Positions 1 to 64,000 of a DNA stretch of 64,000 nucleotides are shown piece after piece; the first letter of the stretch is position 1; every line of letters begins with the position of its first letter. A model generated the notes under the pieces. It searched no databases, was not told the DNA's origin, and worked only from the letters and a program-made list of their open reading frames with translations. Origin of the DNA: Pseudanabaena sp. Chao 1811 (GTDB taxonomy: Bacteria > Cyanobacteriota > Cyanobacteriia > Pseudanabaenales > Pseudanabaenaceae). The DNA lies in assembly GCF_027942295.1 (NCBI RefSeq), contig NZ_CP101416.1, positions 2,520,001 to 2,584,000 on the forward strand, given 5' to 3'. A program made the translations under genes and the position numbers.

Positions 1-932
1 AGAGCATAGATAAATAAAACTGTGAGGCGTTTGGATACACCTGCTTGGACAAGGCGATGGTGTAAATGCTGTTTACCCGCCGCCATTGGGGACTCACCTC
101 TGCCAATACGCTGCAAAATTACTGCTGTCGCATCCACAATTGGTACAGCCAGAATCATGTAGGGCATAATTAGGGCAACCGTTGCCACAGCCTTAACTAA
201 ACCAATAACACTGACCCCTGCGAGAGTAAAGCCCAAAAAGTATGCGCCACCATCCCCCATAAAGATTTCCGCCGAACTTTTCGGTTTGAAGTTGTAGCGC
301 AAAAATCCTAAACAACCACCTGCTAGTGCTGCTGCAATCAAAGCTGCCGCAGGTTGCTGCATAAATAGACTGGTGATTAAAATTACTGCGGCGGCGATGG
401 TCGTTACACCTGCGGCAAGTCCATCGAGTCCATCAAGCCAATTGATCGCATTTGCCATGCCAGAGAGCCAGACCATCGTGATTGGTAAACTGAGCCATCC
501 AAACTTGATAATGCCCAGAAATGGAACGGAGATAAAGTCAATGCGCACGCCCACGCGCCAAGCGGCAGCAGATACCGCTAACTGGGCAATTAATCGCGGT
601 AATGGCGGTAAGTTAAATAGATCATCCGCAAATCCGATTAAGAAAAAGGCTGCTCCACCAATTGTTACGCCCCAGACTTCATATTCTCTAGTTTGGGGCA
701 AGATGCCAAAATATCCGCCTACCCAAACTAGTAATAGGGCAGTGACACTTCCTAAAAAAATTGCTACTCCCCCTACCCGCACTACAGGAGTGGTGTGCAT
801 CTTGCGATGATTGGGCTTATCTACTAATCCTGCTTTAAGTCCGAAATGTCGAATAATCGGCGTACTCAGCCACACCACGATCGCAGATACTGCAAAGGCG
901 ACCAAGTAAGGAATGGCAGTTGGATGCAGCAT
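1..932 (-). CDS. WecA/TagO-family undecaprenyl-phosphate sugar-1-phosphate transferase (3' end outside window)
   Basis: Integral membrane enzyme that would load a sugar-1-phosphate (typically GlcNAc-1-P) onto undecaprenyl phosphate to start a cell-surface glycan. Reading from an ATG at 932, the frame is open to the window edge (about 310 residues), so the C-terminus is missing. Visible family motifs are FADD (about 101-104), NAINWLDGLDGL (161-172), MGDGGAYFLG (about 225-234) and HLHHRL (289-294), set among many hydrophobic segments. The second motif reads GDGG where the family more often has GDSG. The WecA/TagO branch fits better than MraY because of the DGLDG and HLHH motifs. The exact sugar substrate is not determinable. 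Confidence 0.9.
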   Translation of the reverse strand, partial: MLHPTAIPYLVAFAVSAIVVWLSTPIIRHFGLKAGLVDKPNHRKMHTTPVVRVGGVAIFLGSVTALLLVWVGGYFGILPQTREYEVWGVTIGGAAFFLIGFADDLFNLPPLPRLIAQLAVSAAAWRVGVRIDFISVPFLGIIKFGWLSLPITMVWLSGMANAINWLDGLDGLAAGVTTIAAAVILITSLFMQQPAAALIAAALAGGCLGFLRYNFKPKSSAEIFMGDGGAYFLGFTLAGVSVIGLVKAVATVALIMPYMILAVPIVDATAVILQRIGRGESPMAAGKQHLHHRLVQAGVSKRLTVLFIYA

Positions 933-1114
933 TACAAAAATAAAATTTAATGTTGAGGTTGGTCAAATTTATGCTTGCAAGCATAGCATTGGATTGGCTA
1001 AACGCACACTTTAAAACCCATAATTGTAAGGAGGGTGGGATAAAGAGCGTAAAGCCTGTCTAAATTTAGGTTTTAAGATTTACGCCCCAAATCATGTTAG
1101 AATTAAAAGCCGTG

Positions 1115-1126
1115 TGAAAATTTTCA
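1115..1126. promoter_or_regulatory. 12-bp perfect palindrome upstream of the L36 gene
   Basis: TGAAAATTTTCA is a perfect inverted repeat 27 bases upstream of the L36 start codon. Cysteine-poor L36 genes are controlled by the zinc repressor Zur in several bacteria. The site resembles a metalloregulator operator only loosely and lacks the usual 7-1-7 spacing, so Zur control is a guess. Confidence 0.25.
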
Positions 1127-1153
1127 TCATAAGTAAACGTTAGGGATTAATCC

Positions 1154-1279
1154 ATGAAAGTTGTTAGCTCCCTCAGATCGGCAAAAACTCGCCATAAGGA
1201 CTGCAAAGTTGTACGTCGTCGCGGCAGAATCTATGTCATTTGTAAGACAAACCCAAAGTTCAAAGCTCGTCAAGGGTAA
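1154..1279 (+). CDS. rpmJ: 50S ribosomal protein L36, cysteine-poor form
   Basis: A 41-residue protein beginning [17 protein letters not shown] and ending [17 protein letters not shown], a component of the large ribosomal subunit. It has only two cysteines (in HKDCK and VICK), so it lacks the four-ligand zinc ribbon of the common form and resembles the YkgO-type 'C-minus' paralogue. It stands alone, with no ribosomal protein operon around it, and is followed at once by a strong terminator. That isolated position supports an alternative copy rather than the operon-borne one, but the rest of the genome would have to be seen to know. Confidence 0.92.
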
Positions 1280-1282
1280 ACC

Positions 1283-1321
1283 AAAAAATAAAGGCAACGC
1301 ATCGCGTTGCCTTTATTTTTT
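1283..1321 (+). terminator. Rho-independent terminator after L36
   Basis: GGCAACGC / GCGTTGCC stem extended by an A-rich left arm and T-rich right arm, with loop ATC, three bases after the L36 stop codon. The A/T arms could let it work on both strands. Confidence 0.85.
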
Positions 1322-1334
1322 ATAGAATAAGATC

Positions 1335-1928
1335 ATGACTAGTAATACTCGCAAAGCAAATCTATTTAATGCGATCGCCCCTGTGAATCGCGGATTGAAT
1401 ATGTCGGAAGATCAGCGCAAAGCAATTTTTTCGGCAGTTGCCTATCTTGAAGAGTTAAACCCTACGCCTGCACCGACCCAAGCTCCTGAATTATTAGATG
1501 GTAATTGGTTGTTGCTATTTACAACGAGCCAAGAGTTGTTAGGGATTGATCGCTTTCCACTTTATAAACTAGGCAATATCTATCAGTGCTTGCGCGTAGA
1601 TGAAGGTAAGATTTTTAATGTTGCCGAAATTAAGGGTTTGCCGTTATTAAGTGGATTAGTAAGTGTCTGTGCCAATTTCTCTGTGGTTAATGAGAAACGG
1701 GTTAAAGTGAATTTTGAGAGATTAGTAGCTGGTTCCCAAACCTTGGTGGGCTATCAGGATGTCAATAGTTTTATTGATACTTTGCGATCGCCTAAGAAAT
1801 TATTAGCGATCGACTTCCAAATTAAGCGCGAAGATCAGAAGGGTTGGCTGGAAACCACTTATCTCGATCAAGACTTACGAATTGGTCGCGGTAATGAAGG
1901 AAATTTATTCGTTTTGCGAAAAGTATAA
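1335..1928 (+). CDS. PAP/fibrillin family protein
   Basis: A 197-residue plastid-lipid-associated (fibrillin) domain protein. In cyanobacteria and plastids these lipocalin-like proteins associate with thylakoids or lipid droplets and are linked to photoprotection. Hallmarks are DGNWLLLFTTS (about 55-65) near the N-terminus and the family's C-terminal signature YLDQDLRIGRGNEGN (176-190). There is no signal peptide or membrane segment. The ATG lies 14 bases after the L36 terminator, so it probably has its own promoter within or beyond that stretch. The ligand is unknown. Confidence 0.88.
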   Translation: MTSNTRKANLFNAIAPVNRGLNMSEDQRKAIFSAVAYLEELNPTPAPTQAPELLDGNWLLLFTTSQELLGIDRFPLYKLGNIYQCLRVDEGKIFNVAEIKGLPLLSGLVSVCANFSVVNEKRVKVNFERLVAGSQTLVGYQDVNSFIDTLRSPKKLLAIDFQIKREDQKGWLETTYLDQDLRIGRGNEGNLFVLRKV

Positions 1929-1957
1929 AACAACGCGAGTTCAGGATAATTTGAAAC

Positions 1958-2039
1958 GGGATTTGAGAGAGGGTTGGCGTAGCACACCCTCTCTCAAATC
2001 CCAAAAGTAAAAGCCTTGCGTAGCAAGGCTTTTACTTTT
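1958..2039. terminator. Two tandem hairpins between convergent genes
   Basis: Hairpin one pairs 1958-1973 with 1987-2002 (16-bp stem, GGGATTTGAGAGAGGG on the left). Hairpin two pairs 2003-2019 with 2023-2039 (17-bp perfect stem, loop GTA). An outer pair (GTTCAGGATAA near 1940 and TTAACCTGAAC near 2060) brackets both. The position between the fibrillin gene and the oppositely directed ankyrin gene suits a bidirectional terminator; the nested symmetry also suits a REP/MITE-like repeat. Confidence 0.6.
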
Positions 2040-2104
2040 GGGTTTTAAAATTTGCCAGCTTAACCTGAACTGCCGTTAAAACAAGAGGGCAAGACGCTCT
2101 TGTT

Positions 2105-2650
2105 TTATTGACGGGTAGCGCTTCGTAAAATTGCTACCGTCTCCTCTTGTTTGCCATCCCATGCCCACATGATCGCTGTCCAGCCATTACGATCTTGAGC
2201 ATTAAGTCTTGCGCCTGAGGCGATTAGCGATCGCACAATTTCGCCATAGCCTTGCCCTGCTGCCCACATGAGGGGAGTCCAGCCATATTTATTACGGGTG
2301 TTGGGATTTGCTCCTGCGGCTAGCAAAACTCTCACCACATCGGTATGTCCATTCATCGCTGCCCATAATATTGGTGTCCAGCCATATTCATCACGGACAT
2401 TCACATCGGTGGCTTGGGAAATTAGCGATCGAACCTCAGCAGGTTTTCCATTTTTAGCTGCAATTAGCAATTTTTCATTGAGATTCTGCTTAATTTCTGC
2501 TTGTTTAACCTGTTGACTGGATGCAATACGCTGAGGTTGGATATTTTGAGGTACTTCATCTGCATAAACACCTGCATTGATATGGTTGCTAAAGCATAGA
2601 ACTACACTAACAAACAATAAAAAACTGGAGTTTCTTAAAACAGAATTCAT
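2105..2650 (-). CDS. Secreted ankyrin-repeat protein
   Basis: A 181-residue protein with a hydrophobic N-terminal segment (about 9-27) followed by polar sequence, consistent with a signal peptide for export to the periplasm or lumen. Four ankyrin repeats follow at about 58-86, 88-119, 121-152 and 154-181, with the typical G-WTPL-WAA--G pattern (for example YGWTPLMWAAGQG). Ankyrin repeats mediate protein-protein contacts, so the partner cannot be named. It is a single-gene unit transcribed toward the fibrillin gene. Confidence 0.8.
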   Translation of the reverse strand: MNSVLRNSSFLLFVSVVLCFSNHINAGVYADEVPQNIQPQRIASSQQVKQAEIKQNLNEKLLIAAKNGKPAEVRSLISQATDVNVRDEYGWTPILWAAMNGHTDVVRVLLAAGANPNTRNKYGWTPLMWAAGQGYGEIVRSLIASGARLNAQDRNGWTAIMWAWDGKQEETVAILRSATRQ

Positions 2651-2911
2651 AGGTTTATCCCTAATGCAAATTTAGGATGATCAGTGCTTGGTGCGGATGA
2701 TCCCAATATCTAGATCGATTAGAGTCTATGAATTTGTCTCGCGATCGCCTAGAGCAATTCTGCGGAAGTTTGAGAGCAAAAATTAAAACCTAGAAGCATT
2801 GCGTTGTGTTATTGCTTCTAGGTTTTGTGAACCTGAGTGCCGTTAGCTCTCAAAGTGCAGGATAATAATTTTTTTATTGATTTTTATTTCAATCGCAAAA
2901 GATATCAGATC

Positions 2912-4390
2912 ATGGATAACCAAGTGGATATAGCAGAGCTAGATTTAGAACCCAAACCGCCGAAACTGCCACTGATTCAGATGTTTCGGATCGGTCTATT
3001 TCAGATGGGTTTAGGGATTATGTCTCTACTGATTGCAGGACTACTCAATCGTTTGATGATTAATGAACTGACGATTCCTGCGACCCTCGCCGCAGGCTTT
3101 ATTGCCATGCCTCTGTTTGTCTCACCCACTCGTATCTGGTTTGGACAGACCTCCGATGCCAAAACTATATTTGGAACCCATCGCTCAGGTTACGTTTGGA
3201 TTGGGGCGGTGGTATTTGCGATAATTGCCTTTTTAACTACACAGGTGATGTGGCAGTTAGGGCGCAGTGTCCATGAGATTGGCTGGAATGGCATTACCTA
3301 TGGATGGGCGATCGCCTTAGGTGCAATGTTTGCTATCTATGGCATGGCAATTAGTTTTAGTTCCACTCCCTTTGCGGCTTTGTTAGTGGATATCTCTGAC
3401 GAAGAGGAACGCTCAAAATTAGTGGGCATCGTCTGGTCAATGCTGATGGTGGGGATCGTGATTGGGGCGATCGCGGTTTCGAGATTGTTACCTTGTACTG
3501 AAGCACCGCCAAGCAATGTTTCTATTTTTGCCAATAGCGATCGCCTTGCCCAGCTCCAAAAAGCGATTAATTCAGTATTTTTGATTATTCCGACCGCAGT
3601 AGTCGCGCTCTCCTTTGCAGCTACCTATGGCATTGAACAAAAATATTCCCGTTACAAATTACGGGTTGCTCAAAATCACATTCTCAATGGAACTACTGCT
3701 ACAGAGGACAAGCTCAGTCTTGGTAAGGCTTTGAAAGTTTTGACTGCAAGCAAACAAACGGGATTATTCTTCTCCTTCTTGCTGATGATGACCATTGGTA
3801 TTTTTATGCAAGATGCGATTATGGAACCCTTTGGCGGTGCAGTATTCGGTATGAGTATTTGCGCTACAACCCAACTTAATGCTGCTTTTGGAACTGGTAC
3901 TTTAATTGGTCTCAGTTCTTCAGGATTTTTAATCGTTCCCAAACTCGGTAAAGAGAAATCCACAAGATTAGGATGCTATCTAGTAGCGGCAAGTTGCGCT
4001 CTATTATTAGTATCTGGCTTTATCCAAAAGACTTGGGCTTTGCAAGCTTCCCTAGCTCTATTTGGCTTTGCTTCAGGAATTACGACTTCGGGCGCATTGA
4101 GTCTCATGCTTGATCTGACGGCTGCCGAAACTGCGGGTACTTTTGTCGGTGCTTGGGGATTGTCTCAGGCGATCGCTAGAGGACTAGCGACAGTCATAGG
4201 TGGCGTGATACTAGATGTTGGCAAAAAAATCTTTAGTGATTCCAATACATTTGCCTATAGTTTTGTGTTTGTTTGCGAAGCCTTAGTGATGATTCTCGCT
4301 GTATGGTTCCTCAGTCGGGTGAATGTCCAAGAGTTCCGTACAGATGCTAAACAGGCGATCGCGACAGTATTCGCCAACGAGATCGATTAA
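2912..4390 (+). CDS. PucC/BCD-family chlorophyll carrier, MFS-type
   Basis: A 492-residue membrane protein of the PucC/LhaA group within the major facilitator superfamily, tied by family knowledge to (bacterio)chlorophyll delivery or light-harvesting complex assembly. The sequence shows about twelve hydrophobic segments and family-typical stretches such as LFQMGLGIMSLLIAGLLNR (about 27-45), FVSPTRIWFGQTSDA (70s-80s) and GRLAT-like RGLATVIGGVILD near the C-terminus. An in-frame GTG at 2837 would add 25 residues, but ATG 2912 gives a start directly before the conserved part, so it is preferred. The gene stands alone, followed by a strong hairpin. Confidence 0.85.
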   Translation: MDNQVDIAELDLEPKPPKLPLIQMFRIGLFQMGLGIMSLLIAGLLNRLMINELTIPATLAAGFIAMPLFVSPTRIWFGQTSDAKTIFGTHRSGYVWIGAVVFAIIAFLTTQVMWQLGRSVHEIGWNGITYGWAIALGAMFAIYGMAISFSSTPFAALLVDISDEEERSKLVGIVWSMLMVGIVIGAIAVSRLLPCTEAPPSNVSIFANSDRLAQLQKAINSVFLIIPTAVVALSFAATYGIEQKYSRYKLRVAQNHILNGTTATEDKLSLGKALKVLTASKQTGLFFSFLLMMTIGIFMQDAIMEPFGGAVFGMSICATTQLNAAFGTGTLIGLSSSGFLIVPKLGKEKSTRLGCYLVAASCALLLVSGFIQKTWALQASLALFGFASGITTSGALSLMLDLTAAETAGTFVGAWGLSQAIARGLATVIGGVILDVGKKIFSDSNTFAYSFVFVCEALVMILAVWFLSRVNVQEFRTDAKQAIATVFANEID

Positions 4391-4480
4391 TATAGCGCTT
4401 TTCAAGCAAGTGAGATACAGAGGATTGTGTCCCCGACACAATCCTCTGTATCTCACTACATCTTAGCTTGCATAGCAAAA
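4391..4480. repeat. Hairpin repeat with perfect 22-bp stem
   Basis: Positions 4410-4431 pair perfectly with 4435-4456 around a CCC loop. Flanks TATAGCGCTTTTCAAGCAAG (left) and CTTGCATAGCAAAAGTGCG (right) are imperfect inverted repeats. A decayed relative lies at about 41741-41825, so this is a dispersed repeat that may also end transcription of the PucC-like gene. Confidence 0.65.
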
Positions 4481-4581
4481 GTGCGATCGCTCAAACAATG
4501 TCTTCTGTCCAAGCTTCAGGTATGCCAAAATCTAAGGTTGTATAATGGTATGGAAATTTAGCAGCAAAAGCAGCAAAAATT

Positions 4582-4878
4582 ATGCGATCATCGATTCATA
4601 TTTTCTCCGTTGAGGAATATTTAGAATCAGAGAGTAAGAGTGAAGTTCGCTATGAGTATCTGGGCGGTCAGGTATTTGCGATGGCTGTGGGGAGCAAGGC
4701 TCACAATATCATTACTTTAAATATTGCTATTCGTTTACGTTCTCTGTTACGGGGTAACTCTTGCGATGTTTTTATGTCGGATATGAAGGTCAAGTTATCT
4801 GAATTACCTTTTTCTATCTTGATTTTCAATGTAAATGTCTTTTTTGATTATGTTACTCTCAAAATTAATTGCGAATAA
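4582..4878 (+). pseudogene. Truncated Uma2-family endonuclease gene
   Basis: The first 70 or so residues match the start of cyanobacterial Uma2 (DUF820) proteins, which have a PD-(D/E)XK-like fold: FSVEEYLESESKSEVRYEYLGG, then the H-N region and MSDMKVKLSE. After about residue 73 the sequence turns into an unrelated hydrophobic tail and stops at 98, while full proteins have about 190 residues. The C-terminal half with the catalytic D and E-x-K residues is absent, so the product should be inactive. Confidence 0.7.
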
Positions 4879-4896
4879 AACTTTGAGGAAAAGCTG

Positions 4897-5391
4897 ATGA
4901 CACAGGCTTACTTAGAGACACAGGATATTAACGAAACCGAAAATAATTCCCTTGATTCACTTACCAATCTCTATGAAAGTGATTTTAATCTCTGGGTTGA
5001 GGCAACAGCTCAGATATTGCGTGAGGGCAGATTAGCGGATCTAGATGTGGTGAATTTACTCGAAGAAGTGCAATCGATGGGAAATAGTGACAAACATGCT
5101 TTAAGTAGCGATTTAGTCGTGGTTTTACTACATTTGCTGAAATGGCAATATCAACCGAATAAACGCACAAGAAGTTGGGAAAAAAGTATCGCTGAGCATC
5201 GTCGTCGCATCGATGAACGCTTTGAAGCTAGTCCTAGTCTGAAAAGATATTATTTGCAAATATTTGATAAATGCTATCGAAATGCAAGGAAACAAGCCAA
5301 AATTGAAACAAGATTGCCTTTAGTGCATTTTCCTGAGGTTTGTCCCTTTACTTCTGAGCAGGTACTTGATGAAGACTTTTTGCCTGAATAG
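4897..5391 (+). CDS. DUF29 family protein
   Basis: A 164-residue protein of the DUF29 family, common and multi-copy in cyanobacteria and of unknown function. It shows the usual pattern: LYESDFNLWVEATAQILREG (about 25-45), DLLEEV-like VVNLLEEVQSMG, then LLHLLKWQYQPNKRTRSW (around 90-107) and a C-terminal FPEVCPFTSEQVLDEDFLPE. It begins 19 bases after the broken Uma2 gene, with GAGGAAAAGCTG upstream serving as ribosome binding site. Confidence 0.85.
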   Translation: MTQAYLETQDINETENNSLDSLTNLYESDFNLWVEATAQILREGRLADLDVVNLLEEVQSMGNSDKHALSSDLVVVLLHLLKWQYQPNKRTRSWEKSIAEHRRRIDERFEASPSLKRYYLQIFDKCYRNARKQAKIETRLPLVHFPEVCPFTSEQVLDEDFLPE

Positions 5392-5435
5392 GCGATCGCC
5401 CGACATCACTTGCAAAGTCATTAATGAATGATGTA

Positions 5436-5719
5436 TCAATGAATATTATCAAGGTTCTTTTCTCCACTCATGTACAGGTCAATGTTAGCAGCAAAGTCAA
5501 CTGGAGCTTGAATTTTGATGTGTTTAAGGTGGTTTAATATGCCTGTTTTAGGGTTTGCTGCGGATTTGGCGTTTACAAATTGATTATTGAACATATTTTT
5601 GTAAAAATTCTTTTGGGGTAAGACATTGAAATTCTTCTGTTTGTTCGACAAGAGCGCGAATTAGCTTTTGTGTCGAGAAATATTGATTTGGGCAAACTAG
5701 GCATTGATTTTTCCGTCAT
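5436..5719 (-). pseudogene. Decayed toxin-antitoxin remnant
   Basis: An ATG at 5719 overlaps the stop of the upstream antitoxin (ATGA) and opens a frame starting MTEKSMPSLPKSIFLDT, then loses sense. In a second frame the same stretch encodes a more protein-like tail, LIRALVEQTEEFQCLTPKEF, ending in a stop near 5585. Further on, an antitoxin-like C-terminus (APVDFAANIDLYMSGEK) remains before 5436. The best reading is a frameshifted PIN-type toxin gene followed by another antitoxin fragment. The identity rests on short resemblances only. Confidence 0.4.
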
Positions 5720-6021
5720 TTAAGACATTGTTCTCTTTCAGTTGCTAATTCCTGTTTTACTTCCTGAATTAGTTGCATTATTTTGTCGGGTGAGTCATAG
5801 CCAGATTTTGTAAAGAGTTGATGGGACATTGCTGCGAATCGTTCGGCTGACAAGTTCTCTCTCCGATCGCTAATTCCTATTAAAGCTTGAAACATTTCCA
5901 AACTTAACAAGACTGCTTTTTGCTGATCTTCTTGGACTAGGGTTATGGCTTCGCGTTTAGAGGTTGCCTGTTGGATTAGCTGAGAAAGCTCTTGATTATC
6001 GCGAACAGTTGCTTCTAGCAT
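5716..6021 (-). CDS. Phd/YefM-like antitoxin
   Basis: A 101-residue soluble protein. The central part, REAITLVQEDQQKAVLLSLE (about 23-42), followed by MFQALIG, has the pattern of Phd/YefM-type antitoxins, in which this region leads into the DNA-binding dimer fold; the charged, helical C-terminal half would wrap the toxin. The toxin expected downstream is represented only by the broken ATGA-overlapping frame, so this may be an orphan antitoxin. Confidence 0.6.
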   Translation of the reverse strand: MLEATVRDNQELSQLIQQATSKREAITLVQEDQQKAVLLSLEMFQALIGISDRRENLSAERFAAMSHQLFTKSGYDSPDKIMQLIQEVKQELATEREQCLK

Positions 6022-6101
6022 AGTTTTTGTTTTTGGGAGACATTCATAGTTTTATTTTACCTGCGATCGCCTATCAGCACATCTACAATGCGATCGCCAT
6101 A

Positions 6102-6512
6102 TTATTTCAATAATGCTCTAAATCCTGCTTGGTTAAAATGTTCATCCGCAGTTAACGCATTGGCAATTCCTCGATTTTGCATGACTACGAATGAAATGCA
6201 GTCAACCAGTCCCCATTCTTTATCTTGACGACTTCTGAATAACTGAAAGGCGGCACTATACAGTTCATTTGTCACAGGAATTATCTCAACATTTGGATCT
6301 AATTCAAGGGATTCGAGAAGTTGAATTGCGCCAGCTCTATATTTTTGTTTAGAAAGCGCATTGCCAATTTCTAACAAAATCGCTTGAGTGGTTATCAGTC
6401 TTATGTTTTGGGTTTCAATCTGTTCGGCAAGTTCAACTGCTTTTGCATGATTTTGATCTGTAATTGCAGATAGGGCGATCGCAAAGGATGTATCTAAAAA
6501 GACTTCACGCAT
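6102..6512 (-). CDS. VapC-type PIN-domain ribonuclease toxin
   Basis: A 136-residue PIN-domain protein, predicted RNase toxin. The acidic active-site set is visible: FLDTS (D7), ILLEIGNAL (E), GLVDCIS (D) and TADEHF (D). The start MREVFLDT at 6512 is chosen over an upstream in-frame ATG at 6533 because PIN domains begin just before this strand, and its ATG overlaps the antitoxin stop (ATGCGTGA), typical translational coupling of toxin and antitoxin. Confidence 0.82.
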   Translation of the reverse strand: MREVFLDTSFAIALSAITDQNHAKAVELAEQIETQNIRLITTQAILLEIGNALSKQKYRAGAIQLLESLELDPNVEIIPVTNELYSAAFQLFRSRQDKEWGLVDCISFVVMQNRGIANALTADEHFNQAGFRALLK

Positions 6513-6741
6513 TTTCTGAAATATTTTCTCCATACAAGTACTGGTCTAGATTTTCCGACCAGTCTGGTTGACCTTGCAATTTTAAAGATTTAGCAGTTTG
6601 TAAGAATGATTTTTGGGTAGGCTTGTTATCAGGTAATAAGCTTTCAACAATAATTCTTACTCTCGTACCTGATTTGATGTTTAAGGGGACTTCAGGGACA
6701 AGGGCTTCACCATCGAACAGAGCATCTAAGGTTTGAATCAT
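6505..6741 (-). CDS. Antitoxin of the PIN toxin pair (AF2212/DUF104-like)
   Basis: A 78-residue protein starting MIQTLDALFDGEALVPEVPL, with a short beta-rich N-terminal domain (RVRIIVESL) and an acidic, aromatic C-terminus (QPDWSENLDQYLYGEN) of the kind that docks on PIN toxins. An upstream ATG at 6771 would add ten basic residues; the later start fits the family better. It precedes and overlaps the toxin gene, the usual order that lets antitoxin be made first. Confidence 0.68.
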   Translation of the reverse strand: MIQTLDALFDGEALVPEVPLNIKSGTRVRIIVESLLPDNKPTQKSFLQTAKSLKLQGQPDWSENLDQYLYGENISENA

Positions 6742-6853
6742 GGCTTTTTGCTTATGCTGCTTTGTTATCATTATATCGCTTGCTCGCCTATCAGCACATC
6801 TACAATGCGATCGCTCAAAAAAGTCTTCTATCCAGACTATATCAACAAAAAGT

Positions 6854-8701
6854 TTACGCTATGTAATTCTCTGCTAATACTGCAAAGTTAATATTTTTTA
6901 GTTGAATATAGCCGTCCATAAAGGTTTCTCCATCTTCTATTAAGTTAGTATCGTCAGGTCGATAGCTTGGCAACCAAAAACTGCTTTGAATACTTAAATT
7001 ACTTAATTTATCTTGTCTTTTTTCTAGCTCTTTTTGAATCAAGTACTCATAAACAAATTGCTTGCGAACACTTCTTTGCTTTATTTCTTCAAGATTTTTA
7101 GAATCGCAAAAGTAATTTGAAGTCAAATATTTAACATCAATTACTTCTAATAAATCTCGATATAGATTTGTTGTTTGTTGAATAAAGTTGTTAAATGAAT
7201 CTTTTAAAGATTTAGCTGATTCATCTCGAAAAATTGAAAGATTAAAAACATTAGTTCTGGGGTCTTTGTAGGATATGTTAAATACTAATTCGATAGGTGG
7301 AGGCGAAAGAATTTCTTTAAAAAAAGAATCCCAATCTAAAATGTTTTTTTCTAATGCGATACAAAACAAATGATTAAAGTAATACATTTTATGAAGACAG
7401 ATAGAATCAATTACTTCAGGTATTGCCCAAAAAGAATAAAATTCCTTTTTAGGTAATGGGGAAGTGATTTTAACTTCTAAGGAACTAAAGCGAGAGTTTA
7501 TTGGGAAAGATGGATAAACTTCTTTCAATTTTTCTAGAGTATGTTTACCTTCTTTTTGTCCAATAAAAGCAATCTTAGAATTTTTAAATCCAATCCCTTT
7601 AAAAGTCGTTTTATAGCCATAATCATTATGAATATCGTCACATATTTTGTAGTGAGTTGTCTTAACCTTAACTTGACTTAAAAGTGGTGAAAATATAACT
7701 GCATCAGGATTTAATTTTGTATTAAGAAGGTCAAATGTGTTTGATAGATTAATAAGAGGTGATATCTTGGTGGATTCCATTAATCTATGAGCCACATATT
7801 TAGGATCTAAGTGTAAAAGTAGTGATGGGTTAGTAGTTTGAGCAATATAGTTTAAACACATTGATTCCCAAACACTATGAAAATTTGAAACTCCCCATAT
7901 CTCACCATCTTTTTGCTTGTTTAGATCGCCATATAGAAATAATTCAATGGCTTCGTAATATTGGCAATAGTCAGCATCTTTAATCGGAGTATTATGATCT
8001 ATTGTTTCTAGAGCATCTTTCAGAATATCTAAAACTTGTTCATAGCTCTGTTCATCAAAAAGACTATCGTCACTTCTTAAATATTTTTCACGAAATCTCT
8101 CAGATAATGATGTAATCTCTGTACTTATATTTTCTTTAAGTTGAAGCTTGACTTCACAAAACAGATAGCAATACATTGAAACAATATCCGTTGATTCAAA
8201 TTGCAATACCTTTTTAGGCAAAAGCATTTGATCAACATAAGCAGCATTATTTGGTAGATATACGGCTTGATGTAAATACTTGTGAATCTGACTAACATCA
8301 AATTTATCACTTCTACCTAGCCGATAAGCAAGAGACAGAATTTTAGGTTCGTCATATACATCTAACAAACTGCCGATAATATCTAGCTTAGAATAAAAAA
8401 TATTTTCTAAATTATCACCATCATCTTGAATTCCAGAACCTTTAGCAAATTTAATTATTCCATCACGATCTTTGACAAACTTATCAATGTTGTCTTTATC
8501 AATACAAATTTTTTTAAATGTATCGAAAATTTTATAAAACAAAAAAAATAGATCGCGTTTCTTGCCAAATCCATTAAATTCATCAATATTTTCGCTAAAA
8601 CCTTTAGGCAAATAAAAACGAAATATTCCACCTTGTTTCTCAACGCCAACAAAAGAATATTTGCTAGAGTGAAAAAATTGTAAAGACTTAAAATTTATCA
8701 T
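6854..8701 (-). CDS. LlaJI/McrC-like restriction nuclease subunit
   Basis: A 615-residue protein paired with an upstream McrB-like ATPase. The C-terminal half resembles the nuclease subunit of LlaJI-type systems: FHSVWE (274-279), then NPDAVIF (331-337), and a possible E-V-K (409-411), which together could supply the E, D and E-x-K of a PD-(D/E)XK site. The first 270 residues are AT-rich in coding, basic and not recognised; they may hold the target-binding part. It starts five bases after the ATPase stop, so the two form an operon. The catalytic assignment is tentative because the D-to-ExK spacing is long. Confidence 0.65.
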   Translation of the reverse strand: MINFKSLQFFHSSKYSFVGVEKQGGIFRFYLPKGFSENIDEFNGFGKKRDLFFLFYKIFDTFKKICIDKDNIDKFVKDRDGIIKFAKGSGIQDDGDNLENIFYSKLDIIGSLLDVYDEPKILSLAYRLGRSDKFDVSQIHKYLHQAVYLPNNAAYVDQMLLPKKVLQFESTDIVSMYCYLFCEVKLQLKENISTEITSLSERFREKYLRSDDSLFDEQSYEQVLDILKDALETIDHNTPIKDADYCQYYEAIELFLYGDLNKQKDGEIWGVSNFHSVWESMCLNYIAQTTNPSLLLHLDPKYVAHRLMESTKISPLINLSNTFDLLNTKLNPDAVIFSPLLSQVKVKTTHYKICDDIHNDYGYKTTFKGIGFKNSKIAFIGQKEGKHTLEKLKEVYPSFPINSRFSSLEVKITSPLPKKEFYSFWAIPEVIDSICLHKMYYFNHLFCIALEKNILDWDSFFKEILSPPPIELVFNISYKDPRTNVFNLSIFRDESAKSLKDSFNNFIQQTTNLYRDLLEVIDVKYLTSNYFCDSKNLEEIKQRSVRKQFVYEYLIQKELEKRQDKLSNLSIQSSFWLPSYRPDDTNLIEDGETFMDGYIQLKNINFAVLAENYIA

Positions 8702-8706
8702 AACTA

Positions 8707-9813
8707 TTAAAAAGTAACGTCATCGACAAATTCAAGGACTTTATCCATAAACTCATCTGTCAAACATAGAAAATCAGAATATTGTGTTAACTTTACTGGT
8801 CTATTTTCAGTAGACAATAAATTTTCTAAAGGCTTTTTGTCTCTTGCAAATACGCTATCCCATAAATAGAACATCAATTTATCTTTTACTTGTTGAAGAT
8901 TTACAGTATTATTTACTGGTTTAATGAACCACAAACCAATTTGCTTATCTTCTATCCGTCGAATTGATTGATAATTAGACTTGATAAATATATTAATTCC
9001 CAATATATAGTTTTCCCACAATGGTTTCGTAGAGTCTGAATCTTTTTCTGGATTATTGCTAATAAACGCTATTTTTCCGAAATCTTTGGTGCTAGAATAC
9101 AGGGAAACGTATTGCCAATCCCAGCGCCTTTTAAATGCACTATCAAGATAATAAATTGATTCATCTGATGTGTTAATCGTAGCAATAATTGATAGATTGC
9201 TGGGAATATTAATACGCCCCTGCCTCAAAAGATTACAAGCTCTACTTCCATCAAAGTTATGCTCATGTAATTGACTAGCTTTGTTCTCAAAATATTTATC
9301 ATATGTTCTTAAAGCATCATCATTAATATAAATACTTCCATTTTGCTGAATAATTGGCTTTAGCCCCATTACTTCAAGCAATCCAAATAATTCCATATCT
9401 GAAATATCCACCTCATAGCTCGACCATCCATCACTTTCCCGATCAAGCAACTGAAACACAGTCCCAAAAATAGCAGCAGCATTCCCCCGATTCAATTCAT
9501 CAATTACCAACAAAAAATTTTCATCACTACCATCGATTAACGCCTTGTAAGCCATACCCAAAATACGAAGAAAATGCCCTGGGTAAAACTTGTAGATAAT
9601 TGAACCATTTTGAGTTAACGGCAACAACTTCCCCATAAAATCAGCATAAGTATACTCTGGGTGAAATACAGTCTTAATAGTATTTTTCAGAGTTTTCGTA
9701 TCTTCATCGAAAGGGATCAGCAATTCATGGGCTATTTCACGCACTTGATAGCTTTTACCAGTTCCAGGGCTACCAAAAAGAATTTTTTGAATTGGCTTAA
9801 CTTGTTCAGACAT
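8707..9813 (-). CDS. McrB-like AAA+ motor protein
   Basis: A 368-residue AAA+ ATPase/GTPase of the McrB clade, the translocating motor of modification-dependent or LlaJI-type restriction. It has Walker A GSPGTGKS (14-21), HPEYTYADFMGKLLP (51-65) typical of McrB, Walker B LLVIDELNRGN (101-111) and the signature ATINTSDESIYYLDSAFKRR (211-230). The AAA module starts directly at the N-terminus: there is no separate N-terminal DNA-recognition domain as in E. coli McrB. Together with the nuclease gene it forms a two-gene defence unit; no methyltransferase lies beside it. Confidence 0.85.
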   Translation of the reverse strand: MSEQVKPIQKILFGSPGTGKSYQVREIAHELLIPFDEDTKTLKNTIKTVFHPEYTYADFMGKLLPLTQNGSIIYKFYPGHFLRILGMAYKALIDGSDENFLLVIDELNRGNAAAIFGTVFQLLDRESDGWSSYEVDISDMELFGLLEVMGLKPIIQQNGSIYINDDALRTYDKYFENKASQLHEHNFDGSRACNLLRQGRINIPSNLSIIATINTSDESIYYLDSAFKRRWDWQYVSLYSSTKDFGKIAFISNNPEKDSDSTKPLWENYILGINIFIKSNYQSIRRIEDKQIGLWFIKPVNNTVNLQQVKDKLMFYLWDSVFARDKKPLENLLSTENRPVKLTQYSDFLCLTDEFMDKVLEFVDDVTF

Positions 9814-9959
9814 TGAAAAAGACGAAATACTAAACTATTTGCTATTATCTCACGAAATTATTAGGTTGCGTCATGATTTGCGTAAATTAAGACATAAATC
9901 TTCTTTGATTTGATGCTAACTATAGCGATCGCCAAAATCCTCAAACAAAAGGCTAAGTA

Positions 9960-10223
9960 TTACTCACTCTCCCATGATTCCCCATGAATCTCCCTCATAC
10001 AGATCTGCACACCACCTTCCAAATCCAAAAGCGCATCATCCATCGAAGCATATTCATCCTCACCTTCCCAAAATATTCCACCCGACTCAAAAGCACGCAC
10101 AAACCCACTGGAATAACCATCATCTCTCCAGCCAATTTCAATAATTCCATTCTCTCTATTTACCCAACGCGAGATATTGGGATATCTATCCTCAAAAGAT
10201 TTAGGCAAAGATTTCTTAGGCAT
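9960..10223 (-). CDS. Small acidic hypothetical protein
   Basis: An 87-residue soluble protein starting MPKKSLPKSFEDRYPNISRW, then WRDDGYSSGFVRAFESGGIFWEGED and an acidic helix ending GESWESE. Composition is protein-like (even mix, many aromatics and glycines), and the overlapping plus-strand frame is less so. No function is recognised. It is separated from the McrB-like gene by 146 bases and could be a bystander rather than part of the defence unit. Confidence 0.65.
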   Translation of the reverse strand: MPKKSLPKSFEDRYPNISRWVNRENGIIEIGWRDDGYSSGFVRAFESGGIFWEGEDEYASMDDALLDLEGGVQICMREIHGESWESE

Positions 10224-10340
10224 AGATGGATAGTAGTGTTAAAGCTTAAATTATAGGCAAATTATAGGCTTAAAAAGCGATCGCTTGATGTCTGAGAGAA
10301 GTAAAGCGATATAATAACATTGGCTTAGCTTTACACGAAA

Positions 10341-11924
10341 ATGATCGACATTTTTACTGTCATTTTAATTGCCCTTGGCGGATTCGTCATGTTTCTTTCG
10401 ATCAAAGAGACACAACGGATTTTAGATCTACTCAAAGACAGTAAATATCAGAAGCTTTGGTATATTCTCAGAGCATTGATGGTTTTCTTTCTCTTAGGAT
10501 ATTTAGGAGTAATCGTCCTATTTCCCCTCAGAGTGCAGTGGTTAATCTTAGTTCTAACAGGGGTCATCTTCTTCTTTGGTGCTTTATTTGTTTTTATGGT
10601 CGTCAAAATAGGCTTTCTGACGATTCGGGACTTATTGAAAACTAATATTTTAAGATTGCAATTGCAACAAGAAAAGGAAACAGCCGAAGAGATTGCGCGA
10701 ATTAAGTCTGAATTTTTAGCCACTATGAGCCATGAGATTCGTACCCCGATGAATGGTGTGATTGGCATGACAAATCTCTTGCTTGGGACTTATCTTGACT
10801 CAGAGCAGAGGGAATATGTAGAGACCATCAATGCTAGTGGTGAATCACTATTGATGATTATTAACGATATTTTGGACTTCTCAAAAATTGAAGCAGGCAA
10901 GGTTAACTTAGAAGTACAGCCTTTTGAACTGAGAGAATGTCTGGACAGAGTTTTTAGTTTGTTTATCCCTAAATCCAATGAGAAAGGATTAAAACTATAT
11001 TACTTAATTGATGCTAATGTTTCCCAATTTATCGAAGGCGATATTAATCGTTTACAGCAAATTCTGATTAACTTAGTAGGTAATTCGATTAAGTTTACAT
11101 CAGTGGGTGAAGTCGTTGTCAGCGTAACCAAGTATAACGAAGATCAACTCCTCTTCACGATTAAAGATACAGGTATTGGCATTCCTTCTAACAAATTAGA
11201 TAAATTATTTAAGCCATTCTCTCAAGTGGATTCCTCAACCACACGTAAATTTGGTGGTACTGGCTTAGGGTTAGCGATTTCTCAAAATCTTACCAGATTA
11301 ATGGGAGGTGATATCTGGATTGAGAGTACTTTAGGGAAAGGGACAACATTCCTATTTACGATCGCCTATCAACCCGCAGATCAGAAGTTGTTGCCTACAG
11401 ATAGCCATATACCAGTCATTGAGAAACTTCATCTATTAGAGTTAGGCGTAAAGCCTTCTCACGACGATCACTCCTCCAAAACTATTGCTAGTAATGTTCC
11501 CAAATTAGCAGACAGTCTCCCTTTCAAGATTTTACTAGCTGAAGATAATCCCGTAAATCAGAAATTAGCGAATCGTCTTTTTGAAAAGATGGGCTATGAC
11601 ATTGATGTTGCAACTAATGGTATAGAAGTTCTCGAAGCGCTCAATAAAAAGACCTATGATCTCATTTTTATGGATGTACAAATGCCTGAAATGGATGGTT
11701 TAGAGGCGACTAGACAGATTCGCGCTAAGGAGAAATTTGCTCAAACCGATTTAGCAAATCTCGATGTAGTTCCTAAATCCATTCAAATTATTGCGATGAC
11801 TGCCAATGCCATGCAAGGCGATCGCGAAAAATGTCTAGAAGCTGGCATGAATGATTACGTAACCAAGCCTTTTAAAATCGAGCAAATTCAAACCGCGATC
11901 GAGAAATGTGGTCAAAATCTGTGA
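10341..11924 (+). CDS. Membrane-bound hybrid histidine kinase
   Basis: A 527-residue two-component sensor. Three hydrophobic segments (about 4-20, 43-62, 67-90) anchor it with almost no extracytoplasmic loop, so the input may be within the membrane. A short helix leads to HisKA (SHEIRTP, phospho-acceptor His131), HATPase_c (N box [23 protein letters not shown]), then a C-terminal receiver (LAEDNPVNQ, phospho-acceptor in MDVQMPEMDG, TKPF). No HPt domain is present, so a separate phosphotransfer protein is expected. Its promoter must lie in the 117-base gap upstream. Confidence 0.92.
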   Translation: MIDIFTVILIALGGFVMFLSIKETQRILDLLKDSKYQKLWYILRALMVFFLLGYLGVIVLFPLRVQWLILVLTGVIFFFGALFVFMVVKIGFLTIRDLLKTNILRLQLQQEKETAEEIARIKSEFLATMSHEIRTPMNGVIGMTNLLLGTYLDSEQREYVETINASGESLLMIINDILDFSKIEAGKVNLEVQPFELRECLDRVFSLFIPKSNEKGLKLYYLIDANVSQFIEGDINRLQQILINLVGNSIKFTSVGEVVVSVTKYNEDQLLFTIKDTGIGIPSNKLDKLFKPFSQVDSSTTRKFGGTGLGLAISQNLTRLMGGDIWIESTLGKGTTFLFTIAYQPADQKLLPTDSHIPVIEKLHLLELGVKPSHDDHSSKTIASNVPKLADSLPFKILLAEDNPVNQKLANRLFEKMGYDIDVATNGIEVLEALNKKTYDLIFMDVQMPEMDGLEATRQIRAKEKFAQTDLANLDVVPKSIQIIAMTANAMQGDREKCLEAGMNDYVTKPFKIEQIQTAIEKCGQNL

Positions 11925-11954
11925 CGAGACAGTAACGTGCAAAGCGCGTTCTCT

Positions 11955-12806
11955 CTACTGGGAAACAAGAGCGAAACTATTGGCAAACTGATCAAAAGCT
12001 TTAGCCGTTGGACTATTGGGATCACTTTTCGCAGCAGGTTGATAGTAGCGAACGGTATAGAGGAATTTGTCAGCTTCGAGGGTTAAGACTTGCACTTTCC
12101 AATTGTTTGAGGCGATCGCAGTGGTAAATTCCTTTTTCGAGCCAGACTTTGCCCCCTTAACTTTTGCATCAAAGGGAATCGTGACTACATCCTTTGCATT
12201 TTCGGAACCGTCAGAAGCGATCGCTTTAGCATCACTCGGTTGCCTTGCCACAATCGTATAAACCTGCTGGCTTTGTTGCAGCTTTTGGGTGATTTTCTCT
12301 AGGTTATTGTCCTTAGTCAGATCAATTTCTTTGCTAGGCGTAAATATGACTGTACTCGCGCCCGATGGTTCTAAACCCAGATCGATCGCTTTCCAGTCGG
12401 CGGGATAGCGCAAGGTATAACCCGCACCATTGTATTTACCCGTAGTTTCAGGTTTGGCATCCTCAGAGCGACAAATCTCGATTTTGCTAGCATCTTGATT
12501 AGTTTGCAGGATATAGCGAGTATCCTCAGCAACCAAAGCAATTTCAAATCCCTCTTGAGTTGGCGCAACCGTTTGACACAAATCAGTAAGATTCGCAGGT
12601 TGTGGTTTTGCTGACTCCGCCGCGATCGCCACATTTGCCGACAGCTTAAGCTGCGATCGCAAATAACTAATCGCCTTCTCCGTCGCAGGATTAGCCGTTG
12701 GTGCAGTGGTGGGGCTAGGCGATGCATTAGGCGCTGAATTCTGCTGACAACTAGCAACAATCAATGCGATCGCAGCAATTCCGATATAAATTTGAAACTT
12801 TGGCAT
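11955..12806 (-). CDS. Predicted lipoprotein of unknown function
   Basis: A 283-residue protein with a lipoprotein signal peptide: hydrophobic segment 5-18 and lipobox VASC (Cys20), then a Pro/Ala/Ser/Thr-rich linker (about 24-45). The mature part has a segment typical of cyanobacterial PsbP-like or photosystem-associated lipoproteins (YTLRYPADWKAID and later VVTIPFDAKVKG), but the resemblance is weak and no name is given. It would be membrane-tethered outside the cytoplasm. The IS982-type element sits about 80 bases upstream of its start. Confidence 0.7.
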   Translation of the reverse strand: MPKFQIYIGIAAIALIVASCQQNSAPNASPSPTTAPTANPATEKAISYLRSQLKLSANVAIAAESAKPQPANLTDLCQTVAPTQEGFEIALVAEDTRYILQTNQDASKIEICRSEDAKPETTGKYNGAGYTLRYPADWKAIDLGLEPSGASTVIFTPSKEIDLTKDNNLEKITQKLQQSQQVYTIVARQPSDAKAIASDGSENAKDVVTIPFDAKVKGAKSGSKKEFTTAIASNNWKVQVLTLEADKFLYTVRYYQPAAKSDPNSPTAKAFDQFANSFALVSQ

Positions 12807-13368
12807 AACATAAAACGAGATCTAGCACCCATCATAATGCTTAGAGGCAGAAGGGGTGCTTTGCCCCCTTGCTCCTAGCAATAAATTAACCCAAGTTGCT
12901 ACCTATGGTAACAAGAAAAAAATGCTGCTACAAAGGACAAAAGCCGAGTAACAGCAAGAAAAATGAATGATGAAATTGTAGCGATTTATTGCCTCTGTGA
13001 CGATATTCTCCGAGCGATGAATCATCAAGGTGATATACAGCAACAGATGAGTGATGCCGAAGTAATGACTACAGCTATAGTTGCAGTTGTATATTTTTGT
13101 GGAAATTTCGAGAAGGCAAGAAAACAGCTGTCAGAGTCACAATACATGCCAAATATGCTGAGTCGGAGTCGGTTCAATCGCAGACTCTATAGAGTTGAAC
13201 TTGATGTTGTTTGAAGCTTTGGGACAAGCATGGAAACAACTGAACACCGAATCGGTTTACAGCATTGATAGTTTTCCGATCCCCGTTTGTGACAATATTC
13301 GCATATCAAGGTCAAAAATCTATGATGGAAATGAAGAGTATCGAGGCTATCAAGCCAGCAAGAAACGG

Positions 13369-14711
13369 TACTTTTAGAGACTGTCAAGTAAAATGTGTAA
13401 AGTCTAGAAGCTAGACGTGGAGACGATCCTCGAAGAGGATGGCAAAGCGATTAAGAGCAGGTTTCCAATCACGAATCGGCATCGTCCACTTCTTCGAGAT
13501 ATTCCGCATTGCTAAATAAACGAGCTTGAAAGCAGCATCATCAGAGGGAAAAATCTGTTGGGATTTAATCACCTTCCGCAAACTACTGTTCATCGACTCA
13601 ATCGCATTGGTGGTATAAATCGCCCTGCGAATCTCGGTCGGGAAAGCAAAGAAGGGGATAATGTTTGCCCAATGACTGCGCCAAGACTTGGAGATTGATG
13701 GATATTGCTTGTCCCACTTTTCAGCAAAGAGTTCGAGATTAAACTCAGCCTCCGATTCCGTCGCCGCGCTATAAATAGCCTTGAGGTCAGCACAAACTTG
13801 CTTGCGTTGTTGCCAAGGTACAAAAGCGACCGAGTTTCTGACCATGTGGACAATGCATAACTGCACCTGAGTTTTAGGAAATACCGTCTCAATCGCATTA
13901 GGGAAACCAGTCAAGCCATCGACACAGGCAATCAAAATATCTTTGACCCCACGGTTGTGAATTTCGGTGAGTACTGACAACCAGAATTTCGCACCTTCAT
14001 TCGGAGAAATCCACATACCCAGTAATTCCTTGTACCCGTCCATATTCACGCCCAAGGCAAAGTACAAGGATTTGTTAATCACTCTGCCATTGTCTCGGAC
14101 TTTGATGACTAGACAGTCCAGAAAGACGATTGGATAGACTGCTTCAAGGGGACGGTTTTGCCATTGCTTCACCTCGTCAATTACTGCATCTGTAACATTG
14201 GAAATAAGTGTTGGTGATACTTCAACACCATACATTTCTTGCAACTGGGCTTGAATATCCCTGACACTCATACCTCGTGCGTAGAGAGCAATGATCTTTT
14301 CATCTAGTCCTGACAAGCGACTTTGTCCTTTCTTCACCATCTGCGGTTCAAACTCCCCTTGCCGATCTCGGGGGACTGCGATTTCGGCTACGCCAAAGTC
14401 ACCTTGCACTTTTTTCTGGCTATAGCCATTGCGACTGTTAGTTTGTCCTTCTGGTCTTGGTTCATGTTTTCCGTAGCCCAGATGCATGGATAGTTCTGCT
14501 TCCAATGCTCGCTCCACTAATGCGGTCGTCAGTTGCTTCAGAATGCCTCCTTCTCCGAATAGGTCAGGTGGTGTTTTACATTCTTGCAGCAATTCGTCGA
14601 GCAATTCTTTGCGTATATTCATCAGTTTTAGTGTTGGTAATTGTGTGTCTAGATCATCTCTCTGTATATATCCCAGACTTTACACACTTCACTTTACACT
14701 CTCTACTTTTA
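13369..14711 (-). mobile_element. Complete IS256-family element (copy 1) with 8-bp target duplication
   Basis: The element is 13377-14703, 1327 bp, flanked by TACTTTTA (13369-13376 and 14704-14711). The terminal repeats begin GAGACTGTCAAGTAAAATGT and GAGAGTGTAAAGTGAAGTGT and match at about 25 of the first 29 positions. It encodes one intact transposase and so may be active. It is inserted in the IS982-family transposase gene. Confidence 0.93.
13411..14622 (-). CDS. IS256-family (Mutator-type) transposase, intact
   Basis: A 403-residue DDE transposase. The N-terminal region starts [20 protein letters not shown]; then come the family's Arg-rich GHYER-equivalent [29 protein letters not shown] (first catalytic Asp in LDC), [21 protein letters not shown] (second Asp, DGL) and [19 protein letters not shown] (catalytic Glu, family signature). 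The length is normal for the family and there is no frameshift. It differs from the copy at 55351-56562 at residue 45 (Met instead of Thr) and by a few silent changes. Confidence 0.95.
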
Positions 14712-15144
14712 CGGTATTAAAATTCATTTGATGGCGACAGAGTCGGGAGAACCTGTGGAGTTTTTTCTAACTTCAGGCTCATTTGCTGATGTTAGAGGGT
14801 TGAAAGTATTTCCATTTGCTTTACCTGAAGGCTCTGTAGTCTATGCAGATAAAGCTTACAACGATTATGAAGTGGAAGATTTATTGCTTGAAGCCGAGAA
14901 TATCCAGCTCTCAGCTATGCGAAAACGCAATTCAAAACGACCTGTACCTGCCTATGTTCAATTTCTCCAGCACCATAAGCGCAAAGTAATTGAAACCACT
15001 GGCAGTTTGATATCACAACTTTTACCTAAATCGATTCATGCTGTTACTGCCAAGGGATTTGAGCTTAAAGTCATGCTCTTTGTCCTTGCTCTTAGCGTTA
15101 ATCTATGGGTAGCAACTTAGGTTAAATTAACAACTAATCACTAA

Positions 15145-15552
15145 ATGGATATTAAAACATTCGTATTTCCCGCGATCGCTACCATCGGCGCATTGCTCGT
15201 TTATTTTGGATTAGGTATTGGTGTTGGCGTTGCCCGTGTTAAATACAAAATTTCACCACCACAAACCACAGGTAATGAAGACTTCGAGCGGGTTTATCGT
15301 GCCCACCAAAATACCCTTGAGCAGATTGTGATCTTTTTGCCATCCCTATGGCTATTCAGTATTTATGTAAATCCCAACTGGGGCGCAATTTTAGGTGCTG
15401 CTTGGATTGTGGGGCGAATTCTCTATGCTTGGGGCTATTACATTGAAGCCAGTAAACGCGCCCCCGGAAATGCGATCGCCTCTTTAGCTACCCTTGCTTT
15501 GATCTTTGGCACACTCTTTAATCTGGTACGCGGATTACTTTTTGCCAATTAG
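15145..15552 (+). CDS. MAPEG family membrane protein
   Basis: A 135-residue protein with four hydrophobic segments, typical of MAPEG (membrane-associated eicosanoid/glutathione metabolism) proteins; bacterial members can be glutathione transferases or peroxidases. The family signature is ERVYRAHQNTLEQ (about 50-62), where the Arg/Asn/Glu set binds glutathione, plus a later GRILYAWGYY. The IS982-type element ends 22 bases before the start codon, so the native promoter has probably been separated from the gene. Confidence 0.85.
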   Translation: MDIKTFVFPAIATIGALLVYFGLGIGVGVARVKYKISPPQTTGNEDFERVYRAHQNTLEQIVIFLPSLWLFSIYVNPNWGAILGAAWIVGRILYAWGYYIEASKRAPGNAIASLATLALIFGTLFNLVRGLLFAN

Positions 15553-15871
15553 CCCAACTCAATTGTTATTTCGCTCACTACCCCGACGAAATAACAATTG
15601 ATCTTACGTGGAAGGCTGTAAAGCCCTCACCCCTAGCCCCTCTCCCGCAGGAGAGGGAAGAAAATAATATCGGTCTTACTCCCCTTCTCCTGCGGGAGAA
15701 GGGGTTGGGGGATGAGGGTTCCACGTAAAATCAGTAACAATTAAGCCTTGCCATAACGTGAAATCAAAGTATTAACAACAAACCTCTTCAACTTGATGGA
15801 TAGAAGTCTAGAGAATGAAAATGTCATAATCGACTGTGTATTAATACTCAGCGAAATTTGTAATACCAATT
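15553..15871. repeat. Long inverted repeat in a gene-free stretch
   Basis: Within this 319-base gap, 15604-15728 is a large imperfect inverted repeat: TTACGTGGAA at the left end and TTCCACGTAA at the right, enclosing CCCTCACCCCTAGCCCCTCT on one side and a G-rich counterpart on the other, each holding its own small CTCCCGCAGGAG or CTCCTGCGGGAG hairpin. It looks like a non-autonomous cyanobacterial repeat. Nothing coding was seen in the rest. Confidence 0.6.
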
Positions 15872-16393
15872 ATGTCTAAACTTGTCGCGATCGCCGCGAG
15901 CTTATATTTTGTTACTCTTGCTTATTTCGGATTTGTTCCTGCGGCTTCGGCAAATTCCCTTACCCATACCCTAAATTCTGCGATCGCAACACCTATGGCA
16001 CTTTTTTCCTTTTCTGGCACACGCCCCACTAATCTCGGCGTGACAAATGGCAAGCTTCTTGATTGCCCTAATTCCCCTAACTGTGTATCGAGCCAAAGCA
16101 CCGATGCCGAACACAAAATCGCACCCTTGACCTATACAGGCGATCCCGCCAAAGCCTTGGCTGATCTCAAGGCAGTGATCGAGAGCTTGCCCCGCACCAA
16201 AATTATTACCGCCGAAGGTAATTATATTTATGCGGAGTTTACGAGCAAGCTTATGGGCTATGTCGATGACGTGGAGTTTTACTTAAATGCTGACAAGGGC
16301 ATCATTGAGGTGCGCTCCGCCTCACGTCTTGGTCAATCGGATCTAGGCGTAAACCGCGATCGCATTGAAACCATTCGCACCAAATTTGCATAA
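15872..16393 (+). CDS. DUF1499 family exported protein
   Basis: A 173-residue protein with an N-terminal signal peptide (hydrophobic 5-20, cleavage likely after ASA near 28). The DUF1499 domain follows: LLDCPNSPNCVSSQSTD (about 62-78) is the family's signature with two cysteines, then RTKIITAEGNYIYAEFTSKLMGYVDDVEFYL and IEVRSASRLGQSDLGVNRDRIE. The biochemical function of the family is unknown. It ends just before a GC-rich hairpin. Confidence 0.88.
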   Translation: MSKLVAIAASLYFVTLAYFGFVPAASANSLTHTLNSAIATPMALFSFSGTRPTNLGVTNGKLLDCPNSPNCVSSQSTDAEHKIAPLTYTGDPAKALADLKAVIESLPRTKIITAEGNYIYAEFTSKLMGYVDDVEFYLNADKGIIEVRSASRLGQSDLGVNRDRIETIRTKFA

Positions 16394-16399
16394 TAAATC

Positions 16400-16442
16400 C
16401 CACATTTGTGAGGGGCTGCGCTTCGCGCAGCCCCTCACAAAT
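16400..16442. terminator. Hairpin after the DUF1499 gene
   Basis: ATTTGTGAGGGGCTGCGC and GCGCAGCCCCTCACAAAT form a perfect 18-bp stem around TTC(G). A terminator role is likely although the T-run is weak. Confidence 0.65.
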
Positions 16443-16557
16443 AGAGTAATTTGTGTGCTGTTTATTTTTTGTTATCGCGCAAATAACTGATACATATCAT
16501 TCAATCGATACCATTGAGATTTATGATTGTGATTGGTAAAAAATCTAGAGAAAGTTT

Positions 16558-16884
16558 ATGGGAATGGCAGTTGGTTTGGTCGAGGTGTTGGGGCATCCAC
16601 CCGCACTCTCCGTTGCTGACACAATGGTTAAAGCTGCGAAAGTCACTTTTGTGGGCTACGAAAAAGTTAGTGGCGCTCGCCTCACCATCATCATTCGCGG
16701 GCCCGTGGGCGATGTCAAAAGAGCTGTTGAAGCAGGTGTAGAGGCAGCTAAAAAAATTGAAGTTCTAAGTTCTAAGGACAAAGCATTATTCCTTTCCGCA
16801 ACCGTAATTCCTCGTCCCCACGAAAATCTCGAAGCAATTACGAAGACGATGCAGTTTAGTTCGGCTATGGATCAATTCCGCTAA
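16558..16884 (+). CDS. ccmK: Carboxysome shell hexamer protein, CcmK paralogue
   Basis: A 108-residue single-BMC-domain protein that would form hexamers in the carboxysome facet. It carries VGLVEVLGHPPALSVADTMV, VTFVGYEKVSGARLTIIIRG and VIPRPHENLEAI, all diagnostic for CcmK. The pore loop reads KVSGAR instead of the KIGSGR usual in CcmK1/2, and there is a longer segment (KKIEVLSSKDKALFLSA) before the last strand. It stands away from any ccmKLMN operon, so it is a satellite paralogue, perhaps a minor shell component with altered permeability. AGAAAG lies just upstream of the start. An in-frame ATG at 16564 is an alternative. Confidence 0.9.
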   Translation: MGMAVGLVEVLGHPPALSVADTMVKAAKVTFVGYEKVSGARLTIIIRGPVGDVKRAVEAGVEAAKKIEVLSSKDKALFLSATVIPRPHENLEAITKTMQFSSAMDQFR

Positions 16885-16935
16885 TCAAGGAAAAAGTTAA
16901 AAGGACAAAGAAAAAAAGAAGAATTAGATCAAATA

Positions 16936-17373
16936 ATGAAAATTTTGGTTCTGCATGGGCCAAACCTCAATATGTTGGGCTTACGGGAGCCAGAGGTATA
17001 TGGCAGCACCACATTAGCGCAAATTAACGATCGTCTAACTCAGGACGCGACAGAGTTAGGCGCAGAATTAACATTTTTGCAATCCAACCATGAGGGTGTT
17101 CTGATCGATACAATTCATGCTGCGTTTCAAGTGCAACAGGGGATTTTGATTAATCCGGGGGGCTTAACCCATACCAGTGTGGCGCTCAGAGATGCGATCG
17201 CCTCGGTGAATATACCTACCGTAGAAGTGCATTTAAGTAATATTCATAAACGCGAAGAATTTCGTCACCATTCGTTTATTGCTCCTATTGCGATCGGTCA
17301 GATTAGTGGCTTTGGCGCAGAGAGCTATCGCTTAGGACTTAGAGCACTAGTGACGCATATATCAAAGTTATGA
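16936..17373 (+). CDS. aroQ: 3-dehydroquinate dehydratase, type II
   Basis: A 145-residue enzyme for the third step of the shikimate pathway, 3-dehydroquinate to 3-dehydroshikimate, cytoplasmic and dodecameric in the family. It has [18 protein letters not shown] (5-22, with the catalytic Tyr and Arg lid), SNHEG (about 50-54), [19 protein letters not shown] and [18 protein letters not shown] (catalytic His and lid). The length is typical. It overlaps the next gene by four bases (ATGA), indicating translational coupling. Confidence 0.96.
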
Positions 17374-18719
17374 CAGAACCTTCGCATTATTGGATTGTTA
17401 ATACACGCATTCCCAATTGTTTCATTGATAATACGATTCGGACTCAAGCTGTAGATCTGCCGCTCACTCCAACTTTACAACGCGATCGCCTATTTCCTTG
17501 TCATCTAGAAATCAAGAATGGTTTAGTTGCTTCCATCGTCCCTAATTCTCCCGATTCACTCACTTCCCAAATTCCTACCGAAAGCCTACCAATTGTTGAT
17601 GCAAAGCAAGGACTGATGGTTCCCTGTTTTGCTGATTTGCATACCCATCTTGATAAAGGGCATATTTGGGAACGTAGTCCTAATCTAGATGGTACATTTC
17701 AAGGCGCACTCAAGGGGATTTATCGCGATTGCACAGAGAATCTCAACTGGAAATATGAAGATCTCTATCGCCGCATGGAATTTGGGCTGAAGTGCAGCTA
17801 TGCCCACGGAACCAAAGCAATTCGTACCCATCTAGATTGTCCTCCCCATCAGTTTGAAACGACCTTCCAAGTATTTAAGGAACTGCGAGATAAATGGAAG
17901 GATAAAATTACTTTGCAAGCCGTATCTCTAGTAAAGCTAGCCTACTTTGAGACTCCAGAGGGTGAGCAATTTGCCGATGCAGTAGCTGAAGTTGGTGGCA
18001 TCATTGGTGGCATTGCCCATATGATCCCTGAGTTTGATTGGTATCTAGAGCGGATTTTTCAATTAGCACGCGAACGTAATCTATCTCTTGATTTCCATAC
18101 CGATGAGACCGATGATCCTGAGTCTCGTACATTGCATCGTGTTGCTGCTGCTGTGATCAAGCATGGATTTGAGGCTCAAGTTATCTGTGGACATTGCTGT
18201 AGTCTATCAGTCCAAGATGAGGCGATCGCTAATGAAACAATTCAGCTAGTCAAGCAAGCAGGGATTGGGATTGTCAGTTTACCTATGTGCAATATGTATT
18301 TGCAAGATCGGTTTGCTGATCGAACTCCTCGTTGGCGTGGGGTGACGTTGTTGCGTGAATTAGCTGCCGCAGGAATAACCGTTGCTATTTCTAGTGATAA
18401 TTGTCGCGATCCTTTCTATGGATTTGGTGATCATGATTTATTAGAAGTCTTTAGCATGGGGACTAAAATACTGCACTTAGATACACCCTACGACAATTGG
18501 ATAGAGACAGTCACTTCGCGTCCAGCCGCCCTAATGGGTTTAGATGACGTTGGCAAAATTGGGATTGGTAACACTGCGGATCTCGTTCTATTTAAGGCAC
18601 GTAGCTATAGTGAGTTGTTATCTCGTCACCAAGGCGATCGCACTGTATTTAGAAATGGCATTGCGATCGATACGAACCTTCCTGACTATGCAGAACTTGA
18701 CGATTTAATCTTTCATTAA
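17370..18719 (+). CDS. Cytosine-deaminase-like amidohydrolase
   Basis: A 449-residue metal-dependent hydrolase related to cytosine deaminase (CodA). Metal ligands can be seen in [10 protein letters not shown] (about 89-98), DFHTDETDD (His), ICGHCCSL (His) and the aspartate region [17 protein letters not shown] beta-sandwich formed by the N- and C-terminal parts ([13 protein letters not shown] near the end) is usual for the superfamily. The true substrate may be cytosine or another cyclic amidine. Coupling to aroQ by ATGA overlap says they are co-expressed, not that they share a pathway. Confidence 0.85.
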
Positions 18720-18765
18720 AGAACTTTAATACAATAAAAATTGCTGAGTGAAGCGCACAAAAAGT

Positions 18766-18858
18766 TAGGACTTACGCATCGAGTGGATATAGCGCGGGCT
18801 TCGCCCGCGCTATATCCACTCAAAACCCAGTAAATTCGTTAGCATTGCGTAAGTCCTA
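18766..18858. repeat. MITE-like repeat with GGACTTACGCA ends
   Basis: TAGGACTTACGCAT at the left end and ATTGCGTAAGTCCTA at the right are inverted repeats. Inside, 18781-18799 pairs perfectly with 18803-18821 (19-bp GC-rich stem, loop TTC). GGACTTACGCA termini are frequent on small cyanobacterial mobile repeats. The rest of the 462-base gap (18720-19181) holds only two apparent gene fragments. Confidence 0.65.
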
Positions 18859-18966
18859 TACAATTAATGCAAGAATTGTTAGTATTCCTAAAAGGGAAAG
18901 GATTTATTGAGGTAAGGATTGGCGGCGCGAAGTGCTGCCAATCTTATCTATTTAGCTTTACCTTGG

Positions 18967-19080
18967 GGAGAAAAGATAAACGATGAATTTCGTTTAATAA
19001 CTGATGTTACATTGGAAGGAATTCGCATGACCGAATCGGTATGGGGCTATTACGCTACCCGCAATTCTCTAAAGACTTAG
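18967..19080 (+). pseudogene. Unrecognised gene fragment
   Basis: A short open stretch without a start, reading GEKINDEFRLITDVTLEGI then RMTESVWGYYATRNSLKT and stop. The amino acid composition looks like real protein, so it may be the 3' end of a deleted gene. No family is recognised. Confidence 0.25.
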
Positions 19081-19181
19081 GCAGAAACAAACATAGTGGA
19101 TGCCCCCTGCTAACCTAATAGCAATAAACTCCTCATCTGTGTTCCACTTAGCATCAGTAATAGATAGGTTTTATAAATGCA

Positions 19182-22100
19182 ATGCATACTAATTCATCTT
19201 CTCTAAATTCTTTTTTCTCAATCGATCTCGCAATTGACAAATATCCACTCAAAGTTGAGCCGAGTACTCTTGTCTTAGATGCGATCGCCTTTATGGGTCT
19301 ATCCCGCAGTAAATGCTCACTAGAAGAAACAGACTGTAATCGATTAAATTTATTAGAATCGAGAGCTAGTTGTGTCATAGTCATCGAAGACGATCAGCTA
19401 GTTGGCATCTTTACAGAACGAGATGTTGTTAGACTACTAGCCAATGATGTCAAACTAGAGAATATCCATATTGAATCAGTCATGACTCGATCTCCAATCG
19501 TCTTAAAGCGATCGCAATGTCGTGATATTTTTGCATTTGTAAATTTATTCCAAAAACATCATATTCGGCATTTGCCAATTGTTGACGATCAAGGCAAGTT
19601 TGTAGGACTAGTCACCCAAGATAGTGTACGGCGCAATTTACAGCCAGTGGATTTATTAAGGGCGAGATCTATTGCCGAAATTATGTCGAAACAGGTGGTT
19701 TGGGCATTACCAAGTGAAACGATTACTGACCTAGCACTAAAAATGACTAACCATCGAGTTAGTTGTGTAGTTATCATCGAAGACCGTCGTCCCATCGGCA
19801 TCGTCACCGAACGTGATATCGTCCAATTTCAGGCTCTGAAGTTATCTTTAGATGCAATTGAAGCTCACTTAGTCATGAGTTCGCCATTGTTTTGTCTCCA
19901 ACCCGAACAAACTCTTTGGATTGCCCACCAAGAAATGCAACGCCGTAATATTCAGCGCTTAGTGGTCACAGACAATTCGGGCGATTTAGTGGGGATCGTC
20001 ACCCAAACTAGCTTACTAGAAGTACTACAGCCAAAAGAACTTTATAGTGTCGTAGAAGCTTTGCAACGCCAAGTTGCAAGATTAGAATCGGAAAAAGTGC
20101 AAATCTTAGAAGAGCGGAACCAAGAACTAGAAAAAAAAGTTGAAGCTCGCACAGCCGAAGTATCAACAAAGTTAGAGCGCGAATATCTTATTGCTAGTGT
20201 ATCCAACCAAATCCGCTATGCCCTGAGCATTGACAGCGTATTGCAAACAATTGTGCATGGGTTGCGGAAGTTGCTTAAATGCGATCGCGTATTGATATAT
20301 CAGTTTCAGTCATCACGAAAAGGGATAATCATCTCAGAGGATTGTGCGAACCAAGAGATGAGCATTATCAATCATCAATTTTCTGACACCTGCTTTTATA
20401 ACGAAAGTTCCGCTGAGTCCTTTAAAGATGACATACGAGCAATTAATGATATTTACACAGCAGATCTGGCAAGTTGTCATGTGCAATTACTAGAGAGATA
20501 TTCTGTAAAAGCAAGCGTAATTGTGCCCATTTCAGTTAATGGAAAAGAACAGGAAGTAATCCCTTATTTACCAGGTGTTTTTTACAAGCCACAACTTTTG
20601 AATGAAGGATTCTGGGGATTATTAATCGCGCACCAATGTGATGCTCCAAGATCTTGGAAGTCTGGAGACTTAGAGCTACTGGATCAGTTGTCATCACAAA
20701 TTTCCATCTCTTTGCAACAGACCTTAGCACAAGCCCAAAATCAAGCGGAATTATTAGAAAGAAAACGGGCTGAAGCGGCGTTAAAAGATAGCGAAGAACT
20801 CTTTCGCCAATTAGCAGAAAATATTCAGCAGGTATTTTATCTTACGGATATCAAAAACTCTAGTATTCTCTATGTTAGCCCCAGCTACGAGAATATCTGG
20901 GGGAAATCTTGCCAAAGTCTCTACGATAATCCGCGTTCCTATATCGAATCAGTGTATCCATCGGATCGGGAAATAGTGATTAATGCCCATCAACGTAAAC
21001 TCTTGGGCGAAAACACAGCAGTAGAATATCGCATTATCCGACCTGATGGACAGGTTCGTTGGATTTTTGATCGTACTTTTACAATTCGCGATCGCAATGG
21101 TGAAGTATACCGCGTGAGTGGTATTGCCGATGATATTAGCGATCGCAAAAATGCCGAACTAAATCTCAAACAACTTAATCAAGAACTAGAATCGAGAGTC
21201 GCAGAGCGAACCCATGATTTGCAAAGTCAACTGGCGGCGATTGAAGCCAGTACTGACGGAATTGCAATCATTAATGAACAAGGCGAATATACTTTTATTA
21301 ATGCTGCCCATCTGGAGATATTTGGTTGTCAAGATGCTGGCGAAGTAATAGGCAAAACTTGGAAAGTATTTTACTATCCTGAAGAAATTGAACGGATGGA
21401 AAAAGAAGTTTTTCCAATAATTGAGGCGAATCAAAAGTGGCGAGGGGAAGCGATCGCCAAACGCCGTGATGGTAGCACATTTGTAGAAGAGCTATCACTC
21501 ACGATGGTAAAAGGTATTGGATTGATCTGTGTCTGTCGAGATGGTACAGAGCGAAAACAAATGGAGGAAAGTATTCGTCAAGCTTTAGCCAAAGAGCAGG
21601 AACTAAGCGAACTACGCTCTAGTTTTATTTCAATCGCATCCCATGAGTTTCGCACACCCCTGACTGTCATTTCTTCCTCATCAGTAATTCTCGAAACCTA
21701 TAGTGATCGCCTAAGCGAAGAAAAGAAGAAAATCCATCTTCAACGTATAAATTCAAGCGTTAACCATATGGTGCATCTATTAGATGATGTCCTAACAATA
21801 AATCGAGCAGAAGCAAATAAACTAGAATTTAAGCCCAAAACAGTTGATTTGGTTTCTTTCTGTCAAAATCTTATTGCAGAACTCCAGATAACTACGACAA
21901 AGCACAAACTTATATTCGCGGTCTTGCAAAATAACGAGATAGAACCAACCTTAACCAGTCTTGATGCTTATTGTGACATCAAGTTACTAAGACAAATTCT
22001 CACGAATCTGTTGAGTAACGCGATTAAATATTCTCCCCAAGGTGGAATTGTTCATTTACGTCTAACCCAACAAGACAAAAACCTAACTTTACAAATTCAA

Positions 22101-22310
22101 GATAGTGGCATTGGTATTCCTATAGATTCTCAATCCCAATTATTTAGTTCTTTTTATCGAGCTGAAAACGTAGGCAATATTTCTGGGACTGGATTAGGTT
22201 TATCGATTGTAAAAAAATGTGTAGATTTGCATAATGGATTGATTACAATAGATAGTCAAGAAGGTAAAGGTACTACTTTTAATGTGACTATTCCATTTTT
22301 ACTTGGCTGA
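19182..22310 (+). CDS. Soluble histidine kinase with four CBS, GAF and two PAS domains
   Basis: A 1042-residue cytoplasmic sensor kinase without membrane segments. The first 275 residues are two CBS pairs (GIFTERDVVRLLA, LVTQDSVRR, GIVTERDIVQ, GIVTQTSLLEVL), which bind adenosine nucleotides in many proteins. A coiled coil (about 290-330) leads to a GAF domain (about 335-510; cRVLIYQF and LLIAHQCDAPRSWKSGDLELL are typical of phytochrome-related GAFs), but I see no clear bilin cysteine. Then come two PAS domains (about 540-660, 690-800), HisKA (SIASHEFRTP) and HATPase_c (DSGIGIP, GTGLGLSIV). It has no receiver. Downstream receiver proteins at 22615 and 24069 are candidate targets. Confidence 0.9.
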   Translation: MHTNSSSLNSFFSIDLAIDKYPLKVEPSTLVLDAIAFMGLSRSKCSLEETDCNRLNLLESRASCVIVIEDDQLVGIFTERDVVRLLANDVKLENIHIESVMTRSPIVLKRSQCRDIFAFVNLFQKHHIRHLPIVDDQGKFVGLVTQDSVRRNLQPVDLLRARSIAEIMSKQVVWALPSETITDLALKMTNHRVSCVVIIEDRRPIGIVTERDIVQFQALKLSLDAIEAHLVMSSPLFCLQPEQTLWIAHQEMQRRNIQRLVVTDNSGDLVGIVTQTSLLEVLQPKELYSVVEALQRQVARLESEKVQILEERNQELEKKVEARTAEVSTKLEREYLIASVSNQIRYALSIDSVLQTIVHGLRKLLKCDRVLIYQFQSSRKGIIISEDCANQEMSIINHQFSDTCFYNESSAESFKDDIRAINDIYTADLASCHVQLLERYSVKASVIVPISVNGKEQEVIPYLPGVFYKPQLLNEGFWGLLIAHQCDAPRSWKSGDLELLDQLSSQISISLQQTLAQAQNQAELLERKRAEAALKDSEELFRQLAENIQQVFYLTDIKNSSILYVSPSYENIWGKSCQSLYDNPRSYIESVYPSDREIVINAHQRKLLGENTAVEYRIIRPDGQVRWIFDRTFTIRDRNGEVYRVSGIADDISDRKNAELNLKQLNQELESRVAERTHDLQSQLAAIEASTDGIAIINEQGEYTFINAAHLEIFGCQDAGEVIGKTWKVFYYPEEIERMEKEVFPIIEANQKWRGEAIAKRRDGSTFVEELSLTMVKGIGLICVCRDGTERKQMEESIRQALAKEQELSELRSSFISIASHEFRTPLTVISSSSVILETYSDRLSEEKKKIHLQRINSSVNHMVHLLDDVLTINRAEANKLEFKPKTVDLVSFCQNLIAELQITTTKHKLIFAVLQNNEIEPTLTSLDAYCDIKLLRQILTNLLSNAIKYSPQGGIVHLRLTQQDKNLTLQIQDSGIGIPIDSQSQLFSSFYRAENVGNISGTGLGLSIVKKCVDLHNGLITIDSQEGKGTTFNVTIPFLLG

Positions 22311-22347
22311 GTTTGTATAATCAAAGCAATTGCCTTTTTTAAACATC

Positions 22348-22449
22348 AAGTAGTTAGACATAATTAAAAAATCAAACCAAAATCTGTGGCACACGCGCAG
22401 CGTATGTTACAGATTTTGGAGTTTTATATTTAATACACCTAGCTACTTA
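22348..22449. repeat. Hairpin repeat family, copy A
   Basis: Ends AAGTAGTTAGACATAATTAA and TTAATACACCTAGCTACTT are imperfect inverted repeats, and the core AAAATCTGTGGCAC...GTTACAGATTTT folds on itself. It belongs with 23866-23979 and 46280-46384. The 304-base gap 22311-22614 shows nothing else apart from AT-rich sequence. Confidence 0.65.
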
Positions 22450-22614
22450 ATTAGGACTTAAACAAATAAACTAAAAACTAAAGTTATTTGTTAAACGCCA
22501 AAGTCCATGGCATCAGACTAAAAAATAAGCTTAATTAAACTTTTTAACGGGTTTAAGCTTGTTGTCTAAAATTTATACATGGCTACACTAATTTCATCAT
22601 CATTTATAGGTTTT

Positions 22615-23859
22615 ATGAATAAAATTCTGGTCATAGAGGACTCCGTTGAAGTTCTTGACAATATTCAGCAAATCCTTGAGCTAGAAGGTTTTCTTGTAAT
22701 TACTGCTGCCAATGGGAGTATTGGTATTGAACAAGCCAAGCAAAATTGCCCTGATTTAATCATTTGTGATGTCATGATGCCTGAGGTTGATGGCTATGGC
22801 GTACTAGTAGCTTTACAACAGAACATTACAACTAGTCAAATCCCTTTTATCTTTTTAACAGCTAAGGCTGAACATCAAAGTGTTCGGCAAGGCATAGAAC
22901 TCGGTGCAGATGACTATTTAACTAAGCCATTTAATCCCGATGAACTGCTGAGAGCGATCGCCATTCGGTTACGCAAAAAGTCTTTCGCAAAGCAGCACTA
23001 TACCCAGCAACTACAACAAGAAATCGAGGCGGCTAGACAAAATTTACCTTTTTCTACACCAAGTTTGAGCTTAGAAGAGATTGCGATCGCCAACGCCCTC
23101 AGACAAACACTAGAAAGCCCAGAATCAAACCAATTGTTACTCTATTACCAACCTCAAGTCGATCTTAAAACTGGAGAAATTATTGGTGCTGAAGCATTAG
23201 TCCGCTGGCAACATCCAGAATATGGTTTTCTCTTTCCAGACAAATTTATACCGATCGCCGAAACAACTGGACTCATCGTCCCACTCGGAAATCTGGTACT
23301 ACAACTTGCTTGTCAACAAACCAAAAAATGGCAGTCAATCCGCAATAATCTGTCAATATCAGTAAATGTATCGGCTCATCAATTCAGCGACGCAAATTTA
23401 AAACTGACAGTTCAGAAAGTCATTAGAGATAACAATCTCAATGCTAATTTATTAGATTTAGAAATCACAGAAACTACTCTAATTCAAGATCCTCAGTTAA
23501 CGAATGACATTCTAAATATATTCCGAAGTCTAGGTGCTCGCGTATCTATTGATGATTTTGGTATTGGATATTCCTCTTTGAGCTATTTACAAAAGTTTTC
23601 GCTTGATACAATTAAAATCGATCGCAGTTTTGTCAGTAATGTTGACACGAATACAGGGAATGCCGCTATAGTGCAAGCCGTGATCGAAATGGCTCACAAG
23701 TTAAATTTCAATATTGTCGCTGAAGGCGTAGAAACAAGAGCAGAACTAAATTTCTTAAGACAACATAATTGTGACATTATTCAAGGATACTTATTTAGTA
23801 AACCTTTGCCTGTCCATGAATTTGAGCAATTATTGATATCAGGTCGGAAATTAGATTGA
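22615..23859 (+). CDS. Response regulator with EAL c-di-GMP phosphodiesterase output
   Basis: A 414-residue REC-EAL protein. The receiver (1-120) starts MNKILVIEDS and has its phospho-acceptor Asp in ICDVMMPEVDG and TKPF. The EAL domain (about 165-410) keeps every catalytic motif: GAEALVRW, NVSAHQF, LEITET, SIDDFGIGYS, IKIDRSF, VAEGVE and QGYLFSKPLP. It should therefore cleave c-di-GMP to pGpG under phosphorylation control. ATG 22615 is preferred to the upstream ATG 22579 because receivers start at this motif. The CBS-GAF-PAS kinase immediately upstream is the likely phospho-donor. Confidence 0.92.
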   Translation: MNKILVIEDSVEVLDNIQQILELEGFLVITAANGSIGIEQAKQNCPDLIICDVMMPEVDGYGVLVALQQNITTSQIPFIFLTAKAEHQSVRQGIELGADDYLTKPFNPDELLRAIAIRLRKKSFAKQHYTQQLQQEIEAARQNLPFSTPSLSLEEIAIANALRQTLESPESNQLLLYYQPQVDLKTGEIIGAEALVRWQHPEYGFLFPDKFIPIAETTGLIVPLGNLVLQLACQQTKKWQSIRNNLSISVNVSAHQFSDANLKLTVQKVIRDNNLNANLLDLEITETTLIQDPQLTNDILNIFRSLGARVSIDDFGIGYSSLSYLQKFSLDTIKIDRSFVSNVDTNTGNAAIVQAVIEMAHKLNFNIVAEGVETRAELNFLRQHNCDIIQGYLFSKPLPVHEFEQLLISGRKLD

Positions 23860-23865
23860 ATCATC

Positions 23866-23979
23866 TTAGGTAGTTCGGCATAATTAAATTAAAGATAAAA
23901 CCCTAAAAATCTGCACCGCCAGCAGCGTGGGCGGTACAGATTTTTGGCTCTGGCTTTTTAATTATGCCAAACTACTTAA
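23866..23979. repeat. Hairpin repeat family, copy B
   Basis: Ends TTAGGTAGTTCGGCATAATT and AATTATGCCAAACTACTTAA pair as inverted repeats. The core stem is AAAAATCTGCACCGCC with GGGCGGTACAGATTTTT. The stem bases differ from copy C while pairing is kept, as expected for a selected hairpin. Confidence 0.7.
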
Positions 23980-24068
23980 GAGATAGATGAGAGCCCAACT
24001 ATCGTAAAAAGCTACAAATCGCCATTTAGCATATTATTCCACTTAAATCAATTATTATCCAAATTGTC

Positions 24069-25157
24069 ATGCAACATATTTTAGTCATTGAAGATGAACA
24101 GGGAATTCGAGAAAATATCAAAGAAATTTTATCGTTAGAAGGTTTCTATGTGATTACCGCAGAGAATGGATCTGTTGGCGTACAGATGGCAAAAGAAGAC
24201 CATCCTGATTTGATTCTATGCGATGTGATGATGCCAGAATTAGATGGATTTGGTGTTTTAAAAGCATTACGACGCAATTCTTTGACCGCGACTATTCCCG
24301 TTATCTTTTTAACCGCAAAATCTTCCCATAGTGATATGCGCGAGGGTATGGAACTTGGCGCGGATGATTATATAACCAAACCATTTACACCTTCGGAGCT
24401 ATTAAAATCTATTGCTACAAGGCTTGAGAAATATGAAGTAGCTAAGAAAGAAAGCATAGCTAAATTAGATGTATTAAGGCGTAATATTGCTAACTCACTG
24501 CCGCACGAAATGTTAACGCCATTGAGCGGCATTTTAGGATTATCAGAAATAATTCTTAGCGATTATGACTTTCTATCAAAGGATGAAATTCTAGAATCAG
24601 TTCAGAATATCTATCTCTCTGGACAACGGTTACATAGATTGGCGCGAAATTTTATGCTCTTTGCCGAGCTAGAAGCAACTGCCGCCAGTTACCCAACATG
24701 GAAAGATGATCCCGATTGCAGTGCAGTGAAAGACATCATTGCTTCTGCCGCTTATGCCTGTGCCGAAAAAGCAAATAGAGTAGATGATTTAGAGATGGAG
24801 TTAGAAGAGGCGATCGTCAAAATTTTGCCCAAACATCTCACTAAAGTAATTGAAGAAATTGTCGAAAATGCTTTTAAATTCTCCACGGCAGGTAGTCCTG
24901 TAAAGGTAACCAGCAAAGTAGATGTTAATGCACAAGTTTTTAATCTGTATATTGTCGATCATGGTAGAGGGATGACGGACGAACAAATAGCCAACATCGG
25001 CGCTTACATGCAGTTCGAGCGCAAACATTATGAGCAGCAAGGCAATGGTCTAGGCTTAATCTTGGCAAAACGTATTGCCGAAACATACGGGGGAGAATTT
25101 TCAATTGAAAATATCCTTTCCAATCAAACGGTGGTCTGTATTAAGTTGCCAATGTGA
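24069..25157 (+). CDS. Receiver-histidine kinase protein (REC-HisKA-HATPase)
   Basis: A 362-residue soluble protein with an N-terminal receiver (1-120; HILVIEDEQG, LCDVMMPELDG, TKPFTPSEL) joined to a kinase core: NSLPHEMLTPLSGILGLSE (H box), NAFKFS (N box), DHGRGM and GNGLGLILAKRI (G boxes). Its receiver closely resembles that of the REC-EAL protein 200 bases upstream, which suggests tandem duplication of that module. Such proteins act as intermediate relay kinases. The H box reads PHEMLTP, where SHELRTP is usual, so activity may be unusual. Confidence 0.9.
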   Translation: MQHILVIEDEQGIRENIKEILSLEGFYVITAENGSVGVQMAKEDHPDLILCDVMMPELDGFGVLKALRRNSLTATIPVIFLTAKSSHSDMREGMELGADDYITKPFTPSELLKSIATRLEKYEVAKKESIAKLDVLRRNIANSLPHEMLTPLSGILGLSEIILSDYDFLSKDEILESVQNIYLSGQRLHRLARNFMLFAELEATAASYPTWKDDPDCSAVKDIIASAAYACAEKANRVDDLEMELEEAIVKILPKHLTKVIEEIVENAFKFSTAGSPVKVTSKVDVNAQVFNLYIVDHGRGMTDEQIANIGAYMQFERKHYEQQGNGLGLILAKRIAETYGGEFSIENILSNQTVVCIKLPM

Positions 25158-25198
25158 TATTTGCCAATTATTAGGATTTGTCCTAAACCAACCTTACA

Positions 25199-25315
25199 TT
25201 GCTATATAGCTGCCGTCACTTATGTTAGGACAAGAAGAGAAAGGCGGCACGGCGCTCCGCCTTTCTCTTTTTATATTTTATGTCCTAATACACTTGGCGA
25301 CAGCTATATAAGCAA
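25199..25315. repeat. MITE-like inverted repeat, TTGCTATATAGCTG ends
   Basis: TTGCTATATAGCTGCCGTCA at the left and TGGCGACAGCTATATAAGCAA at the right form long imperfect terminal repeats, followed inward by TTAGGACA / TGTCCTAA and a core AGAGAAAGGCGG...CCGCCTTTCTCT. It fills much of the 331-base gap 25158-25488; the rest holds a gene fragment and a terminator. Confidence 0.65.
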
Positions 25316-25366
25316 TCTTGAGAGTCGGGGCTGGCACGGGGGCACAGCCCCTACCCCAAATTTAAA

Positions 25367-25454
25367 TTATTGTAGGTAGTCGCCATCCTCCCGTGGTTGC
25401 CCTGCTCTGCTAGCAGCAAGAAATTCATACCCTGAGTTCCACATAGCATCAGTA
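25367..25454 (-). pseudogene. Fragment related to the remnant at 19093-19158
   Basis: Reading from about 25454, LTDAMWNSGYEFLAASRAG then QPREDGDYLQ and stop. A diverged relative, TDAKWNTDEEFIAIRLAGG, is read on the same strand at 19158-19093. Both look like the 3' ends of one unknown gene family next to mobile repeats. No function is recognised. Confidence 0.3.
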
Positions 25455-25494
25455 AGTAAGAAATTGACGCACTTTGTGCGTCAATTTCTTACTT
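25454..25494. terminator. Terminator hairpin of the large hybrid kinase
   Basis: AAGTAAGAAATTGACGCAC pairs perfectly with GTGCGTCAATTTCTTACTT (19 bp, loop TTT). The stop codon of the minus-strand kinase lies in the right arm. Confidence 0.7.
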
Positions 25495-28400
25495 ATGTTG
25501 GTTGGATTGGAATACTTTAGCCACCAGATTGTATTCATTTTCAATCCTCAATACGAGGTCTTCAATCTTATTAATATCTACATTAGTATTGTGATGGAGT
25601 ATATCTCTACATAGGTATTGCATCTCCTTACATAATCCACAAAGATAGGTAGCACCAAATATGCCACTACCTCCCTTGAGAGAATGATTTTCCGCTTCTA
25701 GCGTAACGATGTCGCTATTCTTGATCGCAGCTTTCATCTTCGCAATTGACAATCTAGAATGTTCTAAATATTCATCAATTAGCTGAGATAAGCCTTGTTC
25801 TCCAATCATCATTTCTATATTAGCGACTATCTCCATATTGATTGGATTATGGTTAGATTTATTGGTTACTCTTTGGAGCGCCGCCACTAAATCTTCAATT
25901 TGCAAAGGCTTTGTTAGATAGTCATCCATACCTACTGACAACGCCAAATCCCGCGATTCCGTAAAGGCATTCGCCGATAGACCAATGATCCAAGGACGTT
26001 GATTGGGCAATTGTCGGATATTTTGAGTTGTCGTCAGTCCATCCATCACTGGCATTTGAATATCCATAAATAGCAAATCATAGGATTGTTTTTGGAGAGA
26101 TTGCAGCGCTTCTAGTCCATTACCCACCGAACTAGCTTGATATCCTAATTTTTCTAGCATCAATAGGAGAATCTGCTGATTGATCGGATTATCTTCCACC
26201 AAGAGAATACAGAAGGGATATTTTTTAGCAAAACTGGCATCTATGCTGGCATAAATAGCACTATTATGATCGCGGCTTGCGATCTGAGGAGGATGACTCG
26301 TGAATAAGTCGAAACAAGCTTTATAGAGTTTAGAAGCTGAAAGTGGTTTTGTGATAATCGAAGCAAAATTAGTTGTCATTGACTCCAGCGTCGCATTGGC
26401 AGGAGTTAAGAGAATTAAAGACAAGGTAGGAAAAATATCTTGAATGTTTTTGGCAAGATCTAGAGCATCAATCTCTCTTAATTGTCTATCAATGATTACG
26501 ACATCAAAGTTCTCAGTAGACAAACATTGCAGAGCTTCATCCGCAGAATATACTGTCCGCAGACAAATTCCCCAAGGTTGTGTATACAAAGCGATCGCCT
26601 GTTGAGATGTTGAGTTCGTATTAACACTGAGAATACGTTTACCCTTGAATTCATGTGGTATTTGGAGAGCACTCGCAGTTGATTCTGAGTTATCCTCCAT
26701 AGCCAAAATTGAGAAGTGAAAACATGAGCCTTTCCCAAGATTGCTTTCCACAGTGATCTGACCACCCATCAGTTCACATAGCTGCTTACAAATGGCTAAT
26801 CCTAAACCCGTACCACCATATTTGCGATTAATTGAGCTATCCGCTTGTCTAAATGCCTGAAAAAGTTTAGCGATCGCATCGGGAGCTATGCCAATCCCCG
26901 TATCACGCACAGTAAAAACTATCTCATACTTTTTAGCATCTTGATCAACTTGATCAATTAAGTGAGACTCTACCGTAACAACGATCTCGCCATGTTCTGT
27001 AAACTTAATCGCATTACTAACTAGGTTGACTAAGATCTGGCGCAAACGATGATAGTCTCCATAAATCTGCCGTGGCACATCTAGATTAACCATAGCTAAG
27101 AGTTCGATCTCTTTCTCCGCTATGCGTGATGTCATTAAGTTGAGAACTTCATCAACACATTTTTGCAAATTAAATGGATGTTCTTCTAATTCAAAATGTC
27201 CTGATTCAATTCGTGAGAAATCCAGAATATTGTTAATTACTGATAGCAGTACTTCTCCACCTTGACGGATGGTTGATACATATTGTTGTTGTTGCGGCGA
27301 TAGATCTGTATCTAGTAAAAGTCCTGTCATGCCAATTACTGCATTCATCGGTGTCCGCAGTTCATGACTCATCACCGCCAGAAACTCACTCTTGGCTTGG
27401 TTGGCTATTTCCGCCATGCGTGCTGCCTCTAGCTTGGCTTCAGTTTGCTTACGCTCAGTGATATCTTCTACATTAGCAATAATTTGGAGTGGTTTACCTT
27501 GCTCATCCTTCATCAAACTTACCCAGCTGATCGCATCAATCACATTACCATTCTTATGAATATACTGCTTCTCAATACGGATATTGGTGGCTACTTCCCT
27601 AACTAGATCCTGAAGTGCTACTAAGGTTTTATCGATTGAATCAGGGTGTGTGAGTTCAAAAGCAGTCATATTTAGTAATTCAGATACTGAGTATCCGTAT
27701 ATTTTGCAGAAACTTTGATTTACATTTAAGAATTTTCCTTCCAAGTCTAAAGTGGCAATGCCAACCGAAGCATTTTCGATAGTTAACCTTGATAAAGTTT
27801 TGTTCTGTCGGAGAATTGCTTCGGCAGCTTTGCGATCGCTAATATCTTGAGCAATACCATACAGTCTGACAACTTCTCCATGATCACCATATTTAGCGTG
27901 GCCAATGCCTTCGATATAACGGTAGGAATCATCAGTTTGAGCTAATCTTAATTCTAAATGGTATGACTCGCCTTGATGAATTGCTTTTTGCACTGCGTGA
28001 TTTAGCTTTTGCTGGTCTTCTGGCACAAAGTATGACAGATGTTCATCATAGGTGGGGGTACCTAGACTCGGATCACGCCTGAAAATATGAAATAACTCTT
28101 CTGACCAAGTAATTTCATCAGATAGAATATCCCATTCCCAATTGCCAAGTTTCGCGACTCTTTGAGCCTCGGCAAGCATCGCTTCATTCTTGCGTAAAGC
28201 CTTTTCAATACCCTTGATTTCACTGACATCTCTTCCTTCAGGAATTAATAAAACAACCTTCCCAGATTCATCTTTGAGAGGACGTAAGGAAAAATCAATC
28301 GTGGTGGTTTGGTTGCCCGCTCCATAGATATCTATCTCATAGCGCACAAATTCACCTTGAGCCGCTTGCTTGACGGATTGCCGCATGCGCTGCTGTGTGG

Positions 28401-29664
28401 CTTCTGAAATAGATAGCCAATAGGTTTCCCAGATTGGTTTACCAATGACCTCTTCATGCGTCACGCCACCGAAGTCTAGAGCAGTTTGATTTGCTTCTAA
28501 TAAAATTCCATCTGTTGATAGTAAACCAATAAATTGGAAGGTGTTGTCAAAAATTCCTTTAAATCGCAGTTCACTTTCTTTGCGATCGCTAATATCAAAA
28601 GCCGAACCACGAAGCACCTTAGTTTTTCCATCCGTTGCTAAGCCAACAGTGGCATTATCTCGTACCCAAATGACTTTACCTTCACGATTAATAAACCGAT
28701 ATTCACAACAAAAAGGTTCATTCGTTTCTATACTTTTTAGAACCTCTTGCTGAACGCGATCGCGATCTTCAGGATGGACATATTCTGCCCAAGTATTAAA
28801 AAAGCCTGCATCCCATTCTGAAGCTGGTATCCCTAAAAGATCTTGTATCTGGGGGCTGATATAGGCAAATTCTGGACTATTTGTAATCGGTGATACATAG
28901 GACACACTGGGGATTTGCTCCACTAAAGAGCGATATTGCTGAGTCCATCGATATAAAACTGTATAGGCTTGTTCTGCTTCTTCTACCTGTTCTAATATCC
29001 TGTTTTTGTAGTGTTTGCATTGCAAAGAGATTTCTATCTGCATGGCAATATTTTGCAGCATGATTACATCGTCTTGATCCCAGATGTTGTCGTCTCTATT
29101 CTCTAATGCAGAGCATTGATAAACGGTCAAAAATCCCCACAATGGCTGATTAGGATCAAGTTCAGGTAATAAAATTGGTACAAGTAAATAAGCTTTGCCA
29201 GTAAATATTTCTGTTAGGTTTAGATCACATTGTGTGATCCCTGCTGTGTAGTAATCAATAATTTTTGCTATGGCACTTTCCCCTCGTTGATGGTCTTCAA
29301 GTAGTATATTTTCGATTTGAATTTGTGAGCATGGCTCACAAAAATTTGCTTTTGATTCAGCAATGAATCTCCCCTTAACTTCTATCTTCTGATTGATGTC
29401 TATAGAAATGTTATTGAATGATTTGTTCAATTCATAGATAGCAACATGAACAGCATGAAGTGACTTACGTAACTTGGCTGTAATGGTATTTAAAATTTCT
29501 TCTAAATCGTCGGATTGACGTATAAATTGGAGGATTTCTCCATACAGCAACATTCTTTGTCTTACTTTTTCCATTTCTGAATGCAAAGCACTATGATCAA
29601 TATTCGCTGATGGTACTCTGGTGTCTAAATTGTCAGTATTTAATTGGGAAGATGAGTTGCTCAT
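25489..29664 (-). CDS. Multi-sensor hybrid kinase: GAF, four PAS, HisKA, HATPase, two receivers, HPt
   Basis: A 1391-residue cytoplasmic phosphorelay protein. Order: GAF (about 30-225), four PAS domains with PAC tails (about 245-365, 370-490, 495-620, 630-745; each ends in an ISDRK, VSEIKG, ISDRK or ITERK motif), HisKA ([13 protein letters not shown]), HATPase_c ([17 protein letters not shown]), receiver 1, receiver 2 ([23 protein letters not shown]) and HPt (NHSLKGGSG). Receiver 1 has the central IIDRQ aspartate but reads SVNTNS where the acidic pocket should be, so it is probably not phosphorylated. All relay steps could occur in one polypeptide. Confidence 0.92.
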
Positions 29665-29748
29665 ACTTAAAATATGTTCGTAAATTTAGCAACAGGTGTC
29701 CATATGCTGTTTGATGTGAGTAGCCATAGCAACTTTTGACTTAGTATT

Positions 29749-29763
29749 TGATAATCATTTTCA
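29749..29763. promoter_or_regulatory. Fur/Zur-like operator candidate
   Basis: TGATAATCATTTTCA is a 7-1-7 inverted repeat with one mismatch. It matches the general shape of Fur-family operators (cyanobacterial Zur sites are close to TGATAATnATTATCA). It lies 85 bases upstream of the large hybrid kinase start and 313 bases upstream of TldD, in a divergent promoter region (29665-30075) that shows nothing else clear. Confidence 0.3.
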
Positions 29764-30075
29764 TTGTGCTTGTTATACAAAGATTTGGGTAGCTCAATAG
29801 AGTTATAAATAGCGCTAAGGATTGCTAAATATCGAAACGAGGTAAAATATCTACGAGATCAGAAAAAACAATAAAAATTGTTAAAACGCAAAGAATTCCC
29901 ACCCTATACAATCACCTCTTAGTATAACTGATTCCTTGACGTTGCTAGATATCGTGATCTCCTTTAAAACACCAAAAACGAATTAATTCTCAGTTTAGCG
30001 GTGTCAACATAATAAATTTCTTACTTGTTTTGGTACACTTGCAGAAGAGAAGCAAACAGTACCGAGCATCTATAC

Positions 30076-31545
30076 ATGAGAAGCAATCTACTACTGACCA
30101 AAGAACTGCCAAGTCTACAATATTCGCCCGTTGGCGATCGCTTTGATGAAACATGGGAAGCACCGCTCTCGATCCTCTTGGGGCTTGGTCGGGCAGCAGG
30201 GGCAGATTTTGTAGAATTTTTCCTAGAACGTAACAATTACATTAGCTGTCTTGCCGAAGATGACACAATTACGAGCATCTCGCCAAGACTGTCCACAGGC
30301 GCAGGTATTCGTGCTTTTAAAGGTAAAGCTGATTGTTATGTCAGTACTAATGACCTGACTTTTTTGGGGTTAAAGTCGGCTCTGGAACGCGCCCTTTCCA
30401 TACTTGGTTTACAACTTCCTTCTCAAAATTCCATTATCTCCTCAATTCAACTAGAACTTTTTCGTGACTATGCCACGAAAAAAGGTAAAGATTCATGGAT
30501 TAGTCAATGCAGTCCAATGCGGGAAATGGGTGATATCCTCCTTGGTGCTAATCAACTCCTTGCTCAAAAAGGTAAACATATTCAATCAAGGCGATCGGGA
30601 TATTTTCGAGATTGGCAAGAAATCTTGGTCGCCGCAAGCGATGGGACATTTGCTAGAGATATTCGCCTCACGCAATCAGTTGGCTCTAATCTTCTCTGCG
30701 CTGATGGTGCAAATCGTTCATCAATTAACAAGCGTGTTGGTGGTACTAGCGATCCCAGCTATCTCCGCAATTGGAATTATGAACCTGTCATTGATGAAAT
30801 TGCCGAAGCTGCTGGCAAAATGCTCTATGCCGATTATGTTGAGTCGGGTTCCTATCCCATCATTATGGCTAATCAATTCGGTGGCGTAATCTTCCATGAG
30901 GCATGTGGGCATCTCCTTGAAACTACAGGCATTGAAGCAAAAACCACACCCTTTGCAGAAATGAAAGGTCAGAAAATTGCTCACGAAAACCTGACTGCAT
31001 GGGATGAAGGACGCTCTGAGGAAGCCTTTGGCACAATCGATATGGATGACGAAGGAATGCCCACACAGCGAACGCTCTTAATTGAAAATGGAATCCTCAA
31101 AAACTTTATTAGCGATCGCGCAGGGGAATTACGCACAGGGCATCCGCGCACAGGTAGTGGTCGTCGCCAAAGCTATGCCTATGCTGCGGCTAGTCGGATG
31201 CGAAATACCTATATTGATGCAGGTGACTTTTCTCTAGATGATCTATTTGCCTCCGTCGATAAGGGCATCTATTGCAAAAAAATGGGTGGTGGCAGCGTCC
31301 TCCCTACTGGACAATTTAACTTTGCCGTAGACGAAGCCTATTTAATCGAAAATGGCAAAATCACCAAACCACTTAAAGGTGCAACCCTCATTGGCGATGC
31401 CAAAGAAATCATGCAGGAAATTTCTATGAGTTCGCGGGATCTAGAACTTGCCGCAGGGTTTTGTGGTTCTGTGAGTGGCAGTGTGTATGTCACCGTTGGG
31501 CAACCCCATATCAAAGTTGATGCGATTACTGTTGGTGGTCGTTAA
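30076..31545 (+). CDS. tldD: TldD family metalloprotease
   Basis: A 489-residue protein of the TldD/PmbA family, which in partnership with TldE cleaves peptides and processes some modified peptides in the cytoplasm. The metal motif [10 protein letters not shown] (HEACGH at 274-279) marks the catalytic TldD-type subunit. [24 protein letters not shown] and [16 protein letters not shown] near the C-terminus are also family-typical. ATG 30076 is chosen over an in-frame ATG at 30025 because the extra 17 residues are unlike the family. No tldE/pmbA follows; it must be elsewhere or absent. Confidence 0.92.
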
Positions 31546-31554
31546 AACTTGATA

Positions 31555-31592
31555 GTTTTGGAAACCTTTACGAAGCTTAGGTTTCCAAAACT
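31555..31592. terminator. Hairpin after tldD
   Basis: AGTTTTGGAAACC and GGTTTCCAAAACT form a 13-bp perfect stem with a 12-13-base loop, ten bases after the stop codon. The T-run is weak. Confidence 0.6.
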
Positions 31593-31785
31593 TGTTTCAT
31601 TGCTATATTTAAGTTGTTTTTTAGTGTTGTCTAGGGTATGCTCATTGGCTAGTTATATCTAGTTATATATAGTGCCAAGCAATGAGAGGAAATGCAGGCT
31701 TTATCTTCTAAGAACTGATTTGCGACTGCTATATCATAAAAAAACGGATGTATTTGATTAGGCTTTCTAGTAAGGTGATCGGGTC

Positions 31786-34263
31786 GTGCAATCAAATGTA
31801 ATCGATGTTCCTCAATCCAAGATACTAGTTGTTGACGATGATCCAGATATTCGCCATGAGCTAGCCTCTGCGTTAATGGATCATGGCTATATCGCTAAAA
31901 CAGCTAGTGATGGTAGTGAAGCTTTGCTATGCGTGAAATTACATACTCCTGATCTCATCTTGTTAGATGTATCTATGCCACAAATGAGCGGCTATGAAGT
32001 TTGCCGTATTCTTAAAGCAAATACAGATACAGAAGATATCCCGATCATTTTTATTAGTGCTAATGAAAGTATTCAAGACAAACTTCAGGCTTTTGCAAGC
32101 GGTGGGGCTGACTATATTACCAAGCCTCCACAATTAGCGGAGGTATTTGCTCGTGTGCATTTACATTTGTCTTTGAGGCATTTACAAATGCACCTTGCCC
32201 AAAAAAATCATGAGCTTTCCGATGCTGTTTTTGAAAGAGTGGGAATGCTCAGGGATTTGCAGCGTACAAATCTGCTACTCCATGCTCAAAAAGAAGCCTC
32301 GATTGATGGGATCTTTGCGGTTGACGAGCAAGGAAGAATTGCCAGTTTTAACCGTCGCTTTTGTGAAATGTGGGATATTCCCCATGATGTTCTGGTTGGG
32401 GATAATTATGCTGATGATAGTAATGGTTCTCCATTGGGAACATTTTTGATCAAGTCCCATCTACCTGAGGTCTTGGTCAATTTGTTAGAGACGACCTATG
32501 ACGATCCTGACGTGATCAGACGTGGTGAAATCGTTTATGGCGATCGCATTTTTGACTACTACACCAGTCCTGTCAGTTCTAATCAAAATAAGTTTTTTGG
32601 CTTGGTCTGGTGTTTCCGCGATATCACCTCCAAAAAACAAGCGGAATTGAGACAATTGCAACTAATGGAAGATCTCCGTAAAGCGAAGGAAGAAGCAGAA
32701 GAAGCAGTTCGGACTAAAGCAGCATTTTTGGCAATGATGAGTCATGAAATCCGCACCCCTATCAATGGAGTGATTGGGATGACCCAATTGTTAGCAGGAA
32801 CGGATCTAAATCCTGAACAGAATAAATTTGTGCGGACGATTCAGGTAAGTGGTGAAATGCTCCTTTCGGTGATTAATGATATTTTAGATTTTTCCAAAAT
32901 TGAATCAGGTAAATTGGAACTAGACAATGCACCACTAGATGTTAGAGCCGTAGTGCGCGATATCTATGATGTCCAGTTGGTCAAAGCCAAGGAAAAGAAA
33001 CTAAAATTTGAAGTAAGTATGCAGTCTAATGTTCCACCATACATTATTGGTGATGTGACTAGACTGCGACAAATTTTAGCAAATCTAGTTTCTAACGCTC
33101 TCAAGTTTACGGATACAGGGGCTGTGCGTATTAGTGTGAGATTGGCATCTGATCAGATGCCTACCCCTGATCATCCGTTTCAACTTTTGTTTTCGGTTAG
33201 TGATACAGGGATTGGTATAACTGATGAGCAGATGAAGCGTTTATTTCAGCCATTTTCCCAAGCAACGGCTGCGACTTCGCGTAAGTATGGTGGTACTGGC
33301 TTAGGCTTGGTGATTTGTAAAAGTTTGGTAGAAGTAATGGGTGGTAATATCCAAGTTGAAAGTAAAACCGATCAGGGTTCTACTTTTTCATTTACAGTTA
33401 CTACCAGAATAGCTAAGGATGCGCCAAGTTATACGTTGCAGGATGCGATGAATAAATCTGTCTCTTCAGGGCGCATTGGCGATCGCTTACCCCTCAAAAT
33501 CTTGATTGCTGAAGATAATTTAATTAATCAAGAATTAGCGATGGCAATGCTCATTAAGATGGGCTATTATCCCGATGTGGTAGACAATGGCTTAGCAGTA
33601 TTGGAGGCAGTACAAGTCAATCACTACGACTTACTATTGCTAGATGTACAGATGCCAGAAATGAATGGCTTAGAGACTGCAACCTATCTAGTCAATCATT
33701 GGGATGAGCTACATGCGGGGTATGAACGACCCACGATTATTGCGATGACTGCTAGCGCAATGCAGGGCGATCGCGAGATGTGTTTACGTGCAGGCATGGA
33801 TGACTATATCAGTAAGCCAATTATGATGGATTCACTCCAGCGAACTATTGAGAAATGGGCTGTGGGTGGTCAGGTTGATCTAGAGGATACGCTAGGCTCA
33901 GGGGTTGTGGAAAAATCTCATACTTCTTCAGTGATTGATCGTACTGCAATCAAAAATCTTGAGCAAATTAATCCTAATTTAATTGGACGGATGATTCATT
34001 TATTTACCCACGAAGAAGCTCCTGTTCTTTTGCAAAACCTCCGCAAAGCGATCGCCAATAACGATCCTCAAGAGATTAGTTATACGGCGCATACATTGAA
34101 GGGAAGTAGTAATATTTTGGGAGCTAAAGAGCTTGGAAAGCTTTGCCTAGAAGTTGAGCTTAAGGGTAAGCGGGGAGAAAATGTAGGTTTACCAGAATTA
34201 TTAATAGAAATTGAAAAGCAATATCAAGCAGCTTGCCAAGAACTTGCTGAATTAGGAAGTTAG
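31786..34263 (+). CDS. Hybrid kinase: REC, PAS, HisKA, HATPase, REC, HPt
   Basis: An 825-residue soluble phosphorelay protein starting at GTG. N-terminal receiver (about 10-130; VVDDDPDIR, LLDVSMPQMSG, TKPP), coiled segment, PAS (about 160-285), HisKA (MMSHEIRTPINGVIG), HATPase_c (DTGIGIT, GGTGLGLVI), second receiver (IAEDNLINQ, LLDVQMPEMNG, SKPI) and C-terminal HPt (YTAHTLKGSSNILGA). All phospho-acceptor residues are present. It could receive phosphate from one kinase and pass it on through HPt. The GTG is supported by the receiver starting soon after. Confidence 0.92.
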   Translation: MQSNVIDVPQSKILVVDDDPDIRHELASALMDHGYIAKTASDGSEALLCVKLHTPDLILLDVSMPQMSGYEVCRILKANTDTEDIPIIFISANESIQDKLQAFASGGADYITKPPQLAEVFARVHLHLSLRHLQMHLAQKNHELSDAVFERVGMLRDLQRTNLLLHAQKEASIDGIFAVDEQGRIASFNRRFCEMWDIPHDVLVGDNYADDSNGSPLGTFLIKSHLPEVLVNLLETTYDDPDVIRRGEIVYGDRIFDYYTSPVSSNQNKFFGLVWCFRDITSKKQAELRQLQLMEDLRKAKEEAEEAVRTKAAFLAMMSHEIRTPINGVIGMTQLLAGTDLNPEQNKFVRTIQVSGEMLLSVINDILDFSKIESGKLELDNAPLDVRAVVRDIYDVQLVKAKEKKLKFEVSMQSNVPPYIIGDVTRLRQILANLVSNALKFTDTGAVRISVRLASDQMPTPDHPFQLLFSVSDTGIGITDEQMKRLFQPFSQATAATSRKYGGTGLGLVICKSLVEVMGGNIQVESKTDQGSTFSFTVTTRIAKDAPSYTLQDAMNKSVSSGRIGDRLPLKILIAEDNLINQELAMAMLIKMGYYPDVVDNGLAVLEAVQVNHYDLLLLDVQMPEMNGLETATYLVNHWDELHAGYERPTIIAMTASAMQGDREMCLRAGMDDYISKPIMMDSLQRTIEKWAVGGQVDLEDTLGSGVVEKSHTSSVIDRTAIKNLEQINPNLIGRMIHLFTHEEAPVLLQNLRKAIANNDPQEISYTAHTLKGSSNILGAKELGKLCLEVELKGKRGENVGLPELLIEIEKQYQAACQELAELGS

Positions 34264-34307
34264 AATGGAAAAGCCAAGTTTTGCCATTCTAATTTTTACA
34301 ATTTCCT

Positions 34308-34928
34308 ATGCTTTCTATCCAGAACCTTTGCTATCATCCACCTGCCACCCCTGAGGCGATTCTCAAAAATATATCGTTTGAATTACAAGATCGCCAACTT
34401 GGTGTCATGGTTGGTCCTAGTGGTTCTGGCAAAAGTACATTGCTAGAGATTTTGGCAGGATTTGTGGAATGGACTAGTGGCGGCATTTATTGGAAATCCC
34501 AAGAACTCACTCCCGACCACCTCCAGCAAATATGTGGGTTAGTATTCCAGTTTCCAGAGCGGCACTTTTGCGGGAGTACGATTTTAGAAGAATTGCGCCT
34601 TGGCCATATTGATCTTGATGGCGATCGCATTCAGGGGGCTTTGAATGCTGTGGGTTTAAGCCATCTCAATCCTAGTAACTCACCACAATCTCTGAGTGGT
34701 GGACAACAGAGGCGGTTAGCACTGGCTGTGCAGTTAATTCGACAACCAAGTTTGTTATTGCTGGATGAGCCAACCGCAGGTTTAGACTGGTCAATGCGTA
34801 AACAAATATTAGGAATCTTAGAAGATCTCAAAAAAAATTGGACAATTCTTGTCGTCACCCATGAACCCGAAGAACTGGTTTCTATGGCAGATCAAACATG
34901 GGCGATCGCCCATGGAGAAATAGCTTAA
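34308..34928 (+). CDS. ABC transporter ATP-binding protein
   Basis: A 206-residue nucleotide-binding subunit with Walker A GPSGSGKS (about 37-44), Q-loop VFQFPERHF, signature LSGGQQRR, Walker B LLLLDEPTAGLD and the switch His in VTHEPEE. The PERHF after the Q-loop glutamine resembles CbiO/EcfA subunits of ECF-type transporters. No permease or substrate-binding gene is adjacent, so transported substrate and partner are unknown. It is shorter than most such subunits (usually 220-280 residues). Confidence 0.88.
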   Translation: MLSIQNLCYHPPATPEAILKNISFELQDRQLGVMVGPSGSGKSTLLEILAGFVEWTSGGIYWKSQELTPDHLQQICGLVFQFPERHFCGSTILEELRLGHIDLDGDRIQGALNAVGLSHLNPSNSPQSLSGGQQRRLALAVQLIRQPSLLLLDEPTAGLDWSMRKQILGILEDLKKNWTILVVTHEPEELVSMADQTWAIAHGEIA

Positions 34929-35062
34929 TTTTTATTGAATGTTCTTCAAACCCTTAATTGGTAATACTCTTAATCAAAACGTTAGTTTTTACTTGAGTGC
35001 AAAGTGCTAAAAGATTGACGTTTGCTATACACTATTGGCAGATAGTAACTAGATATTTCACT

Positions 35063-35527
35063 ATGACCTTCACAACAGAATCGCCAATATCTCCTGTAGA
35101 AGCAGAATCTAGTTTTGCACCAGAGCCTAGTCACATTGTGCAAACCATCCAAACTGTTATTGCTAGTATGGATGCTGACAACTCTGCGCTTGAAAACCAG
35201 ACAGAGGATACGTGGAAATTCCAATATGGCACTGTAGAGGTAGTTGTCAACATTACTGGAACTGAACCGAATGATACCTTTACTGTCTTTGCAACGGTAC
35301 TAAATGCACCTTTCAAAGACGAAGCTAAGTTAACACGCTGGCTATTGGAAAAAAATGCTACGGATACTTTTGAGGCTCGTTATGCTATTCAAAATGATCA
35401 AGTGTTGGTCTTGGCTGCACGCTCTGTTGAAGATCTTTCCCCTGCGGAGATCTCACGTATCATCACCATTGTGGCAGCGATCGCCGATGATAACGATGAG
35501 TTTTTAAAAGAAAACTTTAGTGCTTAA
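35063..35527 (+). CDS. YbjN-like domain protein
   Basis: A 154-residue soluble protein. After an acidic, Ser/Glu-rich start (MTFTTESPISPVEAESSF) comes a region with alternating strands and helices, WKFQYGTVEVVVNITG, FTVFATVLNAPF, LTRWLLEKNATDTFEARYAI, then VLVLAARSVEDLSPAEISRI. This fits the YbjN/type III secretion chaperone-like fold widespread in cyanobacteria, of unknown function. ATG 35063 is chosen; the in-frame extension to 34997 adds 22 residues of unlike composition. Confidence 0.65.
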   Translation: MTFTTESPISPVEAESSFAPEPSHIVQTIQTVIASMDADNSALENQTEDTWKFQYGTVEVVVNITGTEPNDTFTVFATVLNAPFKDEAKLTRWLLEKNATDTFEARYAIQNDQVLVLAARSVEDLSPAEISRIITIVAAIADDNDEFLKENFSA

Positions 35528-35605
35528 ACGCATTTCAGCCTAGAAATTACCTGATGGTAGATGTCCTTTGTTAAAAGCAAAGGACATCTGCTGTAGTAGA
35601 AATAT

Positions 35606-36304
35606 ATGAATAAATTATGGCAGCTTATCCCTTATTCTGAGACATCGGGAAAGCTGCATATGGAATTGGATAATTCTTTACTAGAGCGCCATAGTCAAGA
35701 TCCGCAATTTCCATCAGTCTTAAGGTTTTATCATTGGAACCCATCCGCAATTTCGCTTGGATTTCATCAAAAGCAATATCCTGATTGTTGGAATGCGACC
35801 GCTCAGCACCACTATCTCGATATTGTGCGCCGTCCCAGTGGGGGGAGAGCCGTGTTACATCATGGCGATCTTACCTATGCTGTAATTACCAACGTTGCAG
35901 TAGATGGTAAAAGGCGATCGCACCGTGAAATTTATGAATATATTTGCGAATTTTTGATCCAAGGCTTTGACAAATTGGGGATTTCACTCACCTATGGACA
36001 ATCAGGACGGGGGTATATTCACAATCCCAGTTGTTTTTCTACAGCAACTAATGCTGATTTAGTAATTTCTGATGGCAGAAAACTGATTGGTAGTGCTCAA
36101 GTCTATCGTCGTGACTCAGTTTTACAACATGGCTCCATTGCGATCGCCCCTGATCATCGCTTACTAACAGAGCTATTTCAAGCAGAAGTTCCGATCGTGG
36201 GTTGCGCCGAAATATTACAAAAACCCTATGAAGACTTAACTACAGAATTAATTAAAGTTTTAACGGAGTCGGCGAGGCAACACTTTCAGGCGGAGTTCTT
36301 GTAA
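35606..36304 (+). CDS. Lipoate-protein ligase A family protein
   Basis: A 232-residue member of the BPL/LplA/LipB family that transfers lipoyl or octanoyl groups to lysines of dehydrogenase subunits and GcvH. The family motif [19 protein letters not shown] (about 75-93) holds the RRxxGGxxV-H core, and the active lysine is in GRKLIGSAQ. The length suits LplA or LipM-like octanoyltransferases, and the two cannot be told apart here. Its 3' end overlaps the convergent pseudouridine synthase gene by 45 bases. Confidence 0.88.
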
Positions 36305-36883
36305 TTCTTGTTCAGTCAAGCTACGCCATTCTCCTACATTTAAATTATCTAAGCGTAAATGCGCGATCGCAACACGTACCAGTCGCAACGTCGGGAAACC
36401 CACGGCAGCCGTCATCTTGCGCACCTGACGATTTTTCCCTTCCGTTAGAGTTAACTCAATCCATGCTGTAGGAATGCTTGCACGAAAGCGAATGGGGGGA
36501 TTACGTGGTGGTAATTCTGGCTCAGCGTCTAATAATTTGGCGATCGCAGGCTTAGTCCGATACCCTTGGATTAGTACACCATCCCGCAATTGCTGCAATG
36601 CCTCTTCCGTGGGAATTTTTTCCACTTGTACCCAATAAGTTCTTGTATGTTCAAATTGCGGGTCGATTAAGCGATGCTTTAACTGTCCATCATTGGTTAA
36701 GAGCAGCAAGCCTTCGCTATCAAAATCCAATCGCCCAACGGAATAAACCTCAGGGATATCAATATATTCTTTTAAGGTAGGACGAGGTGATGCACTGTCA
36801 TCCGTAAACTGGCAGAGCACACCATAGGGCTTATAGAAAAGAATATATTTAGAAAGATATTGGCGATCGCGCATAAGTTTCAT
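36260..36883 (-). CDS. RsuA/RluE-family rRNA pseudouridine synthase
   Basis: A 207-residue enzyme that converts uridine to pseudouridine in ribosomal RNA. The catalytic motif is [16 protein letters not shown] (50-65; Asp53), with the C-terminal [12 protein letters not shown] (binding region) typical of the RsuA branch. There is no N-terminal S4 domain, and the short length is like RluE, which acts on 23S rRNA. Its ATG overlaps the stop of the upstream hybrid kinase (ATGA), and its 3' end overlaps the lipoate-ligase gene on the other strand. Confidence 0.92.
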
Positions 36884-38607
36884 GCATTTAAACGCTGCTG
36901 AATAGAATTAAGAAGTTGCTTGATCTTAATGGGTTTAACTAGATAATCACTGACTCCTGCTGCCAAATAGCGATCGCGATCAACCACATCTCCCGAATCT
37001 GACATGGCAATAATAGGGATATCTTTAGTAATAGACTCTATCTGAATTTGACTAATACCATCCCAAGCAGACATTCCTGAAAGTTGGACATCAATAACTA
37101 TCAAATCAGGTGGGGATAAATGAACATGCTCGATCGCTTGTTGCCAAGATATTGCCCATAGTAGACGATAGCTCTTAGCTTCTAAATAGCTAAAAAAGGT
37201 ATTCATGGTTGCATTATTTTCCCCTATTAACAGAACTAAAGGCAAGCGAGAGGCGGCGGGGGCGCTAATTTGACTTTCTATGGCTTTGTGAGATCTTGAT
37301 TGCTGAGGATCGAGAATATTTTTGGAATTAGGGCATAGCGTACAAGCACTTAGAGGTAAATCAATATTAAAACAGCTTCCCTGATCTACTGTACTCACTA
37401 CACTTACATTACCGCCATGTAGTTCTACTACCTGCTTCACAAATACCAACCCTAATCCAGTGCCTTGATATTTACGATTGAAATCACTATCTATTTGGAC
37501 AAAGGGCTGAAATAACTTGTTGATATTCTCTGGGGAAATACCAATCCCTGTGTCTATTATGGCAATTCGCACAAATCCATCTAGAAGCGAGTTTTGATGT
37601 GATGAATCTGGAGTAAATTGAGTGATTTCTAGGGTAATGCTGCCTCCCACTGGTGTAAATTTAATTGCATTGGTCAGTAAATGAACTAAAACCTGCTTAA
37701 TCCGAACTTCATCTAAATGTATATCGGGTAGATGAGAGGGAAATATAGATATGCTTTGGAGGCGTTTTTGTAATATCTTGAGATTAACTAAACTAAGACT
37801 AGATTCGCAAACTTTTCTAATTGAAGTGCTTTTGCAATTCAATTTGAGTTCTCCTGCTTCAATCTTGGAGATATCAAGAATATCATTAATTAATTCTAGT
37901 AAATGATAGCCGCTCTTATCAATGGTATCTAAGGCTTGCATTTGCTGATTATTAATTGTACCTAAAGCTCCATTCTTTAGCCCTTCTGCCATGCCTAAAA
38001 TAGAATTTAGAGGCGTACGAAGTTCATGACTCATATTTGCTAAAAATGAATCCTTAAGTCTTGTGACTTGAGTTAATTGCAGGTTAACTAGGGTTAATTT
38101 TTCATTTTGTTGGCGTATTTGTTCATCGGCTTGTTGTAAATCAATTAACTTCTGTTCAAGCTGTGCCGCTATATTTTGTTGTTTAATTACCTCTTGCTCT
38201 AAATTTCTTGATAATTCTCTAACTTGCAGATGCGTTTTAATACGCCTGACCAACTCTCTTTCATTAAATGGCTTCGTAATGTAGTCTACTGCTCCAACCT
38301 CAAACCCTCTGATTTTACTATCTACATCCGTTGATGCAGTCATAAAAATCACAGGTATTTGACTAGTTTGATCATTATTCTTGATCCTGCTACATACTTG
38401 GAATCCATCCAGTTTAGGCATATACACATCTAACAGGATTAGATCAGGTAATTTTCGAGATATCAATGTTAGAGCGCGTTCTCCATTATTTGCGATCGAT
38501 ATGTCATATCCTTCATTATTAAGAATTTCTGCAATAATATTCAGATTTGCCTGTTCATCATCAACTATCAGAACTAAAGCTTTTTCACTAGGTGACTGAG
38601 ATAACAT
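36880..38607 (-). CDS. Hybrid kinase: REC, HisKA, HATPase, REC
   Basis: A 575-residue soluble signalling protein. Receiver 1 (about 10-130; [28 protein letters not shown]), coiled coil (130-190), HisKA ([15 protein letters not shown]), HATPase_c ([17 protein letters not shown]) and a C-terminal receiver-like domain ([31 protein letters not shown]). The second receiver lacks the double-acid pocket (IGENN for EDD), although its central Asp remains. It is transcribed after the MITE-broken kinase, 62 bases downstream, so insertion there may have affected its expression too. Confidence 0.9.
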
Positions 38608-38669
38608 TTGCCTTCCTCCCGCCTAATACTTAGTTTTGTTTTTAACCCTTTATTGTCTTGATGTTAGAC

Positions 38670-41636
38670 TTAGCTAATCTCAAGATATTTCAGAATAGTA
38701 CTCTCAATTAATTCGCCTTCAAATTCCATTGCCATTTGGGTTAATTTCTGGATAAAAGGTTGATAGCGATCGCTCTTTTGGCTAATTAGTTCTAAATGTT
38801 GCGTAAATCTCAGAAACATTCCTTTTTGGGATAGCTCTAAGAGAATACGCAAATCCTCAGATGAAGGTGCAATTATCTCTAGATTACTGGCTTGATTCTC
38901 TGTAAAGTTAGGTAGTTTTTTTACTTCTTCATATTTCCATGTCAGTTGTAAATATTGAGAGATTAACTGTAATAAATAGTCAACGTCGATAGGCTTTGCC
39001 AAGAAAGCAGTACCGCCCATTTCTTCAGTTTTTTGTCTTTCTGCATCCGATACCGATGCTGAGGATACAATCACAACTAAATCCTTAATTGCCATGTCAT
39101 TACGGATTTGTGTCAAAAGCTCAAAGCCATCCATAACTGGCATAATGATATCTGTAATGATCAGATCGTAAGACTGCTGCCTAATTTGAGTTAAAGCCTC
39201 TTGCCCATTCCCCGCTTCATCAACTTCAAAACCGATGGTTGTTAACAAATTAACAAGTACCGAACGATTTTCCCAACGATCATCTACAACTAGTAAACGT
39301 CGAGGTTCACCGTCATATCCCACTATTTGTCTACCATTCTCCGCCAATACTTTCTGTTCACTACTACTAGTTATTTCACAAACTATATCAAAGCTAAAAG
39401 TACTGCCTTGTCCTAATTCGCTACTAACTTCAATGCGACTTCCCATTAAACCTATAATTCTTTGACTGATTGCCAAACCTAAGCCTGTTCCTTCTACATG
39501 GCGTTTCTTGTTGCCAACCTGTTCAAAAGCATCAAAGATTTTTTCTTTATACTGATGATCAATGCCAATCCCCGTATCTTCTACTTGAAAACGAAGCAAT
39601 ACTTGTGTAGATATTGCAGATTGATCGTAGCTTGAGGATATTTGATTTGGAATATTTTGAGAGCTTAAATTTTGGATGCTAAGGGTGACATTTCCTTGGT
39701 CGGTAAATTTAATGGCATTACCGATTAAATTAATTAACACTTGTCGTAGCAACTTCTCATCAACAAAAATGCCCTCTGGTAGATCTTCATCCAAGTTAAC
39801 AATAAGTTGAATCCCTTTTTTCTCTGCTCGTAATCGACATATCTCTACGACACCTTGCAAAAAGGATTGCAAATGAATCGCCTGCGAAGTGATTTCTAAC
39901 TTACGCGCTTCTATTTTGGATAAATCTAAAATGTCATTAATAAGGGTTAACAGATGAGAACCACATTGATGAATAATATTAATCCCTTGACGTTCTTTTG
40001 AGGTGATCGCCTTCGAGCGACTGAGAATTTGAGTATAGCCCAAGATCCCATTGAGGGGTGTGCGTAGCTCATGGCTCATACTTGCCAAGAATTCACTTTT
40101 GGCTTGATTGGCGGCATCAGCTAGTTCTTTAGCCTGACTTAATTCAATGGTTCTATCCGCAACTCTTTGCTCTAGTACCTCAAAGGATTCTTTGAGTTGT
40201 AATGACATTTGATTAAAGGAGTTGGCCAAAACTTCCGCCTCTAAAATTCCCTGAGTATTTACTTCCTGCTCTAAGTCACCTTCGGCGATCGCTTTAGCCG
40301 CGATCGTTAGTTTTTTCATCGGTGCAACAATCAAACGCGAACTAAAGAACCCAATGCCAATAGTAGCCAATAACGTGAGCAGACAAAGCAATATGGTAAA
40401 AGTAGTATTTTTAACCCAAGTTGCTACCTATTAAAAATCGGCTCAAAACAAGTTAAAAACAGCCTCGCTAAGTCCAAAATGACGCTATTTTTATATAAAA
40501 ATCTAGCATTTTTTATTTTAACTTTAGTCTTAAATGAATAGGTAGCAACTTGGGTTATTTTTATTGATTGTCTCCATAAAATCATCTTCAGGTACGACTA
40601 AGACAATAATCCAGTCAATACCACGCTGATCTTTGATGGGGAATACTTCCACAAACTGTCTTTTGCCATCAAGATCAAAATCTAGTTGTTGTCTCGCTGA
40701 AATCCCTCTAACTCCTTGCGAGGATTTAGTTAAATGTTTAATTGTAGATTGAAGTAGATAATCTGGGCTTTGAAAAGCTTGGATTTTAATTGCTTTATTG
40801 CCTTTAATAATGAATGGTTGTGAGATCTTAGAACTGGCAAGTAAATCTTCTGTTTCACGTTCAATCGCAAATACTTCACTATTTCGAGTAATTTGGAGAT
40901 CTTTATCTTTGATGACACGAGTCAGATTTTCTAGATCCAAGGTTACACTTATGACCGCCAGCAAGTCCTGTTGATTAGCATTTCGATATAATGCTTGGCT
41001 CAAACTCAACCCCAATGCAGGTTTTTGAGAACGTGCTAGGGAAAAGATCTGAGTCCAACTAGCTTTTGTATTGTTGATTGCCTGTTTATACCAAGGGCGA
41101 TCGCGAGGATCAAATTTTTCTTTGGCAATTAAGTCTGTACGTTGCCCTTGAGGATTAAGTTTATAGACAAACCGATTTGGTATGGTCGTTTGATCGCGAA
41201 TCTTAACTATGTTCTGACCATCTTCTAATTTTTGATATAGGATAAAATCTCCATTGGGCTTTCCAACCTGCCAGAGTCCACTTGGTGCAATATTTACCAA
41301 ATTTAATAGGTATTTATCTAAACTAGACAAATCATCAAAATACCCATCCTCATTAGCGAGATCAGCAACTACAAGATCGAAAAGAGAATACAACTGTTCA
41401 AAATAGTGGTTAAATTGGTTCTCAATATTATTACTTGCCTCAGTCCGTAGTTGAGAGGCAACATTATTTACTGCTTCTCTTCCATTTCGTAACGATAGCC
41501 AAGCAGTTAGCCCCACTGCCACAAATGTTTGCAGAACAAAGGGTATCACGATCAGCGATCGTAAAGGGATAGAAACAAATCCTGTACGACTAGATTGATT
41601 AAGTTTATTCTTAGATTTAAGATTTTTAGCATTCAT
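38670..41636 (-). pseudogene. Cache-HAMP hybrid sensor kinase split by a MITE
   Basis: The N-terminal piece (41636 down to 40530) has a transmembrane segment (about 26-45) and a Cache-type periplasmic sensor (FILYQKLEDG, DPRDRPWYKQAINN, WIIVLVVPE). The C-terminal piece (40391 to 38670) has the second transmembrane segment, HAMP ([20 protein letters not shown]), HisKA ([15 protein letters not shown]), HATPase_c, a receiver ([24 protein letters not shown]) and a 90-residue tail. Removing 150 bp (MITE plus one target copy) joins [19 protein letters not shown] in frame, giving 938 residues. As it stands, the sensor half ends in NPSCYLFI from the MITE; the kinase half could only start at a TTG. 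Confidence 0.93.
40414..40555. mobile_element. 142-bp MITE with IS982-type ends
   Basis: Perfect 19-bp terminal repeats ACCCAAGTTGCTACCTATT, flanked by the 8-bp duplication TATTTTTA (40406-40413 and 40556-40563). The ends match 18 of 19 bases with the left end of the IS982-family element at 12889, so an IS982-type transposase is the likely mover. It is non-coding inside and has inserted into the sensor kinase gene. Confidence 0.93.
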
Positions 41637-42921
41637 AAATTCCCTCCTTCGACTATGTTTGTAAATTAAGGCATTGAGTCATCCTTCAAACTAGAAGTTG
41701 TTCCCTCCCCGTCGCCACTATCTACTTTGAATCATTGGTATAGCGCTTTTCAAGCAAGCTATTTACAGAGGATTGTGTCCTCGCCTTCGCCGAATCCTGT
41801 AATTCACTCGATTGGTATACGCTATATAACTTGATATGCAGATTATGGGAAACTCTCATCCCTTCTCCAAGGCTAGGAATAAGGGGCTAAAAATTTGCTA
41901 ACCATTCCCTGAGCAAGCGAAATATTCCAGCATCAAGGATCTCTTCTCCTTATTAGCGATCGCCATATCATATGCCTTGATACTCAGAACCTTGATACAA
42001 CCTATTGAGGTTTGAAATGATATCAAGCAATCGAGATATAGGTTTATTTCCCCACCTTTGGTGGGGAAATAAACCTAATACATCACTAGACTGGAAAATA
42101 ATATAGAAAAATGATTGAAAGTACTACAAAACGATACTTTTAATCATTTTTCTGGGATTTGCCAAGGCTCAAAGTTCTGTAAGAAAGTTAAGATTAGGTT
42201 GCTTATCATTAACTATAGAACTTAAACTTTATGCATTATTCAACTCAACTAACATCTTGCTTTCCCTCAGCCAGATTAGGTTTAAATTGTTTGTATTTTT
42301 TAGATAATTACTATGATCTTATTCCGCCCCTTGTCGATTTATTATAATGCTATTAGTGCTAGTTTGTCCGCCAATATATAGTAGTTCTTATCATAAAGAT
42401 TGGGTGATCATAAACTATCTTTGCAAGGGAGATTTACGAAGAAAATTACAAAGATATAAATCCTATTTAAATTTTGTGTAGTACAGATAAATTTTGATAA
42501 AGCACAAAGTGATGTAAAGTTTTTTAAATTTAGTAGGATAGGGGCTAGCTAGATGAAAAAGGAACTTAATCGCCTTGTCTGTAACTTATAAGATTGGAAA
42601 GCGCCATGCTTTTTATCTTCGTTTTCCTGATACTTGTATTTAGACAAAAGATTTATTTGGGGGCATTCTGTCTATGTGTCAGCTTTGAGGTTAGAAAATA
42701 TTGATTTTTTGATAGTTGTTTCTGTCAATGACCTTAAATTAGCGATCGCTGAATGCTAAGCAGTTTGCCTAACTAGCAAAGCTATCCTCAACCAAGGCAA
42801 TGCTGATTTAGGAAATAAAGATAGACTTTTGATTCATAGATCGAGAAAGAATGTAATATCGTATGGAAAATTCTGGATTGTTAAAGCAATAGCTAGACTA
42901 TGGCGATTTAGGTAGATCGAA
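41637..42921. other. 1.28-kb gene-poor region upstream of an EAL gene
   Basis: No convincing gene. It contains a decayed copy of the 4391-4480 repeat (41741-41825: TATAGCGCTTTTCAAGCAAG and ACAGAGGATTGTGTCC), a perfect 15-bp hairpin at 42041-42075 (GGTTTATTTCCCCAC, loop CTTTG) and AT-rich sequence. A 32-codon frame at 42606 (MLFIFVFLILVF) is possible but unsupported. A long leader or small RNA is conceivable; no known riboswitch is recognised. Confidence 0.5.
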
Positions 42922-43680
42922 ATGAAAGACGACCAAGAATATAAATCAATTGGCTGTTGGGAATGTACAAAAGGGGCGGGGTTGGGGTTTGACTTCACAA
43001 TGGCATTTCAACCAATTGTTAATACTACATCTAAAAAAATTTTTGCTCAAGAAGCCTTAGTAAGAGGTACAAATGAAGAACCTGCTGGAGAAATTTTAGG
43101 GCGCATCAATGATGAAAATCGCTATCGTTTTGATCAGGCTTGCCGTGTCAAAGCAGTGCAATTGGGCGCGGATCTGAATATTGATTCCTTCATTAGTATT
43201 AATTTTTTACCCAATGCAGTTTATCGTCCTGAATTATGTATTCGCACAACGATTGAGGCCGCCGAAACCTTTGGATTTCCTGTAAAACAGATCATCTTTG
43301 AATTTACCGAAGGTGAAAAAATAACCGATCATGTCCATCTGCGTGAAATTATTCAATATTATCGAGATACAGGCTTTTTGACTGCGATCGATGATTTTGG
43401 TGCAGGCTATTCAGGACTTAACTTGTTAGCTGATTTTCAAACTGATCTCGTCAAGTTAGACATGGGTTTAATCAGAGATATTTCCCATAGTAAGAACCGC
43501 CAAGCAATTGTGAAAGGAATCGTTCAAGTATGTAATGAATTAGACATTAAGGTTATTGCTGAAGGCGTAGAAACCTATGAAGAGTTAACGATTTTACAAT
43601 CTTTTGGGATAGAACTATTTCAAGGTTATTACTTTGCCAAACCCAAATTTAAGGGCTTGGCTATTATCAATAATTTATAA
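42922..43680 (+). CDS. Stand-alone EAL-domain c-di-GMP phosphodiesterase
   Basis: A 252-residue protein made almost entirely of an EAL domain. The motifs are present: QEALVRG, SINFLPN, FEFTEGE, AIDDFGAGYSG, VKLDMG, AEGVE and QGYYFAKP, so phosphodiesterase activity is plausible. The wording (QEALVRG, FDFTMAFQPIV) is closest to the EAL domains found behind BLUF light sensors (YcgF/BlrP1 type), but no BLUF domain is attached here and no obvious one adjoins. The first 15 residues contain CWEC, a pair of cysteines that could bind metal or sense redox state; this is inference. Confidence 0.9.
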   Translation: MKDDQEYKSIGCWECTKGAGLGFDFTMAFQPIVNTTSKKIFAQEALVRGTNEEPAGEILGRINDENRYRFDQACRVKAVQLGADLNIDSFISINFLPNAVYRPELCIRTTIEAAETFGFPVKQIIFEFTEGEKITDHVHLREIIQYYRDTGFLTAIDDFGAGYSGLNLLADFQTDLVKLDMGLIRDISHSKNRQAIVKGIVQVCNELDIKVIAEGVETYEELTILQSFGIELFQGYYFAKPKFKGLAIINNL

Positions 43681-43946
43681 ATGATTTGCTAAAGGATTGG
43701 CAATTTATTTTTGGGTTGAAAGTGGGATTAAAAGACTGTTGTATTTCGCAGAGCTAGTTAATATCCATTTGAAATCCATTATAAAATCAGCATAAATATA
43801 GTTTAAATACACTTTTTAACAGAACTTGACATTCATGCAACGTTTCTATGCCCATATATCACCCTATTTATAGATGACGATCCCCCCTAGTCAACCTAGT
43901 GTGAGATATCCATAGATTAAAAAACAGTAGAATTCAAGTATTAAGC

Positions 43947-44129
43947 ATGATTCATCAATTAGCAGTTCGCTTAGGTGTGTCGTGTGTGCTGCTCGCAACT
44001 TTGCCTCTCGCTACCGACGAAGTCGTCAAGTATGTGCAAGCCCCACATATATTTTCAGGTATTGGCGCGATCGCCTCATGTATCGGAGCCTGCGTCCCAG
44101 TTTTAACTCTATTCCGTAATTCTGACTAA
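43947..44129 (+). CDS. Small hydrophobic hypothetical protein
   Basis: A 60-residue frame starting MIHQLAVRLGVSCVLLATLPL, with a hydrophobic N-terminal segment and a second one (IFSGIGAIASCIGACVPVL). It could be a small membrane protein. A HIP1 octamer lies inside it. Support is only composition and the free space around it. Confidence 0.4.
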   Translation: MIHQLAVRLGVSCVLLATLPLATDEVVKYVQAPHIFSGIGAIASCIGACVPVLTLFRNSD

Positions 44130-44162
44130 ATTTTAGAAAGCACCACAAAAGCTATTGTTTGA

Positions 44163-44537
44163 TTATGCCCAACGTCCAATCACAATTCTGATCGTGCCAT
44201 CTTCTAATACTTCTTGCTGCTCGATCGCAAAACCCTGTTGAGTTGCACTTTGTAAAACTGTTTTAGTTGCATATCGCTGATTTAGTTCTCCTAAAAACTC
44301 CTCCACATTCATGACCACGCCCCACATATCAGCAATTAATTCATAGCGATCTCCAATCTTCCGAAAACCCAGATCATAGGCATTGGGCATGGGGATCACA
44401 TATTCGGCATTAGTGGTATTGCCTAGATATCCACGTACTAAAGTATTTTGTTTGACGGGATAGCCAAGCTCTTCTAAGGCTTGTTTCAGCAAGTCCCCAT
44501 TTTTGATTTCGATGGCGATCGTAGTGAAGTGGGACAT
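44163..44537 (-). CDS. ycf35: Ycf35 family protein (DUF1257)
   Basis: A 124-residue soluble protein conserved in cyanobacteria and algal plastids, of unknown function. It starts MSHFTTIAIEIKNGDLLKQA and has the family segments TLVRGYLG, ADMWGV and LNQRYA. It lies 35 bases downstream of ycf46 on the same strand, so the two are probably co-transcribed. A GC hairpin (GGAGCG / CGCTCC, about 44551-44570) sits in the gap. Confidence 0.9.
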   Translation of the reverse strand: MSHFTTIAIEIKNGDLLKQALEELGYPVKQNTLVRGYLGNTTNAEYVIPMPNAYDLGFRKIGDRYELIADMWGVVMNVEEFLGELNQRYATKTVLQSATQQGFAIEQQEVLEDGTIRIVIGRWA

Positions 44538-44572
44538 AAAATCTCAAGTAAAAGGAGCGCTTTACGCTCCCT

Positions 44573-46183
44573 TTATTCTAAGTTAATTGCAAATTTTCTT
44601 AATTCTTGAAGTAATTGCTCATCATTAGAGGCAGTGCGTGCACCTGACTCCGCCGCCCATTGTTTGAGAGATTCGATTTGCTGAGAAGCGATCGCAGCTA
44701 GTGGCACTGTTTCCTCAATGGCACTAATGATATCTTCAGTGGTGAAGTCTTCGCGGTTGCCACTGCTGCCACGTCCAAAGGCTCGATGAATGCCATCAAT
44801 AATCACTTGCTCGATCTCTGCCCCACTAAAATTTTTGGTGTGACGAGCTAGCAACATTAGGTCAAAATCACGTAACCGACTGGGGCGCAATTTTTGTAAA
44901 TGCACTTTAAAAATTTCTTGGCGTTCTGATTCAGTCGGTAAATTCAAAAAGAAGATTTCATCAAACCGACCCTTTCGTAAAAGTTCGGCGGGCAAGATTC
45001 TGACATTGTTGGCAGTTGCCACAATAAATACAGGTGCAGTTTTTTCCTGCATCCATGTAATTAGTGAGCCAAATACCCGCCGACTTGCCCCAGAATCACC
45101 ATCGATCGCCATATTTGTATTGCCAAAGGCTTTATCGATCTCATCAATCCAGAGAACACAGGGTGCTGTTGCTTCCGCGAGTTGAATCATCTGTCGCATC
45201 CGACTTTCGCTCTCCCCAACATAACTGCCAAATAGTCGCCCAATATCCAGCCGTAATAGGGGCAAGCGCCATTCGTTGGCGATTGTTTTTGCCGATAGTG
45301 ACTTACCAGTGCCTTGAATGCCAACGAGTAGTACGCCTTTAGGTGTGGGAATGCCATAGCGCTTAGCTTCCTCGGTAAAGGCATCGCGGCGAATCCGTAC
45401 CCATTGCTTGAGATTGTCTAACCCCCCTACATTTTTTAGGGATTCATTCACTGTAAAGAATTCTAAAATGCCTGTCTGTCTAATCGCCTGTTGCTTTTCT
45501 GCCAATACTGCATCAATATCTGAGTCATTAACCTGTTCTTTTTCGGCGATCGCCTTAGCTAAAACCCTTTGAATGCGGGTACGACTTAAACCCTGACAAG
45601 CTTTAACTAACTGCTCCAAAGCTAAATCCGATAAATTGAGTTTGTTGGGGGCAATTTTTTTCCTGATTAAATATTCAATTTCGGCGATCGCGGGTAAAGG
45701 AAAATCAATCGCTGTAATCTCTTCCGTTAATTCGGGTGGGATCTCTAATACATGGCTAGTAAGGGCAATAGTACGGCGGTCGAGCTTGAGATCTCGCGCC
45801 AAATTTTTTAGCTCACGAATAATCGAAATATTGCGATCGTGGTGGGGATATTTGAGGATTGGATGTAAGTCGCGCAATACATATAAAACGTTATCCCCAT
45901 CTTTAGTAGCTTTATCTCTCTGGGCAATCCGTGACAAAGCCGCCATCACCGATCCCTTATCCGCATTATTATCACTCCAGCCTCGTGCAATGTCCCAAAA
46001 CAAAATGCGACGACTGGGGCTAGATTGTAAAGCCATCTCTGTTAAGATTTCTTCGACTGGCTCCTCTTCAGCAGTAACTATATATATAAGTGGATATTTG
46101 GCACGTAGTAACAGATCAAACAGCTCTATAAGTGCTTGATAAACCCTGCTTTTGCTAGAAGAAATAGAATCTATGGATGACAT
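44573..46183 (-). CDS. ycf46: Ycf46 AAA+ ATPase
   Basis: A 536-residue AAA+ protein. The N-terminal half (1-240) is the Ycf46-specific region (IYIVTAEEEPVEEIL, LTSHVLEIPPELTEEITAIDFPLP); the AAA domain has Walker A GIQGTGKS, YVGESESRMRQMI, Walker B VLWIDEIDKAF and ILPAELLRKGRFDEIFFL with the arginine finger region. Published work connects Ycf46 with photosynthesis and inorganic-carbon responses in Synechocystis. The ATG at 46183 is preferred to 46243 because the upstream stretch contains a perfect hairpin (GCAGAGGATTGC / GCAATCCTCTC) and is not family-like. Confidence 0.9.
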   Translation of the reverse strand: MSSIDSISSSKSRVYQALIELFDLLLRAKYPLIYIVTAEEEPVEEILTEMALQSSPSRRILFWDIARGWSDNNADKGSVMAALSRIAQRDKATKDGDNVLYVLRDLHPILKYPHHDRNISIIRELKNLARDLKLDRRTIALTSHVLEIPPELTEEITAIDFPLPAIAEIEYLIRKKIAPNKLNLSDLALEQLVKACQGLSRTRIQRVLAKAIAEKEQVNDSDIDAVLAEKQQAIRQTGILEFFTVNESLKNVGGLDNLKQWVRIRRDAFTEEAKRYGIPTPKGVLLVGIQGTGKSLSAKTIANEWRLPLLRLDIGRLFGSYVGESESRMRQMIQLAEATAPCVLWIDEIDKAFGNTNMAIDGDSGASRRVFGSLITWMQEKTAPVFIVATANNVRILPAELLRKGRFDEIFFLNLPTESERQEIFKVHLQKLRPSRLRDFDLMLLARHTKNFSGAEIEQVIIDGIHRAFGRGSSGNREDFTTEDIISAIEETVPLAAIASQQIESLKQWAAESGARTASNDEQLLQELRKFAINLE

Positions 46184-46279
46184 GGCAGTATCGCAGTTTA
46201 GGTGCAGAGGATTGCTTAGCAATCCTCTCTGACGATGGGGCATCAGTAAGCAGAAATCTACTGATTTGCTCTCAAATAC

Positions 46280-46384
46280 TAAGTAGCTGGGCGCAATTAA
46301 ATATAAAACCCCAAAACCTGTAGCGCACGCGCAGCGTGCGCTACAGGTTTTAGCTCTATTTTTTAATTATGCCTAGCTACTTAA
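46280..46384. repeat. Hairpin repeat family, copy C
   Basis: Ends TAAGTAGCTGGGCGCAATTA and TAATTATGCCTAGCTACTTA are inverted repeats. The core AAAACCTGTAGCGCACGC pairs with GCGTGCGCTACAGGTTTT. The element abuts the transaldolase gene so closely that the stop codon (46381-46383) lies within its end. It may act as that gene's terminator. Confidence 0.72.
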
Positions 46385-47397
46385 ACTGCTGTAAGTACTT
46401 GTTCTTCAAGTTTAGCTAGACGATCTTTTAATAACTCCTCTAAGCTCACCAGTGCCTTGGCAAATCCTTTAATCCCCTCATCAAGTTTATCTGATGCCAT
46501 ACGATCGCTAGCGTGCATCGCATCAAAAGTTGCCTTATCCATAGGGATTTTGGCAATTTCTGAATGAGCAGCAATTTGGGGATCAAGTTTGCGGACTAGC
46601 TCACCCTGAGTGTGTTGCAATTCATCTAGTAAAGCAGGTGAAATCGTTAAGAGATCACAACCTGCTAGCTCGACGATTTCATCCATATTGCGGAAGCTTG
46701 CACCCATAATCTCAGTTTTATAACCAAACTTCTTGTAGTAGTTATAAATTCGTGAAACTGACAATACTCCTGGGTCTTCTTTAGCAGGATAGCTGTCACG
46801 ACCTGTATCTTTTTTGTACCAGTCAAGAATGCGTCCGACAAAAGGTGAAATTAATTTCACTCCTGCCTCAGCACAGGCGATCGCTTGGTGTAATCCAAAT
46901 AGCAAAGTCAAATTGCAATGAATGCCTTCCTGCTCTAACACCTCTGCTGCCTTGATCCCTTCCCATGTCGCCGCAATTTTAATTAATACGCGATCGCGGG
47001 AAATCCCGTGGTCTTCATATTGGTTGATCAAGTAACGTGCCTTGCTAATAGTTGCTTCCGTGTTGTAGGACAAACGGGCATCTACTTCGGTCGAAACTCT
47101 ACCTGGGATAATTTTCAAGATTCTGAGTCCAAAGGCGATCGCTAAGCGATCAAAGGCTAAGGAAACCACCTGAGATGGTGGGGCATCTTTACCCAAATCT
47201 TTTCTGGCTTCTATGAGGGTCTCATCCACAATTTCCTGATATTGGGGCATTTGTGCCGCCGCTGTAATCAAGGATGGGTTTGTAGTTGCATCTTGGGGCT
47301 TAACTTGTTCGATTGCATGAATATCTCCAGTATCCGCAACAACGACAGTCATTTCGCGCAATTGATCGAGAAAACTTTTGGGCAAATCATTAGGCAT
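46381..47397 (-). CDS. tal: Transaldolase
   Basis: A 338-residue TIM-barrel enzyme of the pentose phosphate pathway, moving a three-carbon dihydroxyacetone unit between sugar phosphates. It has family motifs DATTNPSLI (about 35-43), [20 protein letters not shown] (Schiff-base Lys) and [10 protein letters not shown]. The start [20 protein letters not shown] at 47397 is chosen; in-frame ATGs at 47424 and 47409 would add up to nine residues. It is oriented away from psaA, with 424 bases between the start codons. Confidence 0.93.
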
Positions 47398-47688
47398 AAC
47401 ATCCTCCATAGCACCAGTAATCACTGGCTACCTTTGCACGCCTATCTTAGCCTCAACAGTTTTGAAGATTCTTGAGATTTTAGAGTAATTACAAGATCGA
47501 GGGGCAAATGGGGCGCGAAGTACTGCTATTTATTAGCTAGATAAAGTTTTGTTAAGAAACCTTGAGGACTTATTCCCTAAATATGCTTAGCTTAAGCGTC
47601 CCAACTTATTACAGGATAAACGATGCAGATAATCAGAGTCATTCTAAACAATTGTTACAAACTTTCTGGAGCGACACAAACCTAAACC

Positions 47689-47694
47689 TATAAT
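47689..47694 (+). promoter_or_regulatory. Candidate psaA -10 box
   Basis: TATAAT lies 128 bases upstream of the psaA start, with no good -35 at 17-bp spacing. GTTACAAA about 35 bases before it is like half of an HLR1-type (RpaB) site, known on photosystem I promoters, but the second half is not evident. The rest of 47425-47821 shows nothing else clear. Confidence 0.35.
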
Positions 47695-47821
47695 TACCTC
47701 ATCGTGGCACAGCGACTCTTGTACAGCAGTACTTATCTCATTCATAGATTCAGCACTATGAGAGAGCTTGCCTAATCGTTTAATCTACTTTGTCTTAACA
47801 GTCTGAGAGAGGAAAATTTAC

Positions 47822-50074
47822 ATGACAATGACTCCTCAAAAGCCAGACACAGAGGTAAAGGTATCGGTTGATCGTGACGTAGTACCTACTTCCTTTGAGA
47901 AGTGGGGACAACCTGGTCACTTTGACCGCACCCTAAAGAAGGGACCAAAGACAACAACATGGATTTGGGATCTTCATGCCAATGTGCATGACTTTGACAG
48001 TTTCACAACCGAAGAAGATACTGCCCGTAAGATCTTCTCCGCTCATTTTGGGCATCTAGGTATTGTCTTCATTTGGCTCAGTGGTATGTACTACCATGGA
48101 GCAAAATTCTCTAACTACACCGCTTGGTTGTCTGATCCTGTCAGCATCAAGCCCAGTGCCCAAGTGGTCTGGAACGTTTTCGGTCAAGATATCTTGAACG
48201 GTGATGTTGGTGGCGGTTTCCAAGGTATTCAAATCACTTCTGGTTTGTTCCACCTTTGGAGAGCATCTGGTATCACCACGGAGTATCAACTCCTCTGCAC
48301 CGCAATTGGCGGTTTGGTGATGGCAGGTTTGATGTTCTTCGCTGGTTGGTTCCATTACCACAAGTCAGCTCCTAAACTTGAGTGGTTTAAGAATGCTGAA
48401 TCGATGATGAACCACCACTTGGCTGGTTTGCTCGGTTTAGGTTCTCTCGCTTGGGCTGGACATCAGATCCACGTTTCGATTCCTGTCAACTATTACCTTG
48501 ACAAGGGCGTAGCTGCTAGTCAGATTCCTGCACCCCATGAGTTCATTCTTAATCCTTCCTTGATGTCGGATATTTTCCCTAGCTTTGCTCAAGGTGTAAC
48601 TCCTTTCTTCACTTTGAACTGGGGCGCTTATGCAGACTTCTTGACTTTCAAGGGTGGTTTAAATCCTCAAACTGGTTCTTTGTGGTTGACTGACCAAGCT
48701 CACCATCACCTTGCGATCGCGACACTTTTCATCATCGCTGGACATATGTACCGCACCAACTGGGGTATCGGTCACAGCATGAAGGAAATCCTCGAAGCTC
48801 ACAAGGGTCCTCTAACTGGTGAAGGTCACAAGGGATTGTATGAAATCTTCACAACCTCTTGGCATGCTCAACTTTCTTGGAACTTAGCTTTGATGGGTTC
48901 TTTGAGCATCATCGTTGCACAACACATGTATGCAATGCCTGCTTACCCCTACATTGCCACTGACTACGCTACTCAAATCTCTCTATTCACACATCACATG
49001 TGGATTGGTGGATTCTTGATTGCTGGTGGTGCAGCTCACGCTGGTATTTTCATGGTTCGCGATTACGATCCTGCTAAGAATGTAAATAACTTGCTTGATC
49101 GCGTAATCCGTCACCGCGACGCTATTATTTCCCATCTCAACTGGGTATGTATTTTCCTTGGCTTCCACAGCTTTGGTCTTTACATCCACAACGACACCAT
49201 GCGTGCATTGGGTCGTCCTCAAGATATGTTCTCTGACACAGCAATTCAGTTGAAGCCCGTCTTCGCTAACTGGATTCAAGGCTTCCATGCTGCTGCTGCT
49301 GGTGTAACTGCTCCTTATGCAGGCGCTAGTGTTAGCCCCATCTTCGGTGGTGACACTATCGTTGTCGGCGGTAAGGTTGCTGCTGCGCACATGGCTCTTG
49401 GTACTGCTGACTTCTTGGTACACCATATCCATGCATTTACCATCCACGTTACTGTATTGATCCTCCTCAAGGGTGTTCTTTACGCTCGTAACTCTCGCTT
49501 GATTCCAGATAAGGCAGAACTCGGTTTCCGCTTCCCTTGCGACGGTCCTGGTCGTGGCGGTACATGTCAAGTTTCGGCATGGGATCACGTATTCCTCGGC
49601 TTGTTCTGGATGTACAACTGTATTTCCGTTGTTATCTTCCATTTCTCTTGGAAAATGCAGTCCGATATCTTCGGTACTGTCGATGCAAGTGGCACTGTCA
49701 CCAACATGGCAGGTGGCAACTTTGCACAAAGCGCATTGACCATCAATGGTTGGTTGCGTGACTTCTTGTGGGCACAAGCTTCTAACGTAATTCAATCCTA
49801 CGGCTCGGCATTGTCAGCTTACGGTTTGATTTTCTTGGGCGCTCACTTCATCTGGGCATTCAGCCTCATGTTCCTGTTCAGTGGTCGTGGCTACTGGCAA
49901 GAATTGATCGAGTCAATCGTATGGGCACACAATAAGCTCAACGTAGCTCCTGCTATCTCTCCTCGCGCTTTGAGCATTACTCAAGGTCGTGCTGTGGGTC
50001 TAGCTCACTACCTATTAGGTGGAATTGCCACAACTTGGGCGTTCTTCCTAGCCCGTTACGGTGCACTTGGGTAA
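47822..50074 (+). CDS. psaA: Photosystem I P700 apoprotein A1
   Basis: A 750-residue thylakoid membrane protein with eleven transmembrane helices, half of the photosystem I reaction-centre heterodimer that carries P700, the electron-transfer chlorophylls and many antenna chlorophylls. The loop [10 protein letters not shown] (Cys573 and Cys582) provides two ligands of the FX 4Fe-4S cluster shared with PsaB. Histidine-rich helices ([35 protein letters not shown]) are typical. GAGAGGA about 9 bases upstream is the ribosome binding site. It is followed 36 bases later by psaB, the conserved cyanobacterial order. Confidence 0.99.
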
Positions 50075-50110
50075 ACTGGCTTAAATTTAAACGGAGAAAT
50101 TGAAGTAAAA

Positions 50111-52339
50111 ATGGCAACGAAATTTCCTAAGTTTAGCCAGGCTCTCGCACAGGATCCTTCAACCCGTCGGATCTGGTATGCGATCGCCACAGCGAACGAC
50201 TTTGAAAGTCATGATGGTGTCACCGAAGAAAGTCTTTACCAAAAGATTTTTGCTTCTCACTTCGGACACTTGGCAATCATCTTCCTGTGGACATCTGGCA
50301 ACCTGTTTCACGTAGCGTGGCAGGGTAACTTCGAGCAATGGATCAAGAATCCTCTCACTACTCGCCCAATCGCCCATGCGATTTGGGATCCTCACTTCGG
50401 TAAGGCAGCAGTTGAAGCATTTACACAAACCGACGCTGCTGGTCCTGTAAATATCGCTCTCTCTGGCGTTTATCAGTGGTGGTACACCATTGGTATGCGT
50501 AGCAACCAAGAACTATTCGGCGGCGCAATTTGGCTGTTGATTCTTTCAGCTCTCTTGCTATTTGCTGGTTGGCTACACCTTCAGCCTAGTTTCCGTCCTA
50601 GCCTTTCTTGGTTCAAGAATGCTGAATCCCGTCTAAACCACCACTTGGCTGGTTTGTTCGGTGTTAGCTCCTTGGCATGGACTGGTCACTTGGTACACGT
50701 AGCTATTCCTGAAGCCCGTGGTGTTCATGTGGGTTGGGAAAACTTCTTGAGCGTACCTCCTCATCCAGCAGGTCTTGCACCTTTCTTTACTGGTAACTGG
50801 GGTGTATATGCTCAGAATCCTGATACCGCAGGTCATGTGTTCGGAACAGCTCAAGGTGCAGGTACAGCAATCTTGACCTTCTTGGGTGGTTTCCATCCTC
50901 AAACAGAAGCTCTTTGGTTGACTGACATTGCCCATCACCATTTGGCGATCGCTGTTTTGTTCATCATCGCTGGTCACATGTACCGTACCAACTTTGGTAT
51001 TGGTCACAGCATGAAGACAATCATGGAAGCTCACAATCCTCCTAAGGGTACTCCTTTCGGCGGTATGATCGGCGAAGGTCACAAGGGTATCTATGACACC
51101 TACAACAACTCGCTTCACTTCCAACTTGGTTGGCACTTGGCTTGTTTGGGTGTTGTAACTTCCTTGGTTGCTCAGCACATGTACTCCATGCCTTCCTATG
51201 CGTTCATCGCGAAGGACTTCACCACTCAAGCTGCTCTATATACTCATCACCAATATATTGCTGGTTTCTTGATGGTTGGTGCGTTTGCTCACGGTGCGAT
51301 CTTCTTCGTTCGTGACTACGATCCTGAAGCTAACAAGAACAACGTGCTTGCACGTATGCTTGAGCATAAAGAAGCAATCATCTCTCACTTAAGCTGGGTA
51401 TCTCTCTTCTTAGGTTTCCACACCCTCGGCATCTACGTTCACAACGACGTAATGCAAGCTTTCGGTACTCCTGAAAAGCAAATCTTGATCGAGCCTGTAT
51501 TCGCACAATGGATTCAAGCTGCTCATGGTAAAGCTCTCTACGGATTCGATGTTCTCCTCTCTAACGCAAACAGCGTAGCTTCTACGGCTTACCCCAACAG
51601 CGGTAACGTTTGGTTGCCTGGTTGGTTGGCTGGTATCAATGCTGGTGATAACTCCTTGTTCCTCACCATTGGACCTGGCGACTTCTTGGTTCACCATGCG
51701 ATCGCTCTAGGTCTACACACCACCACCTTGATCTTGGTTAAGGGCGCGTTGGATGCTCGTGGATCTAAGCTCATGCCAGACAAGAAAGACTTCGGCTACA
51801 GCTTCCCTTGCGACGGTCCTGGTCGTGGCGGTACTTGCGATATCTCTGCATGGGATTCCTTCTACCTCGCTATGTTCTGGATGTTGAACACCATTGGTTG
51901 GACAACCTTCTACTGGCATTGGAAACACCTAGGTGTATGGCAAGGTAACGTTGCTCAGTTCAACGAATCCTCTGTCACCATCATGGGCTGGCTCCGTGAC
52001 TACCTATGGCTCAACTCCGCTCAGTTGATCAATGGCTACAACCCTTATGGCATGAACAATATCTCTGTTTGGGCTTGGATGTTCCTCTTCGGACACCTTG
52101 TCTGGGCAACTGGATTCATGTTCTTGATCTCTTGGCGTGGTTACTGGCAAGAGTTGATCGAAACCCTAGTATGGGCGCACCAACGCACACCTCTTGCAAG
52201 TTTGGTTCAGTGGAAAGACAAGCCTGTGGCTCTCTCCATCGTTCAAGCTCGTTTGGTTGGCTTGGCTCACTTCACAGTCGGCTACATTGTTACTTATGCA
52301 GCCTTCCTGATTGCGTCTACGACAACAGCTTTCGGTTAA
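50111..52339 (+). CDS. psaB: Photosystem I P700 apoprotein A2
   Basis: A 742-residue partner of PsaA. It starts [20 protein letters not shown]; the FX loop [10 protein letters not shown] (Cys567 and Cys576) matches that of PsaA, and the paired helices ([36 protein letters not shown]) show their common origin. GGAGA 13 bases upstream of the ATG is the probable ribosome binding site. Co-transcription with psaA gives equal amounts of the two subunits; a clear terminator follows. Confidence 0.99.
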
Positions 52340-52358
52340 TCTAGCTTGCTAGTTAATT

Positions 52359-52394
52359 AAAAAAATCCCTCACAGCAATGTGGGGGATTTTTTT
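52359..52394 (+). terminator. Terminator of the psaAB operon
   Basis: AAAAAATCCC(TC)CAC and GTG(GG)GGGATTTTTT form a hairpin with a long T-run, 20 bases after the psaB stop. The remaining 52395-52724 holds no gene that I can support. Confidence 0.85.
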
Positions 52395-52724
52395 ATTAGT
52401 TGTATTTTTTGAGCTATTGCCCTGAGCTTATTTGAGCTACTGAAAAGTTCAAACTTTTTATTAATGCATTATGAGGAATCAGTGATTTCCGGTATTGGTC
52501 AGCTAAGAGGGGATAGATGCTGAAACGCCGATTTCATACCGACAAAAAAGACGCAAATACGTTGATCACGCTTTAACTGTCCAGTGCCCTTTCCGACTTT
52601 TAGCTGCACATCATATTTATATGGAATCATAGGTGATTTTTAAATGATATGATATTTAGGTGTTATTCATGTACTATTTTTTAGAAATGAGTACCAAAAC
52701 TATCCCTAAGCTTTAGCGTAAAAC

Positions 52725-54621
52725 ATGGCTATTAGTAGAACCTCTCAAATCACAGGTATTCTCGAAAAAAGGCAACCTCTTGCGAGAAGAGTTGCAGAAG
52801 TAGAGTCGAATCTTAAAACTCTTGCCTTAGCATTACAGGATCTAGATAAATACCGTAGTCAATTAATATCAAAAATTGATGATCTTGATAGCATTGGACG
52901 CTTACAGGAAATAAACCTTACAGGTATCCAATCTAGTATCAATGAAGAACTGGGGGCTTTAGGTAAACTAAAAAATCGATTTTCACGCAATACGCTTAAT
53001 ATTGGCGTGATTGGAAGGGCGGGACAAGGTAAAAGTCGATTACTACAAAGGTAATTGCTCAACCTAGAAGAAATAAAGGTTTCAGCCATTTTGATGCATC
53101 AAAAAACACCTAAATGATTCCATTCTCATTAAGTAAACGATAAATTACTATTTTATTTATTAATTTATAAAGATAATCAGTAATTTGCCAGTTATATGAA
53201 CACTGTTTTTTGTTGATTCTTCTAGGTTGAGCAGTTACCTACAAAGTTTATCAGGGCTATCTGATGAAATTCCTACTGGCGATCGCTCCCATTGCACAGG
53301 TGTTCGTAGTACGATTCATCACAATCCGAACGTAGAAACCTATGGGGAGATTTGGTTTCATTCTGAGCGATCGTTTTTGAATGAGGTAATCAATCCTTAC
53401 TACGAAAAGTTGCGGTTAGGCGTTAAACCCTTTGCTTTAGATGAGTTTGCGAGAAATCCTTTGCCACCACTTCATCAAGACTTTTCAGGGCAAGCTGAGT
53501 ATGGGGCAATGTATGAACATTTTCGTAAGTATCATACGAACTTTGACAAGTACAAGCACTTATTGAGAGAGGCATCACCCCATCGAATTTCTAAGGAGCA
53601 AATTCGTGAATATGTGGCTCAGGATGCTCCTGACGGTCAGAGAGTTTTCTTTAATTACTTAGCTGTTCAAGAAGCCAAAATAGTTTGTTCTTTTCCAAAT
53701 ACTGATGTTGGACAGATCACTTTAATCGATATGCCAGGTTTGGGGGATACGGGACTTGGCGATGCGGAACGATTGATCCAGATTTTGGGGCAGGATGTTG
53801 ATGTTGCTTTGTTTGTGCGAATGCCAAGACCACCGAGAGATTATTGGGCGGATGTTGATGTCAAGCTTTACGATACAGCCCGTTCTGCTTTAACGGATTT
53901 ACCGATTAATCTTTGGTCATTTATTGTTTTGAATAAGACTGATGCAACTTCTCGAATGGGCGACAATCTCGTTTATTGCGAGGATTTGGAGAATTCGCGA
54001 GAAGCTAGTCATATTAAGGTAGTTGATTGTATAACGGCTAATTGTGCGGATCGCCAAGAAGCAAATCAAAAAGTCCTCGATCTCGTGCTTGATTATTTGA
54101 CGCTAAATATTATTGATTTAGATCAGCAGTACGCTTCTGCCTGTCAGGAGCGACTAAGCAGGTTACAGAGTGCTGCAAAAATAGAGATTGAGAAAGCTAA
54201 AACAGCTTTGGGGATTAGCGCAAAAGGAGATAGTTGGTTTCCAGTTTTTGTTAATTTGTTCGATCAACTTTGGGAAGATCTAACTGTAGGTTTAGAGGGT
54301 TTACTGCGAGAATTACGATATCAGCGTGACGCGCAGGATATTGATTTCAAAAATCAAGTCAATGCTGCGATACAGAAATGTAAAGAGGATACGGGGATTC
54401 CGTCTATTGCCGATATTAAGGCTCTCCGTGATAAGGAAGCTGCTTATGGTATTGCCTACAACAAGTATCTTCATGAAATACGCGCCCACTTGTCCCAACA
54501 TTTCTTGACTTTAGATGATGGTTTGAAGCAATCGCTTGAAGGGATTAAGTCTCAGGTTGTAGATATATTGAGCAAACAAGGTAAGTTGAGTGCGTTAACC
54601 AACAATCAAGGCAGTGAATTC
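52725..54621 (+). pseudogene. Dynamin-like GTPase gene broken by a MITE and truncated by IS256
   Basis: The first part (52725-53050) has an N-terminal coiled coil and the P-loop GRAGQGKS (G1, about 97-104), ending at LLQ. After the MITE the frame continues SLSGLSDEIPTGDRSHCTGV (G2 region), with G3 LIDMPGLGDTG and G4 LNKTD, then a helical stalk-like region. Taking out 196 bp (MITE plus one target copy) restores one frame of at least 567 residues. The 3' end is cut by the IS256 end at 54622; LFERFPN and stop after 56644 may be its lost C-terminus. Two independent hits mean the product is not made whole. Confidence 0.88.
53051..53238. mobile_element. 188-bp MITE, second family
   Basis: Terminal repeats start GTAATTGCTCAACCTAGAAG at the left and GTAACTGCTCAACCTAGAAG at the right (one mismatch in 22 bp). 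The flanking 8-bp duplication is CTACAAAG (53043-53050 and 53239-53246). The AT-rich core is non-coding. Its ends differ from the IS982-type MITE at 40414, and no matching full element is present in the window. Confidence 0.92.
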
Positions 54622-55316
54622 GAGAGTGTAAAGTGAAGTGTGTAAAGTCTGGGATATATACAGAGAGATGATCTAGACACACAATTACCAACACTAAAAC
54701 TGATGAATATACGCAAAGAATTGCTCGACGAATTGCTGCAAGAATGTAAAACACCACCTGACCTATTCGGAGAAGGAGGCATTCTGAAACAACTGACGAC
54801 CGCATTAGTGGAGCGAGCATTGGAAGCAGAACTATCAACCCATCTGGGATACGGTAAGCACGAACCTAGACCAGAAGGACAAACCAACAGTCGCAACGGT
54901 TATAGCCAGAAAAAAGTGCAAGGTGACTTTGGCGTAGCCGAAATCGCAGTCCCCCGAGATCGGCAAGGGGAGTTTGAACCGCAGATGGTGAAGAAAGGAC
55001 AAAGTCGCTTGTCAGGACTAGATGAAAAGATCATTGCTCTCTACGCACGAGGTATGAGTGTCAGGGATATTCAAGCCCAGTTGCAAGAAATGTATGGTGT
55101 TGAAGTATCACCAACACTTATTTCCAATGTTACAGATGCAGTAATTGACGAGGTGAAGCAATGGCAAAACCGTCCCCTTGAAGCAGTCTATCCAATCGTC
55201 TTTCTGGACTGTCTAGTCATCAAAGTCCGAGACAATGGCAGAGTGATTAACAAATCCTTGTACTTTGCCTTGGGCGTGAATATGGACGGGTACAAGGAAT
55301 TACTGGGTATGTGGAT
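54622..55316 (+). mobile_element. Truncated IS256-family element (copy 2)
   Basis: The first 695 bp of the element, from the GAGAGTGTAAAG end to GGGTATGTGGAT, where copy 3 starts in opposite orientation. It carries the first ~203 residues of the transposase (frame 54703-55347, ending in a fused [11 protein letters not shown] tail). The first catalytic Asp is kept but the second Asp and the Glu are lost. It shares sequence variants with copy 3 (Thr45; silent changes) against copy 1, so copies 2 and 3 are closest relatives. Confidence 0.92.
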
Positions 55317-55347
55317 GAGACTGTCAAGTAAAATGTGTAAAGTCTAG
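54703..55347 (+). pseudogene. Truncated IS256-family transposase
   Basis: A 214-codon frame, identical to the N-terminal half of the intact transposase up to YKELLGMW, then 11 codons read from the end of copy 3. Missing the catalytic Asp and Glu of the C-terminal half, it cannot be an active transposase. If made, it could still bind ends, as the N-terminal part holds the DNA-binding region in this family. Confidence 0.9.
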
Positions 55348-56643
55348 AAGCTAGACGTGGAGACGATCCTCGAAGAGGATGGCAAAGCGATTAAGAGCAG
55401 GTTTCCAATCACGAATCGGCATCGTCCACTTCTTCGAGATATTCCGCATTGCTAAATAAACGAGCTTGAAAGCAGCATCATCAGAGGGAAAAATCTGTTG
55501 GGATTTAATCACCTTCCGCAAACTACTGTTCATCGACTCAATCGCATTGGTGGTATAAATCGCCCTGCGAATCTCGGTCGGGAAAGCAAAGAAGGGGATA
55601 ATGTTTGCCCAATGACTGCGCCAAGACTTGGAGATTGATGGATATTGCTTGTCCCACTTTTCAGCAAAGAGTTCGAGATTAAACTCAGCCTCCGATTCCG
55701 TCGCCGCGCTATAAATAGCCTTGAGGTCAGCACAAACTTGCTTGCGTTGTTGCCAAGGTACAAAAGCGACCGAGTTTCTGACCATGTGGACAATGCATAA
55801 CTGCACCTGAGTTTTAGGAAATACCGTCTCAATCGCATTAGGGAAACCAGTCAAGCCATCGACACAGGCAATCAAAATATCTTTGACCCCACGGTTGTGA
55901 ATTTCGGTGAGTACTGACAACCAGAATTTCGCACCTTCATTCGGAGAAATCCACATACCCAGTAATTCCTTGTACCCGTCCATATTCACGCCCAAGGCAA
56001 AGTACAAGGATTTGTTAATCACTCTGCCATTGTCTCGGACTTTGATGACTAGACAGTCCAGAAAGACGATTGGATAGACTGCTTCAAGGGGACGGTTTTG
56101 CCATTGCTTCACCTCGTCAATTACTGCATCTGTAACATTGGAAATAAGTGTTGGTGATACTTCAACACCATACATTTCTTGCAACTGGGCTTGAATATCC
56201 CTGACACTCATACCTCGTGCGTAGAGAGCAATGATCTTTTCATCTAGTCCTGACAAGCGACTTTGTCCTTTCTTCACCATCTGCGGTTCAAACTCCCCTT
56301 GCCGATCTCGGGGGACTGCGATTTCGGCTACGCCAAAGTCACCTTGCACTTTTTTCTGGCTATAACCGTTGCGACTGTTGGTTTGTCCTTCTGGTCTAGG
56401 TTCGTGCTTACCGTATCCCAGATGGGTTGATAGTTCTGCTTCCAATGCTCGCTCCACTAATGCGGTCGTCAGTTGTTTCAGAATGCCTCCTTCTCCGAAT
56501 AGGTCAGGTGGTGTTTTACATTCTTGCAGCAATTCGTCGAGCAATTCTTTGCGTATATTCATCAGTTTTAGTGTTGGTAATTGTGTGTCTAGATCATCTC
56601 TCTGTATATATCCCAGACTTTATACACTTCACTTTACACTCTC
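55317..56643 (-). mobile_element. Complete IS256-family element (copy 3), no target duplication
   Basis: 1327 bp, same length as copy 1, with both terminal repeats. Left neighbour bases are ATGTGGAT (inside copy 2) and right neighbours CCTTTTTG, so there is no target duplication. That implies that the right part of copy 2 and some flank were lost after insertion. Positions 55949-56643 are the inverted counterpart of 54622-55316. Confidence 0.93.
55351..56562 (-). CDS. IS256-family (Mutator-type) transposase, intact
   Basis: A 403-residue transposase, almost identical to the one at 13411-14622 (Thr45 instead of Met45). The catalytic pattern is complete: FLDCL, CVDGL and NAIESMN. With both ends of its element intact it could move copies 1 and 3, and perhaps the single end of copy 2. 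Confidence 0.95.
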
Positions 56644-56764
56644 CCTTTTTGAAAGATTTCCAAACTAGATAACCTGAATTATAGGTCTGCACCAATGCTT
56701 AACCTTCTGGACATAAAGCTTTGAATTTATAAGCTCTTGGGCGATCGCACTTATGTGGCGATCA

Positions 56765-57184
56765 CTATTTTTTGGACATCAAATTCTCAAAAGGATGACG
56801 ACTTTTCCAGCGATAGGTATTAAAATCTCGAAAATCAATAGATAGAATTCGCCCATGCCCCAAATGTTCCGCCAGAATAATCAGTGAAGCGTCCGCCAAA
56901 TCCATTGGTAGAGAACTATATTGATTCATCAATTCACTGATTCTTTTCCCATCTTGAACTTTGAGATCAAAAACCTCAAAAGCCCCAACTTCTAGACTAT
57001 GAATGAACGTCTGTTGAGCATTGGTGCCTGTACGTTTCAAGAGAATATGACAAGCTTCTGTAATTACACACCATGTTGTAATCAAAGGCTCATCAATTGT
57101 ATCTAAAACCTCTTGAGCGAGAACATGATAATCATCACGGCGGTTAATCAACGCGATCCAAAATCCCGAATCAACGATGACCAT
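56765..57184 (-). CDS. VapC-like PIN-domain toxin
   Basis: A 139-residue PIN-domain protein, predicted ribonuclease. The start MVIVDSGFWIALINRRDDYH gives the first Asp at residue 5; Glu follows in WCVITEACHIL, Asp in MDLADASLIIL and Asp in SIDFRDF. It begins inside the 3' end of the antitoxin gene (14-base overlap), supporting 57184 over the in-frame upstream start at 57259. It lies about 120 bases from the IS256 copy. Confidence 0.8.
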   Translation of the reverse strand: MVIVDSGFWIALINRRDDYHVLAQEVLDTIDEPLITTWCVITEACHILLKRTGTNAQQTFIHSLEVGAFEVFDLKVQDGKRISELMNQYSSLPMDLADASLIILAEHLGHGRILSIDFRDFNTYRWKSRHPFENLMSKK

Positions 57185-57449
57185 ATTTTTCGTTAAGACT
57201 TTCAGTGAGATATTGCTTACAATTAACTGATAGATCAGAATCACCCTCAGCACAACCAATTAGCCCTGATTCTCTAAGGAGTTGCAAAGGTTTTACGGAG
57301 GATTCTTGATGTAATTTTTCGTAGTAAAGATCGATCGCCACTTTCATAATGTCAGATGCGCCTTGATTTGTACGCTGACGAATGTAGTTAAACTTACTAG
57401 CGCGATCGCGATCAAGCCTTGCATTAACTCTCATATCTTTGCTTGTCAT
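57171..57449 (-). CDS. Ribbon-helix-helix antitoxin
   Basis: A 92-residue protein starting MTSKDMRVNARLDRDRASKF; RVNARLDRDRASKFNYI then NQGASDIMKVAIDLYYEKL is the ribbon-helix-helix pattern of CopG-type antitoxins, which repress their own operon. The acidic C-terminus (EGDSDLSVNCKQYLTESLNEKYG) would bind the PIN toxin encoded next. The order antitoxin-toxin with overlap is standard. Confidence 0.8.
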   Translation of the reverse strand: MTSKDMRVNARLDRDRASKFNYIRQRTNQGASDIMKVAIDLYYEKLHQESSVKPLQLLRESGLIGCAEGDSDLSVNCKQYLTESLNEKYGHR

Positions 57450-57558
57450 AATCTTGTATGACAGTATACCTCGTAGGAGCTTTGAGGTGCAATATGTTAG
57501 ACTGCATAGCTACTTTGGACAACTAAGTCAACATTAAATGCAATAGCAATTGGAAATT

Positions 57559-58650
57559 ATGAGAAGGCGATCGCAAAATCAGCAATATCTTTCATCTTCT
57601 TTTGTCCGCATTACTATAATTACCGCTAGTGTATTTAGCTTTATTTCTCTAAATCTGGCTACTCCTAATGTTACTTGGGCAAAAAGTATCAGTAGTTCTG
57701 AGCGTTCGTCTAAGTTTCTGTTTATAGACTTGCAAAGTCATTGGGCCCGTAAGTTTGTTGAAGGATTATTGTCTAATCAGTCTTTAAGTAATTTGTTAGT
57801 TTCTCCTGATTCTATTAGCCAATTTCAGCCTGATCGCCCCATTACCCGTGCTGAACTTGCCAATTTATTAGATGCTGCCTTTGCTAATGGCAAAGCACCT
57901 AAAATTACAAATCGACTTAATGAACCAGCAACAAAAGCCGAAACCTTAGTCGCGATCGCTAGTCAACTTAATCTCAATATCAAAGCTACTAAGACACCAC
58001 AGGCATATTTGCTATCGATGTATCGTGACGCTTCTCAGGTTCCTGACTATGCTATTCCTGCGATCGCCACGCTTACACAGGAAGGCTTAGTTACTAATTA
58101 TCCAGATCCACGTATTCTTGCGCCTAAGGATACTATTTCTAAAAGTGAGCTGGCAGTGCTGCTGTATCAAGCACTTGCCTATCAGAAAAAACTACCATTA
58201 TTAAAATCACCCTATACGATTAATCCCAATCGCCAATTGTGGGATCGTGAACTAATGCAGGTGACGAGTCTTGAAGTAAGCATTAGTCGCCGCACTGTTA
58301 CTGCTTTTCATGGCGAAATTCCCCTCAAGACTTATCCTGTTGCGGTGGGGCGCGAAGGTTGGAGTACACCAGTAGGTAATCATCGGGTATTGCAAACTAT
58401 TGAATATCCTGCTTGGCGCAACCCATTTACGGGGGATGTCATTCCTAGTAAAGATCCTGATAATCCTTTAGGCGATCGCTGGATTGGCTTTTGGACTGAC
58501 GGCAAAAACTGGTCAGGATTTCACGGCACACCAAATCGTGCTTCTGTTGGACAAGCTGCATCCCACGGCTGTATCCGTATGTATAACGAAGATGTTCGTG
58601 AATTATTTAGCCAAGTGACTGTGGGAACTGTGGTGAAAGTATCACCATAA
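57559..58650 (+). CDS. L,D-transpeptidase with SLH-like domains
   Basis: A 363-residue exported protein. A hydrophobic signal segment (about 17-40) is followed by two S-layer-homology-like repeats (about 55-105: FIDLQSHWARKFVEGL, FQPDRPITRAELANLL; about 145-205: YAIPAIATLTQEGLV, LAPKDTISKSELAVLL), which attach proteins to peptidoglycan-linked polymers. The YkuD domain (about 235-360) has HGTPN and SHGCIRM with the nucleophile Cys338. It would cross-link peptidoglycan or attach proteins. ATG 57559 is preferred to TTG 57550. Confidence 0.92.
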   Translation: MRRRSQNQQYLSSSFVRITIITASVFSFISLNLATPNVTWAKSISSSERSSKFLFIDLQSHWARKFVEGLLSNQSLSNLLVSPDSISQFQPDRPITRAELANLLDAAFANGKAPKITNRLNEPATKAETLVAIASQLNLNIKATKTPQAYLLSMYRDASQVPDYAIPAIATLTQEGLVTNYPDPRILAPKDTISKSELAVLLYQALAYQKKLPLLKSPYTINPNRQLWDRELMQVTSLEVSISRRTVTAFHGEIPLKTYPVAVGREGWSTPVGNHRVLQTIEYPAWRNPFTGDVIPSKDPDNPLGDRWIGFWTDGKNWSGFHGTPNRASVGQAASHGCIRMYNEDVRELFSQVTVGTVVKVSP

Positions 58651-58658
58651 ATCACCAT

Positions 58659-58697
58659 AAAAAAAGGTGGCTTAGCGCCACCCTTTTTTATTTTTTG
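58659..58697. terminator. Bidirectional terminator
   Basis: AAAAAAAGGTGGC and GCCACCCTTTTTT pair around TTAGC between two convergent genes; A- and T-runs on either side let it act for both. Confidence 0.82.
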
Positions 58698-59470
58698 AGA
58701 ACACGAATTACTGTGCTTTGCGGTAGGTTGCTGGCATTAATTTCTAAACTAGATCCATCTAATTTCTTGATACTATCGCTAGGCATGAGCGCGAGAAATT
58801 CATCGATAGATGCTAATTGACAAGACTTACTAGATTTATCGGTACGATAATAAGAGGGAATAACTATACGGGGATTTAGTTCTTTAACAATCGCCTGTGC
58901 TTCTGTCGGAGAATAGGACTTTGCTGCGGAGGGATCACTACTTTGCTCATTACCACCGATGGGTAAAATTAAGACATCGGGACGACCAATCAAAATTCTT
59001 TGTGCCGATGTGATAGGGGCAGCAGCGCTACCCAAATGAACTATAAAAATACCAGACTGTTTCCATTTCCATGCCACATTACGTCCAAACCTCCGACCAC
59101 CGATGCGATCGTGATCCATTGATATTCCTTGAAGGTTAATCCCTTTGAGGTTGTAGGAACCTGGCTCAGACAAAACGCGCCGATCCTTCGGTAAATTCTC
59201 TAAATATCCTTCGTCGAGCAAGCGCGAACTAATCAAAACATAGTCAGATGATGCTGTGGGGGCAGGTAAATTGTTAGTACAACCAGCAGGACGAAAGGGA
59301 TGGGTGAGGAACGTGACTCCATCGCCTGCGATTAAAAATGATAGATGCCCTAGCCATTCAAGTCTTAGTGTTGAATTAGTTTGTGAGTTCGCGGCATCAG
59401 CGATAATTCCTGCGGTAAAAGCTGAGATTAGTCCACCTTGAGCGAGTCGAAGAATTTGTCTGCGGCGCAT
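58688..59470 (-). CDS. MBL-fold protein with Tat-type signal
   Basis: A 260-residue protein starting MRRRQILRLAQGGLISAFTAG, a twin-arginine-like signal peptide. The rest resembles UlaG/YtkL-type metallo-beta-lactamase-fold proteins (LEWLGHLSFLIAGDGVTFLTHPF, MDHDRIGGRRFG, ADVLILPIGG-like PDVLILPIGGNE, IVIPSYYRTD). The HxHxDH metal motif is reduced to MDHDRIG and other ligand positions are not clear, so hydrolase activity is uncertain. It would act outside the cytoplasm. Confidence 0.72.
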   Translation of the reverse strand: MRRRQILRLAQGGLISAFTAGIIADAANSQTNSTLRLEWLGHLSFLIAGDGVTFLTHPFRPAGCTNNLPAPTASSDYVLISSRLLDEGYLENLPKDRRVLSEPGSYNLKGINLQGISMDHDRIGGRRFGRNVAWKWKQSGIFIVHLGSAAAPITSAQRILIGRPDVLILPIGGNEQSSDPSAAKSYSPTEAQAIVKELNPRIVIPSYYRTDKSSKSCQLASIDEFLALMPSDSIKKLDGSSLEINASNLPQSTVIRVLKK

Positions 59471-59549
59471 GTTGTTTAGTTAATTGTTTACTTGGGATTA
59501 GGTGAGGATTGCCCCACAAAAATAATTGCAGCGCTTAGCGCTGAAACTC

Positions 59550-59594
59550 AATATTTAAGGTAGGTGGTATTTTGCGCCGCCTACCTTAAATATT
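59550..59594. terminator. Hairpin after trpG
   Basis: AATATTTAAGGTAGGTGG pairs with CCGCCTACCTTAAATATT (one mismatch region), loop TATTTTGCG. It touches the trpG stop codon on the minus-strand side, suiting a terminator. Confidence 0.6.
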
Positions 59595-60192
59595 AGGTTT
59601 TGACGCTTAAACCTTTTAAGAAGTTTCTCAGTAAGTCTTTGCCTGCCTCAGTCAAGATACTTTCAGGATGAAATTGTACGCCTTGAATGTGAGGATATTG
59701 CTTGTGTCGGACTCCCATAATTATGTCATCTTCAGTCCATGCAGTCACTTCTAGCACATCGGGGCAGTTTTGACGATCAATAACTAAGCTATGATATCGA
59801 GTCGCGGTAAATGGGTTAGCTAGTCCTTCTAAAATACCGACTCCAGTATGATAGATCTGCGAAGTCTTGCCATGCATCAAATAAGGTGCAGAGACGACCT
59901 TGCCACCGTACATCAAGCCCATACTCTGATGTCCGAGACATACACCTAAGATCGGAGTTTCTGCGCCCAGCTCTGTAATAATATCCAGCGATACGCCTGC
60001 TTCTTCAGGGCGACCAGGACCTGGTGAAATTACGACTCCTGCGGGATTAAGTTGCTTGACTTCTTCGATATTTATTTCATCGTTGCGCTTAACTAATATT
60101 TCACCTAATGCAGGAAACTCAGGAAGCAGTTCCCCAAGGTACTGTACTAGGTTGTAAGTAAAGCTGTCGTAATTGTCGATAACGAGAATCAT
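59593..60192 (-). CDS. trpG: Anthranilate synthase glutamine amidotransferase subunit
   Basis: A 199-residue class I glutamine amidotransferase that supplies ammonia to anthranilate synthase (tryptophan) and possibly to aminodeoxychorismate synthase (folate). The triad is visible: Cys85 in GVCLGHQ, His and Glu in [21 protein letters not shown] and YHSLVI are typical of TrpG/PabA. No trpE or pabB adjoins, so both uses remain possible. Confidence 0.92.
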
Positions 60193-60302
60193 GGTAACAG
60201 TTCTTGTATTTGCAAGGCTTGGGGCTTGAAGGCGATCGCCAATTTCTTACTCAATTTAGTCTTCTCAATTTAACATTCTTTGGCAAGTAGTCAGAAGTGA
60301 TT

Positions 60303-60389
60303 CAGAAGTTGGCAATCTAGTAATGCTTGAGTTAGTTAGTCTCAAGAGATGAGTGGCTTGGCATTACATTTAGTTATTGCCAACTTCTG
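60303..60389. repeat. Inverted repeat upstream of the TPR gene
   Basis: CAGAAGTTGGCAAT (60303-60316) and ATTGCCAACTTCTG (60376-60389) are perfect 14-bp inverted repeats 59 bases apart. It may be a regulatory or terminator structure between the divergent trpG and TPR genes, or a small mobile repeat. Confidence 0.45.
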
Positions 60390-60469
60390 GATAGAGAAGG
60401 CTTAACCATAAAGTATAAAGTGCTGTAATATTTGTGGATTCGACTGGCATTAACACGAAATTTGCTTTT

Positions 60470-61384
60470 ATGAAACCAGTTTTTGTCGTTTTCGCATCGG
60501 TATTGGTAGTTAGTACCTATGGGGCAGATATTGCGATCGCCCAATTGCGTCAAAAGCCACCTCAAAAAGTTCAGGTGCAACAGCAGATAGTTGTTCCTCC
60601 CAATGAAACTGCCGATCAACTTTTGGAGCGGGGGAATGCCTATGTGCGCCTAGGAAATCTAGAAGGAGCGATCGTTATTTTTCGGGCAGCGATTAAGAAA
60701 AATCCTGAACTAACTGCTGCCCATTACAATCTAGGTTTAGCCTATGCACAGGCAAATAGACTCAAGGAAGCAATTTATTCTTTTCAAAGAGCTACGAGAC
60801 TCGATCCGAAGTTTGCGGTCGCCTATAGCAATTTAGGTGCAGCACAATTGCAAGCGGGCAATCCTAATCAAGCAATTCCCAATTTACAAAAGGCGGTGCG
60901 ACTTGATCCTAATCTCTCGGTTGCCTATTACAATCTAGGTTTAGCACTTAAGGAAAAAAAGGATATTAATGGGGCGATTTCTAGTCTTAATCAAGCGCTG
61001 AAACTTAATCCTCAGTCTCCTGAAACTATTTATAACTTGGGTCTATTAATTCAAACCCAAGGCGATATTTCTAAGGCAATCACCTATTATTCTAAAGCTG
61101 TGCAACTAAATCCTGAATATGCAGAGGCTTATTACAATTTGGGAGCAGCTTTATTAATTCAAGGTCAAACGGAAAATGCGATCGGGCAGCTTGGGAATGC
61201 TTTGCAATTTCGGAAAGACTATGCCGAGGCTTTTTATACTTTGGGTGTAGCCCAGACAAGAGCGGGTAAAAAACAAGAGGCAATTCAATCTTTTATTCAA
61301 GCTCAGGCTTATTTTAATCAGCAAAAAAATACTACATGGGCGCAACAGAGTGATCGCCAGATTCAAAGATTACGGGGTAATTAA
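60470..61384 (+). CDS. Exported TPR-repeat protein
   Basis: A 304-residue protein with a signal peptide (MKPVFVVFASVLVVSTYGAD, cleavage probably after IAIAQ) and a Gln/Pro-rich linker, then about seven tetratricopeptide repeats (from about 50; each like A-YNLGLAYAQANRLKEAI---RATRLDPKFA). TPR arrays form protein-binding solenoids; the partner cannot be named. ATG 60470 fits the signal peptide; ATG 60434 would place polar residues before it. Confidence 0.85.
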   Translation: MKPVFVVFASVLVVSTYGADIAIAQLRQKPPQKVQVQQQIVVPPNETADQLLERGNAYVRLGNLEGAIVIFRAAIKKNPELTAAHYNLGLAYAQANRLKEAIYSFQRATRLDPKFAVAYSNLGAAQLQAGNPNQAIPNLQKAVRLDPNLSVAYYNLGLALKEKKDINGAISSLNQALKLNPQSPETIYNLGLLIQTQGDISKAITYYSKAVQLNPEYAEAYYNLGAALLIQGQTENAIGQLGNALQFRKDYAEAFYTLGVAQTRAGKKQEAIQSFIQAQAYFNQQKNTTWAQQSDRQIQRLRGN

Positions 61385-61531
61385 AAGCCAGAAAATCCCT
61401 AAATAACTATTTGATAACCAGCATTTTGTATGAAAATGAATCAAAAGTAACTTTCTGATAACTTCTCCTAGCTGACAAAGCGCACGAAAAGGTGAATCAT
61501 ATCTGTTAGTTAGATATTTCAGGAAGAAGAA

Positions 61532-62413
61532 GTGAATAAGTCATTTATTCAAAAAGTAGCTTCTGCACTAGTTGTAGCGTTGGGGGCGATCGCTACAGTT
61601 TTACCAGCACAAGCAGGAACTCTTGTTAATGGTTGGAACTATGCTAGGGATGACTATTCCTATGATGGATACAATAATGGAAACCTCAGTGCTACGAGTC
61701 AGTACGATATCTATGGCATTGGTATTAAGGAAGTTGGTAATGAGATTTGGGTAGGGGTTAGTGCTAGTACACCACTGACAGGTGTTTATTCTAGTGCTGC
61801 TGCTGATCATAATATTGGATGGGGCGACCTATTTCTAGACTTTAACTACGGTAAGCCAAATAATAGCTTTACGTCGGCTCAAGGATCTCTAATTGGTATT
61901 CGCTTTTCTGTAACTAATGACTCGGCTGCACCTACGACAGGCGTATATACAGGTGTTACTGCCAAGAGTGTTACCCAAGAAAATAGTGGTTTCTCTAGCT
62001 TGAATCAGTATGCAACCTATGTGCCAAATGCCAAAATCGGTGATTTGGCGTTGAATGATCCCTACTACTCTGGATATAAATATGCTCGTGTTCCTAATGT
62101 AATTAGTAGCTATTCATCGAGAGTGGGTGATGTGACTGCACTTTTACCAAGTGCTTTGGCTGATTTTCCTAATCCAGCTTTGGCAAGCAATAATCTGATC
62201 AAGTTTGGATTTAAGTTTGAACGTCCAGTTGGTTTTAGTGGCGAATATCTTGGTTCTTTGTTCCTTGAGTGTTTTAATGACTCAGTGGCGATTAGAGGTA
62301 CTTCGAGATCTGTTCCCGTTCCTCCTGCGATCGCTGGCATTCTTGTTGCAGGGGCTTTAGGTGGATGGCAGATGGCAAAACGTAAAAAACAGCTCAAAGC
62401 TGTTGTCGCCTAG
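61532..62413 (+). CDS. Surface protein with CTERM-like sorting signal
   Basis: A 293-residue protein starting at GTG after GAAGAAGAA. It has an N-terminal signal peptide (cleavage near AQA 28), a Gly/Ser/Tyr/Asn-rich beta-type body, and a C-terminal tail VPVPPAIAGILVAGALGGWQ followed by a basic MAKRKK, as in PEP-CTERM/VPxP-type exosortase substrates of cyanobacteria. It should be exported, held by the C-terminal helix and then processed. The function is unknown; the exosortase gene is not in the window. Confidence 0.8.
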   Translation: MNKSFIQKVASALVVALGAIATVLPAQAGTLVNGWNYARDDYSYDGYNNGNLSATSQYDIYGIGIKEVGNEIWVGVSASTPLTGVYSSAAADHNIGWGDLFLDFNYGKPNNSFTSAQGSLIGIRFSVTNDSAAPTTGVYTGVTAKSVTQENSGFSSLNQYATYVPNAKIGDLALNDPYYSGYKYARVPNVISSYSSRVGDVTALLPSALADFPNPALASNNLIKFGFKFERPVGFSGEYLGSLFLECFNDSVAIRGTSRSVPVPPAIAGILVAGALGGWQMAKRKKQLKAVVA

Positions 62414-62515
62414 CCGATCCAGATAGTCAATTCAAATATTTAAGTCTTGGGGGGCATGCTTTGGCATCTCATAGAAGATATACAGTAATCTTTTGTGATG
62501 TTAGAAGCTTAGTTA

Positions 62516-62550
62516 AAAAGAGAGCATTCATGCTCTCTTTTTTATTTTTT
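62516..62550. terminator. Terminator between convergent genes
   Basis: AAAAAGAGAGCA and TGCTCTCTTTTTT pair around TTCA, with a further T-run. It serves the CTERM gene and, through its A-run, the oppositely directed WD40 gene. Confidence 0.85.
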
Positions 62551-62553
62551 TGA

Positions 62554-63768
62554 TTATGGAACTCCCCATATATGAATATTGCAGTCTTCACCACCACTAA
62601 CTAAGGTCTGTCCATCGCGACTGAGGGCGATCGCATTAATCAGATTGATATGTCCATTGAGAACTTGGATTGGTTCACCCGTTTCTAAATTCCATACGCG
62701 GATTTCTTTATAACTGGCGCTAATCAGTGTTTTGCCGTCGCGACTAATGATTAATGACTTGACCCAGCCCCAATGTCCTTCTAGGGTACGGATTGCTTTA
62801 CCTGTCTCAAGATCCCAAACTTTGATGCGGGTATCGAGACTACCACTGACTAAGGTGCGTCCATCGGGACTAATGGCAAAGGAAAGAACTCTCGCTGAAT
62901 GTCCAATGAATTCCCATCTTAGTTTTCCAGAGATGATATCCCATACCCGAATCGTGGTATCCCAACTGCAACTGGCGATCGCTCTACCATCGGGACTGAG
63001 GGCTACAGAATCTACTAGGCTTGTGTGACCATGAAGGGTGCGAATTTCTCTGCCTGTTTTGATATCCCACAGTTTAATGGTGGTGTCTTGGCTGCCTGTA
63101 ACTAGAGTTTTCCCATCGGGTGTAATGGCTACAGAGTTGACATAGCCAATATGCCCAGTTAATGTCATCAACTCTTTTCCCGATCGCGCATCCCAAAGTT
63201 TAATCGTTTTATCACGACTGCCGCTTGCCAAGATTCTTCCGTTACGACTGAGGGCAATGGAAGTAACAATATGGTTGTGACCGCGAATTGTGCCAATCTG
63301 TTTACTGGGTTTTTGAGATGGATTTTCTCCTTTGCCTAAATCCCAAACCTTGATGGTGAAGTCGGCTCCAGCGCTATATAAAATGCGTCCATTGGCAGAA
63401 AGCGCGAGGGTCGCGATCGCCTCTTCATGCCCCTGTAGTGTATCGGTGATGTCAAATAAATGATATTGGCTATAGCTACTGATGGCTTGACGAATATGGG
63501 GTTCAGGTCTGCGCCAGAGTAATAACAGGGCAGTACGTTGGACTTTGAGAGATTCATCTTGGAGCCCCTGCAATACTAAATCTAAGCCTGTTTCACCGTA
63601 GTTAAGAGCTTCCCGTAGAGCCGAGATTCTAGGCGCGATCGCAGGACTAGCTAATCTTCTTCTGACTCCTTCAATTCCACCTAAAACTAAACCACCAAGT
63701 GGTGGCGGTGATTGACCACCAAGGACGGCATCCTGTGATTTTGGTAGCTGTTTCTGAGTTGAGATCAT
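62554..63768 (-). CDS. WD40-repeat protein
   Basis: A 404-residue protein. The first 110 residues are a Pro/Gly-rich start followed by a helical segment (LREALNYGETGLDLVLQGLQ, ESLKVQRTALLLLWRR, HEAT-like). Seven WD repeats follow (about 111-404), each with the pattern GH---V-S-A-SPDG--L-SGS-D-TI-LWD, forming one beta-propeller. Such proteins are scaffolds, plentiful in cyanobacteria. No signal peptide or enzymatic domain is seen, so the partner and role are unknown. Confidence 0.88.
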   Translation of the reverse strand: MISTQKQLPKSQDAVLGGQSPPPLGGLVLGGIEGVRRRLASPAIAPRISALREALNYGETGLDLVLQGLQDESLKVQRTALLLLWRRPEPHIRQAISSYSQYHLFDITDTLQGHEEAIATLALSANGRILYSAGADFTIKVWDLGKGENPSQKPSKQIGTIRGHNHIVTSIALSRNGRILASGSRDKTIKLWDARSGKELMTLTGHIGYVNSVAITPDGKTLVTGSQDTTIKLWDIKTGREIRTLHGHTSLVDSVALSPDGRAIASCSWDTTIRVWDIISGKLRWEFIGHSARVLSFAISPDGRTLVSGSLDTRIKVWDLETGKAIRTLEGHWGWVKSLIISRDGKTLISASYKEIRVWNLETGEPIQVLNGHINLINAIALSRDGQTLVSGGEDCNIHIWGVP

Positions 63769-63777
63769 AACCTCAAG

Positions 63778-63811
63778 TTTAGATAATCTCCCACAAGGAG
63801 ATTATCTAAAT
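63778..63811. terminator. Hairpin between WD40 gene and its upstream neighbour
   Basis: TTTAGATAATCTCC pairs perfectly with GGAGATTATCTAAA around CACAA. The stop codon of the upstream minus-strand gene (63806-63808) lies in one arm, and the WD40 start is ten bases beyond the other. It may attenuate read-through into the WD40 gene. Confidence 0.6.
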
Positions 63812-64000
63812 TTCTGTGAATGTGACTGCACAGGTGTTTGTGCCTTCGCCCATGCCTTTGTGATAAAAGGTCAGTTTGTAATTAGGAAATTTTTTGGATT
63901 TTTGAACCATGTCTGAGGCAATGAGCAATAAATGGCGATCGCTAGCGGGTAAATGCAGTAGTCCTCGTTTAATTCCTGTTTTGAGACCATATTCGATCGC
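63806..64000 (-). CDS. 3' end of an unidentified gene
   Basis: An open frame entering from the window edge, 64 residues to the stop: AIEYGLKTGIKRGLLHLPAS, then DRHLLLIASDMVQKSKKFPN and YKLTFYHKGMGEGTNTCAVT, FTEI. Composition and the HIP1 site are normal for a gene. I do not recognise the family from this C-terminus. Confidence 0.55.
   Translation of the reverse strand, partial: AIEYGLKTGIKRGLLHLPASDRHLLLIASDMVQKSKKFPNYKLTFYHKGMGEGTNTCAVTFTEI

Follow-up and report, generated by a model that had tools for sequence, protein, structure and literature searches.

Structure of the split kinase gene

The window covers 64 kb, positions 2520001-2584000, of the 4.73-Mb single-contig genome of a Pseudanabaena strain and contains a histidine kinase gene (41636-38670, minus strand) that is interrupted by a 142-bp MITE. 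The features of this locus are as follows.

40530..41636, minus strand: N-terminal half of the kinase, with TM1 and the double Cache sensor domain (368 aa, the final 8 residues derived from the MITE)
40414..40555, no strand: MITE of 142 bp with perfect 19-bp terminal inverted repeats (ACCCAAGTTGCTACCTATT / AATAGGTAGCAACTTGGGT)
40406..40413, no strand: target-site duplication TATTTTTA, copy 1, found once in the empty site of the relative G025
40556..40563, no strand: target-site duplication TATTTTTA, copy 2, completing the 8-bp direct repeat
38670..40391, minus strand: C-terminal half of the kinase, with TM2, HAMP, HisKA, HATPase_c, and receiver (earliest in-frame start, the TTG at 40391)
36880..38607, minus strand: next gene, a receiver-HisKA-HATPase-receiver hybrid kinase, 62 bp downstream and syntenic in the relatives G025 and G007

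The element, its inverted ends, and its 8-bp duplication, all reported in an earlier note on this DNA, are exact to the base, and the position just before the second transmembrane helix was also borne out. The MITE and one 8-bp target copy together make 150 bp (50 codons), so that the frame is kept, and reading the flanks without them yields a single 938-residue open frame, as the same note had proposed. The order of the encoded protein is TM1 - double Cache - TM2 - HAMP - HisKA - HATPase_c - receiver, and the Cache, HAMP, HisKA, HATPase_c, and receiver domains all lie in one frame here once the element is removed, as they do in the relatives G006 and G007. In the family search, HAMP, HisKA, HATPase_c, and receiver all score over their cut-offs, whereas of the two sensor models, MCP-like_PDC_1 scores 28.2 bits against a cut-off of 27 and dCache_1 scores 41.6 bits, slightly below its cut-off of 45. 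This domain order is like that of cyanobacterial Cache-HAMP hybrid histidine kinases, from which the present gene differs only by the cut at the Cache/TM2 boundary, directly before TM2. The sensor half belongs to a large family, with 11 matches in its own genome.

The sensor ORF (41636-40530) ends in NPSCYLFI, the eight residues that the earlier note had read from the MITE. The downstream half is open over 573 codons. Its TTG at 40391 falls within TM2, and no Shine-Dalgarno-like sequence was found ahead of it. The claim that this TTG is the only possible start of the catalytic half was too strong, since in-frame ATG codons are present at 40319 (in HAMP), 40208, and 40079. A scan of 40300-40700 found no sigma-70-like promoter, and a promoter and terminator scan of the MITE and its vicinity found neither. 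The downstream hybrid kinase gene (36880..38607) is a possible target of polar effects.

The MITE carries no transposase gene, its longest open stretch being about 42 codons. In one orientation and frame, these codons form an identical tail on the reading frames that enter the copies at three other loci (L001, L006, and L013). Among the pairs of inverted 15-mers at most 400 bp apart in the window (40 of the 41 listed), the pair at 40414-40555 is the only one with a flanking 8-bp direct repeat. Because it is the sole such flanked pair among those listed and the same 142 bp occur 12 times in identical form in the genome, the inverted ends and the duplication are not due to chance. Folded as RNA, the MITE forms a long stem (-46.7 kcal/mol, z = -6.5), which is expected from its long inverted ends.

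The window also contains a second MITE-like element (53049-53240) of about 190 bp, with imperfect inverted ends of about 23 bp (GGTAATTGCTCAACCTAGAAGAA) and all or some of TACAAA as a short direct repeat at its flanks. Another copy, 99% identical, is present at genome positions 2477535-2477722.

The MITE family and its IS982-family partner

A sequence search of the genome identified 16 full-length copies of the MITE, 12 of them identical, together with a diverged copy and another that is interrupted by an IS630-family element. All 17 copies that were measured have target duplications of 6 to 8 bp, with patterns ranging from TA-N2-TA to TA-N4-TA (6, 7, or 8 bp) and slight deviations in two copies. 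The 8-bp duplication at the kinase is thus one length in a range, since duplications of 6 or 7 bp occur at other copies. Most copies are intergenic, as is typical of such elements, and 3 of the 17 examined lie within genes, namely, the kinase, a Uma2-like frame at L016, and a PIN-like frame at L006, the latter two assigned by eye from their reading frames. At L004 (about 1430-1700), a MITE copy is nested in another short repeat, a piece of which, about 49 bp long, is also present at dozens of sites in G025 and several in G007. A 1,172-bp sequence at genome positions 390155-391326, considered as a parent of the MITE, proved to be a copy of the MITE that an IS630-family element had entered at a TA.

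An IS982-family element of 907 bp at genome positions 722287-723193 has a left end whose 18 bp are the first and last 18 bp of the MITE, and it is flanked by the duplication TATTTA, which is of the same type as those of the MITE. It encodes an intact transposase of 276 aa that scores 192.7 bits with the NCBIfam model NF033520 (IS982; cut-off, 130) and 61 bits with the Pfam model DDE_Tnp_1_3 (cut-off, 27). This is the only full-length copy of the transposase gene in the genome, and the remaining IS982 copies are broken. One of these lies in the window.

12889..15122, plus strand: IS982-family insertion sequence that shares its ends with the MITE and is interrupted by an IS256-family element; the target duplication TAAATTA is intact around the pair
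13411..14622, minus strand: IS256-family transposase within this IS982 copy

Because the ends and the type of duplication are common to both, the MITE is presumably mobilised in trans by the IS982-family transposase. An origin of the MITE as a simple internal deletion of the element at 722287-723193 is not supported, as the match is limited to the ends. The 142-bp element is short and has inverted ends, a target duplication, dispersed copies, empty sites, and a partner with the same ends, and it is a MITE by the criteria used for bacteria; this identity, proposed in the earlier note, is supported by the identical genomic copies and the IS982 partner.

Across the genus, a close IS982 transposase, whole or fragmented, is also present in the genomes with many MITE copies (the present one, G014, and G021). 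G015 and G010 contain the MITE in few copies, along with a close IS982 transposase, and G020 has three MITE matches and no match to the IS982 transposase. The search found zero copies of the MITE in the three nearest relatives (G025, G006, and G007), from which the close IS982 transposase is also missing, and only distant IS982-like transposases with about 30% identity or less are present there. The MITE was not found in searches of other genera of Pseudanabaenaceae. A plasmid search yielded one partial match (77%) on a plasmid of Pseudanabaena galeata, and a search of phages found none.

Empty sites in relatives and age of the insertion

In G025, G006, and G007, the orthologous site is empty, with a single target copy and without the element. 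The kinase of both G006 and G007 is a single open frame of 942 residues, and the gene order around the kinase is conserved in G025 and G007. The earlier note had suggested a recent knock-out, which these empty sites support, as does the intact gene in two of the three relatives. It had named as evidence to the contrary the same split fixed in related strains, and none of the three close orthologues (0/3) has it. At another MITE site, L007, both flanks match G025 and the element is absent, and at L004 and L002, the flanks in G025 and G007 are too diverged for an empty site to be located.

The kinase gene of G025, the nearest relative, is broken at codons 284 to 287 by an unrelated insertion sequence of 1,417 bp at a different site (L111 2571-3987, corresponding to G025:C1 about 2774570-2775986). 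It is flanked by the 10-bp duplication GCTTGGATTT and encodes a transposase of 435 aa with a weak match to DDE_Tnp_1, below every Pfam and NCBIfam cut-off. The kinase gene has been struck twice, independently, in two close lineages.

Between the present genome and G025, dS of the kinase is 0.13 and dN/dS is 0.17 over the whole gene, a ratio that fits a gene intact until recently and stems mostly from the period before the insertions. The 12 identical MITE copies set a limit of about 0.2% change per site since their burst (0 changes in 11 x 142 sites, 95% limit), an apparent age that gene conversion among copies could make too low. Compared with the dS of 0.13, this limit makes the burst much younger than the split between the present genome and G025, which is consistent with the zero copies in G025. 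In the downstream half, the ratio of replacement to silent changes is about 30:34 on the branch of the present genome versus 11:30 on that of G025 (p ~0.04), where the counts are rounded values derived from pairwise counts and p is uncorrected for the choice of test; the replacement excess is slight, and little weight is given to it.

The sensor half (window about 40750-41500) is about 99% identical to that of G025, with most of the surroundings at 76 to 96%, and its dS is 0.05 versus 0.19 to 0.85 in the surroundings. This stretch is likely a recent recombination tract.

Interpretation of the interrupted gene

It is highly probable, in our assessment, that a single gene for a membrane-bound kinase of 938 codons was recently turned into a fresh pseudogene by the insertion of a MITE mobilised in trans by an IS982 transposase. 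The resident IS982-family transposase would act on the non-autonomous MITE, whose recent insertion would have used a TA-N4-TA site of the Cache-HAMP-histidine kinase-receiver gene. The split halves could not be expected to relay a Cache signal via TM2 and HAMP to the kinase, and the downstream half, if translated at all, would be a kinase without a sensor. Judging from the sequence of one genome of the species, the kinase was very probably switched off by the MITE. The full kinase core and possible internal starts retained by the downstream half count against a knock-out. Nothing points to a gain of function from the insertion, given the null promoter and terminator scan and the absence of the split in close relatives.

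Those internal ATGs, and a downstream frame so far undamaged over its 573 codons, count in favour of both halves being made and having acquired a sensor-independent or two-protein function. We regard such a split but working system as very unlikely, since 40300-40700 lacks a sigma-70-like promoter, the TTG at 40391 is inside TM2 with no Shine-Dalgarno-like sequence ahead, the split is missing from three close orthologues, and the replacement excess on its own branch, a weak signal, falls in the downstream half. Slightly less credible still is a reversible ON/OFF switch, in which precise excision of the MITE restores the kinase in part of the population. The frame is indeed restored when the 142 bp and one 8-bp target copy are removed, the genome has one intact IS982 transposase gene, and the 8-bp direct repeats could permit host-mediated precise deletion. 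However, frame restoration, the sole argument for switching, follows the precise excision of any transposon; neither an excision product nor a dedicated recombinase was seen in the one genome; and the MITE copies lie mostly between genes, as for a plain mobile element. The literature searched holds no report of frequent precise excision for IS982-family elements, and in a survey of archaeal plasmids, insertion sequences were deleted imprecisely more often than precisely (PMC4390865), which also counts against a switch. Although assembly can put a 142-bp repeat in the wrong place, an assembly or sequencing artefact is hardly conceivable here, as the genome is a single contig, the exact 8-bp duplication is of a sequence that is single in the empty orthologous site, and every measured MITE copy has its own duplication. 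A sequencing error in the junctions, which the earlier note had raised, is likewise very unlikely, given that the element is multicopy and that relatives have exact empty sites.

The independent insertion in the G025 orthologue, by another element at another site, suggests a further reading, in which the kinase is harmful or disfavoured in a Pseudanabaena sub-clade and its loss is favoured, with different mobile elements in each lineage. This is unlikely, though less so than the alternatives above; two events do not demonstrate selection for loss, and mere dispensability in a large family (11 sensor-half matches) gives the same picture. Parallel loss would in any case supplement the recent MITE knock-out as the main explanation, not replace it.

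Comparison with known MITEs and significance

A MITE with IS982 ends, MITECca01, is known from Cardinium (PMC9769881). Both it and the present element are short and non-autonomous, have the ends of a resident IS982-family element, are lineage specific in their spread, and are mostly intergenic and seldom within genes. The Cardinium element is about 240 bp long with 169 copies and retains some internal parental sequence, whereas the present one is 142 bp long with 16 full-length copies and matches its partner in the 18-bp ends only, and the host phyla are unrelated. In cyanobacteria, MITEs have given rise to pseudogenes in Anabaena sp. 90 (PMC3542288), and insertions of MITEs in mcy genes of Baltic Anabaena are cited in a review (PMC10969869). 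In all these cases, as here, cyanobacterial MITEs interrupt chromosomal genes. Copies inside ORFs number 15 of 147 in Anabaena sp. 90 (PMC3542288) and 3 of 17 here, and the MITEs of that strain are without a matching insertion sequence (type II), whereas an IS982 element with the same ends is present here. No MITE described in Pseudanabaena was found in the literature searched. IS982-ended MITEs and pseudogene formation by MITEs in cyanobacteria are thus already known, and the knock-out of the kinase is an ordinary effect of mobile DNA. The locus provides a clean and recent knock-out by insertion for which sister species have intact orthologues, shows how a single gene can appear as two in annotation because of a MITE, and documents a Pseudanabaena MITE family that travels with IS982-family elements.
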